Source: Bacteroidota bacterium (GTDB lineage: Bacteria > Bacteroidota > Bacteroidia > Flavobacteriales > Flavobacteriaceae). From it: 64,000 bases of DNA. Positions 1 through 64,000 of this stretch are shown piece after piece; the first letter of the stretch is position 1, and every line of letters begins with the position of its first letter. The translations under genes were made by a program, and so were the position numbers. Under the pieces are notes generated by a model. The model ran no database searches. It saw only the letters and a program-made list of their open reading frames with translations, and was not told the DNA's origin. Where the stretch lies: NCBI GenBank assembly GCA_947447375.1, contig CANFJB010000008.1:1-64000 (forward strand), in the 5' to 3' direction.

Positions 1-1736
1 ATGGTTGGTTTAACGAAAACCACGTTGTTGATTTTGGTGGTTACAGCTACTATGGTCAATCAGTTTATACTTTAGCTGATTTAGGTCAATTAAATTCTGC
101 ATCTAGTTATATTGCTAATCAATCATTCTCTTCAAATCTTTATTCTGATTTAATCTTTAATTTCAATTATGATTTATCAAAAGATTTAAATTTGAAATTC
201 AATGTTGGTAACAACATACAAGATAATACTTTTAGAGTTACAACTCAAGGTGGAGATAACCTAGACGTTCCTGGTTTCTACCACATTACTAACGTATTGA
301 ATCCTTATAACTCAACTGCTTTGGATAACAGATTAGTTCAAACTAGAAAAGTTGGTGGATATGTTAATGTTGATTTAGGTTATAAAGATTATTTATTTTT
401 GAATGCTACTTCTCGTTTAGAGGAATTATCTACTATTAAAAAATCTTATTTTTATCCTTCTGTAGGGGTTTCTTTTATTCCAACAAAAGCATTTGAAGGT
501 CTTAAAAATGATACTTTTAATTATTTAAAAGTAAATGCTTCTTGGACTAAAGTTGGAAACGCTTCAGGTGTTGGTGCATACCAAACTAATAACTTAGCAG
601 TAACTGCTACAAGTTTCCCTTTCGGAAATTTAAATTCATTAGCTTTCAACACTATTCCTACAGATCCAAATATTCGTCCTGAATATGTATCAACTACTGA
701 ATTTGGTGCTCAAGTTGGTTTATTTAATGATAGACTTACTTTAGAAGGTTCTTATTATGTAGCTAAAACTACTGACATGATCACAAGAGCTACTGCTTCT
801 AGTGCTTCTGGAGCTGCAAGTATATACAAAAACATCGGAGATTTGGAAAACAAAGGATTTGAAATTGATTTAGGTTTTACTCCGGTTAAAACTAAAGATT
901 TCAAATGGGATGTTAAAACAAACTATTCTACAGCAAAAACTAAAGTTATTTCATTAGCTGAAGGTGCAACTAGCGTTAACTTACTTTCTAATTCTGAATT
1001 TGGAGTATTTGCTGAAGTTGGTGAAGAGTTTCCTTTAATTAAAGGTACTGCTTTCGTAAGATCTCCTGATGGAAGTATTGTTGTGAATCCTGATGGAACT
1101 CCACAAAAAACTTCTGCACTTCAAAAATTAGGAAAAGGAACTAACGATTATATTCTAGGTTTTACTAACTCTTTTGAATACAAAGGTTTAAAATTGACTA
1201 TTCAAGGTGATTATAGAACTGGAGCTTCTGCTTATTCTGATGCTAAAAGATTGTTATTGTTCACTGGAGGTGATTTACAAACAGCTGGTTTTGATAGAAC
1301 TCAAGGATATGTAGTTCCAAATTCTGTTCAATACAATGCTACTACAAACACTTACACAGCAAACACTACTCCAGCTTTAGGAGCTAACTATGCTAGTACT
1401 TTGAATTTCTTCACTACAACTTGGAGAACAACAGGAGAAGCTAACATAATTGATGCTGCAGCATTGAAAATTAGAGAAATCTCATTAAGCTATGCTTTAC
1501 CTAAAGAAATTACTTCTAAATTAGGATTAAGTTCATTTAAACTAGGAGTTAATGCTCGTAACCCATTCGTTTTCTTAGCTGACGGTTCATTCTTGAAAGC
1601 TAAAAATGGTAACGCTAACAACGGTTATTTTGATCCAGAGGCTTCATATTCATCAGGAAATGCTCAAGGGTATGCTAACATTGGTCAATATCCTACAACT
1701 AGAACATTTGGTGCTAGTATTAATTTAACTTTTTAA
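1..1736 (+). CDS. SusC/RagA-like TonB-dependent outer-membrane receptor, C-terminal part (5' end outside window)
   Basis: The frame is open from the first bases, so the gene starts upstream; the first complete codon here is at position 3. About 577 C-terminal residues are visible, and a full SusC is usually near 1000. The visible part has the alternating aromatic and polar strands of a 22-strand beta-barrel and ends in ASINLTF, a typical terminal strand with a final Phe. A run near the middle (FNTIPTDPNIRPEYVSTTEF) matches the region found in many SusC proteins before the last barrel strands. SusC proteins import large ligands, usually glycans or peptides, across the outer membrane using TonB energy, with the SusD partner acting as a lid. 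The SusD gene follows 12 bases downstream, which supports the call. The N-terminal carboxypeptidase-like and plug domains cannot be seen, and the substrate cannot be told. Confidence 0.93.
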   Translation, partial: GWFNENHVVDFGGYSYYGQSVYTLADLGQLNSASSYIANQSFSSNLYSDLIFNFNYDLSKDLNLKFNVGNNIQDNTFRVTTQGGDNLDVPGFYHITNVLNPYNSTALDNRLVQTRKVGGYVNVDLGYKDYLFLNATSRLEELSTIKKSYFYPSVGVSFIPTKAFEGLKNDTFNYLKVNASWTKVGNASGVGAYQTNNLAVTATSFPFGNLNSLAFNTIPTDPNIRPEYVSTTEFGAQVGLFNDRLTLEGSYYVAKTTDMITRATASSASGAASIYKNIGDLENKGFEIDLGFTPVKTKDFKWDVKTNYSTAKTKVISLAEGATSVNLLSNSEFGVFAEVGEEFPLIKGTAFVRSPDGSIVVNPDGTPQKTSALQKLGKGTNDYILGFTNSFEYKGLKLTIQGDYRTGASAYSDAKRLLLFTGGDLQTAGFDRTQGYVVPNSVQYNATTNTYTANTTPALGANYASTLNFFTTTWRTTGEANIIDAAALKIREISLSYALPKEITSKLGLSSFKLGVNARNPFVFLADGSFLKAKNGNANNGYFDPEASYSSGNAQGYANIGQYPTTRTFGASINLTF

Positions 1737-1748
1737 TTTTAATTTTTT

Positions 1749-3377
1749 ATGAAAAATATAAAATTTATTTTGCCTTTATTGGCATTAGTATTATTCTCTT
1801 GTAGTGATTATTTGGATGTAAATACAAGTCCTAATAACCTTACATATGATCAAGCAACTCCAGCAAAATTATTGCCAGGAGCACAGGTTAATACTTACAG
1901 AGTTCAGGCAACAACCATGAACACTTTAGGTAACGTATTCATGAACTCATGGACACGTAACGTTCAATCTTATGGAAATGGATACGATAACGAATTACAA
2001 TTAGTTATCAGTAACTCTTTTTATAATGGTATTTGGGATGGTTTATACCGTAACTTAATGAACTTCGAAGGAATCATTAAATATCCAAACCCTGATCATA
2101 AATACGATAATTATGTAGCTGCTGCAAAAATCTGTAAAGCTTTTTACATGCAAAGAATCGTAGATTTATACGGTAAATGTCCTTATTCTAATGCATGGAA
2201 AGGTGGGCTTAACACTACACCTTCTTATGATGATGATTTCACTATCTACAAAGATTTAGTTAAAAATTTAGAGGATGCAAGAGCTTTAATCGCTGCTGCA
2301 AATGCAAACGCTGAAGATATTTCTGGTGTTGATGTAATGTTAGCTGGAGATATGGCTGCTTGGAATGAGTTCGCTAACTCTACTGAGTTAAGACTTTTAT
2401 TAAGAATGTCTGAAGCTACTGATGCAACTGTTGTTGCATACAGAAACACTAAGTTACAAGCTATTGCTGCTGGACCATTCTTGTCTGCTAACGTAGCTAT
2501 TAACCCTGGTTACAACGGATCTAGAGACGATCAAGCTACTCCAGGCTTCTTCACTTATGCTTATGTAACTGCTGGTACTACTCAAGCTAACAGAGTATTC
2601 ATTACTATGTCAGGTCACGCATACAAAGCGTTACAATCTACAGCTACGACTAACTGGCCAGCTGGTGCAACTCGTGAAATCATTGCTGGTTCAGGAGTTA
2701 CTTACCCAGACGTAACTGACCCACGTTCTGCAAGATTGTTTACTGCAGGTTCTGGTCAAACTTTTAGACGTGCGGTTACTCAAGGTGCAACTTTAGTTGA
2801 CGTTACTACGCCAACAGGTACTTTACCAGGTTTACCATGTCGTTTAGGTTTAATAGGTCACTTTAATCCTTACGCTCAAGCACCAAACCAAACTTTAGAA
2901 GAGTACTTCTCTTGTGATGGTTCTGTAATGTCTTTATCAGAATCTAAATTCTTAGAAGCTGAAGCTGCAGTAAGATATCCTACTGTATTTACAGGAAGTG
3001 CTCAAACTGCATTTAATGCTGCTGTAACTGATGATTTCGCTAGAAAAGTAGCTACTATGGGTACTTACTTAACTACAATCAACACAAAACCAAACTTTGG
3101 TTTCTCAGAAACATTTACAACTGCACAAAAATTACACGCAATTATGTTCCAAAAATGGATTGCTTTAATGGGTGTTAACGCGATTGAGTCATACATTGAC
3201 TATACTCGTACTGGTTATCCATTAACTCCACTTCCAACTGTTGCTACTCAATCTCGTAAGCCATATAGATTAATCTATCCAATTTCTGAGTATGTAGCTA
3301 ACTCTGCGAACGTACCAAGTATGGTTGCTGCTGATGCATTTGCTATCAATGCTTTCACTCCTTTCTGGAAAAGATAA
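1749..3377 (+). CDS. SusD/RagB-like nutrient-binding outer-membrane lipoprotein
   Basis: This is the surface lipoprotein partner of the SusC receptor upstream and is expected to bind the ligand and close over the barrel. The 542-residue product starts with a lipoprotein signal peptide whose lipobox is LFSC, giving an N-terminal lipid-modified Cys at about residue 18, followed by SDYLDVNTSPNN, a start seen in many SusD-like_2 (PF12771-type) proteins. The rest is mostly helical with TPR-like stretches, as in the SusD fold. It is 12 bases after the susC stop, so the two are co-transcribed, and a strong hairpin terminator follows. No glycoside hydrolase, sulfatase or peptidase follows, so this is not a full polysaccharide utilisation locus on this side, and the ligand is unknown. 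Family call is confident; ligand is not given. Confidence 0.93.
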   Translation: MKNIKFILPLLALVLFSCSDYLDVNTSPNNLTYDQATPAKLLPGAQVNTYRVQATTMNTLGNVFMNSWTRNVQSYGNGYDNELQLVISNSFYNGIWDGLYRNLMNFEGIIKYPNPDHKYDNYVAAAKICKAFYMQRIVDLYGKCPYSNAWKGGLNTTPSYDDDFTIYKDLVKNLEDARALIAAANANAEDISGVDVMLAGDMAAWNEFANSTELRLLLRMSEATDATVVAYRNTKLQAIAAGPFLSANVAINPGYNGSRDDQATPGFFTYAYVTAGTTQANRVFITMSGHAYKALQSTATTNWPAGATREIIAGSGVTYPDVTDPRSARLFTAGSGQTFRRAVTQGATLVDVTTPTGTLPGLPCRLGLIGHFNPYAQAPNQTLEEYFSCDGSVMSLSESKFLEAEAAVRYPTVFTGSAQTAFNAAVTDDFARKVATMGTYLTTINTKPNFGFSETFTTAQKLHAIMFQKWIALMGVNAIESYIDYTRTGYPLTPLPTVATQSRKPYRLIYPISEYVANSANVPSMVAADAFAINAFTPFWKR

Positions 3378-3404
3378 TTGATTAGCAATAGCTATCTATA
3401 CTAT

Positions 3405-3431
3405 AAAACCCCGCTTTATGCGGGGTTTTTT
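3405..3431 (+). terminator. Intrinsic terminator after susCD
   Basis: Arms AAAACCCCGC (3405-3414) and GCGGGGTTTT (3420-3429) pair perfectly around a TTTAT loop, followed by more T. It ends the susC-susD transcript. Confidence 0.9.
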
Positions 3432-3472
3432 ATTTATCAGCAATAACATTATTAAATAATTATTTATAATAG

Positions 3473-3480
3473 TATATTTG
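3473..3480 (+). promoter_or_regulatory. Candidate -7 promoter element (TATATTTG) for the porin gene
   Basis: TATATTTG fits the Bacteroidota/Flavobacterium -7 consensus TAnnTTTG and lies 14 bases before the ATG at 3495, giving a very short leader. No good TTG -33 element is seen 19 bases upstream, so the call rests on the -7 box and its position after a terminator. Confidence 0.45.
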
Positions 3481-3494
3481 TTGAAAATATTTTT

Positions 3495-5447
3495 ATGAAA
3501 TTTCGCTTGCTGTTTTTGGTCTTCCTAATGTCATTTTCCCTTTTCTCACAAGTGGAAAATGAAACTAAATTGGATACCGTAAAAAGAACTTCCCTTATCG
3601 TCGATCATAAAAAGGATAAACCCAAAGCGACCATTTCTCAATATAGAATAATTACTTTGGAACGAGATACTACTTTTGTAGATACTTCTCTAACTATTAA
3701 AAAAGAATACGATTACAATTACCTTCGCAGAGATTTATTTGGTTTAATGCCTTTCGCCAATGAAGGCCAGGCCTACACTACTTTACAATATACCTCAAAA
3801 CTACGTACTTCTTTTCCCGAATTTGGTTATACCGGAAAACACTTTAATTATTTCCAACCCAATGATATTAAATACTATTCTGTAGCGACACCCTACACCG
3901 AATTGTATTTTAAAACTGTAATGGAGCAAGGTCAAAATGTAGATGCGTTTATTACCTTAAATACTTCAGAGCGTTTTAATTTTTCTTTAGCTTATAAAGG
4001 GTTGCGTTCCCTAGGGAAATACATCAACCAACTTTCAAGTACTGGAAATTTAAGATTTACCGCTAGTTATAATACTAAGAACAAACGCTATTATGCGAAT
4101 TTCCATTATACGTCACAAGACATTTTGAATGGTGAAAATGGAGGTTTGTCCAATCCAGAATATTTTGAGGGAAATGATCCTGCTTACAACGAAAGACCAC
4201 GTTTGGATGTTTATTTAAAAGACGCTAAATCGACTTTAATGGGCACAAGGTTATTCCTTGACCATAATTTCTTAATTAACGCTAAAAAGCAAAATAATAA
4301 CCTTTATTTGACGCATCAAATTAATTTTGAAAGTAAATATTATGAATTCAATCAGGTAACGGTTCCCACAACAATTACTTCAACTACTGGAGTTACTTCT
4401 ACCTTTTATCGTTTTGGGCCTTCATTTGCTGCAGCAAATATAAACGACCAAGTGCGCTACAACCGAATGTATAACAAAGTAGGTGCTGTTTATGAAAATA
4501 CAACCTTAGGTAAAATTCAGTTTTTTGTAGACGATTTCAGATACAATTATTATTATAAATCAGTGTTGTTTTTAACCGCACAAACCATTCCGAATAAAAT
4601 AAACGACATTATCAATGATTTTGGAGGCCAATACGAATACAGAAAAAACAAATGGAACGGTAAATTCCAATATTCTAGTTCTTTGACAAAACAATCGTTA
4701 TTTGACATTAATGCACATTTAAAATACCAATATAACGATAAAAATAACTTTACTTTCGAATACCAAAACAGCAATAATTTGCCAAATAATAGTTATAATT
4801 TGCATCAAAGTAGCTACATTAATTACAATTGGTACAATAATTTCAAAAATGAAAAACACAATTCGTTGAAGGTCGAAGCCAATACCCAGTGGGCAAGCGC
4901 ATCTTTAGAATTGAATACCATCAACGATTATTTGTATTTCAGTAATGATAATACTTCTGGATTGCAATTGGTTTCTCCAAAGCAATACGATAAAACGATT
5001 AATCACCTGTCTTTAAAAATCAATAAGGAAATTAAATTTAGAAAATGGGCGTTAGACAATACCGTTTTGTATCAAAAAGTAGGTCAATCGGATAAGATTT
5101 TAAATGTACCACAATTGGTGCTTCGTAACACCCTTTATTTTACCGATTATTTCTTTGATAAAGCGTTATACCTTCAAACTGGGGTGATTTTTAATTATTT
5201 TACAAAATATTATGCCAACGATTATAACCCAATTTTAGGTGAGTTTTTTGTACAAAATCAAAAAGAAATTGGTGCATATCCAAACATCGATATATTTGCG
5301 AATGCAAGAATTCAACGCACTAGAATTTATTTAAAAGCCGAACATTTTAATTCATCTATGTCAGGAAATAATTACTATTCTTCACCAAATAACCCGTACC
5401 ACGATTTTATAATCCGTTTTGGATTGGTATGGAATTTCTTCGATTAA
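3495..5447 (+). CDS. Putative outer-membrane porin (Bacteroidota beta-barrel family)
   Basis: The 650-residue product has a signal peptide (MKFRLLFLVFLMSFSLFSQ) and then a long run of alternating aromatic and polar residues typical of a beta-barrel, ending in FIIRFGLVWNFFD. The N-terminal region with YNYLRRDLFGLMPFANEGQ and the length match the Bacteroidota family annotated as putative porin. It probably forms an outer-membrane channel, but what passes through is unknown. It has its own terminator upstream and a candidate promoter 14 bases before the start, so it is likely transcribed apart from susCD. The CBS-domain enzyme gene begins 21 bases after its stop in the same direction, so read-through into that gene is likely. 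There is no plug domain, so it is not a TonB-dependent receptor. Confidence 0.8.
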   Translation: MKFRLLFLVFLMSFSLFSQVENETKLDTVKRTSLIVDHKKDKPKATISQYRIITLERDTTFVDTSLTIKKEYDYNYLRRDLFGLMPFANEGQAYTTLQYTSKLRTSFPEFGYTGKHFNYFQPNDIKYYSVATPYTELYFKTVMEQGQNVDAFITLNTSERFNFSLAYKGLRSLGKYINQLSSTGNLRFTASYNTKNKRYYANFHYTSQDILNGENGGLSNPEYFEGNDPAYNERPRLDVYLKDAKSTLMGTRLFLDHNFLINAKKQNNNLYLTHQINFESKYYEFNQVTVPTTITSTTGVTSTFYRFGPSFAAANINDQVRYNRMYNKVGAVYENTTLGKIQFFVDDFRYNYYYKSVLFLTAQTIPNKINDIINDFGGQYEYRKNKWNGKFQYSSSLTKQSLFDINAHLKYQYNDKNNFTFEYQNSNNLPNNSYNLHQSSYINYNWYNNFKNEKHNSLKVEANTQWASASLELNTINDYLYFSNDNTSGLQLVSPKQYDKTINHLSLKINKEIKFRKWALDNTVLYQKVGQSDKILNVPQLVLRNTLYFTDYFFDKALYLQTGVIFNYFTKYYANDYNPILGEFFVQNQKEIGAYPNIDIFANARIQRTRIYLKAEHFNSSMSGNNYYSSPNNPYHDFIIRFGLVWNFFD

Positions 5448-5468
5448 TATTAAAAAACTAAAAACTAA

Positions 5469-6830
5469 ATGCAATATTCAGAAAATATATTAGGAACAAT
5501 TGGAAATACGCCAATGGTTCGATTGAATAAAGTTACCGCAGAAATTGATGCGTTGGTACTTGCAAAAGTGGAAACGTTCAATCCAGGTAATTCTACCAAG
5601 GATAGAATGGCGCTAAAAATGATTGAAGATGCCGAAGCTGACGGGCGTTTGCAACCTGGCGGAACTATCATTGAAGGAACTTCTGGAAACACCGGAATGG
5701 GATTGGCATTAGCCGCAATCGTAAAAGGCTACAAATTAATTTGCGTGATTACCGACAAGCAGTCCAAAGAAAAAATGGATATTCTTCGCGCGGTAGGAGC
5801 GAAAGTAGTCGTTTGCCCAACGGATGTGGAACCTACCGATCCTCGTTCTTATTATTCTGTTTCTAAACGTTTGGGTGAAGAAACGCCGAATTCTTGGTAT
5901 GTAAACCAATACGATAATCCTTCAAATGCTTTAGCTCATTACGAACAAACTGGTCCTGAAATTTGGAAACAAACCGATGGAAAAGTAACGCATTTTGTGG
6001 TTGGAGTAGGAACTGGAGGAACTATTTCAGGAATTGGAAGGTATTTGAAAGAACAAAATCCTAATGTAAAAGTTTGGGGAATTGATACCTATGGATCGGT
6101 TTTTAAAAAATACCACGAAACAGGAATTTTTGATGAAAATGAAATTTATTCCTACATCACAGAAGGAATTGGAGAAGATATTTTACCTAAAAACGTTGAC
6201 TTTTCAGTAATTGATGGATTCACAAAAGTAACCGATAAAGATGCAGCCGTTTATACTAGAAAAATCGCTTTGGAAGAAGGAATTTTTGTAGGAAATTCAG
6301 CAGGCGCATTGATTAAAGGGGTGCTTCAACTGAAAGAACATTTTAAACCAGAAGATGTTGTGGTAGTTTTATTCCACGATTCTGGTAGTCGTTATATCGG
6401 TAAAATGTTCAATGACGATTGGATGCGCGAACGTGGATTTTTAGATGAAGAAATCACCAAAGCGGAAGACGTAATAAAAGACCACATTGACAAACCATTA
6501 ATTGTGGTAAGAACGGAAGAATTGGTTTCACACGCTATTGAACGCATGCGCAAATATAAAATCTCTCAAATTCCTGTAATTGATATTTCAGGTTTTGTGG
6601 GCTCTGTAGATGAATCCGACTTGTTTCAAAGTTATGTTACCGATAAAAATGCGGGTGACAAACCAATACGTGAAGTTATGGGAAAACCATTTCCAATTGT
6701 AAAATTAGGAACTTCTATTGAAGAAGTTTCAAAATTATTCACTCGAGAAAATGCCGCGGTATTAGTCGATTTAGGAAATGGAAAACACCATATTATAACC
6801 AAATACGATATCATTGGTTCTATAAAATAG
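5469..6830 (+). CDS. Cystathionine beta-synthase-type PLP enzyme with two C-terminal CBS domains
   Basis: The 453-residue protein has a fold-type II PLP domain (about residues 1-330) followed by a CBS-domain pair (about 340-453). The PLP lysine is expected at K44 in NPGNSTKDR. The substrate loop GTSGNTG is at 70-76 and the phosphate-binding GTGGTISG at 181-188. The stretch from GIGEDILP to NSAGALIKG aligns by eye with the matching part of eukaryotic cystathionine beta-synthase, which makes cystathionine from serine and homocysteine. A cysteine synthase role (O-acetylserine plus sulfide) cannot be ruled out, but the CBS pair favours cystathionine beta-synthase. The eukaryotic N-terminal haem domain is absent. 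No other sulfur-metabolism gene is near. It may be co-transcribed with the porin 21 bases upstream. Confidence 0.85.
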   Translation: MQYSENILGTIGNTPMVRLNKVTAEIDALVLAKVETFNPGNSTKDRMALKMIEDAEADGRLQPGGTIIEGTSGNTGMGLALAAIVKGYKLICVITDKQSKEKMDILRAVGAKVVVCPTDVEPTDPRSYYSVSKRLGEETPNSWYVNQYDNPSNALAHYEQTGPEIWKQTDGKVTHFVVGVGTGGTISGIGRYLKEQNPNVKVWGIDTYGSVFKKYHETGIFDENEIYSYITEGIGEDILPKNVDFSVIDGFTKVTDKDAAVYTRKIALEEGIFVGNSAGALIKGVLQLKEHFKPEDVVVVLFHDSGSRYIGKMFNDDWMRERGFLDEEITKAEDVIKDHIDKPLIVVRTEELVSHAIERMRKYKISQIPVIDISGFVGSVDESDLFQSYVTDKNAGDKPIREVMGKPFPIVKLGTSIEEVSKLFTRENAAVLVDLGNGKHHIITKYDIIGSIK

Positions 6831-6850
6831 GGATTCTAATAGAGCAAGAG

Positions 6851-7060
6851 ATAATAGACGAAAAGATAATAGACTTTTAAAATTCGTGCTAATTTGTATA
6901 ATTCGTGGCTATATTATTTTTCCTTTGCGAACTTTGCGAAAAACTTTGCGCTCTTTGCGGTTAAAATAGATAATATACTAAAAGAGTAATAGATAATAGA
7001 CGAAAAGATAATAGACAATAGACTAAAAAATTCGTGCTAATTAGTGTAATTCGTGTTTAA
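6851..7060. repeat. Spacer made of several short direct repeats
   Basis: The spacer between the CBS enzyme and the convergent secreted-protein gene holds three repeated words. ATAATAGACGAAAAGATAAT plus AGAC occurs identically at 6851-6874 and 6993-7016. TTCGTGCTAATT...TAATTCGTG occurs at about 6883-6907 and 7031-7055 with two differences. CTTTGCG occurs four times at 6923, 6932, 6944 and 6953. There is no open reading frame, and I see no clear hairpin terminator for either flanking gene. The repeats look like a small dispersed or tandem family rather than a gene. Confidence 0.8.
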
Positions 7061-7100
7061 AAAAACTTTGTGGTTGAAAGAAAAAACGTAACTAACCTTT

Positions 7101-8774
7101 TTATTCCCCAATTAAAACCCCCGAAACATTCCAAGCGCTGAAACTACTTCCTTCATTTGCCCCAAGCGGAATTTGAATTCGAATGGAATGTTCCCCTTCA
7201 GAAAGATCGCCTAAGTCAATAAATATTGGGTTAGTAACTGTTCCAGGACACCAGTTGGAACGACTATAATCGGAGGATGACAATCCGTTTTCAAAATTCC
7301 CCGAAGCAGGATTACTCAATCGATACGAGCCACAATCTTGTCGCCACGGCACAAATGCAAAGGCCAGTTTTTCATCTAAAAAAATACTGTTTTTCTTTGG
7401 AACAAATTCATCGCCATTTTCCCAACCCCCATGTCCAGTAGTGATATATCGCAATCTAGCGTTTTTCATCGGTTTTGTAAGTGTGAATTTTACTTCCAAA
7501 CCTTTTTCTGAATTGAACATCGATCCGTATTCTTGACCCGCCATTTCCATAATATTATTGGTGTTAAACAACGGAATATTTTGCAGCGTTTTTTTCGAAA
7601 TTTCCTCTGGATGAATGGTCAAATTCAAATTCACTTTATGTCCGCCTTTATCATAGTTTCCAATATTCATTCCGATGTAAACTTCTTGATTGCTCACTAA
7701 ATCGTTCATTTCAGAAATGTCTTGTCGGTAATAAACACTGTCTTGCCATACTTTATTTTTGAGTTGGATGGTGTTGTATTTCTTAACTCCAAATGGCGTA
7801 AAAAAGCGCATTAATTCTAATAATGGCTCGTAATCATTGGTTTTTACCACACCTTGGTATTTTTTACCATTTCCGTTTTCATATATAGGAAGAGCAGCAA
7901 CTCCATTTTTAAGTCCGTTTAAAAAGGAAATTTTGCTAGTTGTTGGAATAATAAATACCGAGCCTGTTCTATCATAAGCATCGCCGTTGGATTGTTCGGT
8001 TACATCAACAAACAATTGGCTTCCGTTTTTAATTGTTGGGATTCGTACTTTTTTAACGATGATCGTTCCATTTGCAAAACGCAAAATGCTATCATTGGAT
8101 TTCGATTCTTCTGAAAAATTAATCACCTCGTTTTTAAATATTGGCAAGGTTGTAAAACGACTTTTCCATAATAAATCTCTGTAGGTCAAAAGATCAACTT
8201 TAGCGAGATTTGACTTCGGGAGATTCATTTGCAAAGGCAATTTTTTTATTTTTTCAATTTTGGTTGCCAGTACCTGGTAGTTTCCATTTCGATTTAATTC
8301 CAATACAAATCCTAAATTCTGACCTAAAATAGAAGGCGCACCTTTATAACCTAGTTGGTTGGTGTACCAAACTTCAATGGTGTTCGAGTTGACGATAATT
8401 TTTGCTTTATGACATTCGTATCCTAAAATGGTTTTAGTATCTGGTAATAGCTCAAATTTTTGTTTGCCAATAGAAGTGCTATCTAAAGTTAAAATCTCTT
8501 TTGAAGGTTTTAAAGTTGCCTTTTGATACCAATTGTTATTTTTATAATCAATGAAATTTTCTTCGAAAGGAGTTGGGAGTTGGTTCAAAATACGTTTTTC
8601 TGTCGTAAGCCAGCCATTATTTTCATTGGCATAAAACACTACTAAATCTTGGTTTTCAATTAACGAACCATTGGATTTTCTCTCAAAAGTGACTTTAATT
8701 CCGCCGTTTGACTTTTGTGAAAACAAAACAACCGAGTGAAGTGCAATTATAACGAGAAGGATATATTTTTTCAT
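7101..8774 (-). CDS. Secreted GLPGLI-like / peptide-N-glycosidase F-like protein
   Basis: The start is taken at the ATG at 8774, which gives MKKYILLVIIALHSVVLFSQ, a good signal peptide. The TTG at 8792 extends the frame but falls inside the likely -7 promoter box. The first ~190 mature residues resemble the Bacteroidota GLPGLI family (secreted, unknown role), including LGYKGAPSILGQ near the signature position. The C-terminal half looks like the two-lobed PNGase F fold: GDAYDRTGSVFI resembles the segment around Asp60 of Elizabethkingia PNGase F, and GHGGWENGDEF the segment around Glu206. RSNWCPGTV also matches the RAGWCPG segment of that enzyme. PNGase F cleaves N-glycans from asparagine. Whether this protein has that activity is inference, since a match to Glu118 was not found with certainty. 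It could act on host or food glycoproteins, but no glycan-utilisation genes are adjacent. Confidence 0.72.
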   Translation of the reverse strand: MKKYILLVIIALHSVVLFSQKSNGGIKVTFERKSNGSLIENQDLVVFYANENNGWLTTEKRILNQLPTPFEENFIDYKNNNWYQKATLKPSKEILTLDSTSIGKQKFELLPDTKTILGYECHKAKIIVNSNTIEVWYTNQLGYKGAPSILGQNLGFVLELNRNGNYQVLATKIEKIKKLPLQMNLPKSNLAKVDLLTYRDLLWKSRFTTLPIFKNEVINFSEESKSNDSILRFANGTIIVKKVRIPTIKNGSQLFVDVTEQSNGDAYDRTGSVFIIPTTSKISFLNGLKNGVAALPIYENGNGKKYQGVVKTNDYEPLLELMRFFTPFGVKKYNTIQLKNKVWQDSVYYRQDISEMNDLVSNQEVYIGMNIGNYDKGGHKVNLNLTIHPEEISKKTLQNIPLFNTNNIMEMAGQEYGSMFNSEKGLEVKFTLTKPMKNARLRYITTGHGGWENGDEFVPKKNSIFLDEKLAFAFVPWRQDCGSYRLSNPASGNFENGLSSSDYSRSNWCPGTVTNPIFIDLGDLSEGEHSIRIQIPLGANEGSSFSAWNVSGVLIGE

Positions 8775-8789
8775 AAAATTACTTTTTAA

Positions 8790-8797
8790 CAAATATA
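8790..8797 (-). promoter_or_regulatory. Candidate -7 element (TATATTTG on the minus strand) for the PNGase-like gene
   Basis: The minus strand reads TATATTTG, a perfect TAnnTTTG, 15 bases before the ATG at 8774. No TTG is found at the expected -33 position. Confidence 0.45.
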
Positions 8798-8851
8798 ATA
8801 GAATTTGTTTTTATATGTAGAACATTTGTAAATTGCCATAAAATTAATTCA

Positions 8852-9334
8852 ATGACTTTCACCGCTATAGATTTTGAAACTGCAAATGGATATCACCCTT
8901 GTTCTGTGGGGATTGTTACGGTTGAAAACGGTGTGATTGTCGATGAATTCGTGACTTTAATTAAGCCGTTAAACAATTATTATTCTCCTTTTACTATTCA
9001 GGTTCATGGAATTTATCCTAAGGACACGATAAATGCAAAGACTTTTCCCCAAGTATTTCCAGAAATTCAAAAACGATTACAAAATAGGGTAGTGGTGGCG
9101 CACAATGAAAGTTTTGACCGAAATGTATTGGCCAAAACGATGGAGCTTCACGGCTTGGATTACCATAGTTTAAATATTGGATCTCGATGGGAATGTACCG
9201 TAAAAATTTACAAAGCCAAAGGATTTAAACCGGCAAGACTGAGTGATTGTTGCCGAATAATGAATATTCAATTGAACCACCACGAAGCTTTATCGGATGC
9301 TCGGGCTTGCGCCAAATTGTATTTACTCAGATAA
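8852..9334 (+). CDS. DEDDh 3'-5' exonuclease (DnaQ/epsilon-like)
   Basis: The 160-residue protein is a small stand-alone exonuclease domain. The first metal ligands are D7 and E9 in AIDFETA, the second region is VVVAHNESFDRNVL with its Asp, and the last is HHEALSDARACA, giving the His and Asp of the DEDDh type. Such proteins remove nucleotides from 3' ends of DNA or RNA. Stand-alone forms act in repair, proofreading or RNA turnover, and I cannot tell which. It is divergent from the secreted PNGase-like gene with 77 bases between starts. The next gene, for a DUF2851 protein, lies 90 bases downstream on the same strand. There is no helicase or GIY-YIG domain fused, so it is not the DinG or Cho type. 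Confidence 0.88.
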   Translation: MTFTAIDFETANGYHPCSVGIVTVENGVIVDEFVTLIKPLNNYYSPFTIQVHGIYPKDTINAKTFPQVFPEIQKRLQNRVVVAHNESFDRNVLAKTMELHGLDYHSLNIGSRWECTVKIYKAKGFKPARLSDCCRIMNIQLNHHEALSDARACAKLYLLR

Positions 9335-9424
9335 TTAACACTTATTTTTTCGGGTTAATGTTTTCGGTGTGGCTTTATTGACTACATTCGACAAAGTAAT
9401 TACAACTATTATACGCCATTTAAA

Positions 9425-10699
9425 ATGAAAGAAGATTTCCTGCACTATTTGTGGAAATTCAAGAAATTCGACACTTCGAATTTAACTACTTCAAGCGGGG
9501 AGAAACTCACTATTGAAAATTCTGGAAGTTACTTGCAACTCGCAGGTCCTGATTTTTTTAATTCCCAAATCACAATTGACAATCAAAAATGGGCTGGAAA
9601 TGTGGAAATTCACCTCAAATCCTCCGATTGGTATGCGCACCATCATGAACGAGATTCCAATTATGATAGTGTAATTCTTCATGTAGTTTGGGAGCACGAC
9701 GTAGAAATCTACCGTCAAAACAACACTGAAATTCCTGTATTAATTCTCAAAGAACTAGTTTCAAAGGAAACGCTTAATAATTATCATTCTTTGGTTTCAC
9801 CGAAATCTTGGATTTATTGCGAGAAACAAATTGAGTTCATCAATTCATTCATCATGTTGAGTTGGCAAGAACGCTTGTTTTTTGAAAGGTTAGAGCGGAA
9901 ATCGAAACCTATTTTTGATTTAGCAGAAAGCACAATGCAAGATTGGGACGCGATTTTGTTTTGCCAATTAGCTAAAAATTTTGGGTTAAATACCAATGGC
10001 GATTCCTTTTATAATATGGCCAATTCCATTCCGTTTTCAATTATTCGTAAAGAAGGAAACGATTTATTTAATTTAGAAAGTTTGCTGTTTGGAATCGCGG
10101 GTTTATTAGAAATTAATAAAGAAGATTTTTATTATAAAAAGCTAAAAACAAACTTTGATTATTTGGTTCACAAATACCAATTGCAATCAAATTCATTCAC
10201 GCCGTTACAATTTTTCAAGCACCGGCCTGATAATTTCCCAACTATTCGAGTTTCGCAATTGGCCAACGTATATTTTTGTCAGCAACAGCTATTTTCAAAA
10301 ATTATAAAAGCAGATAATGTGGTTGCTATTTATGAAATTTTCGATAAATCGGTATCAGAATATTGGGAAACGCATTATCAATTTGATAAAATCAGTCCGA
10401 AGAAAAAGAAAGCTCTGTCAAAATCATTCATTGATTTGTTAATTATAAATACGATTATTCCGTTGCAATTTGCTTATGCAAAAAGCCAAGGCAAAGAAAT
10501 ATCGGAGAAATTAATATCGTTATTAAATCAAGTCCAACCAGAATCAAATGCAATTATCGATAAGTTTTCCTCTTTTGGACTAAAAGCACAAAATGCCTTT
10601 GAAACCCAAGCTTTATTGCAATTAAAAAATGAATATTGTAATAAAAGTCGTTGTTTGGAATGTACAATTGGAATGGAATTATTGAAATCTGAAGTATAA
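9425..10699 (+). CDS. DUF2851 family protein
   Basis: The 424-residue protein matches the conserved Bacteroidota DUF2851 family. Supporting segments are the N-terminal MKEDFLHYLWKFKKF, GPDFFNSQITIDNQKWAGNVE, HLKSSDWYAHHHERDSNYD and the C-terminal cysteine pair in CLECTIGMELL. No signal peptide or membrane segment is seen, so it is probably cytosolic. The His-rich HHHERD segment and the terminal Cys pair might bind metal, which is only inference. Function is unknown. A PspC-like membrane gene follows 33 bases downstream with its own candidate promoter near the end of this gene. I base the call on recognising the sequence pattern and do not assign an activity. Confidence 0.85.
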   Translation: MKEDFLHYLWKFKKFDTSNLTTSSGEKLTIENSGSYLQLAGPDFFNSQITIDNQKWAGNVEIHLKSSDWYAHHHERDSNYDSVILHVVWEHDVEIYRQNNTEIPVLILKELVSKETLNNYHSLVSPKSWIYCEKQIEFINSFIMLSWQERLFFERLERKSKPIFDLAESTMQDWDAILFCQLAKNFGLNTNGDSFYNMANSIPFSIIRKEGNDLFNLESLLFGIAGLLEINKEDFYYKKLKTNFDYLVHKYQLQSNSFTPLQFFKHRPDNFPTIRVSQLANVYFCQQQLFSKIIKADNVVAIYEIFDKSVSEYWETHYQFDKISPKKKKALSKSFIDLLIINTIIPLQFAYAKSQGKEISEKLISLLNQVQPESNAIIDKFSSFGLKAQNAFETQALLQLKNEYCNKSRCLECTIGMELLKSEV

Positions 10700-10711
10700 A
10701 TGCTAAATTTG
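10682..10711 (+). promoter_or_regulatory. Candidate promoter (TTG-N19-TAAATTTG) for the PspC-like gene
   Basis: TTG at 10682-10684 and TAAATTTG at 10704-10711 are separated by exactly 19 bases, matching the flavobacterial -33/-7 pattern. It overlaps the end of the DUF2851 gene and leads to the ATG at 10733. Confidence 0.55.
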
Positions 10712-10732
10712 TAGTGATATAAATTTAAAGCA

Positions 10733-10960
10733 ATGAAATTAATACTTCGGCTAAAATACTTTTTCGAGAAACACGGTTTTCATGTTTCTTCGCGTCTTGC
10801 TGATGCGTTGGGAATGCGAGCCAATAGCGTAAGATTATTTTTTATTTACATATCGTTTGTTACCGCAGGACTTTGGTTTGGAGTATATTTAACATTGGCT
10901 TTTTGGTGGCGACTAAAAGATTTAATTCGAGCGAAACGGAGTTCCGTTTTCGACTTATAA
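10733..10960 (+). CDS. Small PspC-domain membrane protein
   Basis: The 75-residue product is about the size of one PspC domain. It begins with a short basic and aromatic part, then GFHVSSRLADALGMRANSVRLFFIY, which is the PspC pattern of a small cytosolic helix pair leading into a transmembrane segment. One or two membrane segments follow (LFFIYISFVTAGLWFGVYLTLAFWW), ending in a basic tail. In enterobacteria PspC belongs to the phage-shock envelope stress response; in Bacteroidota short PspC proteins are common and their role is not known. It precedes the helix-hairpin-helix gene by 10 bases and is probably co-transcribed with it. No pspA or pspB is nearby. Confidence 0.75.
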   Translation: MKLILRLKYFFEKHGFHVSSRLADALGMRANSVRLFFIYISFVTAGLWFGVYLTLAFWWRLKDLIRAKRSSVFDL

Positions 10961-10970
10961 AACTAGTATT

Positions 10971-11831
10971 ATGAAATTAAAATCCTACTTCCAGTATTCA
11001 AAATCACAAAGAAGTGGGATTTTTCTATTAGTGGCGTTATGTATTGTTTGCCAATTTGCGTTTTTCTATTTGGATCCAAGATCTGATGAAGATAGTAATT
11101 CCGAGAAACAACAATGGATTTCACTGCAAACCATTGTCGACTCATTAAAAGTAGAAAAGCAAAATTACACTCCGAAAATTAATCCATTCAATCCCAATTT
11201 TATTACCGATTACAAAGGGAATAAATTAGGAATGTCGGTTGTTGAAATTGACCGGCTTTTGAATTATCGAAAAACCAATCAATATGTAAATTCAGCCTCA
11301 GAATTTCAAAAAGTAACTCAAGTTTCCGATTCCTTATTAAATGCTATTTCGCCATATTTTAAATTTCCAGATTGGGTTAACAAAAGTAAAAACAACAATT
11401 TCAAACCATTTGAAAAGAAAACAGTAAAAATCATTGCTTTAGATATCAATTTGGCCACAAAAGAAGATTTGATCAAAATTTACGGAATTGGCCCTGCATT
11501 ATCGGATCGAATTTTGAAACAAAAAGAAGTTCTAGGCGGATTTGTAAGCATGAAGCAAATGGGAGATGTTTGGGGGCTTTCACCAGAAGTAATTGAGAGT
11601 TTGAACCAGTATTTCAAAGTTGCAACTTTACCTAAAATAAAGAAAATAGACATTAATAATGCCTCAATAAAAGAGCTAATGTTGTTCCCATATTTTAAGT
11701 ATGCTTTGGCAAAAGCGATTGTGACTTATAGAAGTATGAATGGTGATTTTAAAAATTCTGAGGATTTAACAAAAATTAACGGTTTTCCAAGTGAAAAATT
11801 AGATATTATTAGTTTATATTTGGAATTATAA
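10971..11831 (+). CDS. Membrane-anchored helix-hairpin-helix (ComEA-like) protein
   Basis: The 286-residue protein has an N-terminal membrane anchor (about residues 17-35, IFLLVALCIVCQFAFFYL) and no lipobox, then a linker. Two helix-hairpin-helix units follow in the C-terminal half: LDINLATKEDLIKIYGIGPALSDRILKQ and IDINNASIKELMLFPYFKYALAKAIV. A more diverged third unit may sit at about 85-125 (GMSVVEIDRLLNYRKTN). Such proteins resemble ComEA, which binds double-stranded DNA at the outer face of the inner membrane during transformation. DNA binding is inferred from the fold; no com genes are seen nearby. The acyl-CoA dehydrogenase gene begins 22 bases downstream on the same strand. Confidence 0.8.
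   Translation: MKLKSYFQYSKSQRSGIFLLVALCIVCQFAFFYLDPRSDEDSNSEKQQWISLQTIVDSLKVEKQNYTPKINPFNPNFITDYKGNKLGMSVVEIDRLLNYRKTNQYVNSASEFQKVTQVSDSLLNAISPYFKFPDWVNKSKNNNFKPFEKKTVKIIALDINLATKEDLIKIYGIGPALSDRILKQKEVLGGFVSMKQMGDVWGLSPEVIESLNQYFKVATLPKIKKIDINNASIKELMLFPYFKYALAKAIVTYRSMNGDFKNSEDLTKINGFPSEKLDIISLYLEL
11815..11822 (+). promoter_or_regulatory. Possible -7 element (TATATTTG) for the acyl-CoA dehydrogenase
   Basis: TATATTTG fits TAnnTTTG and lies 31 bases before the ATG at 11854, inside the end of the upstream gene. There is no clear TTG -33 box, so this is weak. Confidence 0.3.
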
Positions 11832-11853
11832 ATAATACAATAAAAAAGTCCCT

Positions 11854-13023
11854 ATGAATTCGATTTATTTTACAGAAGAACACGAATTATTTAGAAAAAG
11901 TTTAAAAGACTTTTTACAAAAAGAAGTGGCACCACACATAGAAAAATGGGAAAAGACAGGAACAATTGACCGCTTTATTTGGAAAAAATTTGGTGAGATG
12001 GGCTTTTTTGGAATTGCTTATCCAGAAGCATACGGCGGGATGAATTTAGATTTATTTTACACCGTAGTGTTTCTTGAGGAGCTTCAAAAAATTAAATCCT
12101 CCGGTTTTGCTGCAGCTATGTGGGCACATGCCTATTTAGCAATGACGCATTTAAATGCCGAAGGTGATGAAAGAATTAAACAAGATTATTTAGCGCCTAG
12201 TATATTAGGTGATAAAATAGGTGCTTTGTGTATCACAGAGCCTTTTGGTGGAAGTGATGTTGCAGGAATGAGAACAACAGCTGTAAAAGTTGGTAATAAA
12301 TATGTAATTAATGGATCTAAAACTTTTATTACTAATGGAGTTTACGCCGATTATTATATAGTAGCTGCCAAAACAAGTCCGGAACTTGGAAATAAAGGAA
12401 TTAGTATTTTCTTGATGGATACGAATTTAAAAGGTATTTCGGCTACAAAGTTAGATAAGTTAGGCTGGAGAGCCTCCGATACTGGAGAAATTGCATTTGA
12501 TAATGTTGAAATTCCAGAAGAGAATTTAATGGGTGAAGAAGGAAAAGGCTTTCCTTATATTATGCAACATTTTGCTTTCGAGCGATTAATTATGGCTATC
12601 AATGCTCATGCAAGAGCGGAGTATGCTATAGATTATACGATAGATTATATGGCACAACGTGAAGCATTTGGAACAAAAATCAATAAATTTCAGGCGTTAC
12701 GACATACTATGGTAGAACATGCTACCGATGTGGAGCATTGTAAAATATTTAATTATGCGGCTGTTGCCCGATTAGATAAAGGCGAATATGTAGTTAAAGA
12801 GGCGACTATGGCTAAATTAAAATCTACCAAAGTAGCAGACGAAACCATTTATAGCTGTCTTCAAATGTTAGGTGGTTATGGTTACATGGAAGAATATCCA
12901 TTAGCGAGATTATTTAGAGATAGCCGTTTAGGACCAATTGGTGGTGGTACTTCAGAAATTCTCAAAGAGATTTTATCCAAAATGATAATCGATAAACAGG
13001 ATTACAAACCGGCGGTAAAATAA
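11854..13023 (+). CDS. Acyl-CoA dehydrogenase (long-chain/isovaleryl-like active site)
   Basis: The 389-residue protein has the full acyl-CoA dehydrogenase fold: N-terminal helices, the FAD-binding middle beta domain (CITEPFGGSDVAGM and GSKTFITNG) and the C-terminal helical domain (GGYGYMEEYPLARLFRDSR). It oxidises acyl-CoA to the 2,3-enoyl-CoA and passes electrons to ETF. In short- and medium-chain enzymes the catalytic Glu lies in an EGT motif near the C-terminus; here that site reads GGGTSEI. A Glu is present in FAFERLIMA on helix G, as in long-chain and isovaleryl-CoA dehydrogenases, so I infer that site is used. The gene lies directly before rpsU, with no terminator seen between them. 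Confidence 0.9.
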   Translation: MNSIYFTEEHELFRKSLKDFLQKEVAPHIEKWEKTGTIDRFIWKKFGEMGFFGIAYPEAYGGMNLDLFYTVVFLEELQKIKSSGFAAAMWAHAYLAMTHLNAEGDERIKQDYLAPSILGDKIGALCITEPFGGSDVAGMRTTAVKVGNKYVINGSKTFITNGVYADYYIVAAKTSPELGNKGISIFLMDTNLKGISATKLDKLGWRASDTGEIAFDNVEIPEENLMGEEGKGFPYIMQHFAFERLIMAINAHARAEYAIDYTIDYMAQREAFGTKINKFQALRHTMVEHATDVEHCKIFNYAAVARLDKGEYVVKEATMAKLKSTKVADETIYSCLQMLGGYGYMEEYPLARLFRDSRLGPIGGGTSEILKEILSKMIIDKQDYKPAVK

Positions 13024-13059
13024 TTTACAAATTATTACTCATAATTAATAATTAATATT

Positions 13060-13067
13060 TACATTTG
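13060..13067 (+). promoter_or_regulatory. Candidate -7 element (TACATTTG) for rpsU
   Basis: TACATTTG fits TAnnTTTG and lies 29 bases before the rpsU ATG, leaving room for the Shine-Dalgarno in the leader. No TTG is found 19 bases upstream. Confidence 0.5.
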
Positions 13068-13078
13068 CACCCTTAACG

Positions 13079-13099
13079 AGAGGAGGTGTCTATATTATG
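13079..13099 (+). promoter_or_regulatory. Unusually strong Shine-Dalgarno of rpsU
   Basis: The leader reads GAGAGGAGGTG with AGGAGGTG at 13081-13088, which can pair over eight bases with the usual CACCUCCU 16S tail. The ATG follows at 13097. Nearly every other gene in the window lacks such a site. In Bacteroidota the anti-Shine-Dalgarno is known to be held by ribosomal proteins including bS21, so a strong site on the bS21 gene itself suggests autoregulation. Confidence 0.9.
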
Positions 13100-13294
13100 T
13101 TAATTATACCAATTAAAGACGGAGAAAATATCGATAGAGCATTAAAGCGCTATAAAAGAAAATTTGATAAAACAGGAACTGTTCGTCAGTTACGTGCACG
13201 TACTGCTTTTATTAAGCCTTCTGTGACCAACAGAATGAAAATCCAAAAAGCGGCTTACATTCAAAATATGAAAGACAATTTGGAAAGTTTATAA
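13097..13294 (+). CDS. rpsU: 30S ribosomal protein bS21
   Basis: The 65-residue basic protein matches bS21: MLIIPIKDGENIDRALKRYKRKFDKTGTVRQLR is the conserved N-terminal half. It joins the platform of the small subunit near the 3' end of 16S rRNA. In Bacteroidota ribosome structures bS21, with bS18 and bS6, covers the anti-Shine-Dalgarno. The gene has its own candidate promoter and the strong Shine-Dalgarno described separately, and it ends before a hairpin terminator, so it is likely a single-gene unit with an internal feedback on translation. The C-terminal half is less basic than in enterobacteria, as is usual in this phylum. Confidence 0.96.
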   Translation: MLIIPIKDGENIDRALKRYKRKFDKTGTVRQLRARTAFIKPSVTNRMKIQKAAYIQNMKDNLESL

Positions 13295-13315
13295 TATAAC
13301 TTTTTAAAAAATACT

Positions 13316-13362
13316 ACCGTTAGTCATTAAAAGTTTTTAACTTTGATGCTAACGGTTTTTTT
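13316..13362 (+). terminator. Terminator after rpsU with a promoter-like box in its loop
   Basis: Arms ACCGTTAG (13316-13323) and CTAACGGT (13349-13356) pair perfectly around a 25-base loop and are followed by a T run reaching the ATG of the next gene at 13363. The loop has a smaller TTAAAAG/TTTTTAA pairing and holds TAACTTTG. Confidence 0.75.
13338..13345 (+). promoter_or_regulatory. Candidate -7 element (TAACTTTG) for the Xer recombinase gene
   Basis: TAACTTTG fits TAnnTTTG. It lies in the loop of the rpsU terminator, so transcription would start in or just after the 3' arm and leave about ten bases of leader before the ATG at 13363. No TTG -33 box is visible. Confidence 0.4.
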
Positions 13363-14259
13363 ATGGAAAATAGTAAGACGGCATTTCGAGATTATCTGCA
13401 ATTAGAAAAAAAGTATTCGCCCCATACGGTAAATGCATATCTAAATGATTTGATTTCATTTGAAACCTATATCAAAACCGAATTTGATTCTGACGACTTA
13501 TTAAATGTAAATTACAGTTTGATTCGAAGCTGGATTGTAACATTAGTTGATGCGCAAATTTCTAACACTTCTGTAAATAGAAAAATCTCGTCTTTAAAAT
13601 CCTATTATAAGTTTCTATTAAAAACGAAGCAAATAGCAATTAGCCCGCTATTAAAACACAAATCTTTAAAAACTCCTAAAACACTTCAAATTCCCTTTTC
13701 GGAAAAAGAACTGGATGAAGTTTTAAATTTCATAACCTATCCAGAAGGGTTTGAGGGCGTTCGGGACAAATTAATAATTGACTTATTTTATTCAACCGGC
13801 ATACGAAGAACAGAATTAATTCATCTTAAAATGCTGAATATCGATCTTTCAAATGCAACTTTGAAGGTTTTAGGGAAAAGAAATAAGGAAAGAATTTTGC
13901 CTTTATTGCCAAATATTGCGAGTCAGATAAAATTGTATTTAACCGAACGAGCTTATTTAGAGAGAATTACCGATAACGACATTTTCTTCCTAACGTTAAA
14001 AGGTGTTAAAATGAACGATTCGTTAGTTTATCGTTTAATAAATTCTTACTTTAGTAATGTTTCCGAGAAGGTAAAAAAGAGTCCACATATTTTACGTCAC
14101 ACTTTTGCAACCCATCTTTTAAACAATGGTGCCGATCTAAATTCTGTAAAAGAATTATTAGGACATTCAAGTTTAGCGTCTACGCAAATATATACTCAAA
14201 GTAGTTTGTTTGAGTTGAAGAAGGTCTACGGTGATTCGCATCCACGAAACAAAAAGTAA
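13363..14259 (+). CDS. Tyrosine site-specific recombinase, XerC/XerD type
   Basis: The 298-residue protein has the two-domain Xer layout: a SAM-like core-binding N-terminal domain (about 1-100) and a catalytic domain (about 105-298). The catalytic residues are in place: R148 in STGIRRTEL, K172 in LGKRNKER, H242 and R245 in HILRHTFATHLL, H268 in LLGHSS and Y277 in QIYTQSS. Xer enzymes resolve chromosome dimers at dif at cell division. Bacteroidota carry several Xer-like proteins, so which of XerC or XerD this is cannot be settled here, and no dif site is seen in the window. Its place between rpsU and hpf argues for a core gene rather than an integrase of a mobile element. Confidence 0.9.
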   Translation: MENSKTAFRDYLQLEKKYSPHTVNAYLNDLISFETYIKTEFDSDDLLNVNYSLIRSWIVTLVDAQISNTSVNRKISSLKSYYKFLLKTKQIAISPLLKHKSLKTPKTLQIPFSEKELDEVLNFITYPEGFEGVRDKLIIDLFYSTGIRRTELIHLKMLNIDLSNATLKVLGKRNKERILPLLPNIASQIKLYLTERAYLERITDNDIFFLTLKGVKMNDSLVYRLINSYFSNVSEKVKKSPHILRHTFATHLLNNGADLNSVKELLGHSSLASTQIYTQSSLFELKKVYGDSHPRNKK

Positions 14260-14288
14260 ATAGTGTTTAACCAATAAATAGTTTAATT

Positions 14289-14591
14289 ATGAAGGTAAAT
14301 GTTCATGCAGTTAACTTTAATGTTGACGGAAAGTTAGTCGGTTTTATTCAAGAAAGAGTAGATAAATTGGAAAAATATTATGACAAAGTCGTTTCGTCAG
14401 ACGTTTTTTTGAAGGTTGAAAAGACCAGTGAGAAAGAAAATAAGGTCGTAGAGATGAAAATTATAGTTCCAGGAGATGAATTTATGGTTAAAAAACAATG
14501 CAAATCATTCGAAGAAGCAGTCGATCAATCCGCAGAATCATTCGAGAGAATATTAATAAAAAGAAAAGAAAAAGTAAAACATCATATATAA
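14289..14591 (+). CDS. hpf: Ribosome hibernation promoting factor, short HPF/RaiA family
   Basis: The 100-residue protein matches short HPF/YfiA proteins: MKVNVHAVNFNVDGKLVGFIQERVDKLEKYYD at the N-terminus, then alternating strands and the final helix SFERILIKRKEKVKHH rich in basic residues. It binds the 30S decoding region and holds ribosomes inactive under starvation. There is no C-terminal dimerisation domain, so it is the short form. It follows the recombinase gene by 29 bases and probably shares its transcript. The hairpin at 14650-14677, before the tRNA genes, would serve as its terminator. Confidence 0.93.
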   Translation: MKVNVHAVNFNVDGKLVGFIQERVDKLEKYYDKVVSSDVFLKVEKTSEKENKVVEMKIIVPGDEFMVKKQCKSFEEAVDQSAESFERILIKRKEKVKHHI

Positions 14592-14615
14592 ATTAAAAAT
14601 ATTCGCAAAAATATT

Positions 14616-14645
14616 TTGTTTAAAAAACAAATTAATATACATTTG
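14616..14645 (+). promoter_or_regulatory. Promoter of the tRNA-tuf operon (TTG-N19-TACATTTG)
   Basis: TTG at 14616-14618 and TACATTTG at 14638-14645 are 19 bases apart, a complete flavobacterial consensus. The start of transcription would fall about 14650-14653, at the first bases of the hairpin that follows. Confidence 0.65.
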
Positions 14646-14649
14646 CAGT

Positions 14650-14677
14650 CCGTTAGAAATAACGGGCTTTTTTTATA
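14650..14677 (+). terminator. Hairpin plus T run between hpf and the first tRNA
   Basis: CCGTTA (14650-14655) and TAACGG (14660-14665) pair around a GAAA tetraloop and are followed by GC and seven T. It has the form of an intrinsic terminator for hpf, yet it lies just downstream of the tRNA promoter and only about 7 bases before the tRNA. Confidence 0.7.
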
Positions 14678-14683
14678 TTTAAC

Positions 14684-14757
14684 GCCAGTGTAGCTCAGTT
14701 GGCTAGAGCAGCTGATTTGTAATCAGCAGGTCGTGGGTTCGAGTCCCTCCACCGGCT
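14684..14757 (+). tRNA. tRNA-Thr (anticodon TGT)
   Basis: A cloverleaf folds with anticodon stem GCTGA/TCAGC and loop TTTGTAA, giving TGT for ACA codons. The D arm is TAGCTCAGTTGGCTAGAGCA and the T loop TTCGAGT. Two stem positions do not pair: A4 with C69 in the acceptor stem and T50 with T64 in the T stem. CCA is not encoded. Confidence 0.93.
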
Positions 14758-14824
14758 CTATAAATATTGAGAATTTTCAGTTGGAAATTTTCGATATTTT
14801 TGGATTATATATAAGAGAAAAATT

Positions 14825-14905
14825 GGGGAGATACTCAAGCGGCCAACGAGGGCAGACTGTAAATCTGCTGTGTGAACTTCGCAGGTTCGAATCCTGCTCT
14901 CCCCA
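14825..14905 (+). tRNA. tRNA-Tyr (anticodon GTA)
   Basis: Acceptor GGGGAGA pairs with TCTCCCC, the anticodon stem is GCAGA/TCTGC with loop CTGTAAA, giving GTA. The long variable arm (CTGTGTGAACTTC region) is the class II feature expected for bacterial tRNA-Tyr. T stem GCAGG/CCTGC is perfect. CCA is not encoded. Confidence 0.96.
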
Positions 14906-14916
14906 CAAGAAGAAAT

Positions 14917-14936
14917 TTTAGATTTCGGATTCCAGA
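14917..14936. repeat. Short repeat shared with the rplJ-rplL spacer
   Basis: TTTAGATTTCGGATTCCAGA here and TTTAGATTTCTGATTTCAGA at 18931-18950 agree at 18 of 20 positions. Both lie in spacers of the same gene block. Confidence 0.6.
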
Positions 14937-14975
14937 GATAAAATCTGAAGTCAAAATTCTAAAAATAAATTCTCT

Positions 14976-15047
14976 GCCGACTTAGCTCAGAGGTAGAGTG
15001 CTTCCTTGGTAAGGAAGAGGTCACGGGTTCAATTCCCGTAGTTGGCT
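14976..15047 (+). tRNA. tRNA-Thr (anticodon GGT)
   Basis: Acceptor GCCGACT pairs with AGTTGGC (one G-T pair), the anticodon stem CTTCC/GGAAG has loop TTGGTAA, giving GGT for ACC and ACT codons. T stem ACGGG/CCCGT is perfect. It lies 54 bases before the tuf start, as thrT lies before tufB in enterobacteria. CCA is not encoded. Confidence 0.96.
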
Positions 15048-15101
15048 CAACATTGTATAATTTGAACACGAATATATAACTAAGATTAAAAATTAAGTAA
15101 A

Positions 15102-16289
15102 ATGGCAAAAGAAAATTTTAACCGTAACAAACCCCACCTTAATATAGGTACAATTGGTCACGTGGATCACGGAAAAACTACATTAACTGCGGCAATTACT
15201 AAAGTATTGTCTGATGCGGGTTACTGTCAAGCAAAATCGTTTGATCAAATCGATAATGCTCCAGAAGAAAAAGAAAGAGGTATTACAATTAATACATCTC
15301 ACGTTGAGTATGAAACTGCTAATCGTCATTACGCACACGTTGACTGTCCAGGTCACGCGGATTACGTAAAGAACATGGTTACTGGTGCTGCTCAAATGGA
15401 CGGTGCTATTCTTGTAGTAGCTGCTACTGACGGACCAATGCCACAAACACGTGAGCACATCCTTTTAGGTCGTCAAGTAGGTATTCCTAGAATCGTTGTA
15501 TTCATGAACAAAGTGGATATGGTTGATGATGAGGAATTATTAGAATTAGTTGAAATGGAAATCAGAGACTTATTATCTTTCTACGAATATGATGGAGATA
15601 ATTGTCCAGTTATCCAAGGTTCAGCTTTAGGTGGATTGAATAACGATCCAGCTTGGGTACCAAAAATCATTGAATTAATGGAAGCTTGTGATTCTTGGAT
15701 CCAAGAGCCAGTTCGTGATAATGCAAAACCATTCTTAATGCCAGTAGAGGATTCATTTACTATTACAGGACGTGGAACTGTTGCTACAGGTCGTATCGAA
15801 ACAGGTATTGCTAACACAGGAGATCCAGTAGAAATTATTGGTATGGGAGCTGAAAAATTAACTTCTACAATTACAGGAGTTGAGATGTTCCGTAAAATCC
15901 TTGATAGAGGTGAAGCTGGAGATAACGTAGGTTTATTGTTAAGAGGTATTGATAAAGCTGATATCAAAAGAGGTATGGTTATTATTAAGCCAGGTTCAGT
16001 AAAACCACATGCTGTATTCAAAGCTGAGGTTTATATCTTGAAAAAAGAAGAAGGTGGACGTCACACTCCATTCCACAATAATTATCGTCCGCAATTTTAC
16101 GTTCGTACAACTGACGTAACAGGTGTTATCACTTTACCAGCTGGTGTAGAGATGGTTATGCCAGGAGATAACTTAACTATTAATGTTGCATTATTAAGCC
16201 CTATCGCATTAAACTTAGGTTTACGTTTCGCTATCCGTGAAGGTGGTAGAACTGTAGGAGCTGGTCAGGTAACTGAGATAGTAGAGTAA
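15102..16289 (+). CDS. tuf: Elongation factor Tu
   Basis: The 395-residue GTPase brings aminoacyl-tRNA to the ribosome. The G1 loop is GHVDHGKT at residues 19-26, the switch [10 protein letters not shown] is intact, and NKVD and SAL supply guanine specificity. All three domains are present and end in [10 protein letters not shown]. It lies downstream of three tRNA genes, one of the classic arrangements linking EF-Tu to its tRNA ligands, and is probably on the same transcript. A hairpin terminator follows 18 bases after the stop. No Shine-Dalgarno is seen before the ATG, where the leader is A-rich as usual in this phylum. No second tuf copy lies in the window. Confidence 0.98.
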
Positions 16290-16307
16290 TTATCTAATTT
16301 ATATGAA

Positions 16308-16343
16308 AGTCAGTTGGTATTTTAATATACCACTGACTTTTTT
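16308..16343 (+). terminator. Terminator after tuf
   Basis: AGTCAGTTGGTAT (16308-16320) pairs with ATACCACTGACT (16327-16338) with one bulged T, followed by six T. The tRNA-Trp gene begins only three bases after the T run. Confidence 0.85.
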
Positions 16344-16345
16344 AT

Positions 16346-16416
16346 ACGGGCGTAGTTCAAGGGTAGAATAGCGGTCTCCAAAACCGTTGATGGGGGTTCG
16401 AATCCCTCCGCCCGTG
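16346..16416 (+). tRNA. tRNA-Trp (anticodon CCA)
   Basis: Acceptor ACGGGCG pairs with CGCCCGT, the anticodon stem GCGGT/ACCGT has loop CTCCAAA, giving CCA. The discriminator is G and the next three bases are CCA, so the 3' end may be encoded (to 16419), unlike the other three tRNAs here. It sits between tuf and secE, as in many bacteria. Confidence 0.96.
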
Positions 16417-16436
16417 CCACTAAAAAAATATGTACA

Positions 16437-16634
16437 ATGACAAAAGTTTTTAATTATATAAACGAAGCATTTGATGAATTAAAATCAAATGTAACTTGGC
16501 CAGAGTGGGAAGAAGTACAACGTCTTACGATTGTTGTAGCTGTTTTTTCAGTTCTATTCTCCTTGGCAACATGGGGAGTAGATGAAATTTTTGCAAAAAC
16601 TTTGGAAGGATTCTTTAATTGGATAAAAGCTTAA
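16437..16634 (+). CDS. secE: Protein translocase subunit SecE
   Basis: The 65-residue protein is the short single-span form of SecE, an essential part of the SecYEG channel in the inner membrane. The amphipathic stretch KSNVTWPEWEEVQRLT is the conserved cytosolic helix before the membrane segment IVVAVFSVLFSLATWGVDEIF. It follows tRNA-Trp by about 20 bases and precedes nusG by 10, the order conserved across bacteria. No separate promoter is seen, so it probably shares a transcript with tRNA-Trp or with read-through from tuf. Size is normal for the phylum. Confidence 0.95.
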   Translation: MTKVFNYINEAFDELKSNVTWPEWEEVQRLTIVVAVFSVLFSLATWGVDEIFAKTLEGFFNWIKA

Positions 16635-16644
16635 ATACCTTACG

Positions 16645-17196
16645 ATGGCAGATAATAATGTGAAAAAATGGTATGTTGTTAGAGCGGTAAGCGGGCAAGA
16701 AAACAAAGTTAAAGCTTACATCGAAAACGAAATTAATAGACTTGGTATGGGCGATTATATCTCTCAAGTTCTTGTTCCTACTGAAAAAGTAGTAACTGTA
16801 AAGGATGGGAAGAAAATCGTAAAAGACAAAGTTTATTTTTCGGGTTATGTAATGATTGAAGCTAACCTTGCTGGTGAAATACCCCATATTATTAAATCAA
16901 TCTCAGGAGTAATTGGATTCCTAGGTGAAGTTAAGGGTGGAGACCCTGTTCCATTGCGACTTTCTGAAGTAAACAGAATGTTAGGTAAAGTAGATGAATT
17001 AGCAGTTACTGTTGATGCACAATCGATACCATACAATGTGGGCGAAACTATTAAGGTAATTGACGGTCCTTTTAACGGTTTCAATGGAACTGTTGAGAAA
17101 GTTAATGAAGAAAAGCGTAAACTTGAAGTAATGGTTAAAATTTTCGGAAGAAAGACGCCATTAGAATTGAGCTTTATGCAAGTTGAAAAAGTATAA
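16645..17196 (+). CDS. nusG: Transcription termination/antitermination protein NusG
   Basis: The 183-residue protein has the NGN domain (KKWYVVRAVSGQENKVKAYIENEI, residues about 6-110) and a C-terminal KOW domain (VGETIKVIDGPFNGFNGTVEKVNEEKRKLEVMVKIFGRKTPLELSF). NusG binds the clamp of RNA polymerase and affects pausing, Rho termination and coupling to the ribosome. It lies between secE and rplK in the standard order. Length is normal and there is no insertion between the two domains. The next gene follows after 68 bases. Confidence 0.97.
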   Translation: MADNNVKKWYVVRAVSGQENKVKAYIENEINRLGMGDYISQVLVPTEKVVTVKDGKKIVKDKVYFSGYVMIEANLAGEIPHIIKSISGVIGFLGEVKGGDPVPLRLSEVNRMLGKVDELAVTVDAQSIPYNVGETIKVIDGPFNGFNGTVEKVNEEKRKLEVMVKIFGRKTPLELSFMQVEKV

Positions 17197-17264
17197 TTTT
17201 TGTTACACTATAATAAACCACATTATTCGCTTCCAATGTTTGATGTGTTAAATTTTTAAAAAAA

Positions 17265-17702
17265 ATGGCTAAAGAGATTAGTAAAGTAGTTAAACTACAA
17301 GTTAAGGGAGGTGCTGCGAACCCGTCGCCACCGGTTGGACCTGCTTTAGGTGCTGCTGGAGTTAATATCATGGAGTTCTGTAAGCAATTTAATGCTAGAA
17401 CACAAGATAAACCCGGCAAAGTTTGCCCAGTGCAAATAACAGTGTATAAAGACAAATCTTTTGATTTTGTTATTAAAACTCCACCTGCTGCTATTCAATT
17501 AATGGATGCTGCAAAGCTAAAGTCTGGATCTGGTGAGCCTAATCGTAAAAAAGTAGCTAACGTTACTTGGGATGTGATTAGAACTATAGCAGAGGACAAA
17601 ATGGTTGATTTAAATGCATTCACTATCGAGGCTGCTATGAGCATGATCGCGGGAACAGCTAGATCTATGGGTATAACTGTAACAGGAGACGCTCCTTTTT
17701 AA
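17265..17702 (+). CDS. rplK: 50S ribosomal protein uL11
   Basis: The 145-residue protein matches uL11, with the N-terminal [34 protein letters not shown] including the proline pair that faces thiopeptide antibiotics, and the C-terminal rRNA-binding domain ending in [10 protein letters not shown]. It lies at the GTPase-associated centre and is needed for factor function and for RelA activation. It heads the rplKAJL group; rplA starts 13 bases after its stop. In other bacteria uL1 represses this pair by binding the leader; no clear copy of such a site was identified in the 68-base spacer. Confidence 0.98.
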
Positions 17703-17715
17703 TTAAAAAAAAGAC

Positions 17716-18405
17716 ATGGCAAAATTGACAAAAAAGCAAAAAGAGGCTGCTTCAAAAATTGACAAGAACAAATTATACTCTTTAAAAGATGCTGCGGCAT
17801 TAATTAAAGTAGTTGCTTCTGCAAAATTTGATGAGTCTGTTGATATCGCAGTACGTTTAGGAGTAGATCCTAGAAAAGCGAATCAAATGGTAAGAGGTGT
17901 GGTAACATTACCTCATGGAACTGGTAAAGACGTTAAAGTATTAGCATTGGTTACTCCAGATAAAGAAGCGGAAGCTACTGCAGCTGGTGCAGACTATGTA
18001 GGTCTTGACGATTATTTACAAAAAATTAAAGACGGTTGGACAGATGTTGATGTTATCATCACTATGCCTGCTATTATGGGTAAATTAGGTCCATTAGGTC
18101 GTGTATTAGGACCTCGTGGTTTAATGCCAAACCCTAAAACAGGAACTGTAACTATGGAAATAGGAAAAGCTGTTCAAGAAGTGAAAGCGGGTAAAATCGA
18201 CTTTAAAGTTGATAAAACAGGAATTATTCACGCTGGTATTGGTAAAATATCTTTCGAAGCTGATAAAATTGTTGACAACGCTCACGAAATTATTCAAACA
18301 TTAATCAAACTTAAGCCAACTGCTGCTAAAGGAACTTACATTAAAAGTATTTACCTTACAAGCACAATGAGTCCTGCAATTGCATTGGATCCTAAAGCAG
18401 TATAA
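17716..18405 (+). CDS. rplA: 50S ribosomal protein uL1
   Basis: The 229-residue protein matches uL1. Clear segments are [24 protein letters not shown], the [28 protein letters not shown] signature of the interdomain region, and the C-terminal [20 protein letters not shown]. uL1 forms the mobile stalk beside the E site and in many bacteria represses its own operon. It follows rplK by 13 bases and precedes rplJ by 20, all in one transcript. Length and domain order are normal. Confidence 0.98.
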
Positions 18406-18425
18406 GTAGTTATAAAACTTTTAGT

Positions 18426-18920
18426 ATGACTAGAGAAGAAAAATCAATCGCGATTGAAAATTTAACTGCACAGTTAGCAAGTTCAAATATTGTTTATTTA
18501 GCAGATATTTCTGGCTTAGATGCAGAATTAACTTCTAACCTAAGAAGAGCTTGCTTTAAAGCAGGTATCAAATTAGAGGTTGTTAAAAACACCTTGCTTG
18601 CAAAAGCAATGGAGGCTTCTGATAATGACTACGGAGATTTACCTGCTACATTAACAGGTAATACTTCAATCTTTCTTGCAGATGTAGCTAATGCTCCTGC
18701 AAAAATTATGAAGGAATTCCGTAAGAAAGCAGATAAGCCTTTGTTAAAAGGAGCTTATATCAATTCTGAAGTTTATATTGGAGATAATTTATTAGATTCA
18801 TTAGCATCACTTAAATCTAAAGAAGAAGTTATTGGAGAAATCATTGGATTACTTCAATCTCCTGCACAAAGAGTTATTTCAGCTCTTTTAAACCAATTCA
18901 AAAACGAAGAGGTAGCTTAA
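18426..18920 (+). CDS. rplJ: 50S ribosomal protein uL10
   Basis: The 164-residue protein matches uL10, the base of the L7/L12 stalk. The N-terminal rRNA-binding domain is MTREEKSIAIENLTAQLASSN with the later VVKNTLLAKAME, and the C-terminal helix that carries the L12 dimers is the segment ending in VISALLNQFKNEE. It follows rplA by 20 bases. A 116-base AT-rich spacer separates it from rplL, longer than the other gaps in this group, and holds one copy of a short repeat. Confidence 0.97.
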   Translation: MTREEKSIAIENLTAQLASSNIVYLADISGLDAELTSNLRRACFKAGIKLEVVKNTLLAKAMEASDNDYGDLPATLTGNTSIFLADVANAPAKIMKEFRKKADKPLLKGAYINSEVYIGDNLLDSLASLKSKEEVIGEIIGLLQSPAQRVISALLNQFKNEEVA

Positions 18921-18930
18921 TATTTTAGAA

Positions 18931-18950
18931 TTTAGATTTCTGATTTCAGA
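18931..18950. repeat. Short repeat in the rplJ-rplL spacer
   Basis: TTTAGATTTCTGATTTCAGA matches the word at 14917-14936 at 18 of 20 positions. The rest of the spacer (18951-19036) is AT-rich with no clear hairpin. Confidence 0.6.
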
Positions 18951-19036
18951 TTTCTTAATACTATTAAAAAAAAGCACATTAAAACGCGCACATTAATAAA
19001 TTATATTTTACAAATCATTTTAAAACGATAGAAAAA

Positions 19037-19411
19037 ATGGCAGATTTGAAACAATTCGCAGAACAATTAGTTAACTTAACAGTTAAAGAAGTTAACGATT
19101 TAGCAACAATATTAAAAGATGAGTACGGAATCGAACCAGCTGCTGCAGCTGTAGTAGTTTCTGGAGGAGGTAGCGGAGAAGCTGCAGCTGAAAGCGCTCA
19201 ATCTGAATTTACAGTTATGTTAAAAGAAGCTGGTGCTTCTAAATTAGCTGTAGTTAAATTAGTAAAAGAACTTACAGGTTTAGGTTTGAAAGAAGCTAAA
19301 GACGTAGTTGATAGCGCTCCAAGTGCTGTTAAAGAAGGAGTTTCTAAAGAAGAAGCAGAAGGTCTTAAGAAAGCTTTAGAAGAAGCTGGAGCTGTAGTAG
19401 AACTTAAATAG
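19037..19411 (+). CDS. rplL: 50S ribosomal protein bL12 (L7/L12)
   Basis: The 124-residue acidic protein has the three parts of bL12: an N-terminal dimerisation helix pair ([31 protein letters not shown]), a short Ala/Gly-rich hinge ([19 protein letters not shown]) and the C-terminal factor-binding domain with [24 protein letters not shown]. It recruits translation GTPases to the ribosome. It needs several copies per ribosome, which fits a strong hairpin right after the gene that could reduce transcription into rpoB. Length is normal. Confidence 0.98.
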
Positions 19412-19433
19412 TTTTACCCGGTTTTGAGAACTA

Positions 19434-19476
19434 GGTTTAGGTCTTGGATTAACGTCCAATGACCTAAACCATTTTT
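19434..19476 (+). terminator. Long hairpin with T run between rplL and rpoB (attenuator-like)
   Basis: GGTTTAGGTC TTGGA (19434-19448) pairs with TCCAA T GACCTAAACC (19455-19470), 15 base pairs with a single bulged T and a 6-base loop, followed by ATTTTT. It matches the rplL-rpoB attenuator position known in enterobacteria. Confidence 0.8.
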
Positions 19477-19479
19477 CGT

Positions 19480-19507
19480 ATAATAAAATTATATCAAATT
19501 TTATTAT
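19480..19507. repeat. AT-only inverted repeat in the rplL-rpoB spacer
   Basis: ATAATAAAATT (19480-19490) and AATTTTATTAT (19497-19507) are perfect inverted copies around a 6-base loop. The remaining spacer to 19689 is AT-rich, with no gene and only a very short AGAGC/GCTCT pairing near 19567. Confidence 0.6.
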
Positions 19508-19689
19508 AAAATAGTTTAAAATACAAAAAGGTTATAAGTCAATACGATGAAAGAAAATCAATGAAAGAGCCCGCTCTGGAGTTATTTTTAAAGAGGTATT
19601 GATTATAAAAAGAAAGTATAGATTGTTTTATAAAATAAATAGTGTTTTACACAAAAAATTACTTTTTTTAATCAAAATTTTGTCCATTG

Positions 19690-22600
19690 ATGTTAACAAA
19701 TCAGACTGAAAGATTGAATTTTGCCTCAACAAAAAATATTCCTGACTATCCAGATTTTCTAGATGTTCAGGTTAAGTCGTTTAAAGATTTCTTCCAATTA
19801 GAAACTAAAACAGACGAAAGAGGCGATGAAGGTTTATACAATACCTTCATGGAAAACTTTCCAATAACAGATACAAGAAATAACTTTGTATTGGAATTCC
19901 TAGATTATTTTGTAGATCCACCTCGCTATACCATTCAAGAGTGTATAGAAAGAGGCCTAACTTATAGCGTGCCTTTAAAGGCTAGGCTAAAATTGTATTG
20001 TACAGATCCAGAACACGAGGATTTTGAAACAATTGTACAAGATGTTTATCTTGGAACAATTCCGTACATGACTCCAAGTGGTACTTTTGTAATCAATGGC
20101 GCTGAACGTGTTGTTGTTTCTCAATTGCACCGTTCTCCTGGAGTTTTCTTCGGTCAATCATTCCACGCAAACGGAACGAAACTGTATTCTGCAAGAGTTA
20201 TTCCTTTTAAAGGTTCTTGGATAGAATTTGCTACCGATATCAACAGCGTAATGTATGCTTATATCGATAGAAAGAAAAAATTACCTGTAACTACTCTTTT
20301 CCGTGCAATCGGATTTGAAAGAGATAAGGACATTCTTGAAATATTTGATCTTGCCGAAGAAATTAAAGTTTCTAAAGCGGGTCTTAAAAAATATATCGGA
20401 AGAAAATTAGCTGCGCGTGTATTGAATACATGGCACGAAGATTTCGTAGATGAAGATACCGGTGAGGTAGTTTCTATCGAAAGAAATGAAATTATATTAG
20501 ATAGAGATACTATTCTTGACAAAGAAAATGTGGAAGAAATTGTAGAATCTAATGTAAAATCTGTTTTGTTACACAAAGAAGATAATAATGTAGCTGACTA
20601 CTCTATTATACACAATACGTTACAAAAAGATCCAACAAACTCTGAAAAAGAAGCCGTTGAGCACATCTACAGACAATTGCGTAACGCAGAACCGCCTGAT
20701 GAAGAAACTGCTCGTGGTATTATAGATAAATTATTCTTCTCTGATCAACGTTATAACTTAGGTGAAGTTGGTCGTTATAGAATGAACAAAAAATTAGGTT
20801 TAAATATCCCAATGGAAAAGCAAGTCTTAACCAAAGAGGATATCATAACTATCGTTAAATATTTGATCGAATTGATCAACTCTAAAGCAGAGATTGATGA
20901 TATTGATCACTTATCTAACCGTCGTGTAAGAACTGTTGGAGAACAACTTTCTCAACAATTTGGTGTTGGTTTAGCTCGTATGGCTAGAACTATTAGAGAG
21001 AGAATGAACGTTAGAGATAACGAGGTGTTTACACCAATTGATTTGATTAATGCAAAAACATTATCATCAGTAATTAACTCTTTCTTTGGTACGAACCAAT
21101 TGTCTCAATTTATGGATCAAACGAATCCATTAGCTGAGATTACACACAAAAGAAGATTATCAGCCCTAGGACCAGGTGGACTTTCAAGAGAAAGAGCTGG
21201 ATTCGAGGTTCGTGACGTTCACTATACGCACTACGGACGTTTATGTCCAATTGAAACTCCTGAGGGACCAAACATTGGTTTGATTTCTTCACTTGGGGTT
21301 TATGCTAAAGTAAACGGAATGGGATTCATTGAAACTCCATACCGCGAAGTAAAAGAAGGAAAAGTAGACCTAAAAGCTACTCCTGTATATTTAAGTGCAG
21401 AAGAAGAAGAAGGTAAAATGATTGCTCAAGCAAATATCCAAATGGATGCTTCAGGTAAAATCACTGCCGATAATGTAATTGCTCGTCAGGAAGGTGACTT
21501 CCCAGTAATTCATCCATCACAAGTTGATTATACCGATGTAGCTCCAAATCAAATTGCTTCTATTTCGGCTTCGTTAATTCCATTCTTGGAACATGATGAT
21601 GCGAATAGAGCCTTGATGGGATCAAACATGATGCGTCAAGCGGTTCCTTTATTACGTCCAGAAGCACCAATTGTTGGTACTGGTTTAGAGCGCCAAGTTG
21701 CCTCTGATTCAAGAGTATTAATCAATGCTGAAGGTGACGGTACAGTTACTTATGTAGATGCAAATATCATCACAATTAAATACGACCGTTCTGATGCAGA
21801 ACGTATGGTTAGTTTTGAAGAAGATGAGAAAACATACAATTTAATTAAATTCAGAAAAACAAATCAAAGTTCAAGTATCAACCTTAAACCGATCGTTAGA
21901 AAAGGAGATAGAGTAGTTCTTGGACAAGTATTATCTGAAGGTTATGCAACTCAAAATGGAGAATTAGCTTTAGGTAGAAACCTAAAAGTAGCGTTCATGC
22001 CATGGAAAGGGTACAACTTCGAGGATGCGATTGTAATTTCTGAAAAAGTAGTTCGTGACGATATTTTTACCTCTATTCACATCGATGATTATTCATTGGA
22101 AGTGAGAGATACTAAATTAGGAAACGAAGAATTAACGAATGATATTCCAAACGTTAGTGAAGAAGCTACTAAAGATTTAGATGAAAATGGTATGATTAGA
22201 ATAGGTGCCGAAGTTAAACCTGGTGATATTCTAATTGGTAAAATTACCCCTAAAGGAGAATCAGATCCTACCCCTGAAGAGAAATTGCTTCGTGCTATCT
22301 TTGGAGATAAAGCAGGAGATGTAAAAGATGCTTCATTGAAAGCGTCACCTTCTTTACATGGAGTTGTTTTAGACAAAAAATTATTCGCAAGAGCGGTAAA
22401 AGATAAGCGTAAGCGTACTCAAGATAAAGATGCTTTAACAGCATTGGAAATGGAATTCGAAACTAAATTTGTTGAATTAAAAGACAAGTTAATCGATAAA
22501 CTTTTCAATATCGTTAATGGAAAAACTTCACAAGGAGTAATGAACGATTTAGGAGAAGAAGTTTTACCAAAAGGTAAAAAATACACTCAAAAAATGTTAA

Positions 22601-23502
22601 ACTCTGTTGAAGATTTTGCTCACTTAACAAAAGGTCAATGGGTTTCAGATGACGATACCAATAAAATGGTAAACGATTTGATCCATAACTACAAAATTAA
22701 GTTGAACGATTTACAAGGAAGCTTAAGAAGAGAGAAATTCACTATTACTGTAGGTGACGAATTACCAGCAGGAATCTTGAAATTAGCTAAAGTTTACATC
22801 GCTAAAAAACGTAAATTAAAAGTTGGGGATAAAATGGCGGGACGTCACGGTAACAAAGGTATTGTTGCACGTATTGTTCGTCATGAAGACATGCCTTTCT
22901 TAGAAGATGGAACTCCTGTTGATATCGTATTGAACCCACTTGGGGTACCTTCACGTATGAACATTGGTCAAATTTATGAAACTGTTTTAGGTTGGGCTGG
23001 ACAGAAATTAGGTAGAAAATATGCTACCCCAATTTTTGACGGTGCTACACTAGACCAAATTAATGAATTGACTGACGAAGCTGGAATTCCACGTTTCGGT
23101 CACACCCACCTTTATGATGGAGGTACTGGAGAACGTTTCCACCAAGCGGCAACAGTTGGAGTTATCTATATGTTGAAACTAGGTCACATGGTTGATGATA
23201 AGATGCACGCGCGTTCAATCGGACCATACTCATTAATTACGCAACAACCATTAGGAGGTAAAGCTCAATTTGGAGGTCAGCGTTTTGGAGAGATGGAGGT
23301 TTGGGCACTTGAAGCATATGGAGCATCAAGTACATTAAGAGAAATCTTGACAGTTAAATCTGATGATGTTATTGGTAGAGCGAAAACTTACGAGGCAATC
23401 GTAAAAGGAGAAACTATGCCAGAACCAGGTCTTCCAGAATCATTCAATGTATTAATGCACGAATTGAAAGGTCTAGGTTTAGACATCCGTTTAGAAGAAT
23501 AA
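19690..23502 (+). CDS. rpoB: DNA-directed RNA polymerase subunit beta
   Basis: The 1270-residue protein is the beta subunit. The start is taken at the ATG at 19690 rather than the TTG just before it. The rifampicin-binding region reads [20 protein letters not shown] followed by [19 protein letters not shown], with the Asp, His and Ser that mutate in resistant strains all in their sensitive state. The active-site region near the C-terminus ([11 protein letters not shown] and [24 protein letters not shown]) is intact. Lineage-specific insertions cannot be mapped without an alignment. A 278-base spacer with hairpins precedes it, and rpoC follows. Confidence 0.98.
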
Positions 23503-23512
23503 AACAAATAAC

Positions 23513-23554
23513 AATTGACAATTGATAATGTATAATGATTATCAATTGTCAATT
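23513..23554. repeat. Perfect 17-bp inverted repeat between rpoB and rpoC
   Basis: AATTGACAATTGATAAT (23513-23529) and ATTATCAATTGTCAATT (23538-23554) are exact inverted copies around GTATAATG. Further partial copies of the word ATTATCAATT follow to about 23576. There is no T run, so it is not a normal terminator. Confidence 0.85.
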
Positions 23555-23588
23555 ATCCATTATCAATTATCAATTCAAGTTTTCAACT

Positions 23589-26500
23589 ATGATGAATAAT
23601 AGAAACAACAATAAAGATAAAAACCAAGTAGTTAGGTTTAATAAAATTACTATTGGATTAGCTTCTCCAGAATCGATCTTGGCTGAGTCAAGAGGTGAGG
23701 TTTTGAAACCAGAAACTATCAACTATAGAACGCATAAACCAGAACGTGACGGACTTTTCTGCGAAAGAATATTTGGACCTGTTAAAGATTTCGAATGTGC
23801 TTGTGGAAAATACAAAAGAATTCGTTACAAAGGGATTGTTTGTGACCGTTGTGGTGTTGAAGTAACTGAGAAAAAAGTACGTAGAGATAGAGTAGGACAC
23901 ATCAATTTAGTGGTGCCGATTGCTCACATTTGGTATTTCCGTTCTCTTCCAAACAAAATTGGTTATATCCTTGGGTTACCATCTAAGAAATTAGATATGA
24001 TTATTTACTACGAAAGATACGTAGTAATCCAAGCGGGTATTGCTAAAAATGCTGATGGAGAACCATTAGAAAGATTGGACTTTTTAACAGAAGAAGAGTA
24101 TCTAAATATTTTAGAAACTTTACCTGCTGACAATCAATATTTAGACGATTTTGATCCTAATAAATTTGTTGCCAAAATGGGAGCAGAGTGTATTATGGAC
24201 TTATTAGCGCGCATCGATTTAGATGAATTGTCTTATGATTTAAGACATAAAGCAAATAACGAAACGTCTAAACAACGTAAAACAGAAGCATTAAAAAGAT
24301 TACAAGTTGTAGAATCTTTCCGTGAGTCTAACTTGAACCGTGAGAATCGTCCGGAGTGGATGATTATGAAAGTAGTTCCAGTTATTCCACCAGAATTACG
24401 TCCGCTTGTGCCTCTTGATGGTGGTCGTTTTGCTACTTCAGATTTAAATGATTTGTACCGTCGTGTAATTATACGTAACAACCGTTTGAAAAGATTAATG
24501 GAGATTAAAGCTCCAGAAGTTATCTTGAGAAACGAAAAACGTATGTTGCAAGAGTCTGTAGATTCCCTTTTTGATAATACAAGAAAAGCATCTGCAGTAA
24601 AAACAGAATCTAACCGACCTTTAAAATCTTTATCAGATTCATTGAAAGGTAAACAAGGACGTTTCCGTCAGAACTTATTAGGAAAACGTGTAGATTATTC
24701 TGCTCGTTCGGTAATTGTTGTTGGACCTGAATTGAAATTATTCGAATGCGGTATCCCTAAAGATATGGCAGCTGAGTTATACAAACCTTTCGTTATCCGT
24801 AAATTGATAGAAAGAGGAATTGTAAAAACAGTAAAATCGGCTAAGAAAATAATTGACAAAAAAGAGCCTGTAGTTTGGGATATCCTTGAAAATGTAATTA
24901 AAGGACACCCAATCTTACTGAATCGTGCTCCTACTTTGCACAGATTAGGTATTCAAGCATTCCAACCAAAATTAATTGAAGGTAAAGCAATACAATTGCA
25001 CCCTTTAGTTTGTACGGCGTTCAACGCGGATTTTGATGGGGATCAAATGGCGGTTCACTTACCGTTAGGACCAGAAGCTATTTTGGAAGCACAATTATTA
25101 ATGTTGGCTTCTCACAATATCTTGAATCCTGCCAATGGTGCTCCGATTACTGTACCTTCTCAAGACATGGTATTGGGTCTTTATTATATGACCAAAGAAA
25201 GAATTTCTACTCCAGAACATATGATTTTAGGTCAAGACTTAACTTTCTATTCTGCTGAAGAAGTAAACATTGCCTTAAATGAAGGTAAATTAGAATTGAA
25301 CGCTCGTGTGAAAATCCGTGCAAAAGATTTTAATGAAAATGGAGAATTAGTATATAAAATTATCCAAACAACTGCAGGTCGTGTACTATTTAATGAAGTA
25401 GTTCCTGAAGCAGCTGGATATATCAATGATGTATTAACTAAGAAAAACCTTAGAGATATTATCGGACATGTATTAAGCGTAACTGATGTTCCTACAACAG
25501 CTGCGTTCCTTGATAACATGAAAGATATGGGTTATAAATTTGCCTTCAAAGGTGGATTATCATTCTCTCTTGGTGATATTAGAATTCCAGAACAAAAAAC
25601 AAAATTAATTGCAGACGCTAGAGAACAAGTTGATGGTATTTCTGCAAATTATAATATGGGACTTATTACCAATAACGAGCGTTACAACCAAGTTATTGAC
25701 GTGTGGACTTCTGCAAATGCCCAACTTACAGAATTAGCAATGAAAAACATTAGAGAAGACCAACAAGGTTTCAACTCGGTGTATATGATGCTTGACTCTG
25801 GAGCAAGGGGATCTAAAGAGCAAATCCGTCAGTTAACAGGTATGCGTGGTTTGATGGCTAAGCCTAAAAAATCTACTGCCGGTGGTGGAGAAATTATTGA
25901 AAACCCGATTCTTTCTAACTTTAAAGAAGGACTTTCGATTTTAGAATATTTCATTTCTACTCACGGTGCTCGTAAAGGACTTGCGGATACAGCGTTAAAA
26001 ACTGCCGATGCGGGTTACTTAACAAGAAGATTACATGACGTTTCTCAAGACGTAATTGTAAATATTGATGACTGTGGAACCCTTAGAGGTGTTGAAGTTT
26101 CTGCATTGAAAAAGAATGAAGAAATTGTTGAAACTCTAGGAGAAAGAATCTTAGGTCGTGTAGCATTACAAGACGTTATCAATCCTATGACTAATGAAGT
26201 ATTAGTAAAAGGAGGAGAGCAAATTGTTGAAGCAACTATGCGTTTAATTGAAGCTTCTCCAATAGAGAAAGTGGAAGTTCGTTCGCCACTAGTTTGTGAA
26301 GCTACTAAAGGAATTTGTGCTAAATGTTACGGAAGAAACTTAGCAACTGGAAAAATGACTCAGAGAGGTGAGGCTGTAGGTGTAATTGCTGCACAGTCAA
26401 TTGGTGAGCCAGGTACACAGTTAACATTACGTACATTCCACGTAGGTGGGGTTGCGGGTGGAATTTCTGAAGAATCAAGCATCTTAGCTAAATTCAACGG

Positions 26501-27899
26501 TCGTCTAGAAATAGAAGATTTAAAAACTGTAAAAGGAGAAGATTTAGATGGTCAAGCAGTTGATATTGTAATCTCACGTTCTACAGAATTGAAATTAATA
26601 GACATTAAAACAGGTATCCTATTAGCTACTAATAACATCCCTTACGGATCTAGCATTTATGTTAAAGACGGTCAAGAAGTTGCAAAAGGAGAAGTTATCT
26701 GTAAATGGGATCCCTATAATGGAGTTATTATTTCTGAATTTACTGGTAAAATTGCTTACGAAGATTTAGAGCAAGGACAATCATTTGTGGTTGAAATTGA
26801 TGAGCAAACAGGATTCCAAGAAAAAGTAATTTCTGAAGGAAGAAACAAAAAATTAATTCCTACTTTATTGATTTACGGTAAAGATAATGAGTTAATCCGT
26901 TCTTATAACTTACCAGTTGGAGCCCACTTAATGGTTGACAACGGTGAGAAAATTAAAGCAGGTAAGATTTTAGTAAAAATCCCACGTAGATCTTCAAAAT
27001 CTGGAGATATCACAGGAGGTTTACCAAGAATTACAGAGTTGTTAGAAGCTCGTAATCCATCTAACCCAGCGGTAGTTTCAGAAATAGACGGGGTGGTAAC
27101 TTTCGGAAAAGTAAAAAGAGGTAACCGTGAAATTATCATAGAATCTAAATTTGGTGAGGTTAAGAAATACTTAGTAAAACTTTCAAGCCAAATCTTAGTT
27201 CAAGAAAACGACTTTGTACGTGCAGGAGTTCCATTATCTGATGGAGCAATTACACCAGACGATATCTTAAGAATTAAAGGGCCAGCTGCTGTTCAACAGT
27301 ATCTAGTGAATGAAATTCAAGAGGTTTACCGTTTACAAGGGGTGAAAATTAACGACAAACACTTTGAAGTGGTGATCCGTCAAATGATGCGTAAAGTATT
27401 AGTTGAAGATCCAGGAGATACGTTATTCTTAGAAGATCAATTAATTCATACTAAAGACTTTATCGTTGAAAATGATAAACTTTACGGAATGAAAGTAGTT
27501 GAAGACGCTGGGGATTCGCAAAACTTGAAACCAGGACAAATTGTTTCTCCTCGTCAATTGCGTGATGAAAATTCACTATTGAAACGTAACGATCAGAATT
27601 TAGTGGTAGCTCGTGATGTAATCACTGCAACTGCAACTCCAGTACTTCAAGGTATTACGAGAGCATCGTTACAAACGAAATCATTTATTTCTGCAGCATC
27701 ATTCCAAGAAACGACCAAAGTATTAAACGAAGCAGCAGTAGCTGGTAAAGTGGACGACTTAGAAGGATTGAAAGAGAATGTTATTGTAGGACATAGAATT
27801 CCAGCTGGAACTGGTATGAGAGAATACGATCATACTATTGTAGGTTCTAAAGAAGAATTCAATGAAATGATGTCAACAAAAGAAGAATACAATTATTAA
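23589..27899 (+). CDS. rpoC: DNA-directed RNA polymerase subunit beta'
   Basis: The start is taken at the ATG at 23589 ([17 protein letters not shown]), because the longer frame from 23535 would translate the repeat hairpin. The product is 1436 residues. The N-terminal zinc ribbon is [20 protein letters not shown], and the catalytic magnesium loop is NADFDGDQM. The second zinc site is formed by cysteines in [16 protein letters not shown] and an earlier Cys (DDCGTLRG). The C-terminus contains the conserved GVTRASLQ-like run [24 protein letters not shown]. It forms the catalytic core with beta and ends in a hairpin terminator at 27903. Confidence 0.98.
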
Positions 27900-27902
27900 T
27901 TC

Positions 27903-27944
27903 AAAAGTGAAAGGTTTAATTATTTTAGATCTTTCACTTTTTTT
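27903..27944 (+). terminator. Terminator after rpoC
   Basis: AAAAGTGAAAG (27903-27913) pairs with CTTTCACTTTT (27931-27941), followed by further T. The DUF3467 gene starts 15 bases later, so it depends on read-through or an unseen promoter. Confidence 0.85.
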
Positions 27945-27955
27945 ACCATTTTAAT

Positions 27956-28258
27956 ATGAGCGAGCAAGAAGGACAAATAAATATTGAATTAGACGAAAAT
28001 ACAGCGGAAGGAATTTATTCTAACCTAGCTATTATCAATCATTCGGCATCGGAATTTGTTTTAGATTTTGTGTGCATAATGCCGGGTGTGCCTAAAGCAA
28101 AAGTGAAGTCGAGAATAGTTTTGACTCCACAGCATGCTAAAAGACTAGTAAAAGCATTAGCAGAAAATGTACACCGATTTGAAGTCGCTCATGGTGAAAT
28201 AAAAGACACAGAGCAACCATCAATTCCGTTAAATTTTGGAACCGCTGGTCAAGCATAA
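27956..28258 (+). CDS. DUF3467 family protein
   Basis: The 100-residue protein matches DUF3467, a small family often found directly after rpoC in Bacteroidota. The pattern INIELDENTAEGIYSNLAIINHSASEFVLDF followed by MPGVPKAKVKSRIVLTPQHAKRLVKAL is typical. It has no signal peptide or membrane segment and is likely cytosolic. The conserved position next to rpoC suggests a link to transcription, but no function is known to me. A terminator lies on each side, so it may be made at a lower level than rpoC. Confidence 0.88.
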   Translation: MSEQEGQINIELDENTAEGIYSNLAIINHSASEFVLDFVCIMPGVPKAKVKSRIVLTPQHAKRLVKALAENVHRFEVAHGEIKDTEQPSIPLNFGTAGQA

Positions 28259-28262
28259 AATT

Positions 28263-28291
28263 AAAAGCCTCTTCATTACGAAGGGGCTTTT
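28263..28291 (+). terminator. Terminator after the DUF3467 gene
   Basis: AAAAGCCTCTTC and GAAGGGGCTTTT pair with one T-G wobble around ATTAC, followed by further T. Confidence 0.9.
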
Positions 28292-28446
28292 TTATTTCAA
28301 CCCCTACTTTTTTTACAATAGTTATTTAGTTATCGTATAAGGCATTTCTTCTTTGTTTTTAATTCTGAAGATTGAATAATTTTCAATGTAATATTTTTTT
28401 ACTTTCATAAAAATTCAACTTTTTAGAAAAAAAATAAAATTTAACA

Positions 28447-28476
28447 TTGTTTTTTTATTTTAATTAACTATTTTTA
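28447..28476 (+). promoter_or_regulatory. Possible promoter (TTG-N19-TATTTTTA) for the giant secreted protein
   Basis: TTG at 28447-28449 and TATTTTTA at 28469-28476 are 19 bases apart. The -7 box differs from TAnnTTTG at its last base. The rest of the 28292-28525 spacer is AT-rich with no gene or strong hairpin. Confidence 0.35.
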
Positions 28477-28525
28477 ACGCCTGATTAATGTTATAAATTT
28501 AATTTCCTAACCTATAATATCTATT

Positions 28526-31500
28526 ATGAATCAAAATTACAATTTTGTTCAGGGCTTGTTTTCCCAAGTAATGAACGGTAAAAATGAAAAATTAGAAACC
28601 AAAAAAAGCACTTCTTTTAAGGGCGTTTTGGTGTTATTTGTATTTGCACTTTTTGCAAATTTTTCTGCTCAAGGACAGACTTATTTTTCAGAGTCATTTG
28701 AAGGAGCTTGGTACCTTAACGGAAATGTTGCTACACCTGCAACTAATGCTGGACCAAATGCTCCTGGAGGGTGGGGTCAAAAAAGAATGACTGTTGATGT
28801 TGTTCCAGTTGCATGTGCAGGGGGAAGTCATGACTGGTCGCAATCTACCTGGAGCACAGGTACAACTTGGTTATCAAGTTCTTCTTATCCAACTGGTTGT
28901 TCTCCATATGGTGGACCTCCAACTGCTCCTCCCGATGGAACAAAAGCGTTGTGGTTTTATGATGGAAATACCTCAGGAACAGTAACTAGAATTGTATATT
29001 CTCCTGCTATTGATTTGTCTGCTTCAATTTCTCCTGTATTTTCATGTTCATTCAGTTATGCTGCCAATTCAACATCAGTTACGGTAGTTGGTTCACTTGA
29101 TGGTGGGGTAACATGGACTAGTTTTGGAGCATTAGGCGCTACTACTTCGGGTGCTTGGGCTTCAAGAACAGTTGCAATACCTGCATCGTTTAGAGTTGCT
29201 AATGCAAGAATTGGTCTGCAAATGGTTTCTACCTATGGAAGTTATGATGTGTTTGTAGATAATGTTCAAATTAGAGAAGGTATTACAGCTTCGGCTACAG
29301 CCGTTGGTGGTTTATGGAGTAGTCCTGCAACATGGGTTGGCGGATTAGTTCCTGACGGGCAAGCTACTATTCCAGCTGGTTCAATAGTAACTGTTGATCA
29401 GGTCGTATCTGTTTCATCTTTAAATATTTCAGGAACCCTACAATGGAATGGTACAGCAAATGCGGTTTCAGTTGGTGGAAATTTAACAATAAATTCAGGA
29501 GGTAAATATTTAGCCTATACTACTGCATCTGCAGGAACAACCACAAATATAGGAGGTAATTTTCAAAATAATGGATATGCTAATTTGGCTCTAGGTACTT
29601 TAAATTTTAATGGAACAGGTTCTACTTTAAGTGGAACAGGTGTTTTTGAAGGTGATGGTACTAGAGGAATCATTAGAGCTTTAACTTTTTCTAATTTAGG
29701 AAGTAACTCTGTTACAACTTCTCAAAATTTAACTGTAAGTTCAGGGTTTGCAATCACGGCGGGTTCTTTAAATACCAATGGTAAATTAAGAATCGATAAT
29801 ACTGCTCAAATATACGGACAACCGCTAAACTTACAAGTGGCAAGTGTAGCTGTAACTGCGATGGGTTCACTTTATACTGTAGCTCCAGTTGTTTTTGGTG
29901 CAGCAGTAACTCAATGGAGTAGTATTACAGGAGTATTAAATACTTTATATGTTTCAGGAAATAATGTATATCGTTGTACAACTGCTGCAAATATCGGAGC
30001 AATTGCACCAACTCATACTTCTGGAATAACGGATAACTTATTATGGATTGGAACAACAGGTACTTTAGGAAATCCTTTCTTAGGTGCTGTTGCCCATGTG
30101 GCAGGAACTCAATATTTTTATGGAAATAATTTATATACTTGTATTGTAGCGGGAACTCCTTCTGCAACTGCTCCTCCAGTTCATACTACAGGTGCTGTTG
30201 TTAGTGGAACTGCAACATTCTTATATGTGGGAACAGTTGCTAAAGTTTCTGTTAATTTTGACTCAGTTACAGGTACTGTAAGAAGTTTAAATTTAACTCA
30301 AGCTGGTTCTGGGTATGTTTCAGCCCCTGCAACTTCATTTAGTGTAGGTGTATTAGCTGGTACTGGTTCAGGTGCTGCTGCAACAGCAGTTTATTTTCAA
30401 CAAATAGCTGGACCTGCAAATACTTTAACTCAAAAAAGTGGTGCTGCTTCAATTACTGGCGGTTTAACAATTAATAGTGATCAAGGGGCAAGTGTTGCCT
30501 CTACTGATGTTCAAGCTTCATCAGGAGTAGGTAATATTTCTACAACAAATGGTGGGGTTAACTATACAGTAGCTCCATTAGTAGGTTTTGCTGGACCTCC
30601 TACATTAAACTTAGTTACTAATCCAGGTTCAGGCTATACAGTAGCTCCAACAGTTGTTGTAACTGGAGGAACTTTGGTTTCTGGAACTGCTTTGGCAACA
30701 ACTAACTTTACTATAACAATGAATCAAGGTAAAGTGGTTTCAGTTTATTTAAATACTGCAACTACTGCAACTTATTCTGTGCCTCCAACATTAACTTTTT
30801 CAACTGGAAATGCTACTTTAGCATTCCCAGCAGGTTGTTGGCCTGCTGCGACTGCTAATTTAGGCAGCAATGGACAAATTACTAGTTTTACAATGACTAA
30901 TGCTGGTTTTGGTTATGCTGCTGCTCCTACTGTTGGTGTTGGTACTACAACCGCAACTACAGCTGGTGGTACTTTTACTACTGTTGCAACAGCTCCTACA
31001 GCTCGTATAGCTTTATATAACTTAACTTTAAACTGGTTTGCTCCAGCAGTGGCTGCAGTTGTATCTATTGATGATGTAACAATTCCTGCTAACAGAAAAA
31101 TGAACAATTTATCATTAGCTGGTTCTGGTATGGGATTAAATTTATCTAATAATTTAGTACTTTTTGGTACTGCACCTTTAACATTAACTTCTAGTGCCAA
31201 TGCACCTGGAAACGTTTTGAATTTAGGAGGTTATAATTTATTATTCACATGGAATGGATATGCTGGAACTACTTCAACTTATGGAACTTCTAGTACTTAT
31301 ATCAAAAACGGTTCTATGACATTAACTGGTAGAGGTGGTGGAACAACTGGTTCTACTTTTAATTACCCATTTAGTGGAACTGTAACAGTTTTTACTGGAG
31401 GAAATACTTCTACTGCAGTTACAGCAGGTACCGATGCTTTGACTGTTAAAGTTACAGAAGTAGGTGCTCCGGGTAACTCAGTTGCTGGTGGTACAGGTAT

Positions 31501-34500
31501 TGCTTTAGGAAACCGTGCTTTTAAAATTGATACAGCTTCTACTTTAGGTAGTGCTACCTCTTCATCTACTTTATTTGGTGGAACCCTACCAACAGTAAGA
31601 TTAAATTACAATGATCAAGACGGATTAACAATTACTCAACCTCAAACATACGTTCTAGAAGCTTCTTCTCTTAATGGCGCATGGAATGTTCGAAGTCTTG
31701 CTTTTGGTACCACCGGTCCTTTAGCTGCTACGGGTGGTCTAACAACTGGGGCTATTGCTCCTATTGCAGCGGTACTTAATAGTGGTAGCTTTTACGCATG
31801 GGGAACTGGTGCTCCAACAATTGCGGGTGTAATACCTACAACTCTTTGTGCTAACTCAGGCGCTTTCTCTATTACAGGTACCAACTTTTCAGGAGTTACT
31901 GCTGTAAAAATAGGTGGTACTGCAGTATTGTCTTTCACTGTTGTAAATGATACTACAATAACTGGTTTTGCTGGACCTGGTACAACTGGAAATATCTCAG
32001 TAACTAAAAATGGTTTAATTGTTACAGGAATTGAAAATATTACTGTATCTCCCTCTCCAAATGCTCCAACTGTTTCTGCTTCTGCTGTAAGTATCAACTT
32101 AGGTGGAACTGTTACCGTAACTGCAACAGGTGGTTCAGGTGTTTTTAGATGGTATGATAATGCCAATGCAGGTACTTTATTATATACTGGTGCTACTTTT
32201 AGTGCGCCTATTTGTTCAGGAAATCTTTGGGTTACTGAATACAATGGATCTTGTGAAGGTTTAAGAACAATGGTTACAGTTACAATTGCCCCAACAGCCA
32301 TAGTGTCTTCTGCAACTTCATTTTGTGGTGCTGGTAGTCCAGTAACTTTAACTGCTTCACCAGCCGATGCTACAATTACTTATACTTGGACTTCTTTAAC
32401 TGCTCCGGCAACTGTTGCTCCTGCAACTGGGGGAAGTTCAGTAACTTCTTCATTAAGCCAAACTTCAGATTTCAGATTAACAGCTACTAAAGGTACTTGT
32501 ACGGCTGTATCCAATATATCTATTGGGGTTTACCCATTACCTTCTGCAACAGTTACTACTACCGCTCAAGGGGTATGTCCTGGTACAGGAGCTACAATTG
32601 GTTCTGGATTAGTAGCTGGAAACTTTGCAGTTTCTTCTATTCCTTATGTAGAATTTATTGCTCCAGCAAATGCTGTAGTAGTTTGTACTAATGGTGTTCC
32701 TAACGTTCCACTTACAGGAGGTTCTCTTGATGATGGTGGTTGGTCTGGAATTCCAATTGGATTTAATTTCAATTTCTTTGGAAATAGTTTCAGTACTATT
32801 TCTGCTGGTACTAATGGATTATTGATGTTTGGTACTCCAACAGGTTATGGAACTGCCGCGGGTCAATTGGGACAATTTAGTTTCACGACAACTCCAGCAG
32901 TTTTCCCTAATGCATCAAATCCAGGAAATGTAATTGCATTGATGGCTGCCGATCAATACTTTGGTAGTGGTACTGCAGGTTCATCTTCAAGTACTTTGAC
33001 TTATTGGACTCAAGGTTATGCTCCAAATAGAATTTTTGTAATTGAATATAGTAAAGTCGATCCTTGTTGTTCTGATAACGTATTAGGATTTACTGCCCAA
33101 GCTCGTTTATATGAAACACTTGGAACTGTAGATATTGCAGTTGTTTCTAAAACAGCTACAAACTCTCCAACTGTTGGACTTCAGGACGCTACTAAAACAA
33201 TTGGTGCAGTTGCTCCAGGTAGACAAGCGTTCTCCGGAACAGTAACAACCCCTGAGACTTGGCGTTTTGCACCACCTTCAAATTACAATACAACTTGGTA
33301 TACAAACGGTGTTCCAATGCCTTCAGTTACTGCAAACCCATCAGCTACTCCTCCTGTAGTAGGATATACTAACCCAGGAACTAACGTGTTTAGTATTCCT
33401 GTGGCTCCTTCTGCTACTACTACTTATTCAATATCATATACTAACCAAACAACGGGTTGTTCTAATGCTGCGGGTTCTGCCCAAGTATTGATGGCTGTTC
33501 TTGGAAATACAATTCCTGCTGGTTTAACTACTAATGCTAGTGCAACTACAATTTGTACTGGTCAAACAGTTAACTTTAGCACAAGCTTTACAGGAATTAC
33601 TGATGGTATGGTTTTCCAATGGCAAAATTCAACTGATGGTGGAACAACATGGACCGATATCACTTCAGCTACTGCTTTAACCTATTCAACTATTCCTACA
33701 GCTCCATCTAAATACCGTTGTAAATTAGTGGCGTGTAACGGAGTTCCTGGATACACAAGTCCAGCTACTATAGGGTTTTCTAATTCTATCGTTTCTACAA
33801 CTCCAGGTTTACGTTGTGGAACTGGAACTGCAACAGCTGGTGCAACTGGATCTGCAGGTACTACAATTAAATGGTACGCTAATGCTTCAGGAGGTTCAGC
33901 TTTAGGAACAGGAACTACATTTACATCACCTTCAATTACTGCTACTACTACTTACTATGCAGGAGCTGAAACTTATGTTGCAGGTGCTTTACCAGTAGGA
34001 GCAGGAGGAACTAACTCTTCATCTTCTGGTCAATCTTTCTTACCAGGTTTCTGGGGAGGTTCTAAAACGCAATACATTATTAAAGCAGACGAATTGTTGG
34101 CTGCAGGTATTGGCGCTGGAAATATTACTAGCTTAGGTTTTGAGCCTACAGATTCTGGTCAAACCTACCAAGGATTTTCGGTATCACTTGCTCCTGTAAC
34201 CGCTAGTGTAATGACTACTGCATTTGTTAATACAGGTTTAACTCAGGTATATACAGGTACACTTGCAGATAATGGATTTATTCCGGTAGCAAATACAGTA
34301 AACAATTTAACTTTTGGAACTGGAACTGGCTCTGCTTCTACTTTCAATTGGGATGGTAGTTCAAATATCTTAATTTCAATCGCAAGAACATCTGTTCCTG
34401 CAGCTACAACTTCAGTTGGTACAACTATGAAAGTAGATAATGTTAACTTTAATTCAACTGCTTATTATTTAGCAGATAGTTTAGATCCTGCTACAATGTT

Positions 34501-36583
34501 AGCTGCTACAACTGGAACAGTTACAACCTACAGACCAAGATTTACTATAAATGGTCAAGTAGTTTGTTCTTCTCCGAGAGTACCTGTAGTGGTTACAGTT
34601 ACTACTCCACCTTCAATTACTTTAAGCGGAAACCCTGCTACAATTTGTGCGGAATCTAATTCTACTGCTGTAACAGTAACTGCTGGTGGTTCAAATTATA
34701 ATAGTTATGTATGGTCTCCAACTACTGTGACTGGAAATTTAGCAAATGGTTGGGTATTTAATCCTTTAACAACTACTACCTACACATTGGCTGCTTCTCA
34801 AACAACTGGAGCAACTCCATGTGCTACAACAGCAAATATTACAGTTTCTGTTAATCCTACTCCAAGCGTGTTGGCAATATCTCCGTCTCCAGTTTCAACT
34901 TGTGCTAATGCTATTTTACCATTAGTTTCAACAGGAGGAACATTAGACAACATGACTTTGTTATCTCAAAACTTCAATGGGGCTAATAACTGGACAACTG
35001 TAAATAACTCGACTGGTGGAACTCCATCTTTAGCAGATTGGACAATGCAACCTAATGGATATGTTTATAGTTTTTATGGTCCATTTGTTTCCAATGATAG
35101 TTCTCAGTTCTATATGTCTAATAGTGATGCTCAAGGTTCAGGAGGATCAACAAATACTGAATTGAAATCTCCTGTATTTAGTACTGTTGGTTACTCTAGT
35201 GCAAATCTTAGCTTCTATCACTATTTATATTTAACAAATAATTCAACTGTTGATTATACTTTAGATGGTGGTACTACATGGGTAACATTACAAACATACA
35301 CTGGAACTCAAGGAGCAGTTGCTGCTTTTGTAAATGCTATCTTGCCTCTACCTGCAGCAGCTTTAAATCAACCGTCTGTTCAGTTAAGATTTAAATATAC
35401 TGCTTCTTGGGGTTGGTTCTGGGCAATTGATAACGTATCTATTACAGGTACTCAAGTTGCACCAATGGTTTGGTCTCCAACTACTAACTTATATTCTGAT
35501 GCTGCTGCTACAACTCCATATACTGGACAAAACGTATCAACAGTTTACTTTAAAACTAATGCTGCATCCGCTGCTGTTACTTATACAGCAACAGCAACTT
35601 CCCCTCTAGGTTGTGCTAGAGTTGCAACTGTTCCTGTAACTGTTTATCAAACAGCTGCACCAACAGGATTACAATTCTATCAATTCTGTCCTACAGGCGG
35701 TGCTACAGTTACAAGTATGACTTCAGTTATTACTGGAACTAACGTTAAATGGTATTCTACTTCAACAGGTGGAACTGCATTGGCTCCAACTACACCATTA
35801 ACTCAAGGTTATTTCTGGGCATCTCAAACATTAAATGGTTGTGAAAGTCCAACTAGATTCTTAGTGTTTGCAATTTCTAATGCAACAGTAGCTCCTTCTA
35901 GTAGCCCATCACAACAATTCTGTAATACTGCTACAGTTGCTAATTTAACTGCAAACGGAACTGCAATTCAATGGTATTCTGCTGCAACTGGTGGTACTGC
36001 TTTAAATTCAACTACTGCTTTAGCTTCAGGAACTTACTATGTTTCTCAAACTTCAGGTGGTTGTGAAAGTCCAAGAACAGCTGTATCTGTAACCGTAAAT
36101 GTAGTTCCAGCTCCAACAGGTGCTGCAACACAATCTTTATCATCTTTATTAACTTTGGGTGATATCGCAGTAACAGGTTCTAATATTGTATGGTATGCTT
36201 CTGCTGCAAATGCTGCTTCAGGAACAAATCCACTTCCATCAACTCAATTGTTAGCTAATACTACTTATTATGCTACTCAAACAATTAATGGTTGTAGAAG
36301 TGCTGCTAGCTTAGCAGTAACAATTACTACATTGGCAAATCAAGATTTTGATATGACTCAGTTTACATACTATCCAAACCCTGTGATCGACTTGTTGAAT
36401 ATTACTTATTCTCAAGACATGACAAGTGTGAAAGTATATAACATGGTTGGTCAACAATTAATGAGCAAACAAGTTAATTCTAACACTGTTCAAATTGATA
36501 TGTCTAGATATGCTAATGGTGCTTACTTTATTCAAGTAACTACTGAAAATGCAATGAAAACAGTTAGAGTAATTAAGAAATAA
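28526..36583 (+). CDS. Giant secreted T9SS cargo protein with Ig-like repeats
   Basis: The 2685-residue product has a long N-region and a hydrophobic signal core at about 33-46 with likely cleavage after AQG at 50. A galactose-binding or MAM-like region (SESFEG to VDNVQIREG, about 55-255) follows. Two related Y-rich units lie at about 458-508 and 519-569, four GxGYxxAP-type repeats at about 593-800, and an IPT/TIG-like domain at about 1092-1175. Then come several Ig-like units with IKWYANASGGSAL-type segments and another carbohydrate-binding-like region near 2130-2300. The last ~75 residues (FTYYPNPVIDLLNITY to TVRVIKK) are a T9SS type A sorting domain, so it is exported by T9SS and attached to the surface or released. 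No enzyme domain is recognised. Adhesion is the best guess. Composition is rich in Thr, Ala, Ser and Gly and poor in charge. Confidence 0.88.
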   Translation: MNQNYNFVQGLFSQVMNGKNEKLETKKSTSFKGVLVLFVFALFANFSAQGQTYFSESFEGAWYLNGNVATPATNAGPNAPGGWGQKRMTVDVVPVACAGGSHDWSQSTWSTGTTWLSSSSYPTGCSPYGGPPTAPPDGTKALWFYDGNTSGTVTRIVYSPAIDLSASISPVFSCSFSYAANSTSVTVVGSLDGGVTWTSFGALGATTSGAWASRTVAIPASFRVANARIGLQMVSTYGSYDVFVDNVQIREGITASATAVGGLWSSPATWVGGLVPDGQATIPAGSIVTVDQVVSVSSLNISGTLQWNGTANAVSVGGNLTINSGGKYLAYTTASAGTTTNIGGNFQNNGYANLALGTLNFNGTGSTLSGTGVFEGDGTRGIIRALTFSNLGSNSVTTSQNLTVSSGFAITAGSLNTNGKLRIDNTAQIYGQPLNLQVASVAVTAMGSLYTVAPVVFGAAVTQWSSITGVLNTLYVSGNNVYRCTTAANIGAIAPTHTSGITDNLLWIGTTGTLGNPFLGAVAHVAGTQYFYGNNLYTCIVAGTPSATAPPVHTTGAVVSGTATFLYVGTVAKVSVNFDSVTGTVRSLNLTQAGSGYVSAPATSFSVGVLAGTGSGAAATAVYFQQIAGPANTLTQKSGAASITGGLTINSDQGASVASTDVQASSGVGNISTTNGGVNYTVAPLVGFAGPPTLNLVTNPGSGYTVAPTVVVTGGTLVSGTALATTNFTITMNQGKVVSVYLNTATTATYSVPPTLTFSTGNATLAFPAGCWPAATANLGSNGQITSFTMTNAGFGYAAAPTVGVGTTTATTAGGTFTTVATAPTARIALYNLTLNWFAPAVAAVVSIDDVTIPANRKMNNLSLAGSGMGLNLSNNLVLFGTAPLTLTSSANAPGNVLNLGGYNLLFTWNGYAGTTSTYGTSSTYIKNGSMTLTGRGGGTTGSTFNYPFSGTVTVFTGGNTSTAVTAGTDALTVKVTEVGAPGNSVAGGTGIALGNRAFKIDTASTLGSATSSSTLFGGTLPTVRLNYNDQDGLTITQPQTYVLEASSLNGAWNVRSLAFGTTGPLAATGGLTTGAIAPIAAVLNSGSFYAWGTGAPTIAGVIPTTLCANSGAFSITGTNFSGVTAVKIGGTAVLSFTVVNDTTITGFAGPGTTGNISVTKNGLIVTGIENITVSPSPNAPTVSASAVSINLGGTVTVTATGGSGVFRWYDNANAGTLLYTGATFSAPICSGNLWVTEYNGSCEGLRTMVTVTIAPTAIVSSATSFCGAGSPVTLTASPADATITYTWTSLTAPATVAPATGGSSVTSSLSQTSDFRLTATKGTCTAVSNISIGVYPLPSATVTTTAQGVCPGTGATIGSGLVAGNFAVSSIPYVEFIAPANAVVVCTNGVPNVPLTGGSLDDGGWSGIPIGFNFNFFGNSFSTISAGTNGLLMFGTPTGYGTAAGQLGQFSFTTTPAVFPNASNPGNVIALMAADQYFGSGTAGSSSSTLTYWTQGYAPNRIFVIEYSKVDPCCSDNVLGFTAQARLYETLGTVDIAVVSKTATNSPTVGLQDATKTIGAVAPGRQAFSGTVTTPETWRFAPPSNYNTTWYTNGVPMPSVTANPSATPPVVGYTNPGTNVFSIPVAPSATTTYSISYTNQTTGCSNAAGSAQVLMAVLGNTIPAGLTTNASATTICTGQTVNFSTSFTGITDGMVFQWQNSTDGGTTWTDITSATALTYSTIPTAPSKYRCKLVACNGVPGYTSPATIGFSNSIVSTTPGLRCGTGTATAGATGSAGTTIKWYANASGGSALGTGTTFTSPSITATTTYYAGAETYVAGALPVGAGGTNSSSSGQSFLPGFWGGSKTQYIIKADELLAAGIGAGNITSLGFEPTDSGQTYQGFSVSLAPVTASVMTTAFVNTGLTQVYTGTLADNGFIPVANTVNNLTFGTGTGSASTFNWDGSSNILISIARTSVPAATTSVGTTMKVDNVNFNSTAYYLADSLDPATMLAATTGTVTTYRPRFTINGQVVCSSPRVPVVVTVTTPPSITLSGNPATICAESNSTAVTVTAGGSNYNSYVWSPTTVTGNLANGWVFNPLTTTTYTLAASQTTGATPCATTANITVSVNPTPSVLAISPSPVSTCANAILPLVSTGGTLDNMTLLSQNFNGANNWTTVNNSTGGTPSLADWTMQPNGYVYSFYGPFVSNDSSQFYMSNSDAQGSGGSTNTELKSPVFSTVGYSSANLSFYHYLYLTNNSTVDYTLDGGTTWVTLQTYTGTQGAVAAFVNAILPLPAAALNQPSVQLRFKYTASWGWFWAIDNVSITGTQVAPMVWSPTTNLYSDAAATTPYTGQNVSTVYFKTNAASAAVTYTATATSPLGCARVATVPVTVYQTAAPTGLQFYQFCPTGGATVTSMTSVITGTNVKWYSTSTGGTALAPTTPLTQGYFWASQTLNGCESPTRFLVFAISNATVAPSSSPSQQFCNTATVANLTANGTAIQWYSAATGGTALNSTTALASGTYYVSQTSGGCESPRTAVSVTVNVVPAPTGAATQSLSSLLTLGDIAVTGSNIVWYASAANAASGTNPLPSTQLLANTTYYATQTINGCRSAASLAVTITTLANQDFDMTQFTYYPNPVIDLLNITYSQDMTSVKVYNMVGQQLMSKQVNSNTVQIDMSRYANGAYFIQVTTENAMKTVRVIKK

Positions 36584-36600
36584 TTCTAACACTTAATACT

Positions 36601-36634
36601 AAAAAACCCATTCACATTGTGAATGGGTTTTTTT
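36601..36634. terminator. Bidirectional terminator between the giant gene and prfC
   Basis: AAAAAACCCATTCAC (36601-36615) and GTGAATGGGTTTTTT (36619-36633) are perfect inverted copies with T runs on both strands. It serves both convergent genes. Confidence 0.93.
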
Positions 36635-36655
36635 ATTTATAAAAATTAAATTTTT

Positions 36656-38245
36656 TTATTCAAATTCAGAAGTGAAAAATAACTGAACGTTTGGATATTT
36701 ACTCTGAGTCATTTGAATGGTGAAATCAGAATCAGCTAGAAATACCAATTGGTTGTATTTATCATGCGCTAAGAATTTTTGTTTGATACGTCTAAATTCT
36801 TTAAATTCTTCGCTTTTAGGATCATTGGGTTTAACCCAACACGCTTTGTGAACAGGGAAATTTTCATACGTACATTTGGCGCCATATTCATGCTCTAAAC
36901 GGTATTGAATTACTTCATATTGTAAGGCACCTACAGTTCCAATAATTTTTCTATTATTCATTTCAAGGGTAAACAACTGCGCAACTCCTTCATCCATTAA
37001 TTGGTCAATTCCTTTGTCCAATTGTTTCGCCTTCATCGGATCGGCATTATTGATATACCTAAAATGTTCCGGTGAGAAACTAGGAATTCCTTTAAAACTC
37101 ATTGCTTCTCCTTCTGTTAAAGTATCACCAATTTTAAAGTTACCGGTGTCATGCAATCCAACAATATCTCCAGGGTAAGAAATATCAACAATTTCTTTTT
37201 TCTCTGCAAAAAAGGCATTTGGACTTGAAAATTTTAAATTCTTCTTTTGTCGAACATGGAAATACGGTTTGTTTCTTTCAAATGTACCAGAAACAATTTT
37301 GATAAAGGCCAATCTATCACGGTGTTTAGGATCCATATTGGCATGAATTTTAAATACAAATCCCGTCATTTTTTCTTCTTTTGGATCTACTAATCTAGTT
37401 TCAGAATCCTTTGGTCTTGGTGACGGAGCAATTTCTACAAAACAATCTAACAATTCTCGAACACCAAAATTGTTCAATGCCGAACCGAAAAATACAGGTT
37501 GTAGTTTCCCGCTCAAATAATCCTCACGATTAAATTTTGGATAAACTTCATCAATTAATTCTAATTCTTCTCGAAGTCGATCAGCAGGTTTTTGACCTAT
37601 AATTTTTTCTAATTCAGGATTGGTAACATCTGAAAATGCAATTGTTTCTTCGATATTTTTCCTACTGTCACCACTAAAAAGATTGATGTTTTGTTCCCAA
37701 AGATTATAAATTCCTTGAAAATCATATCCCATTCCAATTGGAAAACTTAAAGGAGTAACTGACAAACCCAATTTTTTCTCTACTTCATCCATCAAGTCGA
37801 AGGCGTCTTTTCCTTCTCTATCCAATTTATTGATAAATACAATAATTGGGATATTACGCATTCTACACACAGAAACTAATTTCTCTGTTTGCTCTTCAAC
37901 CCCTTTTGCAACGTCTATAACCACAATAACGCTATCTACAGCAGTTAATGTTCTAAAAGTATCTTCAGCAAAATCCTTGTGACCGGGAGTGTCAAGAATA
38001 TTAATTTTCTTGTCACTATAATTAAATGCCAATACAGAGGTAGAAACCGAAATCCCTCTTTGACGTTCAATTTCCATAAAGTCGGATGTTGCTCCTTTCT
38101 TTATTTTATTGTTTTTTACGGCACCAGCTTCCTGAATTGCACCTCCAAAAAGCAATAATTTTTCTGTTAAAGTCGTTTTACCAGCATCAGGGTGCGATAT
38201 AATACCGAAAGTTCTTCGTCTTTCTATTTCTTTTAAAAAGCTCAT
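36656..38245 (-). CDS. prfC: Peptide chain release factor 3
   Basis: The 529-residue translational GTPase matches RF3 in length and sequence. The G1 loop is GIISHPDAGKTTLTEKLLL, switch I holds ATSDFMEIERQRGISV, and DTPGHKDF and NKLDRE complete the G domain. RF3 removes RF1 and RF2 from the ribosome after termination. The gene stands alone on the minus strand, ends at the shared terminator at 36601, and its upstream region (38246-38455) also carries the promoter of the divergent isomerase gene. The start at 38245 gives MSFLKEIERRRTFGIISHPD, the usual RF3 N-terminus. Confidence 0.97.
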   Translation of the reverse strand: MSFLKEIERRRTFGIISHPDAGKTTLTEKLLLFGGAIQEAGAVKNNKIKKGATSDFMEIERQRGISVSTSVLAFNYSDKKINILDTPGHKDFAEDTFRTLTAVDSVIVVIDVAKGVEEQTEKLVSVCRMRNIPIIVFINKLDREGKDAFDLMDEVEKKLGLSVTPLSFPIGMGYDFQGIYNLWEQNINLFSGDSRKNIEETIAFSDVTNPELEKIIGQKPADRLREELELIDEVYPKFNREDYLSGKLQPVFFGSALNNFGVRELLDCFVEIAPSPRPKDSETRLVDPKEEKMTGFVFKIHANMDPKHRDRLAFIKIVSGTFERNKPYFHVRQKKNLKFSSPNAFFAEKKEIVDISYPGDIVGLHDTGNFKIGDTLTEGEAMSFKGIPSFSPEHFRYINNADPMKAKQLDKGIDQLMDEGVAQLFTLEMNNRKIIGTVGALQYEVIQYRLEHEYGAKCTYENFPVHKACWVKPNDPKSEEFKEFRRIKQKFLAHDKYNQLVFLADSDFTIQMTQSKYPNVQLFFTSEFE

Positions 38246-38366
38246 AAGTTTTGTAAATGGATTGCAAAAATACTATTTATTCAACAAATATATCTATAAG
38301 ACTGTAAAGACTATTTTAATATTGAGTTTTATGTTAATAAATTTATGTTAATAGTACCCGCGATAG

Positions 38367-38396
38367 TTGTATAATGTAATTGAATTGTTATTTTTG
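38367..38396 (+). promoter_or_regulatory. Promoter (TTG-N19-TATTTTTG) for the parvulin pair
   Basis: TTG at 38367-38369 and TATTTTTG at 38389-38396 are separated by 19 bases, a full consensus. The ATG lies at 38456, leaving a leader of about 50 bases. Confidence 0.55.
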
Positions 38397-38455
38397 TGAG
38401 TTACAATTTGTATCTAGTGACAGCTAGTAATATATTAAGCTTAAAATTATTTTAA

Positions 38456-40438
38456 ATGAAAATGAAACAATTATTTTTTGGACTTTTATTATCTCTAAAT
38501 TTAATCGGATTTGCTCAAAATAGCTCGAAAGAAGTTTTATTTACTATTGACAATAAACCTTATTATACTGATGAATTTGCTAGAGTTTATAAGAAAAATC
38601 TTGATCTAGTAAAAGATGAATCTCAAAAAGATTTAAATCAATACCTTGAATTATTCGTAGGATATAAATTAAAAATAAATAAAGCTTATAAATTAGGACT
38701 TCAAGATGGTTCCTCTTATCAAAATGAGCTTAAATCGTATAGAGGACAGCTTTCAAAAAATTACACCTCTGATTCAAAAGTAACTAAGGAACTTGTTGAA
38801 GAAGGTTATAAAAGGTTTCTAAAAGAAATTAAAGCCTCACATATTTTGTTTTCTGTAGATGAAAATGCCGCTCCTGAAGATACTTTAAAAGCCTACAAAC
38901 AAGCATTAGATGTACGTAAAAGAGCTATTGCTGGAGAAGATTTTGGAAAACTAGCCGTTGAATTTTCTCAAGATCCTTCTGCAAAAGAAAATAAAGGTGA
39001 TTTAGGTTATTTTACTGCTTTCAGAATGGTTTATGCTTTTGAAACCGGTGCTTATAAAACGCCAAAAGGAAGTATTTCAAACCCTATTCGTACTCGCTTT
39101 GGTTACCATTTGATAAAAGTTGATGATGTTCGCGACAATAGAGGCGATGTAATTGTGGCTCACATAATGATCATGAATCCTCAGGCAAATGCTGAAAACA
39201 AAGAGGATGCTGATAAAGGAAAAAACACCATTCAAGATATTTACAAGAAATTACAACAAGGCGAGAAATTTGAAGATCTTGCTAAACAATTCTCTGAGGA
39301 TAAATCTTCTTCATCAAAAGGAGGGGTATTAAATAGATTTGGCTCAGGCCAATTAAGCTCAGAAGAATTTGAAAATGTAGCCTTCAATTTGACTAAAGAA
39401 AATCCAATTTCTGAGCCGTTTAAAAGTCAATATGGATGGCATATTGTTAAATTAATTGATAAATTTCCTGTAAAAACAATTGACGAAATGCGATCTGATT
39501 TAGAATCTAAAGTTAGTAAAGACGATAGATCTAGATTGATAACTGCTTCAATGAACGAAAAATTAAGAAAGAAATACAGCATCAAAAGAGATGATAAATT
39601 TTATGCTGTGCTATCAAAATTAGTTACAGATAATTTTTATGAAGGAAAATGGGAAACGCCAGTCGATTTAAAATCGTACAATAAAAATTTAGTTACTATA
39701 AATGGAGTAAAATCCATAACTGGAGCCTCTTTTCTAACTTTTATAAAAGAGCAACAAAAAACTAAAAATACCTTAAAGCCACTTTCTAAATTGATTAATA
39801 AATTTTATGAAAGTTATTTAGATCAGGAATTATCACAATATTACGATGATAATTTAGAAAAAGAATATCCGGAATTTTCAGCTGTAATGGATGAATACAG
39901 AGACGGATTGCTACTTTTTGATTTAATGGAAAAGGAAATTTGGAACAAATCAAAAACAGATACTTTAGGGTTAAAATCATTTTACGATAAAAATCTTTCT
40001 AACTATCAATGGAAAAATCGTTTAGACGTTACTATACTTTCTTCAACTAATGAAGACGTAATAAAGAAAGCTGCCAAATATTTGAAAAATAATAAAACAG
40101 TAGATTTTATTAAAGAAAAATTAAATGTGAAAGATGGCGCAGTAAATATTATGTCAAAACTGGGTGTATTTGAAGAGGGTAATGATGTATTACCTAAAAA
40201 CCTAGTTTTTGAACCTGGAATTTCAGAAATCATTAAAGAAGGCGAATACTTTTTTGTAACTAAAGTGAATAAAACGTTACCTGCAGGACCAAAAGGGCTC
40301 GATGAATGCAAAGGAAAAGTAATTAATGATTACCAACAATATTTAGAAGAAAATTGGGTTAAAGAACTCAAGAATGAATTTAAAGTTGAAGTAAATCAAA
40401 GTGTTTTTGAAAACGTAAAAAAACAATTGAAACCATAA
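38456..40438 (+). CDS. Periplasmic peptidyl-prolyl isomerase with two parvulin domains (PpiC/SurA-like)
   Basis: The 660-residue protein starts with a signal peptide (MKMKQLFFGLLLSLNLIGFAQ). Two parvulin domains follow: the first around residues 120-225 (IKASHILFSVDENA to FGYHLIKVDDVRD) and the second around 230-340 (IVAHIMIMNPQAN to YGWHIVKLIDKFP). The C-terminal third is helical and unlike known catalytic domains. Such proteins act as chaperones and isomerases for outer-membrane proteins in the periplasm. The gene is followed by a second two-parvulin gene 62 bases downstream, so the pair likely forms an operon with moxR after it. No catalytic activity can be confirmed from sequence alone. 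Confidence 0.9.
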   Translation: MKMKQLFFGLLLSLNLIGFAQNSSKEVLFTIDNKPYYTDEFARVYKKNLDLVKDESQKDLNQYLELFVGYKLKINKAYKLGLQDGSSYQNELKSYRGQLSKNYTSDSKVTKELVEEGYKRFLKEIKASHILFSVDENAAPEDTLKAYKQALDVRKRAIAGEDFGKLAVEFSQDPSAKENKGDLGYFTAFRMVYAFETGAYKTPKGSISNPIRTRFGYHLIKVDDVRDNRGDVIVAHIMIMNPQANAENKEDADKGKNTIQDIYKKLQQGEKFEDLAKQFSEDKSSSSKGGVLNRFGSGQLSSEEFENVAFNLTKENPISEPFKSQYGWHIVKLIDKFPVKTIDEMRSDLESKVSKDDRSRLITASMNEKLRKKYSIKRDDKFYAVLSKLVTDNFYEGKWETPVDLKSYNKNLVTINGVKSITGASFLTFIKEQQKTKNTLKPLSKLINKFYESYLDQELSQYYDDNLEKEYPEFSAVMDEYRDGLLLFDLMEKEIWNKSKTDTLGLKSFYDKNLSNYQWKNRLDVTILSSTNEDVIKKAAKYLKNNKTVDFIKEKLNVKDGAVNIMSKLGVFEEGNDVLPKNLVFEPGISEIIKEGEYFFVTKVNKTLPAGPKGLDECKGKVINDYQQYLEENWVKELKNEFKVEVNQSVFENVKKQLKP

Positions 40439-40500
40439 TAAAATTGACTGAGGGTTAAATAGTATTTAAAATAAATTATAATAGCGAATAGAATTAGCGG

Positions 40501-41931
40501 ATGATGACAATAAATAAATTAAATAGAAGATTTTTAAATACAAAAATGGCTTTAATAGTTCTTTTTTCAATGTTTGCTTTTACAGTAAATGCTCAAGAGG
40601 TTATTAAAGAGAAGCCAGTGGATTCGGTTAAAGTTAAAATGCCACAATTCCGACAAAAAGTAGATGGAATTATTGCTACTGTTGGTGATTATATGGTGTT
40701 GGATTCTGATATTGACAAAGCCTATTTGGAAATTTCAAGTCAAGGAAATTCGATTAAAGACATTACAAGATGTCAAATGTTGGGTAAATTATTGGAAGAT
40801 AAATTATATGCACATCAAGCTATTCAGGATAGTATTGTTGTGAAAGATGATGAAATCAAGAAAATGATGGAGGACAGAATTAACTATATGGTTGAGCAAA
40901 TTGGTTCAATGGACAAAGTAATTCAGTACTACAAAAAAAATACCGAAGAAGAATTTAAGACATATTTCTTCGATATTCTTAAGGAAAACAAGTTGTCTGA
41001 AGACATGCAAAAGAAAATTGTGGACGCAGTAGAAGTAACTCCTGAAGAAGTTCGTACTTTTTTTAAGAAAATTCCTTTCACTGAATTACCTGTTTTTGGA
41101 TCAGAAATGGAAGTTTCCCAAATTGTAGTCACCCCTAAAATAACAGAGGAAGAAAAACAAAAGGTAATCGATAAACTAAAAGGGTTTAAAAAAGAAATTC
41201 AAGCTGGAGCAAGTTTTTTCAGCAAAGCAGTATTGTATTCTGAGGATCCAGGATCTAGATCTTCAGGTGGATTTTATAAAATGACTCGCAAAACACCATT
41301 TGTAAAAGAGTTTAAAGACGTCGCTTTTAGCCTTGCTGAAGGAGAAATATCTGAACCTTTTGAAACAGAATTTGGTTATCATATCATTTACGTTGAGAAA
41401 ATTAGAGGTCAAGAAATTGATCTTCGACATATATTATTGACTCCAAAAGTGTCTGATGAATCTTTAAAAGCAGCAAAAGAAAAAATTGTTTTGATTAAAA
41501 AGAGAATTGAAGACAAGGAGATCACATTTGCAGAAGCGGCAAGAACTTTATCTGATGAAAAAGAAACTAGAGCAAATGGAGGTGTTTTAATTAACCCAAA
41601 AACACAAGACACTCGTTTTGAGTTGACAAAAATGGATCCTACATTATATTCAAATGTATCTAATTTAAAAGAAGGTGAAATCTCAGCTCCGCTTGGAGAA
41701 GAAGATCAAACAGGAAAAAAGAAATTCAAACTTTTAACCGTAACAAATAGAATCAATGAGCACACTGCAGATTATGCTAAGGATTATATAAAAATTAAAA
41801 ACCTAGCTTTAAAAGAAAAACAAATTAAAGCAATTGGTAAATGGTTTGAAGAGAAAATTAAAGAAACATTCATCAAAATTAATGGTGAATACCGTGATTG
41901 TGTTTTCACTAATAACTGGTTAAAAAAATAA
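40501..41931 (+). CDS. SurA-like periplasmic chaperone/isomerase with two parvulin domains
   Basis: The 476-residue protein has a signal sequence (ALIVLFSMFAFTVNAQ, after a 15-residue lead; an internal ATG at codon 16 is a possible alternative start). The N-terminal domain resembles SurA: QKVDGIIATVGDYMVLDSDIDKAYLE. Two parvulin domains follow at about 200-300 (MEVSQIVVTPKI to FGYHIIYVEKIRG) and 302-400 (IDLRHILLTPKVSD onward). SurA escorts unfolded outer-membrane proteins to the BAM machine. This layout is closer to enterobacterial SurA than the upstream gene. Its position after another parvulin and before moxR suggests one envelope-biogenesis operon. Confidence 0.9.
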   Translation: MMTINKLNRRFLNTKMALIVLFSMFAFTVNAQEVIKEKPVDSVKVKMPQFRQKVDGIIATVGDYMVLDSDIDKAYLEISSQGNSIKDITRCQMLGKLLEDKLYAHQAIQDSIVVKDDEIKKMMEDRINYMVEQIGSMDKVIQYYKKNTEEEFKTYFFDILKENKLSEDMQKKIVDAVEVTPEEVRTFFKKIPFTELPVFGSEMEVSQIVVTPKITEEEKQKVIDKLKGFKKEIQAGASFFSKAVLYSEDPGSRSSGGFYKMTRKTPFVKEFKDVAFSLAEGEISEPFETEFGYHIIYVEKIRGQEIDLRHILLTPKVSDESLKAAKEKIVLIKKRIEDKEITFAEAARTLSDEKETRANGGVLINPKTQDTRFELTKMDPTLYSNVSNLKEGEISAPLGEEDQTGKKKFKLLTVTNRINEHTADYAKDYIKIKNLALKEKQIKAIGKWFEEKIKETFIKINGEYRDCVFTNNWLKK

Positions 41932-41980
41932 GATAGAATTCAATCGAAAGTTATATTTCCTTAATTCAAAACAATTAAAA

Positions 41981-42934
41981 ATGTCTGACGTAGCCGAAAT
42001 AAATAAATTGGTTCAAAAGAGAATTGAACTTAAAAAAGAAATAGCAAAAATAATTGTTGGTCAAGAAGAAGTTGTTGATCAAATAGTTTTGAGTATTTTC
42101 TCTGGCGGTCACGCATTATTGGTTGGTGTGCCAGGTTTGGCAAAAACATTAATGGTAAACACCATTTCTCAAGCTTTAGGATTGGATTTCAAGAGAATTC
42201 AATTTACACCGGATTTAATGCCTTCGGATATTTTAGGAAGCGAAATTTTAGATGAAAATCGTCAATTTAAATTCTTAAAAGGACCTATTTTTTCTAACAT
42301 CATTTTGGCTGACGAAATCAATAGAACGCCGCCAAAAACGCAAGCCGCTTTATTAGAAGCGATGCAAGAAAGAGCAGTTACAATTGCGGGCCACAACTAT
42401 AAATTAGATTTGCCTTATTTTGTTTTGGCAACTCAAAATCCAATTGAGCAGGAAGGAACTTATCCTTTGCCAGAAGCGCAATTAGACCGTTTTATGTTTT
42501 CTATAAAATTAGATTACCCAACTTTTGAAGAGGAAGTGCAAGTGGTAAAAAACACTACTTCAAATTCTGATGTTACTGTAAATCCGTTGTTTAACTCTCA
42601 AGAAATTATCGATTTCCAACAGTTAATTAGAAGAATCCCTGTTGCTGATAATGTCGTTGAATACGCGGTAACTTTAGTTAGTAAAACAAGACCAGATAAT
42701 TCACTTTCAAATGATTATGTGAAAAATTATATCGATTGGGGAGCTGGACCAAGAGCCTCACAAAATTTAATTTTAGCCGCTAAAGCAAATGCTGCATTCA
42801 ATGGTAAATTTTCACCAGATATTGAAGATGTGAAAGCGGTAGCAACTGGCATCTTAAGACATCGTGTAGTGAAAAATTATAAAGCCGATGCCGAAGGGAT
42901 TTCTATTGAAAAAATAATCGATTCCTTATTATAA
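41981..42934 (+). CDS. MoxR-family AAA+ ATPase
   Basis: The 317-residue protein is a MoxR ATPase. The Walker A is GVPGLAKT, the Walker B with sensor is IILADEINRTPPKTQAALLEAMQE, and the family segment ATQNPIEQEGTYPLPEAQLDRF is intact. MoxR proteins act as chaperones for assembly of protein complexes, often with von Willebrand domain proteins. In many Bacteroidota a MoxR is followed by DUF58 and BatA/BatB genes; here a terminator and the aconitase gene follow instead, so partners must lie elsewhere. It is 49 bases after the SurA-like gene and probably on the same transcript. Confidence 0.94.
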   Translation: MSDVAEINKLVQKRIELKKEIAKIIVGQEEVVDQIVLSIFSGGHALLVGVPGLAKTLMVNTISQALGLDFKRIQFTPDLMPSDILGSEILDENRQFKFLKGPIFSNIILADEINRTPPKTQAALLEAMQERAVTIAGHNYKLDLPYFVLATQNPIEQEGTYPLPEAQLDRFMFSIKLDYPTFEEEVQVVKNTTSNSDVTVNPLFNSQEIIDFQQLIRRIPVADNVVEYAVTLVSKTRPDNSLSNDYVKNYIDWGAGPRASQNLILAAKANAAFNGKFSPDIEDVKAVATGILRHRVVKNYKADAEGISIEKIIDSLL

Positions 42935-42952
42935 AAAAAAATATATTTTAAG

Positions 42953-42988
42953 AAAACCTCAAATTTTACTAAAGATTTGAGGTTTTTT
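42953..42988 (+). terminator. Terminator after moxR
   Basis: AAAACCTCAAAT (42953-42964) pairs with ATTTGAGGTTTT (42975-42986) around a 10-base loop, followed by T. The spacer from 42989 to 43164 is very AT-rich with no gene. Confidence 0.9.
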
Positions 42989-43164
42989 GTTTGATGCTAA
43001 TTTCGGAATTCATAAAAATCTCAATATAATTTATTAATTAGATAAAATTTTAATATTATTTTGTTTATTTAATAATTATTCGCTGAATTATTGCTATTAT
43101 TTAAATAATAATCAGTTCAAATGCTTGTTTTATTAAAATATCTTTAATATTAAATGTTATTGCT

Positions 43165-43172
43165 TAAATTTG
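43165..43172 (+). promoter_or_regulatory. Candidate -7 element (TAAATTTG) for aconitase
   Basis: TAAATTTG fits TAnnTTTG and lies 28 bases before the ATG at 43201. No clear TTG -33 element is present in the AT-rich upstream region. Confidence 0.5.
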
Positions 43173-43200
43173 TATTCTAAATAAACTAATATTGATTACT

Positions 43201-45465
43201 ATGGCTTTTGATATAGAAATGATAAAAAAGGTTTACAACAATATGCCTTCTCGTGTAGACAAAGCAAGAGAAATTGTTGGACGACCATTAACTTTAACGG
43301 AGAAAATTTTATATACCCATCTTTGGGAAGGAACACCTTCTCAAGCTTTTAAAAATGGAGTTGACTATGTTGACTTTGCTCCAGATCGTGTTGCTTGCCA
43401 AGATGCCACTGCTCAAATGGCTTTATTGCAATTCATGCATGCTGGAAAGAAGACGGTTGCAGTTCCAACAACGGTGCATTGTGATCACTTAATCCAAGCA
43501 AAAGTTGGTGCTTCCACTGATTTAGCTGTTGCAAATTCGCAATCGAAAGAAGTTTTTGATTTCTTATCATCAGTTTCAAATAAATATGGAATCGGATTTT
43601 GGAAACCGGGTTCTGGGATTATTCACCAAATTGTTTTAGAAAATTATGCATTTCCTGGCGGAATGATGATTGGAACCGATTCTCACACTGTAAATGCAGG
43701 TGGTTTAGGGATGCTAGCAATTGGTGTTGGTGGTGCTGATGCAGTTGATGTAATGTCAGGAATGTCTTGGGAATTGAAATTTCCAAAATTAATTGGAGTT
43801 AAACTTACAGGAAAATTAAACGGTTGGACTGCTCCAAAAGATGTTATTCTAAAAGTTGCCGATATTCTTACTGTTAAAGGTGGAACTGGTGCAATTGTTG
43901 AATATTTTGGTGAAGGGGCAACTAATATGTCTTGTACTGGGAAAGGTACTATTTGTAATATGGGTGCTGAAATTGGAGCTACTACTTCTACATTTGGTTA
44001 TGATGATTCAATGAGAAGATATTTAGCGGCTACTGGTCGTCAAGATGTAGTTGATGCTGCCGATAAAGTAGCTGATTATTTAACTGGTGACGCTGAAGTT
44101 TATGCCAACCCAGAGAAATATTTTGATCAATTAATTGAAATAAATTTAAGTGAATTAGAGCCTTATATCAATGGACCTTTCACTCCAGATAGAGGAACTC
44201 CAGTTTCTAAAATGAAAGAAGAAGCGGCTAAAAATAACTGGCCTTTAAAAGTAGAATGGGGATTAATTGGTTCATGTACCAACTCATCTTATGAAGATAT
44301 GGCTCGTGCAGCTTCAATTGTAGAACAAGCTGTTGCACATGGAATTTCGCCTAAAGCAGAATTTGGAATTAACCCAGGTTCAGAGCAAATCAGATATACA
44401 ATCGAAAGAGATGGAATTATTGCTACTTTCGAAAAAATGGGTACTAAAGTTTTTACAAATGCTTGTGGTCCATGTATCGGTCAGTGGGATAGAGAAGGAG
44501 CAGATAAAGGAGAGAAAAACACTATCGTTCACTCATTCAACAGAAACTTTTCAAAGCGTGCCGACGGAAATCCAAACACTCATGCTTTTGTAACTTCACC
44601 AGAAATGGTAGCTGCATTAGCAATTTCAGGAGATTTGTCTTTCAATCCAATCACAGATACTTTATTAAATGACAATGGAGAAGCCGTGAAATTATTACCT
44701 CCAAATGGTGATGAATTACCAAAAAGAGGATTTGATGTTGATGATAATGGTTTTCAAGCTCCGGCTGCAGATGGTAGTAAAGTAGTAGTTGCCGTTTCTG
44801 AAACTTCAGATAGATTGCAATTATTAGCGCCATTTGATGCTTGGGATGGTAAAAATTATACCGGTGCAAAATTATTAATCAAAGCATTCGGAAAATGTAC
44901 TACTGACCATATTTCTATGGCAGGACCATGGTTGAGATTCCGCGGACATTTAGATAATATTTCAAATAATATGTTGATTGGTGCAGTAAATGCGTTCAAT
45001 CAAGAAGCAAACAAAGTTAAAAATCAATTGACAGGTGCTTATGAAGCAGTTCCTGCAGTAGCAAGAGCCTATAAAGCAGCTGGAGTTCCAAGTATCGTTG
45101 TTGGTGATCAAAATTACGGTGAAGGTTCTTCAAGAGAACACGCTGCAATGGAGCCTCGTTTCCTTGGAGTTAAAGCGGTTTTAGTGAAATCTTTTGCTCG
45201 TATTCACGAAACTAATTTGAAAAAACAAGGAATGTTAGCGTTGACTTTTGCTAACGAAGCAGATTACGACAAAATTCAAGAAAATGATACTATCAATTTC
45301 TTAGATTTAGTAGATTTTGCTCCAGGCAAACCATTGTCAATTGAATTCGCTCACGAAGACGGATCGAAAGATGTGATTTTAGCTAATCATACTTATAATG
45401 ATAGCCAAATTGGTTGGTTTGTTGCAGGTTCAGCATTGAATTTAATAGCTGCTGGTAAAGCATAA
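43201..45465 (+). CDS. Aconitate hydratase, mitochondrial-like type
   Basis: The start is taken at the ATG at 43201, which gives [14 protein letters not shown]; the TTG at 43192 is an artefact. The 754-residue protein interconverts citrate and isocitrate in the citric acid cycle. The iron-sulfur cluster cysteines are in [14 protein letters not shown] and [11 protein letters not shown]. By memory the sequence follows the eukaryotic mitochondrial aconitase closely through most of its length, for example [39 protein letters not shown] and [13 protein letters not shown]. It is not the AcnA (about 890 residues) or AcnB type of enterobacteria. It has terminators on both sides and is probably transcribed alone. 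Confidence 0.96.
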
Positions 45466-45480
45466 ATTAATTTTATAATA

Positions 45481-45512
45481 AAAAAAAGCGCTGTGAAAAC
45501 AGCGCTTTTTTT
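45481..45512 (+). terminator. Terminator after aconitase
   Basis: AAAAAAAGCGCTGT and ACAGCGCTTTTTTT pair perfectly around a GAAA tetraloop, with T runs on both strands. Confidence 0.93.
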
Positions 45513-45554
45513 TGTTTATTGCCTTAAAATAATCAAAATCATATTATAGATTTT

Positions 45555-45584
45555 TTGTTCACTTCGTTAAAAATCCTATCTTTA
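45555..45584 (+). promoter_or_regulatory. Possible promoter (TTG-N19-TATCTTTA) for the permease
   Basis: TTG at 45555-45557 and TATCTTTA at 45577-45584 are 19 bases apart; the last base of the -7 box differs from consensus. The ATG lies at 45606. The TTG is therefore more likely a -33 element than a start codon. Confidence 0.45.
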
Positions 45585-45605
45585 ACCAAACCAAAAACCA
45601 AAATT

Positions 45606-47015
45606 ATGCAAGACAACAACCCCGAAGATTTTAAAAGAGAATTAGGACTATTAGATGGAACAATGCTTGTTGTGGGTTCCATGATAGGTTCAGGAATATT
45701 TATTGTAAGTTCTGATATGGTTCGGCAAGTGGGTTCTGCAGGTTGGCTAATTGCAATTTGGGGTCTTACGGCCTTACTTACAATTGTTGCTGCTGTAAGT
45801 TACGGCGAATTGAGTGCTATGTTTCCAAAAGCCGGCGGTCAATATGTTTATTTGAAAGAAGCCTACGGGAAATTAATAGGATTTTTATACGGTTGGAGCT
45901 TTTTTGCTGTAATTCAAACAGGTACAATCGCCGCAGTTGGGGTAGCATTTTCTAAATTTGCTGCCTATTTATATTCTCCGCTGAGTGAAAAAAATATCAT
46001 ATTTGAAGCTGGAAATTTCCAACTCCATGCGGCTCAAATTGTTTCTATAATTACCATTGTTTTACTTACCTATCTCAATAGTCGTGGAGTGAAAAACAGT
46101 AAAATTTTACAAACGATTTTAACTATAATTAAAATTTTATCTCTTTTAGGGTTGGTCATTTTTGGATTTGCTTTAGGCGCAAAAACAGAGATTTGGAATG
46201 CCAATTGGGCCGATGCGTGGGCTGTAAAATCATATGCAGCAGATACTAACTCTTGGTTACCGATAGGAGGAATGGCTTTAATTGCGGCCGTATCAGCAGC
46301 TTTAGTAGGTTCTATTTTTTCAAGTGATGCTTGGAACGGCGTAACTTTTATTGCCGGTGAAATTAAAAATCCAAAAAGGAATGTAGGCTTGAGTTTGTTT
46401 TTAGGAACCCTAATTGTAAGTGTTATTTATATTTTAGCCAATTTAATGTATCTGGCTGTAGTCCCCCTTCAAGGAATTGCAACTGCCGAATCGGATAGGG
46501 TGGCGGTTGTCGCTTCGCAAAATATTTTTGGTGCTTCGGGAACCATAATCATTGCATTAATGATTATGATTTCAACATTTGCCTGTAACAATGGATTGAT
46601 TATGGCAGGTGCAAGAGTTTATTATACCATGGCAAAAGATGGTTTGTTCTTCAAAAAAGCAGCTACTTTAAACGAGTCAAGTGTGCCTTCTTGGTCTTTA
46701 TGGGCGCAATGTTTCTGGGCTTCAGCGTTGTGTTTAACAGGAAAATACGGTGATTTATTAGATTTTGTAGTTATCATCGTTCTTATTTTTTACATCCTAA
46801 CGATCTACGGAATATTTATTCTTCGTAAGAAAATGCCAGATGCTGAAAGACCTTACAAGGCTTTTGGATATCCGTTTTTACCATTTTTATATATAATTAT
46901 TGCAACCGCAATTTGTGCCGCATTACTAGTTACAAAAACGAGTACTTGTGGTTGGGGTGTTTTGATTATGTTAATTGGAATCCCGATTTATTTTTTGATG
47001 AGCAAAGAGATTTAA
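45606..47015 (+). CDS. APC-family amino acid permease
   Basis: The start is taken at the ATG at 45606, giving MQDNNPEDFKRELGLLDG and 469 residues. About twelve membrane segments are visible. The first contains GSMIGSGIFIVSSDMV, the substrate-binding signature of the amino acid-polyamine-organocation superfamily, and the protein resembles LAT-type exchangers (SDAWNGVTFIAGEIKNPKRN). It probably moves amino acids across the inner membrane, by exchange or with protons. The substrate cannot be told. A shared bidirectional terminator lies 17 bases after the stop, facing the convergent GAPDH gene. Confidence 0.9.
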   Translation: MQDNNPEDFKRELGLLDGTMLVVGSMIGSGIFIVSSDMVRQVGSAGWLIAIWGLTALLTIVAAVSYGELSAMFPKAGGQYVYLKEAYGKLIGFLYGWSFFAVIQTGTIAAVGVAFSKFAAYLYSPLSEKNIIFEAGNFQLHAAQIVSIITIVLLTYLNSRGVKNSKILQTILTIIKILSLLGLVIFGFALGAKTEIWNANWADAWAVKSYAADTNSWLPIGGMALIAAVSAALVGSIFSSDAWNGVTFIAGEIKNPKRNVGLSLFLGTLIVSVIYILANLMYLAVVPLQGIATAESDRVAVVASQNIFGASGTIIIALMIMISTFACNNGLIMAGARVYYTMAKDGLFFKKAATLNESSVPSWSLWAQCFWASALCLTGKYGDLLDFVVIIVLIFYILTIYGIFILRKKMPDAERPYKAFGYPFLPFLYIIIATAICAALLVTKTSTCGWGVLIMLIGIPIYFLMSKEI

Positions 47016-47032
47016 TAAAGTTTAGAGTGTTA

Positions 47033-47072
47033 AAAAAATCCGTTTCATTAGAATAAATGAAACGGATTTTTT
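47033..47072. terminator. Bidirectional terminator between the permease and GAPDH
   Basis: AAAAAATCCGTTTCATT (47033-47049) and AATGAAACGGATTTTTT (47056-47072) are exact inverted copies around AGAATA, with A and T runs at the ends. It serves both convergent genes. Confidence 0.93.
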
Positions 47073-47093
47073 GTGTCCAACAACCATTAACTA

Positions 47094-48536
47094 TTAGTAA
47101 TACGAAAATCGTCTTACTTTCGAAATGTACTTTGCCAAGCGAATTACTTGATGGCTATAGCCGTATTCATTATCGTACCAAATATATAACACTATATTTT
47201 TTCCGTCTTCTGAAACAATTGTCGCATTACTATCATAAATTGAAGGCGCTGATGTTCCTACAATATCTGATGAAACCAATTCGTTGTTGAGCGAGTATTT
47301 TATTTGTTCTACTAAATCACCTTCTAATGCGTATTTTTTCATAATAGCATTGATTTTAGAAATAGTAGTCGTTTTCTTGATTTCTAAATTTAATATTACC
47401 AATGAACCGTTTGGAACAGGAACTCGAATCGCATTGGAAGTTAATTTGCCTGCAAGACTCGGTAACGCTTTTGCAACAGCACTTCCCGCGCCAGTTTCTG
47501 TAATAACCATATTCAATGCCGCAGCCCTACCACGACGGTATTTTTTATGCATATTATCTACCAAATTCTGATCGTTGGTATAGGCATGAATAGTTTCTAT
47601 ATGACCTTTTACCACTCCCAAAGTGTCTTCAACGGCCTTTAATATAGGAGTGATGGCATTGGTTGTACATGAAGCAGCAGAAAAAATATCAATTTCATCT
47701 GGGTTGTATTCATTGTGATTTACACCATGAACAATATTTGGCACACCTTTTCCAGGAGCGGTAAGAAGCACTTTTTGAGCTCCTTTTGAGGATAAATGTC
47801 GTCTTAAAGCCTCTTCTGTTGTAAATGCTCCCGTATTGTCAATCACTAAAGCATCGTTTATTCCGTATTTTGTGTAATCAATTTCTTCAGGTCCATTTGC
47901 TGTAATTACATGAACGGTCGTTCCGTTGATTATTAACGCATTATTTTTTACATCGGCAACTACTGAACCCATAAAATCACCGTGAATGGAGTCGTAACGC
48001 AATAAAGAAGCTCTTTTTTCTAATGAAACTGCATCATTTTTGTCGCGTGTAACAATAGCTCGCAATCGCAATTGCTCTCCTTTCCCCATTTTTATCATCA
48101 ATTCGCGGGCAAGCAATCTTCCGATTCTACCAAAACCATAAAGAACAACATCTTTTGAAGTAATTTCCTCAGTTTTCTTTATGTTATTTAATTTATCAAT
48201 TACAAACGCTTTGACATTATTGTGCTTATTATCCTTCAAATGGTATTCGTAGGTTAGTTTTCCAATATCTAATTTTGAAGGCGGTAAGTCCAATGATAAT
48301 ATGGCTTTTGCAATTTCGACTGTATCAAATATTGAAATTGGTTTGCCAACAAATTCTCCAGCATATTCATGAAGGTTGATAATTTCACTCACATTTTTAT
48401 CAATTAATTGATTTCTAAAAAGCACCATTTCAATGGATTTGTCGTACCATAGATCACTGATTATTTTAATAAATTCTACACCAGCTCTTCTTCGATTGGC
48501 TTGAAACGCAACCTCTTTTTCGTAAGATATTGTCAT
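47094..48536 (-). CDS. Glyceraldehyde-3-phosphate dehydrogenase, long form
   Basis: The 480-residue protein is longer than the usual ~335-residue GAPDH. The nucleotide-binding motif GFGRIGR is at 134-140 and the catalytic Cys is C290 in SAASCTTN. The C-terminal WYDNEYGYSHQVIRLAKY is conserved. The first ~128 residues form an N-terminal extension with no recognised domain, as in long GAPDH forms seen in Bacteroidota and some other bacteria. The reaction is conversion of glyceraldehyde 3-phosphate to 1,3-bisphosphoglycerate, in glycolysis or, in reverse, gluconeogenesis. This form may favour one direction, which is inference. The gene stands alone with its own promoter-like box upstream. Confidence 0.95.
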   Translation of the reverse strand: MTISYEKEVAFQANRRRAGVEFIKIISDLWYDKSIEMVLFRNQLIDKNVSEIINLHEYAGEFVGKPISIFDTVEIAKAILSLDLPPSKLDIGKLTYEYHLKDNKHNNVKAFVIDKLNNIKKTEEITSKDVVLYGFGRIGRLLARELMIKMGKGEQLRLRAIVTRDKNDAVSLEKRASLLRYDSIHGDFMGSVVADVKNNALIINGTTVHVITANGPEEIDYTKYGINDALVIDNTGAFTTEEALRRHLSSKGAQKVLLTAPGKGVPNIVHGVNHNEYNPDEIDIFSAASCTTNAITPILKAVEDTLGVVKGHIETIHAYTNDQNLVDNMHKKYRRGRAAALNMVITETGAGSAVAKALPSLAGKLTSNAIRVPVPNGSLVILNLEIKKTTTISKINAIMKKYALEGDLVEQIKYSLNNELVSSDIVGTSAPSIYDSNATIVSEDGKNIVLYIWYDNEYGYSHQVIRLAKYISKVRRFSYY

Positions 48537-48578
48537 AATAACTAAACTAAATTTGAATTAATATATTGAAAATTTTTG

Positions 48579-48586
48579 CAAAAGTA
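48579..48586 (-). promoter_or_regulatory. Candidate -7 element (TACTTTTG, minus strand) for GAPDH
   Basis: The minus strand reads TACTTTTG, fitting TAnnTTTG, 42 bases before the ATG at 48536. A good TTG is not seen at the -33 position. Confidence 0.45.
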
Positions 48587-48644
48587 CCCATTTCAATCGA
48601 TTTCGTAACTAGTTTTAGTGTTAAATTTATTTATGACAAATAAA

Positions 48645-48676
48645 AAAAAGCCGATTAATTAAAATCGACTTTTTTA
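48645..48676 (-). terminator. Terminator after the DegP-like protease gene
   Basis: On the minus strand AAAAAAGTCGAT pairs with ATCGGCTTTTTT (one mismatched pair) around an 8-base AT loop. It lies just after the stop of the protease gene at 48699. Confidence 0.75.
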
Positions 48677-48698
48677 AAAATTAAAGTAAGATGGTATT

Positions 48699-50099
48699 CT
48701 ATAAAATTAAGCGGACCACTTGTCCGTTTACGGTGAGCATTTCAATTTGAACCGCTTGGTTTTCATCTAAATTGGAAAGCGCCTTCGAAACTGTTTCTAC
48801 ATCAACGGCTTTAACATTTCCAATACTCAATATTATGCCTCCCTTCAGATCATTTGCGTAAGCGCTCAATTTATCATTGTCAATTTCTTTGATTTTAACG
48901 CCGTAGCTAATTCTGAATTTCTTCTTATCTGCAGAACCAATATTTTCTAAATCCAATCCTTTAAATTGTGTGTTGATGACATCACTTTTAGTTAATGTAA
49001 CTGGAATTGTCATCGTTTTATCATTTCTGATAATGGTCACTTGAACTTTATCATTTGGCCTTTTTGTACTAATATAACCGTTTAATTCAGCATATGAAGT
49101 TACATTTTGGTTGTCAATTTTCTTGATAATGTCTCCTTTTATTAAACCAGATTTTTCAGCTCCTGTATTTTTATTGACACGTTTAATATAAAATCCTTCG
49201 GTTTCTTTAATTCCAAATTCTTTTGAAGTGTTACTATTCAATTCCCCACCTTCAACACCCAAAATGCCTCTTTGAACGTTGCCAAATTCCATGATATCTT
49301 CAATAATTTTACGAGTAATATTGGATGGAATTGCAAACGAATAACCAACGTAAGAGCCTGTTTGTGAGGAAATCATAGTATTAATTCCAATTAATTCGCC
49401 ACGAGTATTTACTAATGCTCCACCGCTGTTTCCAGGATTTACCGCTGCATCGGTTTGAATGAAAGATTGTATTCCTGAGGTATCTAAATTTCTAGCTTTT
49501 GCAGATACAATTCCAGCTGTAACCGTAGAAGTTAGGTTGTATGGATTTCCAACCGCCAAAACCCATTCGCCTACTTTCACTAAATCGGAATCAGCAAATG
49601 TAGAATAAGCAAGTTTTTCGTCGGCATCGATTTTCAATAAAGCAATATCCATTTTTGAATCGGTTCCAACCAATTTTGCTTTATATGATTTTTTGTTATT
49701 TAAGGTGATTTCAATTTCGGAAGCATCTTTAACAACGTGGTTATTTGTAACGATATAGCCATCTTCAGATATTATTACTCCGGAACCTGTTCCAATTTGT
49801 TCTTGTTGTTGCGCTCCTCTATATCCGTAAAAAAATTCCATTATTGGATTTGAAATAGAAGTATAGGAAACATTTTTTACGTGAACTACTGAGTGTACTG
49901 ATTTGTCCGCTGCCTCAGTAAAGTCAACTGCTTCAGATGATAATCCAACAGTTTTACCATAATTGTTTGGAGCAAGTGTTACCACCGAATCCCTATTTTT
50001 TGAAAAATAGCCATTACTATCAAATAATAATTTGTAAGCTCCAAGTGTAGTAGCACCGCTTATCAGTGATACTAAGAATAGATTTGAGAAATTTTTCAT
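48699..50099 (-). CDS. DegP/HtrA-family serine protease with two PDZ regions
   Basis: The 466-residue protein has an N-terminal membrane or signal segment (LFLVSLISGATTLGAYKLL), then the trypsin-like domain. The catalytic triad is H121 in VTNNHVVK, D151 in SKMDIALL and S225 in NPGNSGGAL. A typical PDZ domain lies at about 275-370, and a second more diverged region follows at about 385-466. Such proteases degrade or hold misfolded envelope proteins. No lipobox is seen, so it may be periplasmic or anchored in the inner membrane. It is divergent from dapF, with 124 bases between starts, and has a terminator before GAPDH. Confidence 0.94.
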   Translation of the reverse strand: MKNFSNLFLVSLISGATTLGAYKLLFDSNGYFSKNRDSVVTLAPNNYGKTVGLSSEAVDFTEAADKSVHSVVHVKNVSYTSISNPIMEFFYGYRGAQQQEQIGTGSGVIISEDGYIVTNNHVVKDASEIEITLNNKKSYKAKLVGTDSKMDIALLKIDADEKLAYSTFADSDLVKVGEWVLAVGNPYNLTSTVTAGIVSAKARNLDTSGIQSFIQTDAAVNPGNSGGALVNTRGELIGINTMISSQTGSYVGYSFAIPSNITRKIIEDIMEFGNVQRGILGVEGGELNSNTSKEFGIKETEGFYIKRVNKNTGAEKSGLIKGDIIKKIDNQNVTSYAELNGYISTKRPNDKVQVTIIRNDKTMTIPVTLTKSDVINTQFKGLDLENIGSADKKKFRISYGVKIKEIDNDKLSAYANDLKGGIILSIGNVKAVDVETVSKALSNLDENQAVQIEMLTVNGQVVRLIL

Positions 50100-50198
50100 A
50101 GTTATTTAATTTATTTAAAGTAAAAATAAAAAAGTATATTTTCAAAAAAAAGAGTTTAACGCTCGTTTAACAATGATTAACATTTCATTAATAGTTTG

Positions 50199-50206
50199 TA
50201 CTTTTG
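50199..50206 (+). promoter_or_regulatory. Candidate -7 element (TACTTTTG) for dapF
   Basis: TACTTTTG fits TAnnTTTG and lies 17 bases before the ATG at 50224. An upstream ATG at 50173 precedes this box, so it cannot be the start if this promoter is used. Confidence 0.5.
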
Positions 50207-50223
50207 TAACAACCAAATATATT

Positions 50224-51006
50224 ATGGAAATCAATTTTGATAAATACGAAGGTACCGGCAATGATTTTGTGATGATTGATAATCGCAATGATTTCTTTCC
50301 TAAAAATGATGTTAATCTTATTGCTCATTTGTGCGATAGAAGGTTTGGCATTGGTGCTGATGGGTTAATTTTGTTAGAGAACGATTCTGAATCTGACTTC
50401 AAAATGGTATATTATAATTCTGATGGAAATCAAAGTACAATGTGTGGAAACGGAGGAAGATGTTTGGTAGCTTTCGCAAAAAAACTCCAGATTATTGATA
50501 ATTCAACTTCTTTTATGGCTGTTGATGGAATACATCATGCTACAATTTCAGGCGACAACAGTGTTTCTTTACAAATGAAGGACGTTGATTTTGTAAATAG
50601 TCAGTCAAATTATACTTTTTTGGATACTGGTTCGCCACATCACATCGAAATGGTTTCTTCAATTTCAAGTTTAGATGTAAAATCTCAAGGAGCAGCAATT
50701 CGTTACAGCGATCTTTATGGTTCGGCTGGGGCCAATGTTAATTTTGTTGAACAAATAAGCGACGATACCTTTTCTATTCGTACCTACGAAAGGGGAGTTG
50801 AAGATGAAACGTTATCTTGTGGAACTGGAGCTACAGCTGCTGCAATTGCAATGAGTTTTATTGGAAAAACAAATTCGAATTTGATTAAAATAAATGTTCA
50901 AGGTGGAAAATTAGAGGTTTCATTTGATAAAAAGGATTCTCAATTTTCCAATGTATTTTTAAAAGGGCCCGCAACTTTCGTATTCCAAGGAAAAATTAAT
51001 ATTTAA
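50224..51006 (+). CDS. dapF: Diaminopimelate epimerase
   Basis: The start is taken at the ATG at 50224, giving MEINFDKYEGTGNDFVMID, the usual DapF N-terminus; the ATG at 50173 would add 17 residues lacking in the family and lies before the likely promoter. The 260-residue enzyme turns LL- into meso-diaminopimelate for peptidoglycan and lysine. The two catalytic cysteines are in MCGNGGRC and LSCGTGATA. It is slightly shorter than the enterobacterial enzyme (274). The acetyltransferase and mltG genes follow 10 bases apart each, so the three form one operon with a peptidoglycan theme. Confidence 0.96.
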   Translation: MEINFDKYEGTGNDFVMIDNRNDFFPKNDVNLIAHLCDRRFGIGADGLILLENDSESDFKMVYYNSDGNQSTMCGNGGRCLVAFAKKLQIIDNSTSFMAVDGIHHATISGDNSVSLQMKDVDFVNSQSNYTFLDTGSPHHIEMVSSISSLDVKSQGAAIRYSDLYGSAGANVNFVEQISDDTFSIRTYERGVEDETLSCGTGATAAAIAMSFIGKTNSNLIKINVQGGKLEVSFDKKDSQFSNVFLKGPATFVFQGKINI

Positions 51007-51016
51007 TAGCAATAAT

Positions 51017-51550
51017 TTGATCACTTTAAAGGGAGAAACTATTTATTTACGCGCATTAGAACCTAATGATTTAGAGTTTATTTATGCGGTTGAAAATGAC
51101 GAATTGGTTTGGGAAGTGAGTCATACTCAAACTCCCTACAGCCGTTTTTTGATTCGTCAGTACCTGGAAAATGCCAATCAGGATATTTATGAAGCAAAAC
51201 AATTACGACTTGCAATTTGTAATTTCGATGATGATTCTGCTATTGGATTAATTGATATTTTCGAATTTGATCCTAAAAACAATCGTGCTGGTGTTGGTAT
51301 TCTTATTAAAGATAGTGAAAATAGAAGTCAAGGCGTTGGAACTGAGGCTTTGGATTTATTGATAAAATATACCTTTAGAAATTTAAACTTGCATCAATTG
51401 TATGCAAATATCGCTACAGAAAACGAGGCTAGTATAAGACTTTTTACTAAATTTGGATTTGTAAATATTGGAACAAAAAAAGAATGGAATTTGGTTAACG
51501 GCAAGTATAATGACGAATCCCTCTACCAATTAATAAATAATCAATTTTAA
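51017..51550 (+). CDS. GNAT N-acetyltransferase (RimJ/RimL-like)
   Basis: The 177-residue protein has the GNAT fold: MITLKGETIYLRALEPNDLEFIYAVEND at the start, the acetyl-CoA loop region GVGILIKDSENRSQGVGTEAL and the late LHQLYANIATENEASIRLFTKFGFVNIGT. It resembles RimJ/RimL and SpeG-like enzymes that acetylate protein termini or polyamines; the substrate is unknown. The start is a TTG at 51017, since no ATG is in frame near the conserved N-terminus. It sits 10 bases after dapF and 10 before mltG. There is no sign of frameshift or truncation. Confidence 0.88.
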   Translation: MITLKGETIYLRALEPNDLEFIYAVENDELVWEVSHTQTPYSRFLIRQYLENANQDIYEAKQLRLAICNFDDDSAIGLIDIFEFDPKNNRAGVGILIKDSENRSQGVGTEALDLLIKYTFRNLNLHQLYANIATENEASIRLFTKFGFVNIGTKKEWNLVNGKYNDESLYQLINNQF

Positions 51551-51560
51551 AATATATATT

Positions 51561-52610
51561 TTGAGCATTAAAAAAATAATCACAATAGTTTCAGTTGTTT
51601 TGATCGCCGCATTACTAGTTTACGGTATCAAATTGTATGGCGATATCTTTTCAAAAAATACTAAATTCTCTGAAAATGAGATTTACGTTCACATTCCAAC
51701 CGATGCAAATTATGAGGATGTCAAAAAGATCATCACTCCGTATATTGATAATATGGATAAATTTGAAATGGTTGCTTCTAAAAGATCTTATATTCAAAAT
51801 GTAAAATCGGGACGTTTTTTGTTCAAAAAAGGAATGAATAACTTCGAATTGATTACTGCATTACGTAATAATATCCCTGTAAAATTGGCTTTTAATAATC
51901 AAGAACGTATTGAAAATGTTGTTGGAAGGGTAAGCTCTCAAATTGAAGCTGATAGTGTTTCTTTGATGAATATTTTTAAAGATTCTACATTCTTAAAAGA
52001 AAATGGCTTCACCGAAGACAATGTTATAAGTATCTGTATTCCAAATACCTATGAATTTTATTGGAATACAAAAGCAGATAAATTCCGCGATAAAATGATT
52101 AAAGAATATCGTAAATTTTGGAATACTGAAAGAACTTCGCAAGCTCAAAAATTGGGTTTAACCCCTGTTCAAGTGATGACGTTAGCATCTATTGTACACA
52201 AAGAAACCGTTAAAAAAGACGAAAGACCAAGAGTTGCAGGAGTTTATTTGAACAGATTAAGATTAGGAATGTTACTTCAAGCAGATCCAACAGTAATTTT
52301 TGCTAAGAAAAAGAAATTAGGAAACTTTGATATGGTTATTAAAAGAGTTTTTTCAAATGATTTAAAAATAGATTCTCCTTACAATACTTATTTTTATGGT
52401 GGATTGCCTCCAGGGCCTATCGCAATGCCCGATATTACTGCCATTGAAGCGGTTTTAAAACCTGAAAAACACAATTATATCTATTTCTGCGCAAGCGTTA
52501 CCCGATTTGGATATCATGAATTTGCTGTCAATGAAAGTGAGCACGAAGTGAATAGAACGAACTATATTAATTGGCTAAGAAAGCAAATTCAAATCAGTAA
52601 ATCTAAATAA
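51561..52610 (+). CDS. mltG: Endolytic murein transglycosylase MltG (YceG-like)
   Basis: The 349-residue protein has a membrane anchor (IITIVSVVLIAALLVYGIKLYG), then the YceG-like domain. The catalytic Glu is expected in LASIVHKETVKKDERPRVAGVYLNRL, and the later YNTYFYGGLPPGPIAMPDITAIEAVL is the family signature. MltG cuts nascent glycan strands inside the chain and sets their length. The start is a TTG at 51561; the next in-frame ATG would remove the anchor. It is the third gene of the dapF operon. Length matches the family. Confidence 0.95.
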   Translation: MSIKKIITIVSVVLIAALLVYGIKLYGDIFSKNTKFSENEIYVHIPTDANYEDVKKIITPYIDNMDKFEMVASKRSYIQNVKSGRFLFKKGMNNFELITALRNNIPVKLAFNNQERIENVVGRVSSQIEADSVSLMNIFKDSTFLKENGFTEDNVISICIPNTYEFYWNTKADKFRDKMIKEYRKFWNTERTSQAQKLGLTPVQVMTLASIVHKETVKKDERPRVAGVYLNRLRLGMLLQADPTVIFAKKKKLGNFDMVIKRVFSNDLKIDSPYNTYFYGGLPPGPIAMPDITAIEAVLKPEKHNYIYFCASVTRFGYHEFAVNESEHEVNRTNYINWLRKQIQISKSK

Positions 52611-52688
52611 TAGATTGCTTCAATTCTTCCATAAATCGACATTTAGATAACTTTAACTATCTGAAAATCAGATTTATTATTTTTTATG

Positions 52689-52696
52689 TATATTTG
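52689..52696 (+). promoter_or_regulatory. Possible -7 element (TATATTTG) for the lysozyme-like gene
   Basis: TATATTTG fits TAnnTTTG but lies 111 bases before the ATG at 52808, giving a long leader. That leader holds an AATACTGA/TCAGTATT stem (52718-52742) without a T run. No other gene is seen in the 52611-52807 spacer. Confidence 0.4.
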
Positions 52697-52807
52697 TCCC
52701 GTAGAAATTTCTTAAATAATACTGATTTATTATTTCAGTATTGGTGTTTTATAAATCTATAATTATTGATTTATATTGTTTTGCATCGTTAAGAAGAAAA
52801 CTAATAT

Positions 52808-53443
52808 ATGTTAAAGAAAGGATTTTTTTATTTTGGTTTGGTTGGTATTGTTGCTTTTATGAGCTCAGGTTTTAAAAATGGAAAATTTGAGAAATACGAC
52901 TGGTTTCACATCGATTCAAATAAAATAACGAATTACTCATTACCTTCACTAGAGAATAAAGATTATATAAATAGAAAAGTTCCGTTTACAGGTAATTTTT
53001 TTATTGGCTATAAAGAAGCAATCGCCTTCAGAGAATCCCAAGGAAAATACAGAAAAATCAACTCCATAGGTTATATGGGTAAATATCAATTTGGTGCAGA
53101 AACACTAAGAACAATTGGTATTTATGATAGTTTGACTTTTTTAAATGACCCAAGATTACAAGAAAAAGCGTTCGTTGCTTTACTTTCTAAAAATAAGTGG
53201 GAGTTGAAAGATGAAATTGAAAAGTACGAAGGTCAAATTGTTGGAGGTGTTCGAGTGACGGAATCCGGTTTATTGGCTGCAGCCCATTTAGGTGGTGTTG
53301 GGTCTGTAAAAAGATTTTTGAGGTCCAATGGTTCTAGAAAGTGTAGAGATGTCAATGGCACTTCCGTGAAATCATACATGAGAGAGTTTGGCGGTTATGA
53401 AACTTCTGGAATTAAACCGAAGAGAAAGCCAAAAGTAAAATAA
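52808..53443 (+). CDS. Exported lysozyme-superfamily-like protein (probable peptidoglycan hydrolase)
   Basis: The 211-residue protein has an N-terminal hydrophobic segment (GFFYFGLVGIVAFMSSGF) that serves as signal or anchor. The central part resembles lytic transglycosylases and related lysozyme-fold proteins: FIGYKEAIAFRESQGKYRKIN offers the catalytic Glu in FRESQG, followed by GYMGKYQFGAETLRTIG, a variant of the usual G-x-MQ segment, and LLAAAHLGGVGSVKRFL near the end. The C-terminus is strongly basic (GIKPKRKPKVK). No LysM or SH3 domain is present. Activity on peptidoglycan is inferred. It follows the dapF-mltG operon but has its own possible promoter and a shared terminator. Confidence 0.72.
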   Translation: MLKKGFFYFGLVGIVAFMSSGFKNGKFEKYDWFHIDSNKITNYSLPSLENKDYINRKVPFTGNFFIGYKEAIAFRESQGKYRKINSIGYMGKYQFGAETLRTIGIYDSLTFLNDPRLQEKAFVALLSKNKWELKDEIEKYEGQIVGGVRVTESGLLAAAHLGGVGSVKRFLRSNGSRKCRDVNGTSVKSYMREFGGYETSGIKPKRKPKVK

Positions 53444-53446
53444 TAA

Positions 53447-53475
53447 AAAAAAGCCACGTTTATCGTGGTTTTTTT
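53447..53475. terminator. Bidirectional terminator between the lysozyme-like and RsmI-like genes
   Basis: CCACG (53454-53458) and CGTGG (53464-53468) form the core, extended by a G-T wobble and A/T runs on both sides, around a TTTAT loop. It separates convergent genes. Confidence 0.88.
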
Positions 53476-53480
53476 ATGCA

Positions 53481-54197
53481 TTACATTTTATGAATAATGA
53501 ATATTGTAGGTCGATTGTGTAAATCAATTTTTGCTTTTTTCCAATTTACCACTCTCATCGTTTTGATATATTCAGTGGGTAAAGTGATGTCACAAGCCAC
53601 GCATAAATACGTCTCGGGATGAAGCGAACTTAGAATATCTTCCAACATTTTATTATTTCTATAAGGAGTTTCAATAAACAGCTGTGATTGATTTTTGCTT
53701 ATCGATAACTTTTCAAGATTTTTTATTGCTGCTTTTTTCTCGGCAGCATCAATAGGAATATAACCGTTAAAAGCAAAACTTTGTCCGTTCATTCCGGAAG
53801 CCATAATTGCTAATAATATTGATGAAGGTCCAACTAAAGGAACTACTTGTATTCCTTTTTCATGTGCTAGTTTCACGATAACCGCTCCAGGATCGGCAAC
53901 GCCAGGGCACCCTGCTTCCGACATTAGCCCCACGTTTTTTCCTTCCAAACAGTCTTGAATCATTTTTTTGTATTCAGAATCCTGAGTGTGTTTGTTTAAA
54001 GCACTTAAGTGTAAAGTGGCTTGTACTTTCTCTGGACAAATGCTTTTTATGAATTTCCTAGCTGTTTTTTCGTTTTCAACAATGTAATAATCTAATAACT
54101 CAATGCTTCTTTTTATGGTTTGAGGAAGCACATCAAATGGATTTTCTGTATCTCCAAGTGTTGTGGGAATAAGGTATAATTTTCCTAATTGAGCCAT
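53481..54197 (-). CDS. RsmI-like SAM-dependent methyltransferase (tetrapyrrole methylase fold)
   Basis: The 238-residue protein belongs to the tetrapyrrole/RsmI methylase superfamily. It starts GKLYLIPTTLGDTENPFDVLP and contains LMSEAGCPGVADPGAVIVKLAHEKG and PLVGPSSILLAIMASGMNGQSFAFNGYIP, the SAM-binding loops of the fold. RsmI proper methylates the ribose of C1402 of 16S rRNA. This short form, found in many Bacteroidota, has lost parts of the N- and C-terminal regions of RsmI, and its substrate is not settled. It follows the tyrosine phosphatase gene by 16 bases on the minus strand, in a group headed by dnaA. Confidence 0.85.
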   Translation of the reverse strand: MAQLGKLYLIPTTLGDTENPFDVLPQTIKRSIELLDYYIVENEKTARKFIKSICPEKVQATLHLSALNKHTQDSEYKKMIQDCLEGKNVGLMSEAGCPGVADPGAVIVKLAHEKGIQVVPLVGPSSILLAIMASGMNGQSFAFNGYIPIDAAEKKAAIKNLEKLSISKNQSQLFIETPYRNNKMLEDILSSLHPETYLCVACDITLPTEYIKTMRVVNWKKAKIDLHNRPTIFIIHKM

Positions 54198-54213
54198 TTG
54201 GTATTGATTATTG

Positions 54214-54681
54214 TTAGGAATGTTTGGATTTTAATTTAGTTGCAATAATATCGCAAGTAGAATCTAGCATTTCATAAACGATGTCAAATCCGTTTTCCAT
54301 ACCAAAATAAGGATCGGGAACTTCTTTAATTTCGTCTTCGTATTTTTCTGTAAGAATTAATTTTACCTTACTTCGGTGTTTTTCATTATTGGATAATGCA
54401 ATTACATTTTGGTAATTACTTTTGTCCATAACATAAATATAATCGAAGTTTTCAAAATCGGATAAAGTAATTTGTCGGCATTTTTGGTTGGATATGTCAA
54501 GACCATTTTTTTTACAAACAGCAATAGATCTTGAATCGGGTTGGCTACCAATGTGCCAATCTCCTGTACCGCAGGAATCTACAACAAAATTATCTTTAGG
54601 AAGTTTAGACGCTAGAAGTCCTTCTGCAATTGGTGATCTGCAGATGTTTCCTAAACATACCATTAAAATTTTAATGGGCAT
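54214..54681 (-). CDS. Low-molecular-weight protein-tyrosine phosphatase
   Basis: The 155-residue protein matches the LMW-PTP family. The P-loop is VCLGNICRSP with the nucleophile Cys at residue 9 and Arg at 15, and the general acid Asp lies in VPDPYFG near the C-terminus. Such enzymes dephosphorylate tyrosine in proteins, in bacteria often on capsule-synthesis kinases, but no kinase is near. It begins one base after the dnaA stop on the minus strand, so it is in the dnaA operon. Family call is firm and substrate unknown. Confidence 0.95.
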   Translation of the reverse strand: MPIKILMVCLGNICRSPIAEGLLASKLPKDNFVVDSCGTGDWHIGSQPDSRSIAVCKKNGLDISNQKCRQITLSDFENFDYIYVMDKSNYQNVIALSNNEKHRSKVKLILTEKYEDEIKEVPDPYFGMENGFDIVYEMLDSTCDIIATKLKSKHS

Positions 54682-54682
54682 T

Positions 54683-56110
54683 TTATAACGACAATTTCTT
54701 GTGAATGTCTTCCATGTATTTTTTGAACTGCTTGTCTGTTGCTACAAGATTATCAACAGTTTTGCAAGCATGTAATACAGTAGCGTGATCGCGATCGCCA
54801 ATTTGAGAACCAATATTCGCTAAAGAAGCTTTGGTGAATTTCTTCGCAAAAAACATAGCCAATTGTCTAGCTTGAACCACGTGGCGCTTTCTAGTTTTAG
54901 ACTGTAATGTTTCTAAATCCAATTGGAAATAGTCGGAAACTGTTTTTTGGATATAATCGATAGATACTTCACGTTTAACATTTTTAACAAATTTCTCTAC
55001 AACTTGTTTTGCTAAATCTAGAGTTACCTCTTTTTTATTAAATGATGATTGAGCTATCAATGAAATAATTGCACCTTCAAGTTCACGAACATTGGTTTTA
55101 ATATTTCTAGCTACATATTCTATGATTTCTTCTGGAATTTCAACGCCGTCACGATATAGAATATTTTTCAAAATTGAAATTCTAGTTTCATAATCCGGTT
55201 GGTGCAATTCCGCAGAAAGACCCCATTTGAAACGAGAAAGTAATCTTTGTTCAATATCTTGCATGTCAACAGGAGCTTTGTCTGATGTCAAAATAACCTG
55301 TTTTCCATTTTGATGTAAATAGTTGAAAATGTGGAAAAACACATCTTGAGTTCCCGTTTTTCCTGATAGGAATTGAACGTCGTCAATAATTAATACGTCG
55401 ATTAATTGGTAGAAATGAATAAAATCGTTTCTATTATTTTTCTTTACAGAGTCAATATATTGCTGTGTAAAAATTTCAGCTGAAATATATAAAACTGTTT
55501 TTTCTGGATATTTGTCTTTTATCTCAACACCAATAGCGTGCGCTAAGTGAGTTTTTCCCATTCCAACTCCACCAAAAATTAACAATGGATTGAATGAAGT
55601 CCCGCCTGGTTTATTGGCAACAGCCATACCTGCAGAACGAGCTAAACGGTTGGAATCTCCTTCAAGGAAATTGTCAAAACTGTAATTAGCGTTAAGTTGA
55701 GATTCAATTTTTAGATTTCTTATTCCAGGAATTACAAACGGGTTTTTTAATTCTGGATTTAAGTTTTTAAATGGAGCGTCCACCTCTTGCGTTTTCATCG
55801 GGCTTCTGTGAGCACTTGGCAATTGTTCCATAAATGGTTGTTTATTGCCATAAGTGTTCTCCATCTTAATTTTATAAAGTAACTTTGCGTTTTTCCCAAG
55901 TTCTTTTGTTAATGCAACTTTCAATAACTTTACATAATGCTCTTCAAGCCATTCGTAGAAAAATTTACTAGGAACTTGAATGTACAGCGCGTTGTCAGTA
56001 AGTTCTACTGATTTTATTGGTTCAAACCAAGTTTTGTAAGCTTGATCTTGAATATTGTCCTTAATGAAGGCAAGACAATTTTCCCAGACTGATTGCGCAG
56101 TTTTGCTCAT
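54683..56110 (-). CDS. dnaA: Chromosomal replication initiator protein DnaA
   Basis: The 475-residue protein has the four DnaA domains: the N-terminal interaction domain (SVWENCLAFIKDNIQDQAYKTWFEPI), a short linker, the AAA+ domain (Walker A GGVGMGKTHLAHAIG, Walker B VLIIDDVQF) and the C-terminal DNA-binding domain with GDRDHATVLHACKTVD. It opens the origin and also acts as a transcription factor. The upstream region (56111-56292) is AT-rich but shows no convincing DnaA box cluster. dnaN and gyrB are absent, so the classic dnaA-dnaN order is not kept here. The phosphatase and RsmI-like genes follow it. Confidence 0.98.
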   Translation of the reverse strand: MSKTAQSVWENCLAFIKDNIQDQAYKTWFEPIKSVELTDNALYIQVPSKFFYEWLEEHYVKLLKVALTKELGKNAKLLYKIKMENTYGNKQPFMEQLPSAHRSPMKTQEVDAPFKNLNPELKNPFVIPGIRNLKIESQLNANYSFDNFLEGDSNRLARSAGMAVANKPGGTSFNPLLIFGGVGMGKTHLAHAIGVEIKDKYPEKTVLYISAEIFTQQYIDSVKKNNRNDFIHFYQLIDVLIIDDVQFLSGKTGTQDVFFHIFNYLHQNGKQVILTSDKAPVDMQDIEQRLLSRFKWGLSAELHQPDYETRISILKNILYRDGVEIPEEIIEYVARNIKTNVRELEGAIISLIAQSSFNKKEVTLDLAKQVVEKFVKNVKREVSIDYIQKTVSDYFQLDLETLQSKTRKRHVVQARQLAMFFAKKFTKASLANIGSQIGDRDHATVLHACKTVDNLVATDKQFKKYMEDIHKKLSL

Positions 56111-56292
56111 AGTAATTAAAAAGTTATTGTTTTATTATGTTACAAAAAATAACGGATAAGGGATGCTTATTTTTTGGACTACAAATATGTGATAATAAAT
56201 CGTTAAAAAAAAATTTTTTTTGATTAAATTTTTTAAAATTTTTGTTGTATATAGAGACCATTATTATTATTTAATAATTATAAATATTTGAA

Positions 56293-56697
56293 ATGCAAAA
56301 ACATCAAATTCAAGTTCGTGTTCGTTATTCTGAAACAGACCAAATGGGGGTAGTTTATCATGGAAATTATATTCCATATTTTGAAATCGGAAGAGTGGAA
56401 TGGCTTAGAAACAAAGGGGTTTCTTATAAATTAATGGAAGAAAGTGGAATTGCTTTGCCAATAGTTTCGATGAATATCAACTATAAAAAACCAGCTCGAT
56501 ATGATGAATTATTAACAATTTCTACGGCTTTTAAAAGTCAATCTTCAGTCAAAGTTGAATTTGATTGCGAAATCCATAATGAGAAAAATGAATTGTTAAC
56601 AACTGCTCATTTCATTTTGGTATTTGTGGACTTATCAACAGGTAAACCCATCAACCCGCCAGATTATATAAAAGAGGTATTATCGAAGTTAGATTAA
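56293..56697 (+). CDS. Hotdog-fold acyl-CoA thioesterase (YbgC/4-HBT type)
   Basis: The 134-residue protein has the YbgC-type signature: VRVRYSETDQMGVVYHGNYIPYFEIGRVEWLRNKGVSY, in which the Asp of ETDQMGVVYH is the catalytic residue. It hydrolyses acyl-CoA; the natural substrate is unknown. It lies divergently from dnaA, and its 3' end overlaps by four bases the end of the convergent YigZ-family gene inside a 14-bp palindrome. In enterobacteria ybgC is part of the tol-pal cluster, but no tol or pal genes are present here. Confidence 0.92.
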   Translation: MQKHQIQVRVRYSETDQMGVVYHGNYIPYFEIGRVEWLRNKGVSYKLMEESGIALPIVSMNINYKKPARYDELLTISTAFKSQSSVKVEFDCEIHNEKNELLTTAHFILVFVDLSTGKPINPPDYIKEVLSKLD

Positions 56698-57305
56698 TCT
56701 AATTTTGATATTGAAATTTCAAATAAAGCATCAAAAATGTCGAATATACGTTCGGCATTTTTTTTTCGTGTAACAATTAGTAGTTCACAATTTTCTTCCA
56801 TTTTTTGGGAATGAATCTCTAATTGTTTCTCTTTTATAATTCGCATTACCTTGTTGATATTTTTATAATCGAATGTAATTTTGAATTGAACATCTATTGT
56901 TTTTTCTATGATTAAAGCGTTTTCAAGGACTAATTGTGCGGTTGTTTTGTAAGCTGTAATTAGTCCGCCAACACCCAATTTAGTCCCGCCAAAAAAACGT
57001 ACAACAACAATTAATATATTGGTTAATCCAAAAGATTGTATTTGTCCATAAATCGGAATTCCGGCACTATTGCTAGGTTCTCCATCATCATTGGCTCTAA
57101 ATTCAATTTTTTCAGTTCCGATTTGATACGCATAACAAAAGTGAACTGCCCCAAAATGTTGTTTTTTTAATTGGTCGATGTGAATCTTAATTTCATCGGT
57201 AGTTGAAACAGGAAATGCATAACCAAAAAATTTACTGTTCTTTTCTTTAAATAGTATTTCCTCTGATGGACTTTCTATCGTTTTATAGGTATCTTTTATT
57301 TCCAA
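56694..57305 (-). CDS. YigZ/IMPACT family protein
   Basis: The 203-residue protein matches the YigZ (UPF0029/IMPACT) family: SEEILFKEKNSKFFGYAFPVSTTDEIK, HFCYAYQIGTEKIEFRANDDGEPSNSAGIPIYGQIQ and VVVRFFGGTKLGVGGLITAYKTTAQLVLE are clear family blocks. The N-terminal part resembles a ribosomal S5-like fold. The biological role is unclear, though the eukaryotic relative IMPACT modulates GCN2. The start is a TTG at 57305, because a stop lies three codons upstream and no ATG is close. It is the last gene of the ribD group on the minus strand. Confidence 0.9.
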   Translation of the reverse strand: MEIKDTYKTIESPSEEILFKEKNSKFFGYAFPVSTTDEIKIHIDQLKKQHFGAVHFCYAYQIGTEKIEFRANDDGEPSNSAGIPIYGQIQSFGLTNILIVVVRFFGGTKLGVGGLITAYKTTAQLVLENALIIEKTIDVQFKITFDYKNINKVMRIIKEKQLEIHSQKMEENCELLIVTRKKNAERIFDIFDALFEISISKLD

Positions 57306-57311
57306 AATGAA

Positions 57312-57917
57312 TTATAATTTTACCTTTTTAAATAATTCAATAATGTCTTCTTTGCCTTTCAGCAAATGCCAAACTTGCAATCCTGTTTTTTTTGCACCTT
57401 CTATATTGTCAAAATTATCATCTACAAAAAGTGTTGACTTCGGATTTAAATTATTTTCTTTGATTACGAAGTTGTAAATCTCTTCGTCTGGTTTTCTCAT
57501 TCCTAAATCATAAGAGAAATAAACCTTTTCAAAGCAATTGTAAAATCGATAATAAAATTCATCTCCGTTCTTTTCTTTAAAATGATTGATGTGAATTGAA
57601 TCGGTGTTGCTCAATAAAAAGAGTTGGTATTTTTTTGATAATTTTTCAAGAAATTCTAATCGATACATTGGAAAATCCAATAAAACTCCATTCCAAGCCT
57701 CAAGAACTTCTTCCTGAGTTGCATTTGGAACTAGTTTATTTATACCAAGCAAAAAATCAGTTCTCGTGATTAATCCCTTTTCGAAATTAAAATTTAAAGA
57801 ATCTATTTCTGAACTCCATTTTTCTAATCCTAACTTTTTTAAAGCAGCTGGAGTTGCTTCTTTATCAAGGTTGATAAATACATCGCCAAAATCAAAAATA
57901 ATTGTGTCAATCATCAT
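57312..57917 (-). CDS. HAD-superfamily hydrolase (HAD-IA, sugar/nucleotide phosphatase-like)
   Basis: The 201-residue protein has the HAD motifs: IDTIIFDFGDVFI holds the nucleophile Asp and the second Asp replaced by a hydrophobic-Gly-Asp variant, LFLLSNTDSIHI gives motif II, MRKPDEEIYNF holds the motif III Lys and LFVDDNFDNIEGAKKTGLQ motif IV. Such proteins dephosphorylate small metabolites. It overlaps the end of ribD by 11 bases, so a role in riboflavin synthesis, removing the phosphate from the pyrimidine intermediate, is attractive, but this is inference from position only. The classical bacterial enzymes for that step are also HAD proteins. Confidence 0.85.
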   Translation of the reverse strand: MMIDTIIFDFGDVFINLDKEATPAALKKLGLEKWSSEIDSLNFNFEKGLITRTDFLLGINKLVPNATQEEVLEAWNGVLLDFPMYRLEFLEKLSKKYQLFLLSNTDSIHINHFKEKNGDEFYYRFYNCFEKVYFSYDLGMRKPDEEIYNFVIKENNLNPKSTLFVDDNFDNIEGAKKTGLQVWHLLKGKEDIIELFKKVKL

Positions 57918-58950
57918 TTCTGTATGTTAATAAAATATCCTTTTTTAGATATCTTTTTGAGTAAATGGCTTTTTTTAATTCTGGTGCTTTTGTTCCATCA
58001 TGCAATTTGATTTCACCAATAAAAACTCTCGCTTCATCCCAAATATTGGCATCTATAAAAGATTGAATCGTTTTCCTTCCACCTTCAATTATAATCGATT
58101 GGATGTTATTTTCATAAAGTTTTTCAACTATTGTTTGTGTAGAATTAATATCAAAAGCTAATTTAATATTTTGAATTGTTTCTGAATTTGAGGTCACTTC
58201 CTTATTAGAAAAGACAATTGTTTTTGCTTGATTATCAAATACATTTTTCGATGAATCAACATTATTTTCTTTGTCAATTATCACACGAATTGGATTTTCG
58301 CCAGTCCAATCACGAACCGTTAGTGACGGATTATCATCGATTATAGTTTGGGTTCCAACGAGAATTGCCTGTTCTTCACTTCGCCATTTATGCACCAATT
58401 GACGAGAATATTCATTAGAAATCCAAACCGGTTTTTGTTCTTCTCTATTTTTCGGACTGATAAATCCATCGGAGCTTTCAGCCCATTTTAATATAATAAA
58501 AGGTCGGCTTTTTCTATGAAAGGTAAAAAAACGTTTGTTGAGTTCGTTGCATTCTTTCTCTAATATTCCAAAAGTAACATTTACACCTGAATCTTTTAAT
58601 TTTTGAATTCCTTTGCCAGCCACTTTACTATTTGGATCAATTGTTCCAATAACCACATTTGGAATTTTATATTTCAAAATTAAATCGGCGCAAGGTGGGG
58701 TTTTTCCAAAATGGCTACAGGGTTCTAAACTAACATAAAGAGTGGAGGAAGAAAGTAATTCTTTGTTTTGAACAGATTCTATGGCAATTACTTCCGCGTG
58801 AGCTTCTCCCGATTTTTTATGCCATCCTTCACCAATAATTTTATTTTCATATACAATTACGCAACCTACAAGCGGATTTGGGTAGGTAGTTCCCAATCCA
58901 TTTTTGGCCAATTCGATGCACCTTTTTATATATTTTTCTTGTACCTTCAC
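57907..58950 (-). CDS. ribD: Riboflavin biosynthesis protein RibD (deaminase/reductase)
   Basis: The 347-residue bifunctional protein has an N-terminal deaminase domain with the zinc motif in SGEAHAEVIAIE and SLEPCSHFGKTPPCADLIL, and a C-terminal reductase domain (FIILKWAESSDGFIS, then IIIEGGRKTIQSFI). It makes two steps of the riboflavin pathway. The start is a GTG at 58950, matching MKVQEKYIKRCIELAKNG. The start lies 27 bases from the divergent acetyltransferase start, leaving no room for an FMN riboswitch. The HAD gene overlaps its end. No other rib genes are in the window. Confidence 0.96.
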   Translation of the reverse strand: MKVQEKYIKRCIELAKNGLGTTYPNPLVGCVIVYENKIIGEGWHKKSGEAHAEVIAIESVQNKELLSSSTLYVSLEPCSHFGKTPPCADLILKYKIPNVVIGTIDPNSKVAGKGIQKLKDSGVNVTFGILEKECNELNKRFFTFHRKSRPFIILKWAESSDGFISPKNREEQKPVWISNEYSRQLVHKWRSEEQAILVGTQTIIDDNPSLTVRDWTGENPIRVIIDKENNVDSSKNVFDNQAKTIVFSNKEVTSNSETIQNIKLAFDINSTQTIVEKLYENNIQSIIIEGGRKTIQSFIDANIWDEARVFIGEIKLHDGTKAPELKKAIYSKRYLKKDILLTYRNDD

Positions 58951-58977
58951 ACCGCAAAAATACGATTAAAAAGTAAT

Positions 58978-59466
58978 ATGGAAAGCATTAGAATTAGAGA
59001 AATCCAAAAGCAAGACAATGCCCAAATGGCTGCAATTGTGAGAGATGTATTAACTGATTTTGGAGCTCCAAAAGTGGGTACAGCTTATGCAGATCCGTAT
59101 TTAGATACTTTATTTGAAGTTTACGATGTTCCAAGAGCTATCTATTTTGTGGTTGAAAGCAATGGTAAAATTTTAGGAGGTGCAGGAATAATGCAATTGG
59201 AAAATGCTGAAGCGGCCATTTGTGAACTTCAAAAAATGTACTTTCTGCCGGAGATTAGAGGGTTAGGATTTGGAACAAAACTGATGAATCTTTGTCTCGA
59301 AAAAGCCGTAGAATTTGGATTTGAAAGTTGTTACATCGAAACAATGACATACATGGATGCTGCACAAAAATTATATCGAAGATCGGGATTTGAATATTTA
59401 GACCAACAAATAGGCAACACTGGGCACAATTCTTGTGAAGTTTGGATGTTGAAAAAACTCAAGTAG
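58978..59466 (+). CDS. GNAT N-acetyltransferase
   Basis: The start is taken at the ATG at 58978 (MESIRIREIQKQDNAQMAAIV). The frame is open much further upstream, but that part lies inside ribD on the other strand and is a shadow. The 162-residue protein has a GNAT core: ILGGAGIMQLENAEAAICELQKMYFLPEIRGLGFGTKLMNLCLEKA carries the acetyl-CoA loop, followed by ESCYIETMTYMDAAQKLYRRSGFEYL. The substrate is unknown. prmC follows after 2 bases, so the two are co-transcribed and may be divergently regulated with ribD. Confidence 0.88.
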   Translation: MESIRIREIQKQDNAQMAAIVRDVLTDFGAPKVGTAYADPYLDTLFEVYDVPRAIYFVVESNGKILGGAGIMQLENAEAAICELQKMYFLPEIRGLGFGTKLMNLCLEKAVEFGFESCYIETMTYMDAAQKLYRRSGFEYLDQQIGNTGHNSCEVWMLKKLK

Positions 59467-59468
59467 TT

Positions 59469-60323
59469 ATGAAAATAAAAGAATATAAAATCAATTTTAT
59501 AAATTCACTGTTGCCATTTTATGACGAAATGGAAGCAGAGAGTTTCTTTAATTTGATACTTGAAAACAGATACCAATTAAGGAGAATTGATTTGGCTTTG
59601 GATGCTGACAAAGAATTTTCTGATTCAGAAATTTCAAATTGGAATTTTATTTTAGAAAAGTTAAAAACTCAAATTCCCATACAATATATATTAGGTACAA
59701 CTCATTTTTATGGTTCAGAATTTATAGTTGATGAAAATGTATTAATTCCTAGACCTGAAACAGAAGAGTTGGTTGATTGGATTGTAAAATTAAATACCAA
59801 ATTATCCAAAAAGAAAGACTTAAAAATATTGGATATTGGAACAGGAAGTGGTTGTATTGCGATTTCATTGGCAAAGAACATTTTAAATTCTGCAGTTTTT
59901 GCTGTTGATGTTTCCGAAAAGGCATTGGCTGTAGCCGAAAAAAATGCGACTTTAAATAAAGTTATCGTTACATTTTTGCATAAGAACATTTTAGAAACCA
60001 ATCATTTAGATCAGAAATTTGACATTATAGTTTCCAATCCGCCGTATGTTAGAAATCTAGAAAAGGCTGAAATTAAACCCAATGTTTTGGAAAACGAACC
60101 GCATTTAGCGTTATTCGTTCCCGATAATGATCCACTGATTTTTTATAAGAAAATTGCTGAGTTGGCTGCTGCCAATTTAAATCCGAACGGGCAATTGTTC
60201 TTCGAAATCAATCAATATTTAGGTAAAGAAACCCAAGATTTATTAGAATCTTTAGGGTTAAAAAATATCGAACTTCGAAAAGATAATTATGGTAATGACC
60301 GAATGATTGCCTGTAATTTTTAG
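59469..60323 (+). CDS. prmC: Release factor glutamine methyltransferase PrmC
   Basis: The start is taken at the ATG at 59469, directly after the acetyltransferase stop. The 284-residue protein has an N-terminal helical domain and a SAM methyltransferase domain (LKILDIGTGSGCIAISLA). The glutamine-binding motif NPPY lies in IIVSNPPYVRN. PrmC methylates the Gln of the GGQ motif in RF1 and RF2. The HemK-type segment LIPRPETEELVDWI supports the call. The convergent permease gene ends 3 bases later with no clear terminator between them. Confidence 0.95.
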   Translation: MKIKEYKINFINSLLPFYDEMEAESFFNLILENRYQLRRIDLALDADKEFSDSEISNWNFILEKLKTQIPIQYILGTTHFYGSEFIVDENVLIPRPETEELVDWIVKLNTKLSKKKDLKILDIGTGSGCIAISLAKNILNSAVFAVDVSEKALAVAEKNATLNKVIVTFLHKNILETNHLDQKFDIIVSNPPYVRNLEKAEIKPNVLENEPHLALFVPDNDPLIFYKKIAELAAANLNPNGQLFFEINQYLGKETQDLLESLGLKNIELRKDNYGNDRMIACNF

Positions 60324-60326
60324 GGA

Positions 60327-61577
60327 TTATTCGTATCTTAAAGCTTCAATTGGATCTAATTTAGATGCTTTTAAAGCTGGATAAGAACCAGAAACGACTG
60401 CTACAATAAATGTGGTAATGGTTGCTGCTATAACTGCTCCCCATGGAATTACAAAACTAAAATCGATTGCAGTAGAGATTCCATAACCAATTAGAATTCC
60501 AAAAATAATTCCTACAATTCCTCCTAATTGACCAATAATTAGGGTTTCGATAAAAAACTGAAATGCAATGGTACTTCTTTTAGCCCCTAAGGCTTTTCGA
60601 ACACCAATTTCTCGTGTTCTTTCCGTAACAGAAACCAACATTATATTCATTAAGGCAATCGAAGAACCAAAAATGGTGATAATTCCAATAATCCATGCTG
60701 AAGCACTTAACACCCCAGTCATTTCAGAAATTCTATTGATTAAATCATCACTTCTTGAAACTCCAAAATTGTTTTCTTGAACGGGATTTAATTTACGAAT
60801 TCGACGCATTATATTTCCTGCGTTATCAATTGCTTCATCCAATAAATTCTCTTTAGCAACCATTATACTCATCGCATAATTGATGTTGGGAGCAGTAAAT
60901 AATGACCTTGCCACTTGAATTGGAATTAAAACACGTAAATCTTGGCTATTGCCAAATGTCGATCCTTTTTCTTTCAAAACACCAATAACTTTGAATTTTG
61001 CACCTCGAATAGAAATAATTTTATTTATAGGATTGACGTCTTTCAATAAGCCTTTTTCAAAATCCGAACCCACCACACAAACATAGGCGTTGTTATCGAT
61101 ATCAAAACCTGTGAAGTTTCTTCCTAATGTAGTTTCTAGACCTGAATTGGGTAGAAAATGTTCGTCAACACCCACAACTGAAATTTCAGGATCAGTTTTT
61201 TCAGATTCGAATTTCACCTCTGCTTTTGAAGTTGCCACAAATGATAGTGAAGTTTCTGTAAAAGGATATTTATAATTTTCCTTAAATGCTTTGGCTTGAG
61301 GCCAAGAAATAATTGGATTTATTTTTTCAATTTCACCACCACCGCCTCCGCGTCTTCGAACTTGGGTTTCATATTGGGTAATATTAAATGTATTAGAACC
61401 CATCGAGGCAAAATTGGATGATAATGTATTTTTTAATGCCGATACAACGGTTAAAATTCCTACTAATGCCGTAATTCCAATTGCAATAATTAAAATAGTA
61501 AGTATTGTTCGTAATAATTGGGTTCGAATAGAACCAAGAGCAATTCGGATATTTTCTACTGTTAATTTGAACATCAT
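60327..61577 (-). CDS. MacB/FtsX-family ABC transporter permease
   Basis: The start is taken at the ATG at 61577 (MMFKLTVENIRIALGSIRTQ), since the upstream TTG at 61601 adds only unconserved residues; an ATG at 61574 is also possible. The 416-residue protein has one N-terminal membrane segment (LLRTILTILIIAIGITALVGI), a large periplasmic MacB-type core domain with a Gly-rich loop at about 85-90, and three C-terminal membrane segments in an FtsX domain (TERTREIGVRKALGAKRSTI). Such permeases work with a separate ATPase to export or sense substrates mechanically. No ATPase or membrane fusion gene is adjacent, so the partner is elsewhere. Confidence 0.9.
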   Translation of the reverse strand: MMFKLTVENIRIALGSIRTQLLRTILTILIIAIGITALVGILTVVSALKNTLSSNFASMGSNTFNITQYETQVRRRGGGGGEIEKINPIISWPQAKAFKENYKYPFTETSLSFVATSKAEVKFESEKTDPEISVVGVDEHFLPNSGLETTLGRNFTGFDIDNNAYVCVVGSDFEKGLLKDVNPINKIISIRGAKFKVIGVLKEKGSTFGNSQDLRVLIPIQVARSLFTAPNINYAMSIMVAKENLLDEAIDNAGNIMRRIRKLNPVQENNFGVSRSDDLINRISEMTGVLSASAWIIGIITIFGSSIALMNIMLVSVTERTREIGVRKALGAKRSTIAFQFFIETLIIGQLGGIVGIIFGILIGYGISTAIDFSFVIPWGAVIAATITTFIVAVVSGSYPALKASKLDPIEALRYE

Positions 61578-61766
61578 TTCTAATTTGACACGAAAATACA
61601 ATTTTTGTTACAAGTTTGCTTTAGAACGACCATTATTTAGTATAAAAATATGATATTTGCATAGAGAAAATTAAAATTTAAGAATTTAGATTATAAATTT
61701 GCTCCTAATAAATAGTTTTTAGAGGTTTCAATTCTAAAATCTACAACCTAAAAATCTGCTATTAAT

Positions 61767-63143
61767 ATGGCTCAAAAACCGAGTATTCCTAAAGGCACAC
61801 GCGACTTTTCACCTATTGAAGTTGCAAAACGTCAGTATATTATTTCGATCATTAAAAGTAATTTTGAAAAATTCGGATTTCAACCTATTGAAACACCGTC
61901 ATTTGAAAATTCGGAAACTTTAATGGGAAAATATGGTGAAGAGGGTGACCGATTGATATTCAAGATTTTAAATTCTGGAGATTATTTGGCTAAAGCCAAT
62001 GAAAGTGCGCTTGAAAATAAAGAAAGTAACAAGTTAACATCAAGTATTTCAGAAAAAGCACTTCGTTATGATTTAACGGTTCCTTTTGCACGCTATGTTG
62101 TACAACACCAAAACGATATTGAATTTCCATTTAAAAGATACCAAATCCAACCTGTTTGGCGAGCCGATCGTCCACAAAAAGGCCGTTTTAGAGAGTTTTA
62201 TCAATGTGATGCCGATGTGGTAGGTTCAAAATCGTTATGGCAAGAAGTTGAATTAATTCAATTGTACGATGCTGTATTTACAGATTTAAGTTTGAATGGC
62301 GTTACCATTAAAATCAATAATAGAAAAATATTATCTGGAATTGCTGAGGTTATTGGTGCTTCTGATAAATTAATAGACTTTACAGTTGCTTTAGATAAAT
62401 TGGATAAAATAGGAGAGGACGGAGTAAAAAAAGAAATGCTTGAAAAAGGAATTTCCGAAACTGCAATTCAAAAAGTGCAACCGTTATTCAATTTTACGGG
62501 ATCGATTTCTGAGAAAATCCAAAAATTAGCTTCTCTATTAGCTTCTTCATCAGAAGGAATGAAAGGAATTGAAGAGTTAAAATTTATTTGCGAAGCGGTT
62601 ACTGAATTAGGTTTAACTAAAGCCAATTTAGATTTAGATGTAACTCTTGCTCGTGGATTAAATTATTACACAGGCGCAATATTTGAGGTAGCTCCCCCAA
62701 AAGAAATTTCAATGGGATCGATTGGCGGCGGTGGAAGATATGATGATTTGACTGGAATTTTCGGTTTGAAAGACATGAGTGGTGTAGGAATATCATTTGG
62801 CTTGGACCGAATTTATTTGGTAATTGAAGAATTGAATTTATTTCCTGAAACGGTAACTTCAACTTCCAAAGCTTTGTTTATTAATTACGGCGAAAAAGAG
62901 GCTTTTTATTCTATGAAAGCGATTACTAAATTACGTAATTTTGGAATAAAAGTAGAATTATATCCTGATGCTGTGAAAGTTGGAAAACAATTTATGCACG
63001 CCGATAAAAGAGCAATTAAATATGCTGTTATTGTTGGTGAAACCGAAATGAAGGAGGGTAAATTTGCCCTAAAAAACTTGGTTTCTGGAGAACAAGTAAC
63101 ATTAAATTTTGAAGAATTAAAAAACGCACTTATTAATAATTAA
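61767..63143 (+). CDS. hisS: Histidyl-tRNA synthetase
   Basis: The 458-residue class II synthetase charges tRNA-His. The N-terminus [19 protein letters not shown] and motif 2 region [23 protein letters not shown] are clear, with the histidine-specific motifs [18 protein letters not shown] and [13 protein letters not shown]. The C-terminal anticodon-binding domain ([33 protein letters not shown]) is complete. The gene follows a 165-base AT-rich spacer. A lipoprotein hydrolase gene follows 15 bases after its stop. It is somewhat longer than the enterobacterial enzyme (424). Confidence 0.97.
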
Positions 63144-63158
63144 TTAAAATCAATAGTT

Positions 63159-64000
63159 ATGAAAAACGCATTCTTAAAAAGTATTTTTTTTATTGCCGTA
63201 ATCGGTTTATTATTTTCTTGTAATCAAAAAGCGGGATCTGAATCAGGGTCTAATTATTTAACAGATACTGAAACTGGTGTTAAAACTGGTGGGATAAAAG
63301 TAGTTACCATTTCAACTCCAAAAGGGAATTTTAAAGTTTGGACAAAGAAAATTGGTAACAATCCAAAGATAAAAATCTTATTATTAAATGGTGGTCCGGG
63401 TGCTACCCATGAATATTTTGAGTGTTTTGAAAGTTTCTTACCAAAAGAGGGAATTGAATTTATTTATTACGATCAATTAGGTTGTGGAAATTCTGATAAT
63501 CCGAATGATGTTTCCATGTGGGATTTACCGAGATATGTAGAAGAAGTGGAGCAAGTTCGAGTTGCTTTAGGATTAAATAAAGACAATTTCTATTTGCTTG
63601 GACATTCTTGGGGAGGAATTTTAGCAATGGATTATGCTATGAAATATCAAAATAACTTGAAAGGATTGATTATTTCAAATATGATGTCAAGTGCTCCAGA
63701 ATATGGGAAATATGCTGAGAACGTACTTTCTAAACAATTCAAACCTGAAATTTTAAAGGAAATTCGTGAAATTGAAGCTAAAAAAGATTTTGCAAATCCG
63801 AGATATATGGAATTGCTAATGCCAAATTTTTACGCAGAGCACATTTGTAGAATTCCGCTTCAAAATTGGCCAGAGCCTGTAAATAGATCGTTTTCTAAAA
63901 TGAATCAGTCGCTTTATGTAACTATGCAAGGACCAAGTGAATTTGGAGTTTCTGGAAAATTAGAAAAATGGGATCGTTCTCAAGATTTAAAGAAAATTTC
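63159..64000 (+). CDS. Proline iminopeptidase-like alpha/beta hydrolase lipoprotein (3' end outside window)
   Basis: The frame is open from the ATG at 63159 to the end of the window, giving about 280 residues. A lipoprotein signal peptide is present: FIAVIGLLFSCNQK has its Cys at residue 21. The hydrolase domain shows NGGPG at 77-81, the oxyanion segment of proline iminopeptidases, YYDQLGCGNSD, and the nucleophile elbow GHSWGG with Ser150. These enzymes remove N-terminal proline from peptides. The catalytic Asp and His lie beyond the window. A lipid-anchored form suggests action at the cell envelope on short peptides. It starts 15 bases after hisS. Confidence 0.88.
   Translation, partial: MKNAFLKSIFFIAVIGLLFSCNQKAGSESGSNYLTDTETGVKTGGIKVVTISTPKGNFKVWTKKIGNNPKIKILLLNGGPGATHEYFECFESFLPKEGIEFIYYDQLGCGNSDNPNDVSMWDLPRYVEEVEQVRVALGLNKDNFYLLGHSWGGILAMDYAMKYQNNLKGLIISNMMSSAPEYGKYAENVLSKQFKPEILKEIREIEAKKDFANPRYMELLMPNFYAEHICRIPLQNWPEPVNRSFSKMNQSLYVTMQGPSEFGVSGKLEKWDRSQDLKKI

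Follow-up and report, generated by a model that had tools for sequence, protein, structure and literature searches.

An extended Shine–Dalgarno sequence before rpsU, very probably autoregulatory, in a genome placed among Flavobacterium species

In the window, the whole 64-kb stretch of DNA that was analysed, the gene for ribosomal protein bS21 (rpsU) is preceded by a long sequence able to pair with the 3' end of 16S rRNA. Is this the extended autoregulatory Shine–Dalgarno sequence (SD) known in Flavobacteriales, or an ordinary SD? We consider the former very probable, the feedback itself being argued from Flavobacterium johnsoniae, and trees place the present genome among Flavobacterium species. 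The elements of the locus are as follows.

13060-13067, plus strand: TACATTTG, candidate −7 promoter element, from the sequence; T, A and TTTG mostly kept in 183 loci
13072-13096, plus strand: predicted 25-nt leader CTTAACGAGAGGAGGTGTCTATATT; start site inferred, length by analogy with F. johnsoniae rpsU
13078-13089, plus strand: extended SD, 12 consecutive pairs with ACACCUCCUUUC, G·U at 13080
13089-13096, plus strand: spacer TCTATATT of 8 nt between AGGAGGTG and the ATG, with its first base still in the helix; the same length in 165 of 183 loci
13097-13294, plus strand: rpsU, bS21, 65 aa, Tyr54 present (Pfam Ribosomal_S21, E 5.6e-17)
13316-13362, plus strand: terminator-like hairpin with T run in the gap between rpsU and a xerC-type ORF (fold of 13295-13366, z −4.8)

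The sequence GAGAGGAGGTGT, read directly at 13078-13089, precedes the rpsU ATG at 13097; it includes AGGAGGTG (13081-13088), 8 nt 5' of the start codon, and CTATATT stands directly before the ATG. With ACACCUCCUUUCU, the leader forms 12 consecutive pairs, one of them G·U, at −20.9 kcal/mol. The preliminary description had noted a near-perfect SD 8 bases before the ATG, which is correct and, in view of this helix, slightly understated; the start coordinate given there, 13079, has to be moved to 13078, where the pairing stretch begins. Upstream, TACATTTG fits what we take to be the consensus of the Bacteroidota −7 promoter element, TANNTTTG. The native rpsU leader of F. johnsoniae is given as 25 nt in the part of PMC9976891 used here. 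A leader hairpin masking the SD was considered and rejected: the fold of 13064-13160 is no better than those of shuffled sequences (z −0.2), and of six 25-nt leaders none folds more stably than −0.6 kcal/mol.

A 16S gene was not found in the assembly itself (2.39 Mb, 25 contigs searched), so the tail of this strain was inferred from congeners. Among 24 further genomes of the genus that were searched, 12 had a readable 16S 3' end, and all 12 carry the canonical tail ACACCTCCTTTCT / GGAACACCTCCTTTCTAGAG; in a further survey, GGAACACCTCCTTTCTAGAG was present in every same-genus genome among the matches listed. The 16S 3' end expected of this strain would be GGAACACCTCCTTTCT, and the pairing energy obtained with the congener tail lies below −13 kcal/mol, the limit applied for Bacteroidota rpsU autoregulation by an extended SD.

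The strength of this pairing was compared with that of other starts. Besides rpsU, the 45 candidate starts of the window comprise the mechanical starts of ORFs of at least 100 aa, four antisense ORFs being left out. Second to rpsU, at −9.3 kcal/mol, is a TTG start whose ORF overlaps ribD. This start is doubtful; the Pfam match of the ORF begins at residue 112, and its first ATG pairs at −2.4 kcal/mol. The remaining 43 starts reach −4.5 kcal/mol or weaker. Among the 69 window ORFs of 40–99 aa with an ATG start, rpsU included, rpsU is again first, followed by a start at −8.9 kcal/mol, and secE pairs at −2.4 kcal/mol. A scan of both strands of the window in 25-nt stretches taken every 6 nt (21,326 in all) likewise put the rpsU site first, with the next independent stretch at −16.0 kcal/mol.

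Across the genome, the pattern AGGAGG-N4-12-ATG is not enriched, as it occurs at 77 sites compared with 108 for the reversed control. rpsU is the strongest of the 77 (the second reaches −16.6 kcal/mol), and 75 of the other 76 lie within a stop-free frame of at least 100 codons in some frame, sometimes that of the ATG itself. Moderate SDs may exist at other genomic sites, for example L294 (−13.2 kcal/mol) and L028 (−13.5 kcal/mol). The earlier assertion that rpsU alone carries such a site holds for the 45 and 69 candidate starts of the window, among which, as among the 77 genomic sites, its SD is the strongest. Beyond the window it holds for extreme strength only, among candidate sites of the AGGAGG..ATG form.

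To follow the locus through the genus, we used a pattern blind to the SD (TTTG, a gap and the rpsU start). It matched in 279 of 299 genomes, and in 245 of the 253 with a completeness of 90% or more and a contamination of 5% or less. One of the eight high-quality genomes that did not match has rpsU with an SD. In the other seven (G059, G070, G077, G107, G142, G165 and G266, all at least 90% complete), no rpsU was found; most likely these are assembly gaps, since, according to the part of PMC9976891 used here, an rpsU null could not be made in F. johnsoniae.

The core G[AG][AG][AG]GG[AG]GGTG is present in 200 of 200 loci, composed of 120 same-genus regions (the first distinct genomes among those listed of the 279 matches) and 80 named loci (the best 80 of 557 by closest bS21), two sets that overlap. 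With three loci that have no usable xerC and 15 near-copies dropped, 183 rows remained, window included. At the 11 core positions of the SD these show no pair-breaking change; substitutions are confined to positions 3, 4 and 7, where G replaces the A that faces U. The twelfth pair is kept in 168 rows and lost in 15. Flanking and spacer positions are mostly variable, apart from the constant A at −3 (183/183) and A at −2 (182/183). These two bases, AA at 13075-13076, are as invariant as the SD helix yet unpaired with the 16S tail. Four of the metagenome bins (L031, L032, L051 and L055) are titled Chitinophaga, Rhizobium, Chryseobacterium and Lentimicrobium, respectively; their rpsU regions are of the Flavobacterium type, and to judge from these the titles look wrong.

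How such a leader would act can be outlined from the F. johnsoniae case. In normal ribosomes, the 16S 3' tail would sit in a pocket formed by bS21, bS18 and bS6, and SDs would be ignored. Subunits without bS21 would have a freer tail, available for the 12-bp pairing with the rpsU leader; initiation by these subunits would start bS21 synthesis and refill the pool. This feedback loop is already published (McNutt 2023, PMC9976891), and the present genome is one instance of it. In the parts of that report drawn on here, measurements in F. johnsoniae show autoregulation through ribosomes that lack bS21: mutation or depletion of bS21 raised the output of rpsU'-gfp and of an SD-bearing tuf leader, and did not raise that of SD-less leaders. 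In one assay there, the advantage was masked at 37°C. The tail pocket, and the covariation of the rpsU leader with the alternative anti-SD, are credited to Jha 2021, as told in the parts of PMC9976891 and PMC8710568 used here.

The proteins of this pocket are conserved in the genome. bS21 keeps Tyr54 and is identical to the chain of 7jil, which we take to be the F. johnsoniae ribosome, in 57 of 64 residues; for bS18 and bS6, 94 of 98 and 109 of 113 residues are identical (all counted by eye), and Tyr54 is the contact residue that was checked individually. rpsU is single-copy: PF01165 matches once in the genome. No SD was found in the leaders of rpsF and rpsR in this genome, the rpsR leader reading TAAAATCATCTAAAGCGTAATCATT. 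The earlier proposal that the published model for the phylum fits this window is supported by these data, the testable sequence prerequisites (extended SD, congener tail, single-copy rpsU, Tyr54, bS18 and bS6, SD-less rpsF and rpsR) all being present.

Comparison with known systems leads to the same assignment. As far as the relevant parts of PMC9976891 go, F. johnsoniae has the same extended SD, a pairing energy near −20 kcal/mol, an apparently solitary rpsU transcription unit and Tyr54, and there too no other SD of rpsU strength was found. The present case differs in being another species, with a 2.4-Mb assembly lacking 16S and known here from sequence alone; nothing qualitatively different was seen. 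Chryseobacterium-type systems, described in parts of PMC9976891 and PMC8710568, join an anti-SD of UCUCA to a complementary rpsU leader and so use the same gene and the same pairing logic, whereas this window is of the canonical CCUCC type. In Bacteroidales and some other orders it is rpsR (bS18) that has a strong SD (PMC9976891, in part), and its product is likewise a tail-pocket protein; unlike there, rpsR lacks an SD here.

Two simpler accounts of the leader have to be weighed against autoregulation. An ordinary SD, giving strong rpsU translation with no feedback, would be conserved as well, and stable complexes with rpsU mRNA are seen for wild-type ribosomes as well, according to the part of PMC9976891 used here. 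However, the same source has the output of rpsU'-gfp and of the SD-bearing tuf leader, and not that of SD-less leaders, rising on mutation or depletion of bS21, and it gives SDs as otherwise below chance frequency in F. johnsoniae; we therefore hold an SD without feedback to be improbable. That the purine-rich stretch arose by chance might be argued from the fact that exact AGGAGGTG stands twice in the 64-kb window, at 13081 and at 59175; the copy at 59175 falls within an ORF that encodes an acetyltransferase domain. Against this, the rpsU site is the best of all 21,326 stretches, is found at this position in all 200 loci and has an unbroken core in 183. Conservation already refutes chance, and its probability is negligible. 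An autoregulatory SD is the reading we retain, and rpsU here is one more clean instance of the published specialised-ribosome case in bacteria.

The surroundings of the gene are consistent with solitary transcription of rpsU in that the terminator-like hairpin at 13316-13362 follows it; 3' of rpsU, 176 of 183 loci have a T run and a stem of at least 7. The upstream neighbour encodes an acyl-CoA dehydrogenase, and downstream are genes for a tyrosine recombinase (xerC/D type) and an S30AE-type ribosome factor, tRNAs, tuf, nusG, rplK and rplA. Hairpin and T run stop just short of the first ATG of the xerC-type ORF (13363), so that transcription of this ORF would need either read-through or a start inside the hairpin region.

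Is the rpsU loop common to the order? Leaders were read from families f1–f3, f5, f7–f9 and f11–f16, most of them represented by a single genome, and one f16 locus was unreadable. Strong rpsU SDs were found in f1, f5 and f7 (single f7 genome, −21.4 kcal/mol). Tail and leader could both be read in ten genomes. Eight of these pair at −8.3 kcal/mol (f14) or at −4.5 kcal/mol or weaker (three f11, one each of f3, f8, f12 and f16). In f2, f9, f13, f15 and the remaining f11 genomes, the leaders inspected by eye show no AGGAGG-type SD. With the SD absent or weak in most other families read, the rpsU loop is not universal in the order. The f5 genome G028 has the tail ACATCTCATTTT and a complementary rpsU leader, AAAATGAGATGT (−14.1 kcal/mol), a match that, by its sequence, is the known covariation.

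The anti-SD is altered in f3, f12, f16 and part of f11, and CCTCC is retained in f8, f14 and G498 (f11). Tails of the ATCTC type occur in G355, G377 and G405 (f11) and in nearly all f16 genomes among those listed. Altered tails were seen in L334, L335 and L336 (f11), L337 and L338 (f16), L340 (f12) and L343 (f3); the rpsU leaders of these genomes, read in all but L337, pair with their own tails at −4.5 kcal/mol or weaker. Perhaps the anti-SD decays after the rpsU loop is lost; f8, however, has no rpsU SD and a canonical tail.

Within the genus, the SD helix shows a pattern in its G·U pairs. Leaders were classed by a single G·U at SD position 3 (A) or 7 (B), by none (P) or by both (D). Classes A, B, P and D number 79, 30, 9 and 2 among the 120 regions and 122, 46, 12 and 2 among the 183 rows, which include one further leader with its wobble at position 4. 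One G·U per helix is the norm, its place having switched repeatedly between two positions, and double-wobble leaders are rare (two). A first tree was dropped, as the upstream DNA seemed not to be homologous in all rows (one end branch had length 10); on the codon tree of xerC and hpf used instead, the wobble classes need at least 23 changes.

The coupling of positions 3 and 7 survives tree correction. Twice the log-likelihood rises by 71.5 (182 rows) when the two positions are modelled as dependent rather than independent, with high rates out of the double-wobble form, and allowing direct double changes brought no improvement. The observed one-wobble share of 0.92 was reached in none of 1000 simulations under independence (mean 0.54, largest 0.91). 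Where independent pairs on supported branches differ at position 3, the opposite change occurs at position 7 in a mean of 7.3 of 13 and a change in the same sense never (sign test, median p 0.016, range 0.004–0.06); two other trees gave 9.9 of 15 (p 0.002) and 7.0 of 11 (p 0.016). Small clades containing both forms place the switch in several leader backgrounds, several such clades having low support, and in one of them the double form stands beside both single forms (L216/L247, L260, L208).

Helix strength finds no support as the cause, as nearest-neighbour energies fail to tell the forms apart: −20.8 kcal/mol without a wobble, −20.9 with one at 3, −19.9 with one at 7 and −20.0 with both. Nor does a wobble seem strictly needed: the fitted model puts the no-wobble form at an equilibrium share of 0.19, which is not rare, and P leaders in 12 of the 183 rows and in 5 of 11 other-genus f1 genomes among those listed show that it is not required. 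Linked leader haplotypes exchanged between species may contribute to the coupling, a live rival because other leader sites are coupled as well. Of 19 other site pairs put to the correlation test, five are strongly coupled (−4/−1, 63.7; −7/SD 7, 52.9; −7/SD 3, 35.4; spacer 14/16, 25.9; −8/−7, 23.3), but SD 3/7 is highest at 69.7 and the other 14 give only 2.5–12.6. We tentatively suggest, while thinking it rather doubtful, that selection holds the SD helix at a set quality: long, with one movable G·U (3, 7, rarely 4) and quick repair of double wobbles, the leader being tuned to tell bS21-less from complete ribosomes. Since energies fail to explain the pattern, the selected property would, if such tuning is true, be kinetic or geometric.

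These additions to the known loop are small. The word 'wobble' is absent from the main texts of PMC9976891, PMC8710568 and PMC10783764, and among the related papers listed, no title or abstract opening disclosed a treatment of the one-wobble pattern. Natural leader variants with no, one or two wobbles could reveal which property of the SD–anti-SD helix the feedback needs. Outside the helix, 13071 (−7), a C/A site probably just beyond the mRNA, changes genus-wide in step with positions 7 and 3 of the SD.
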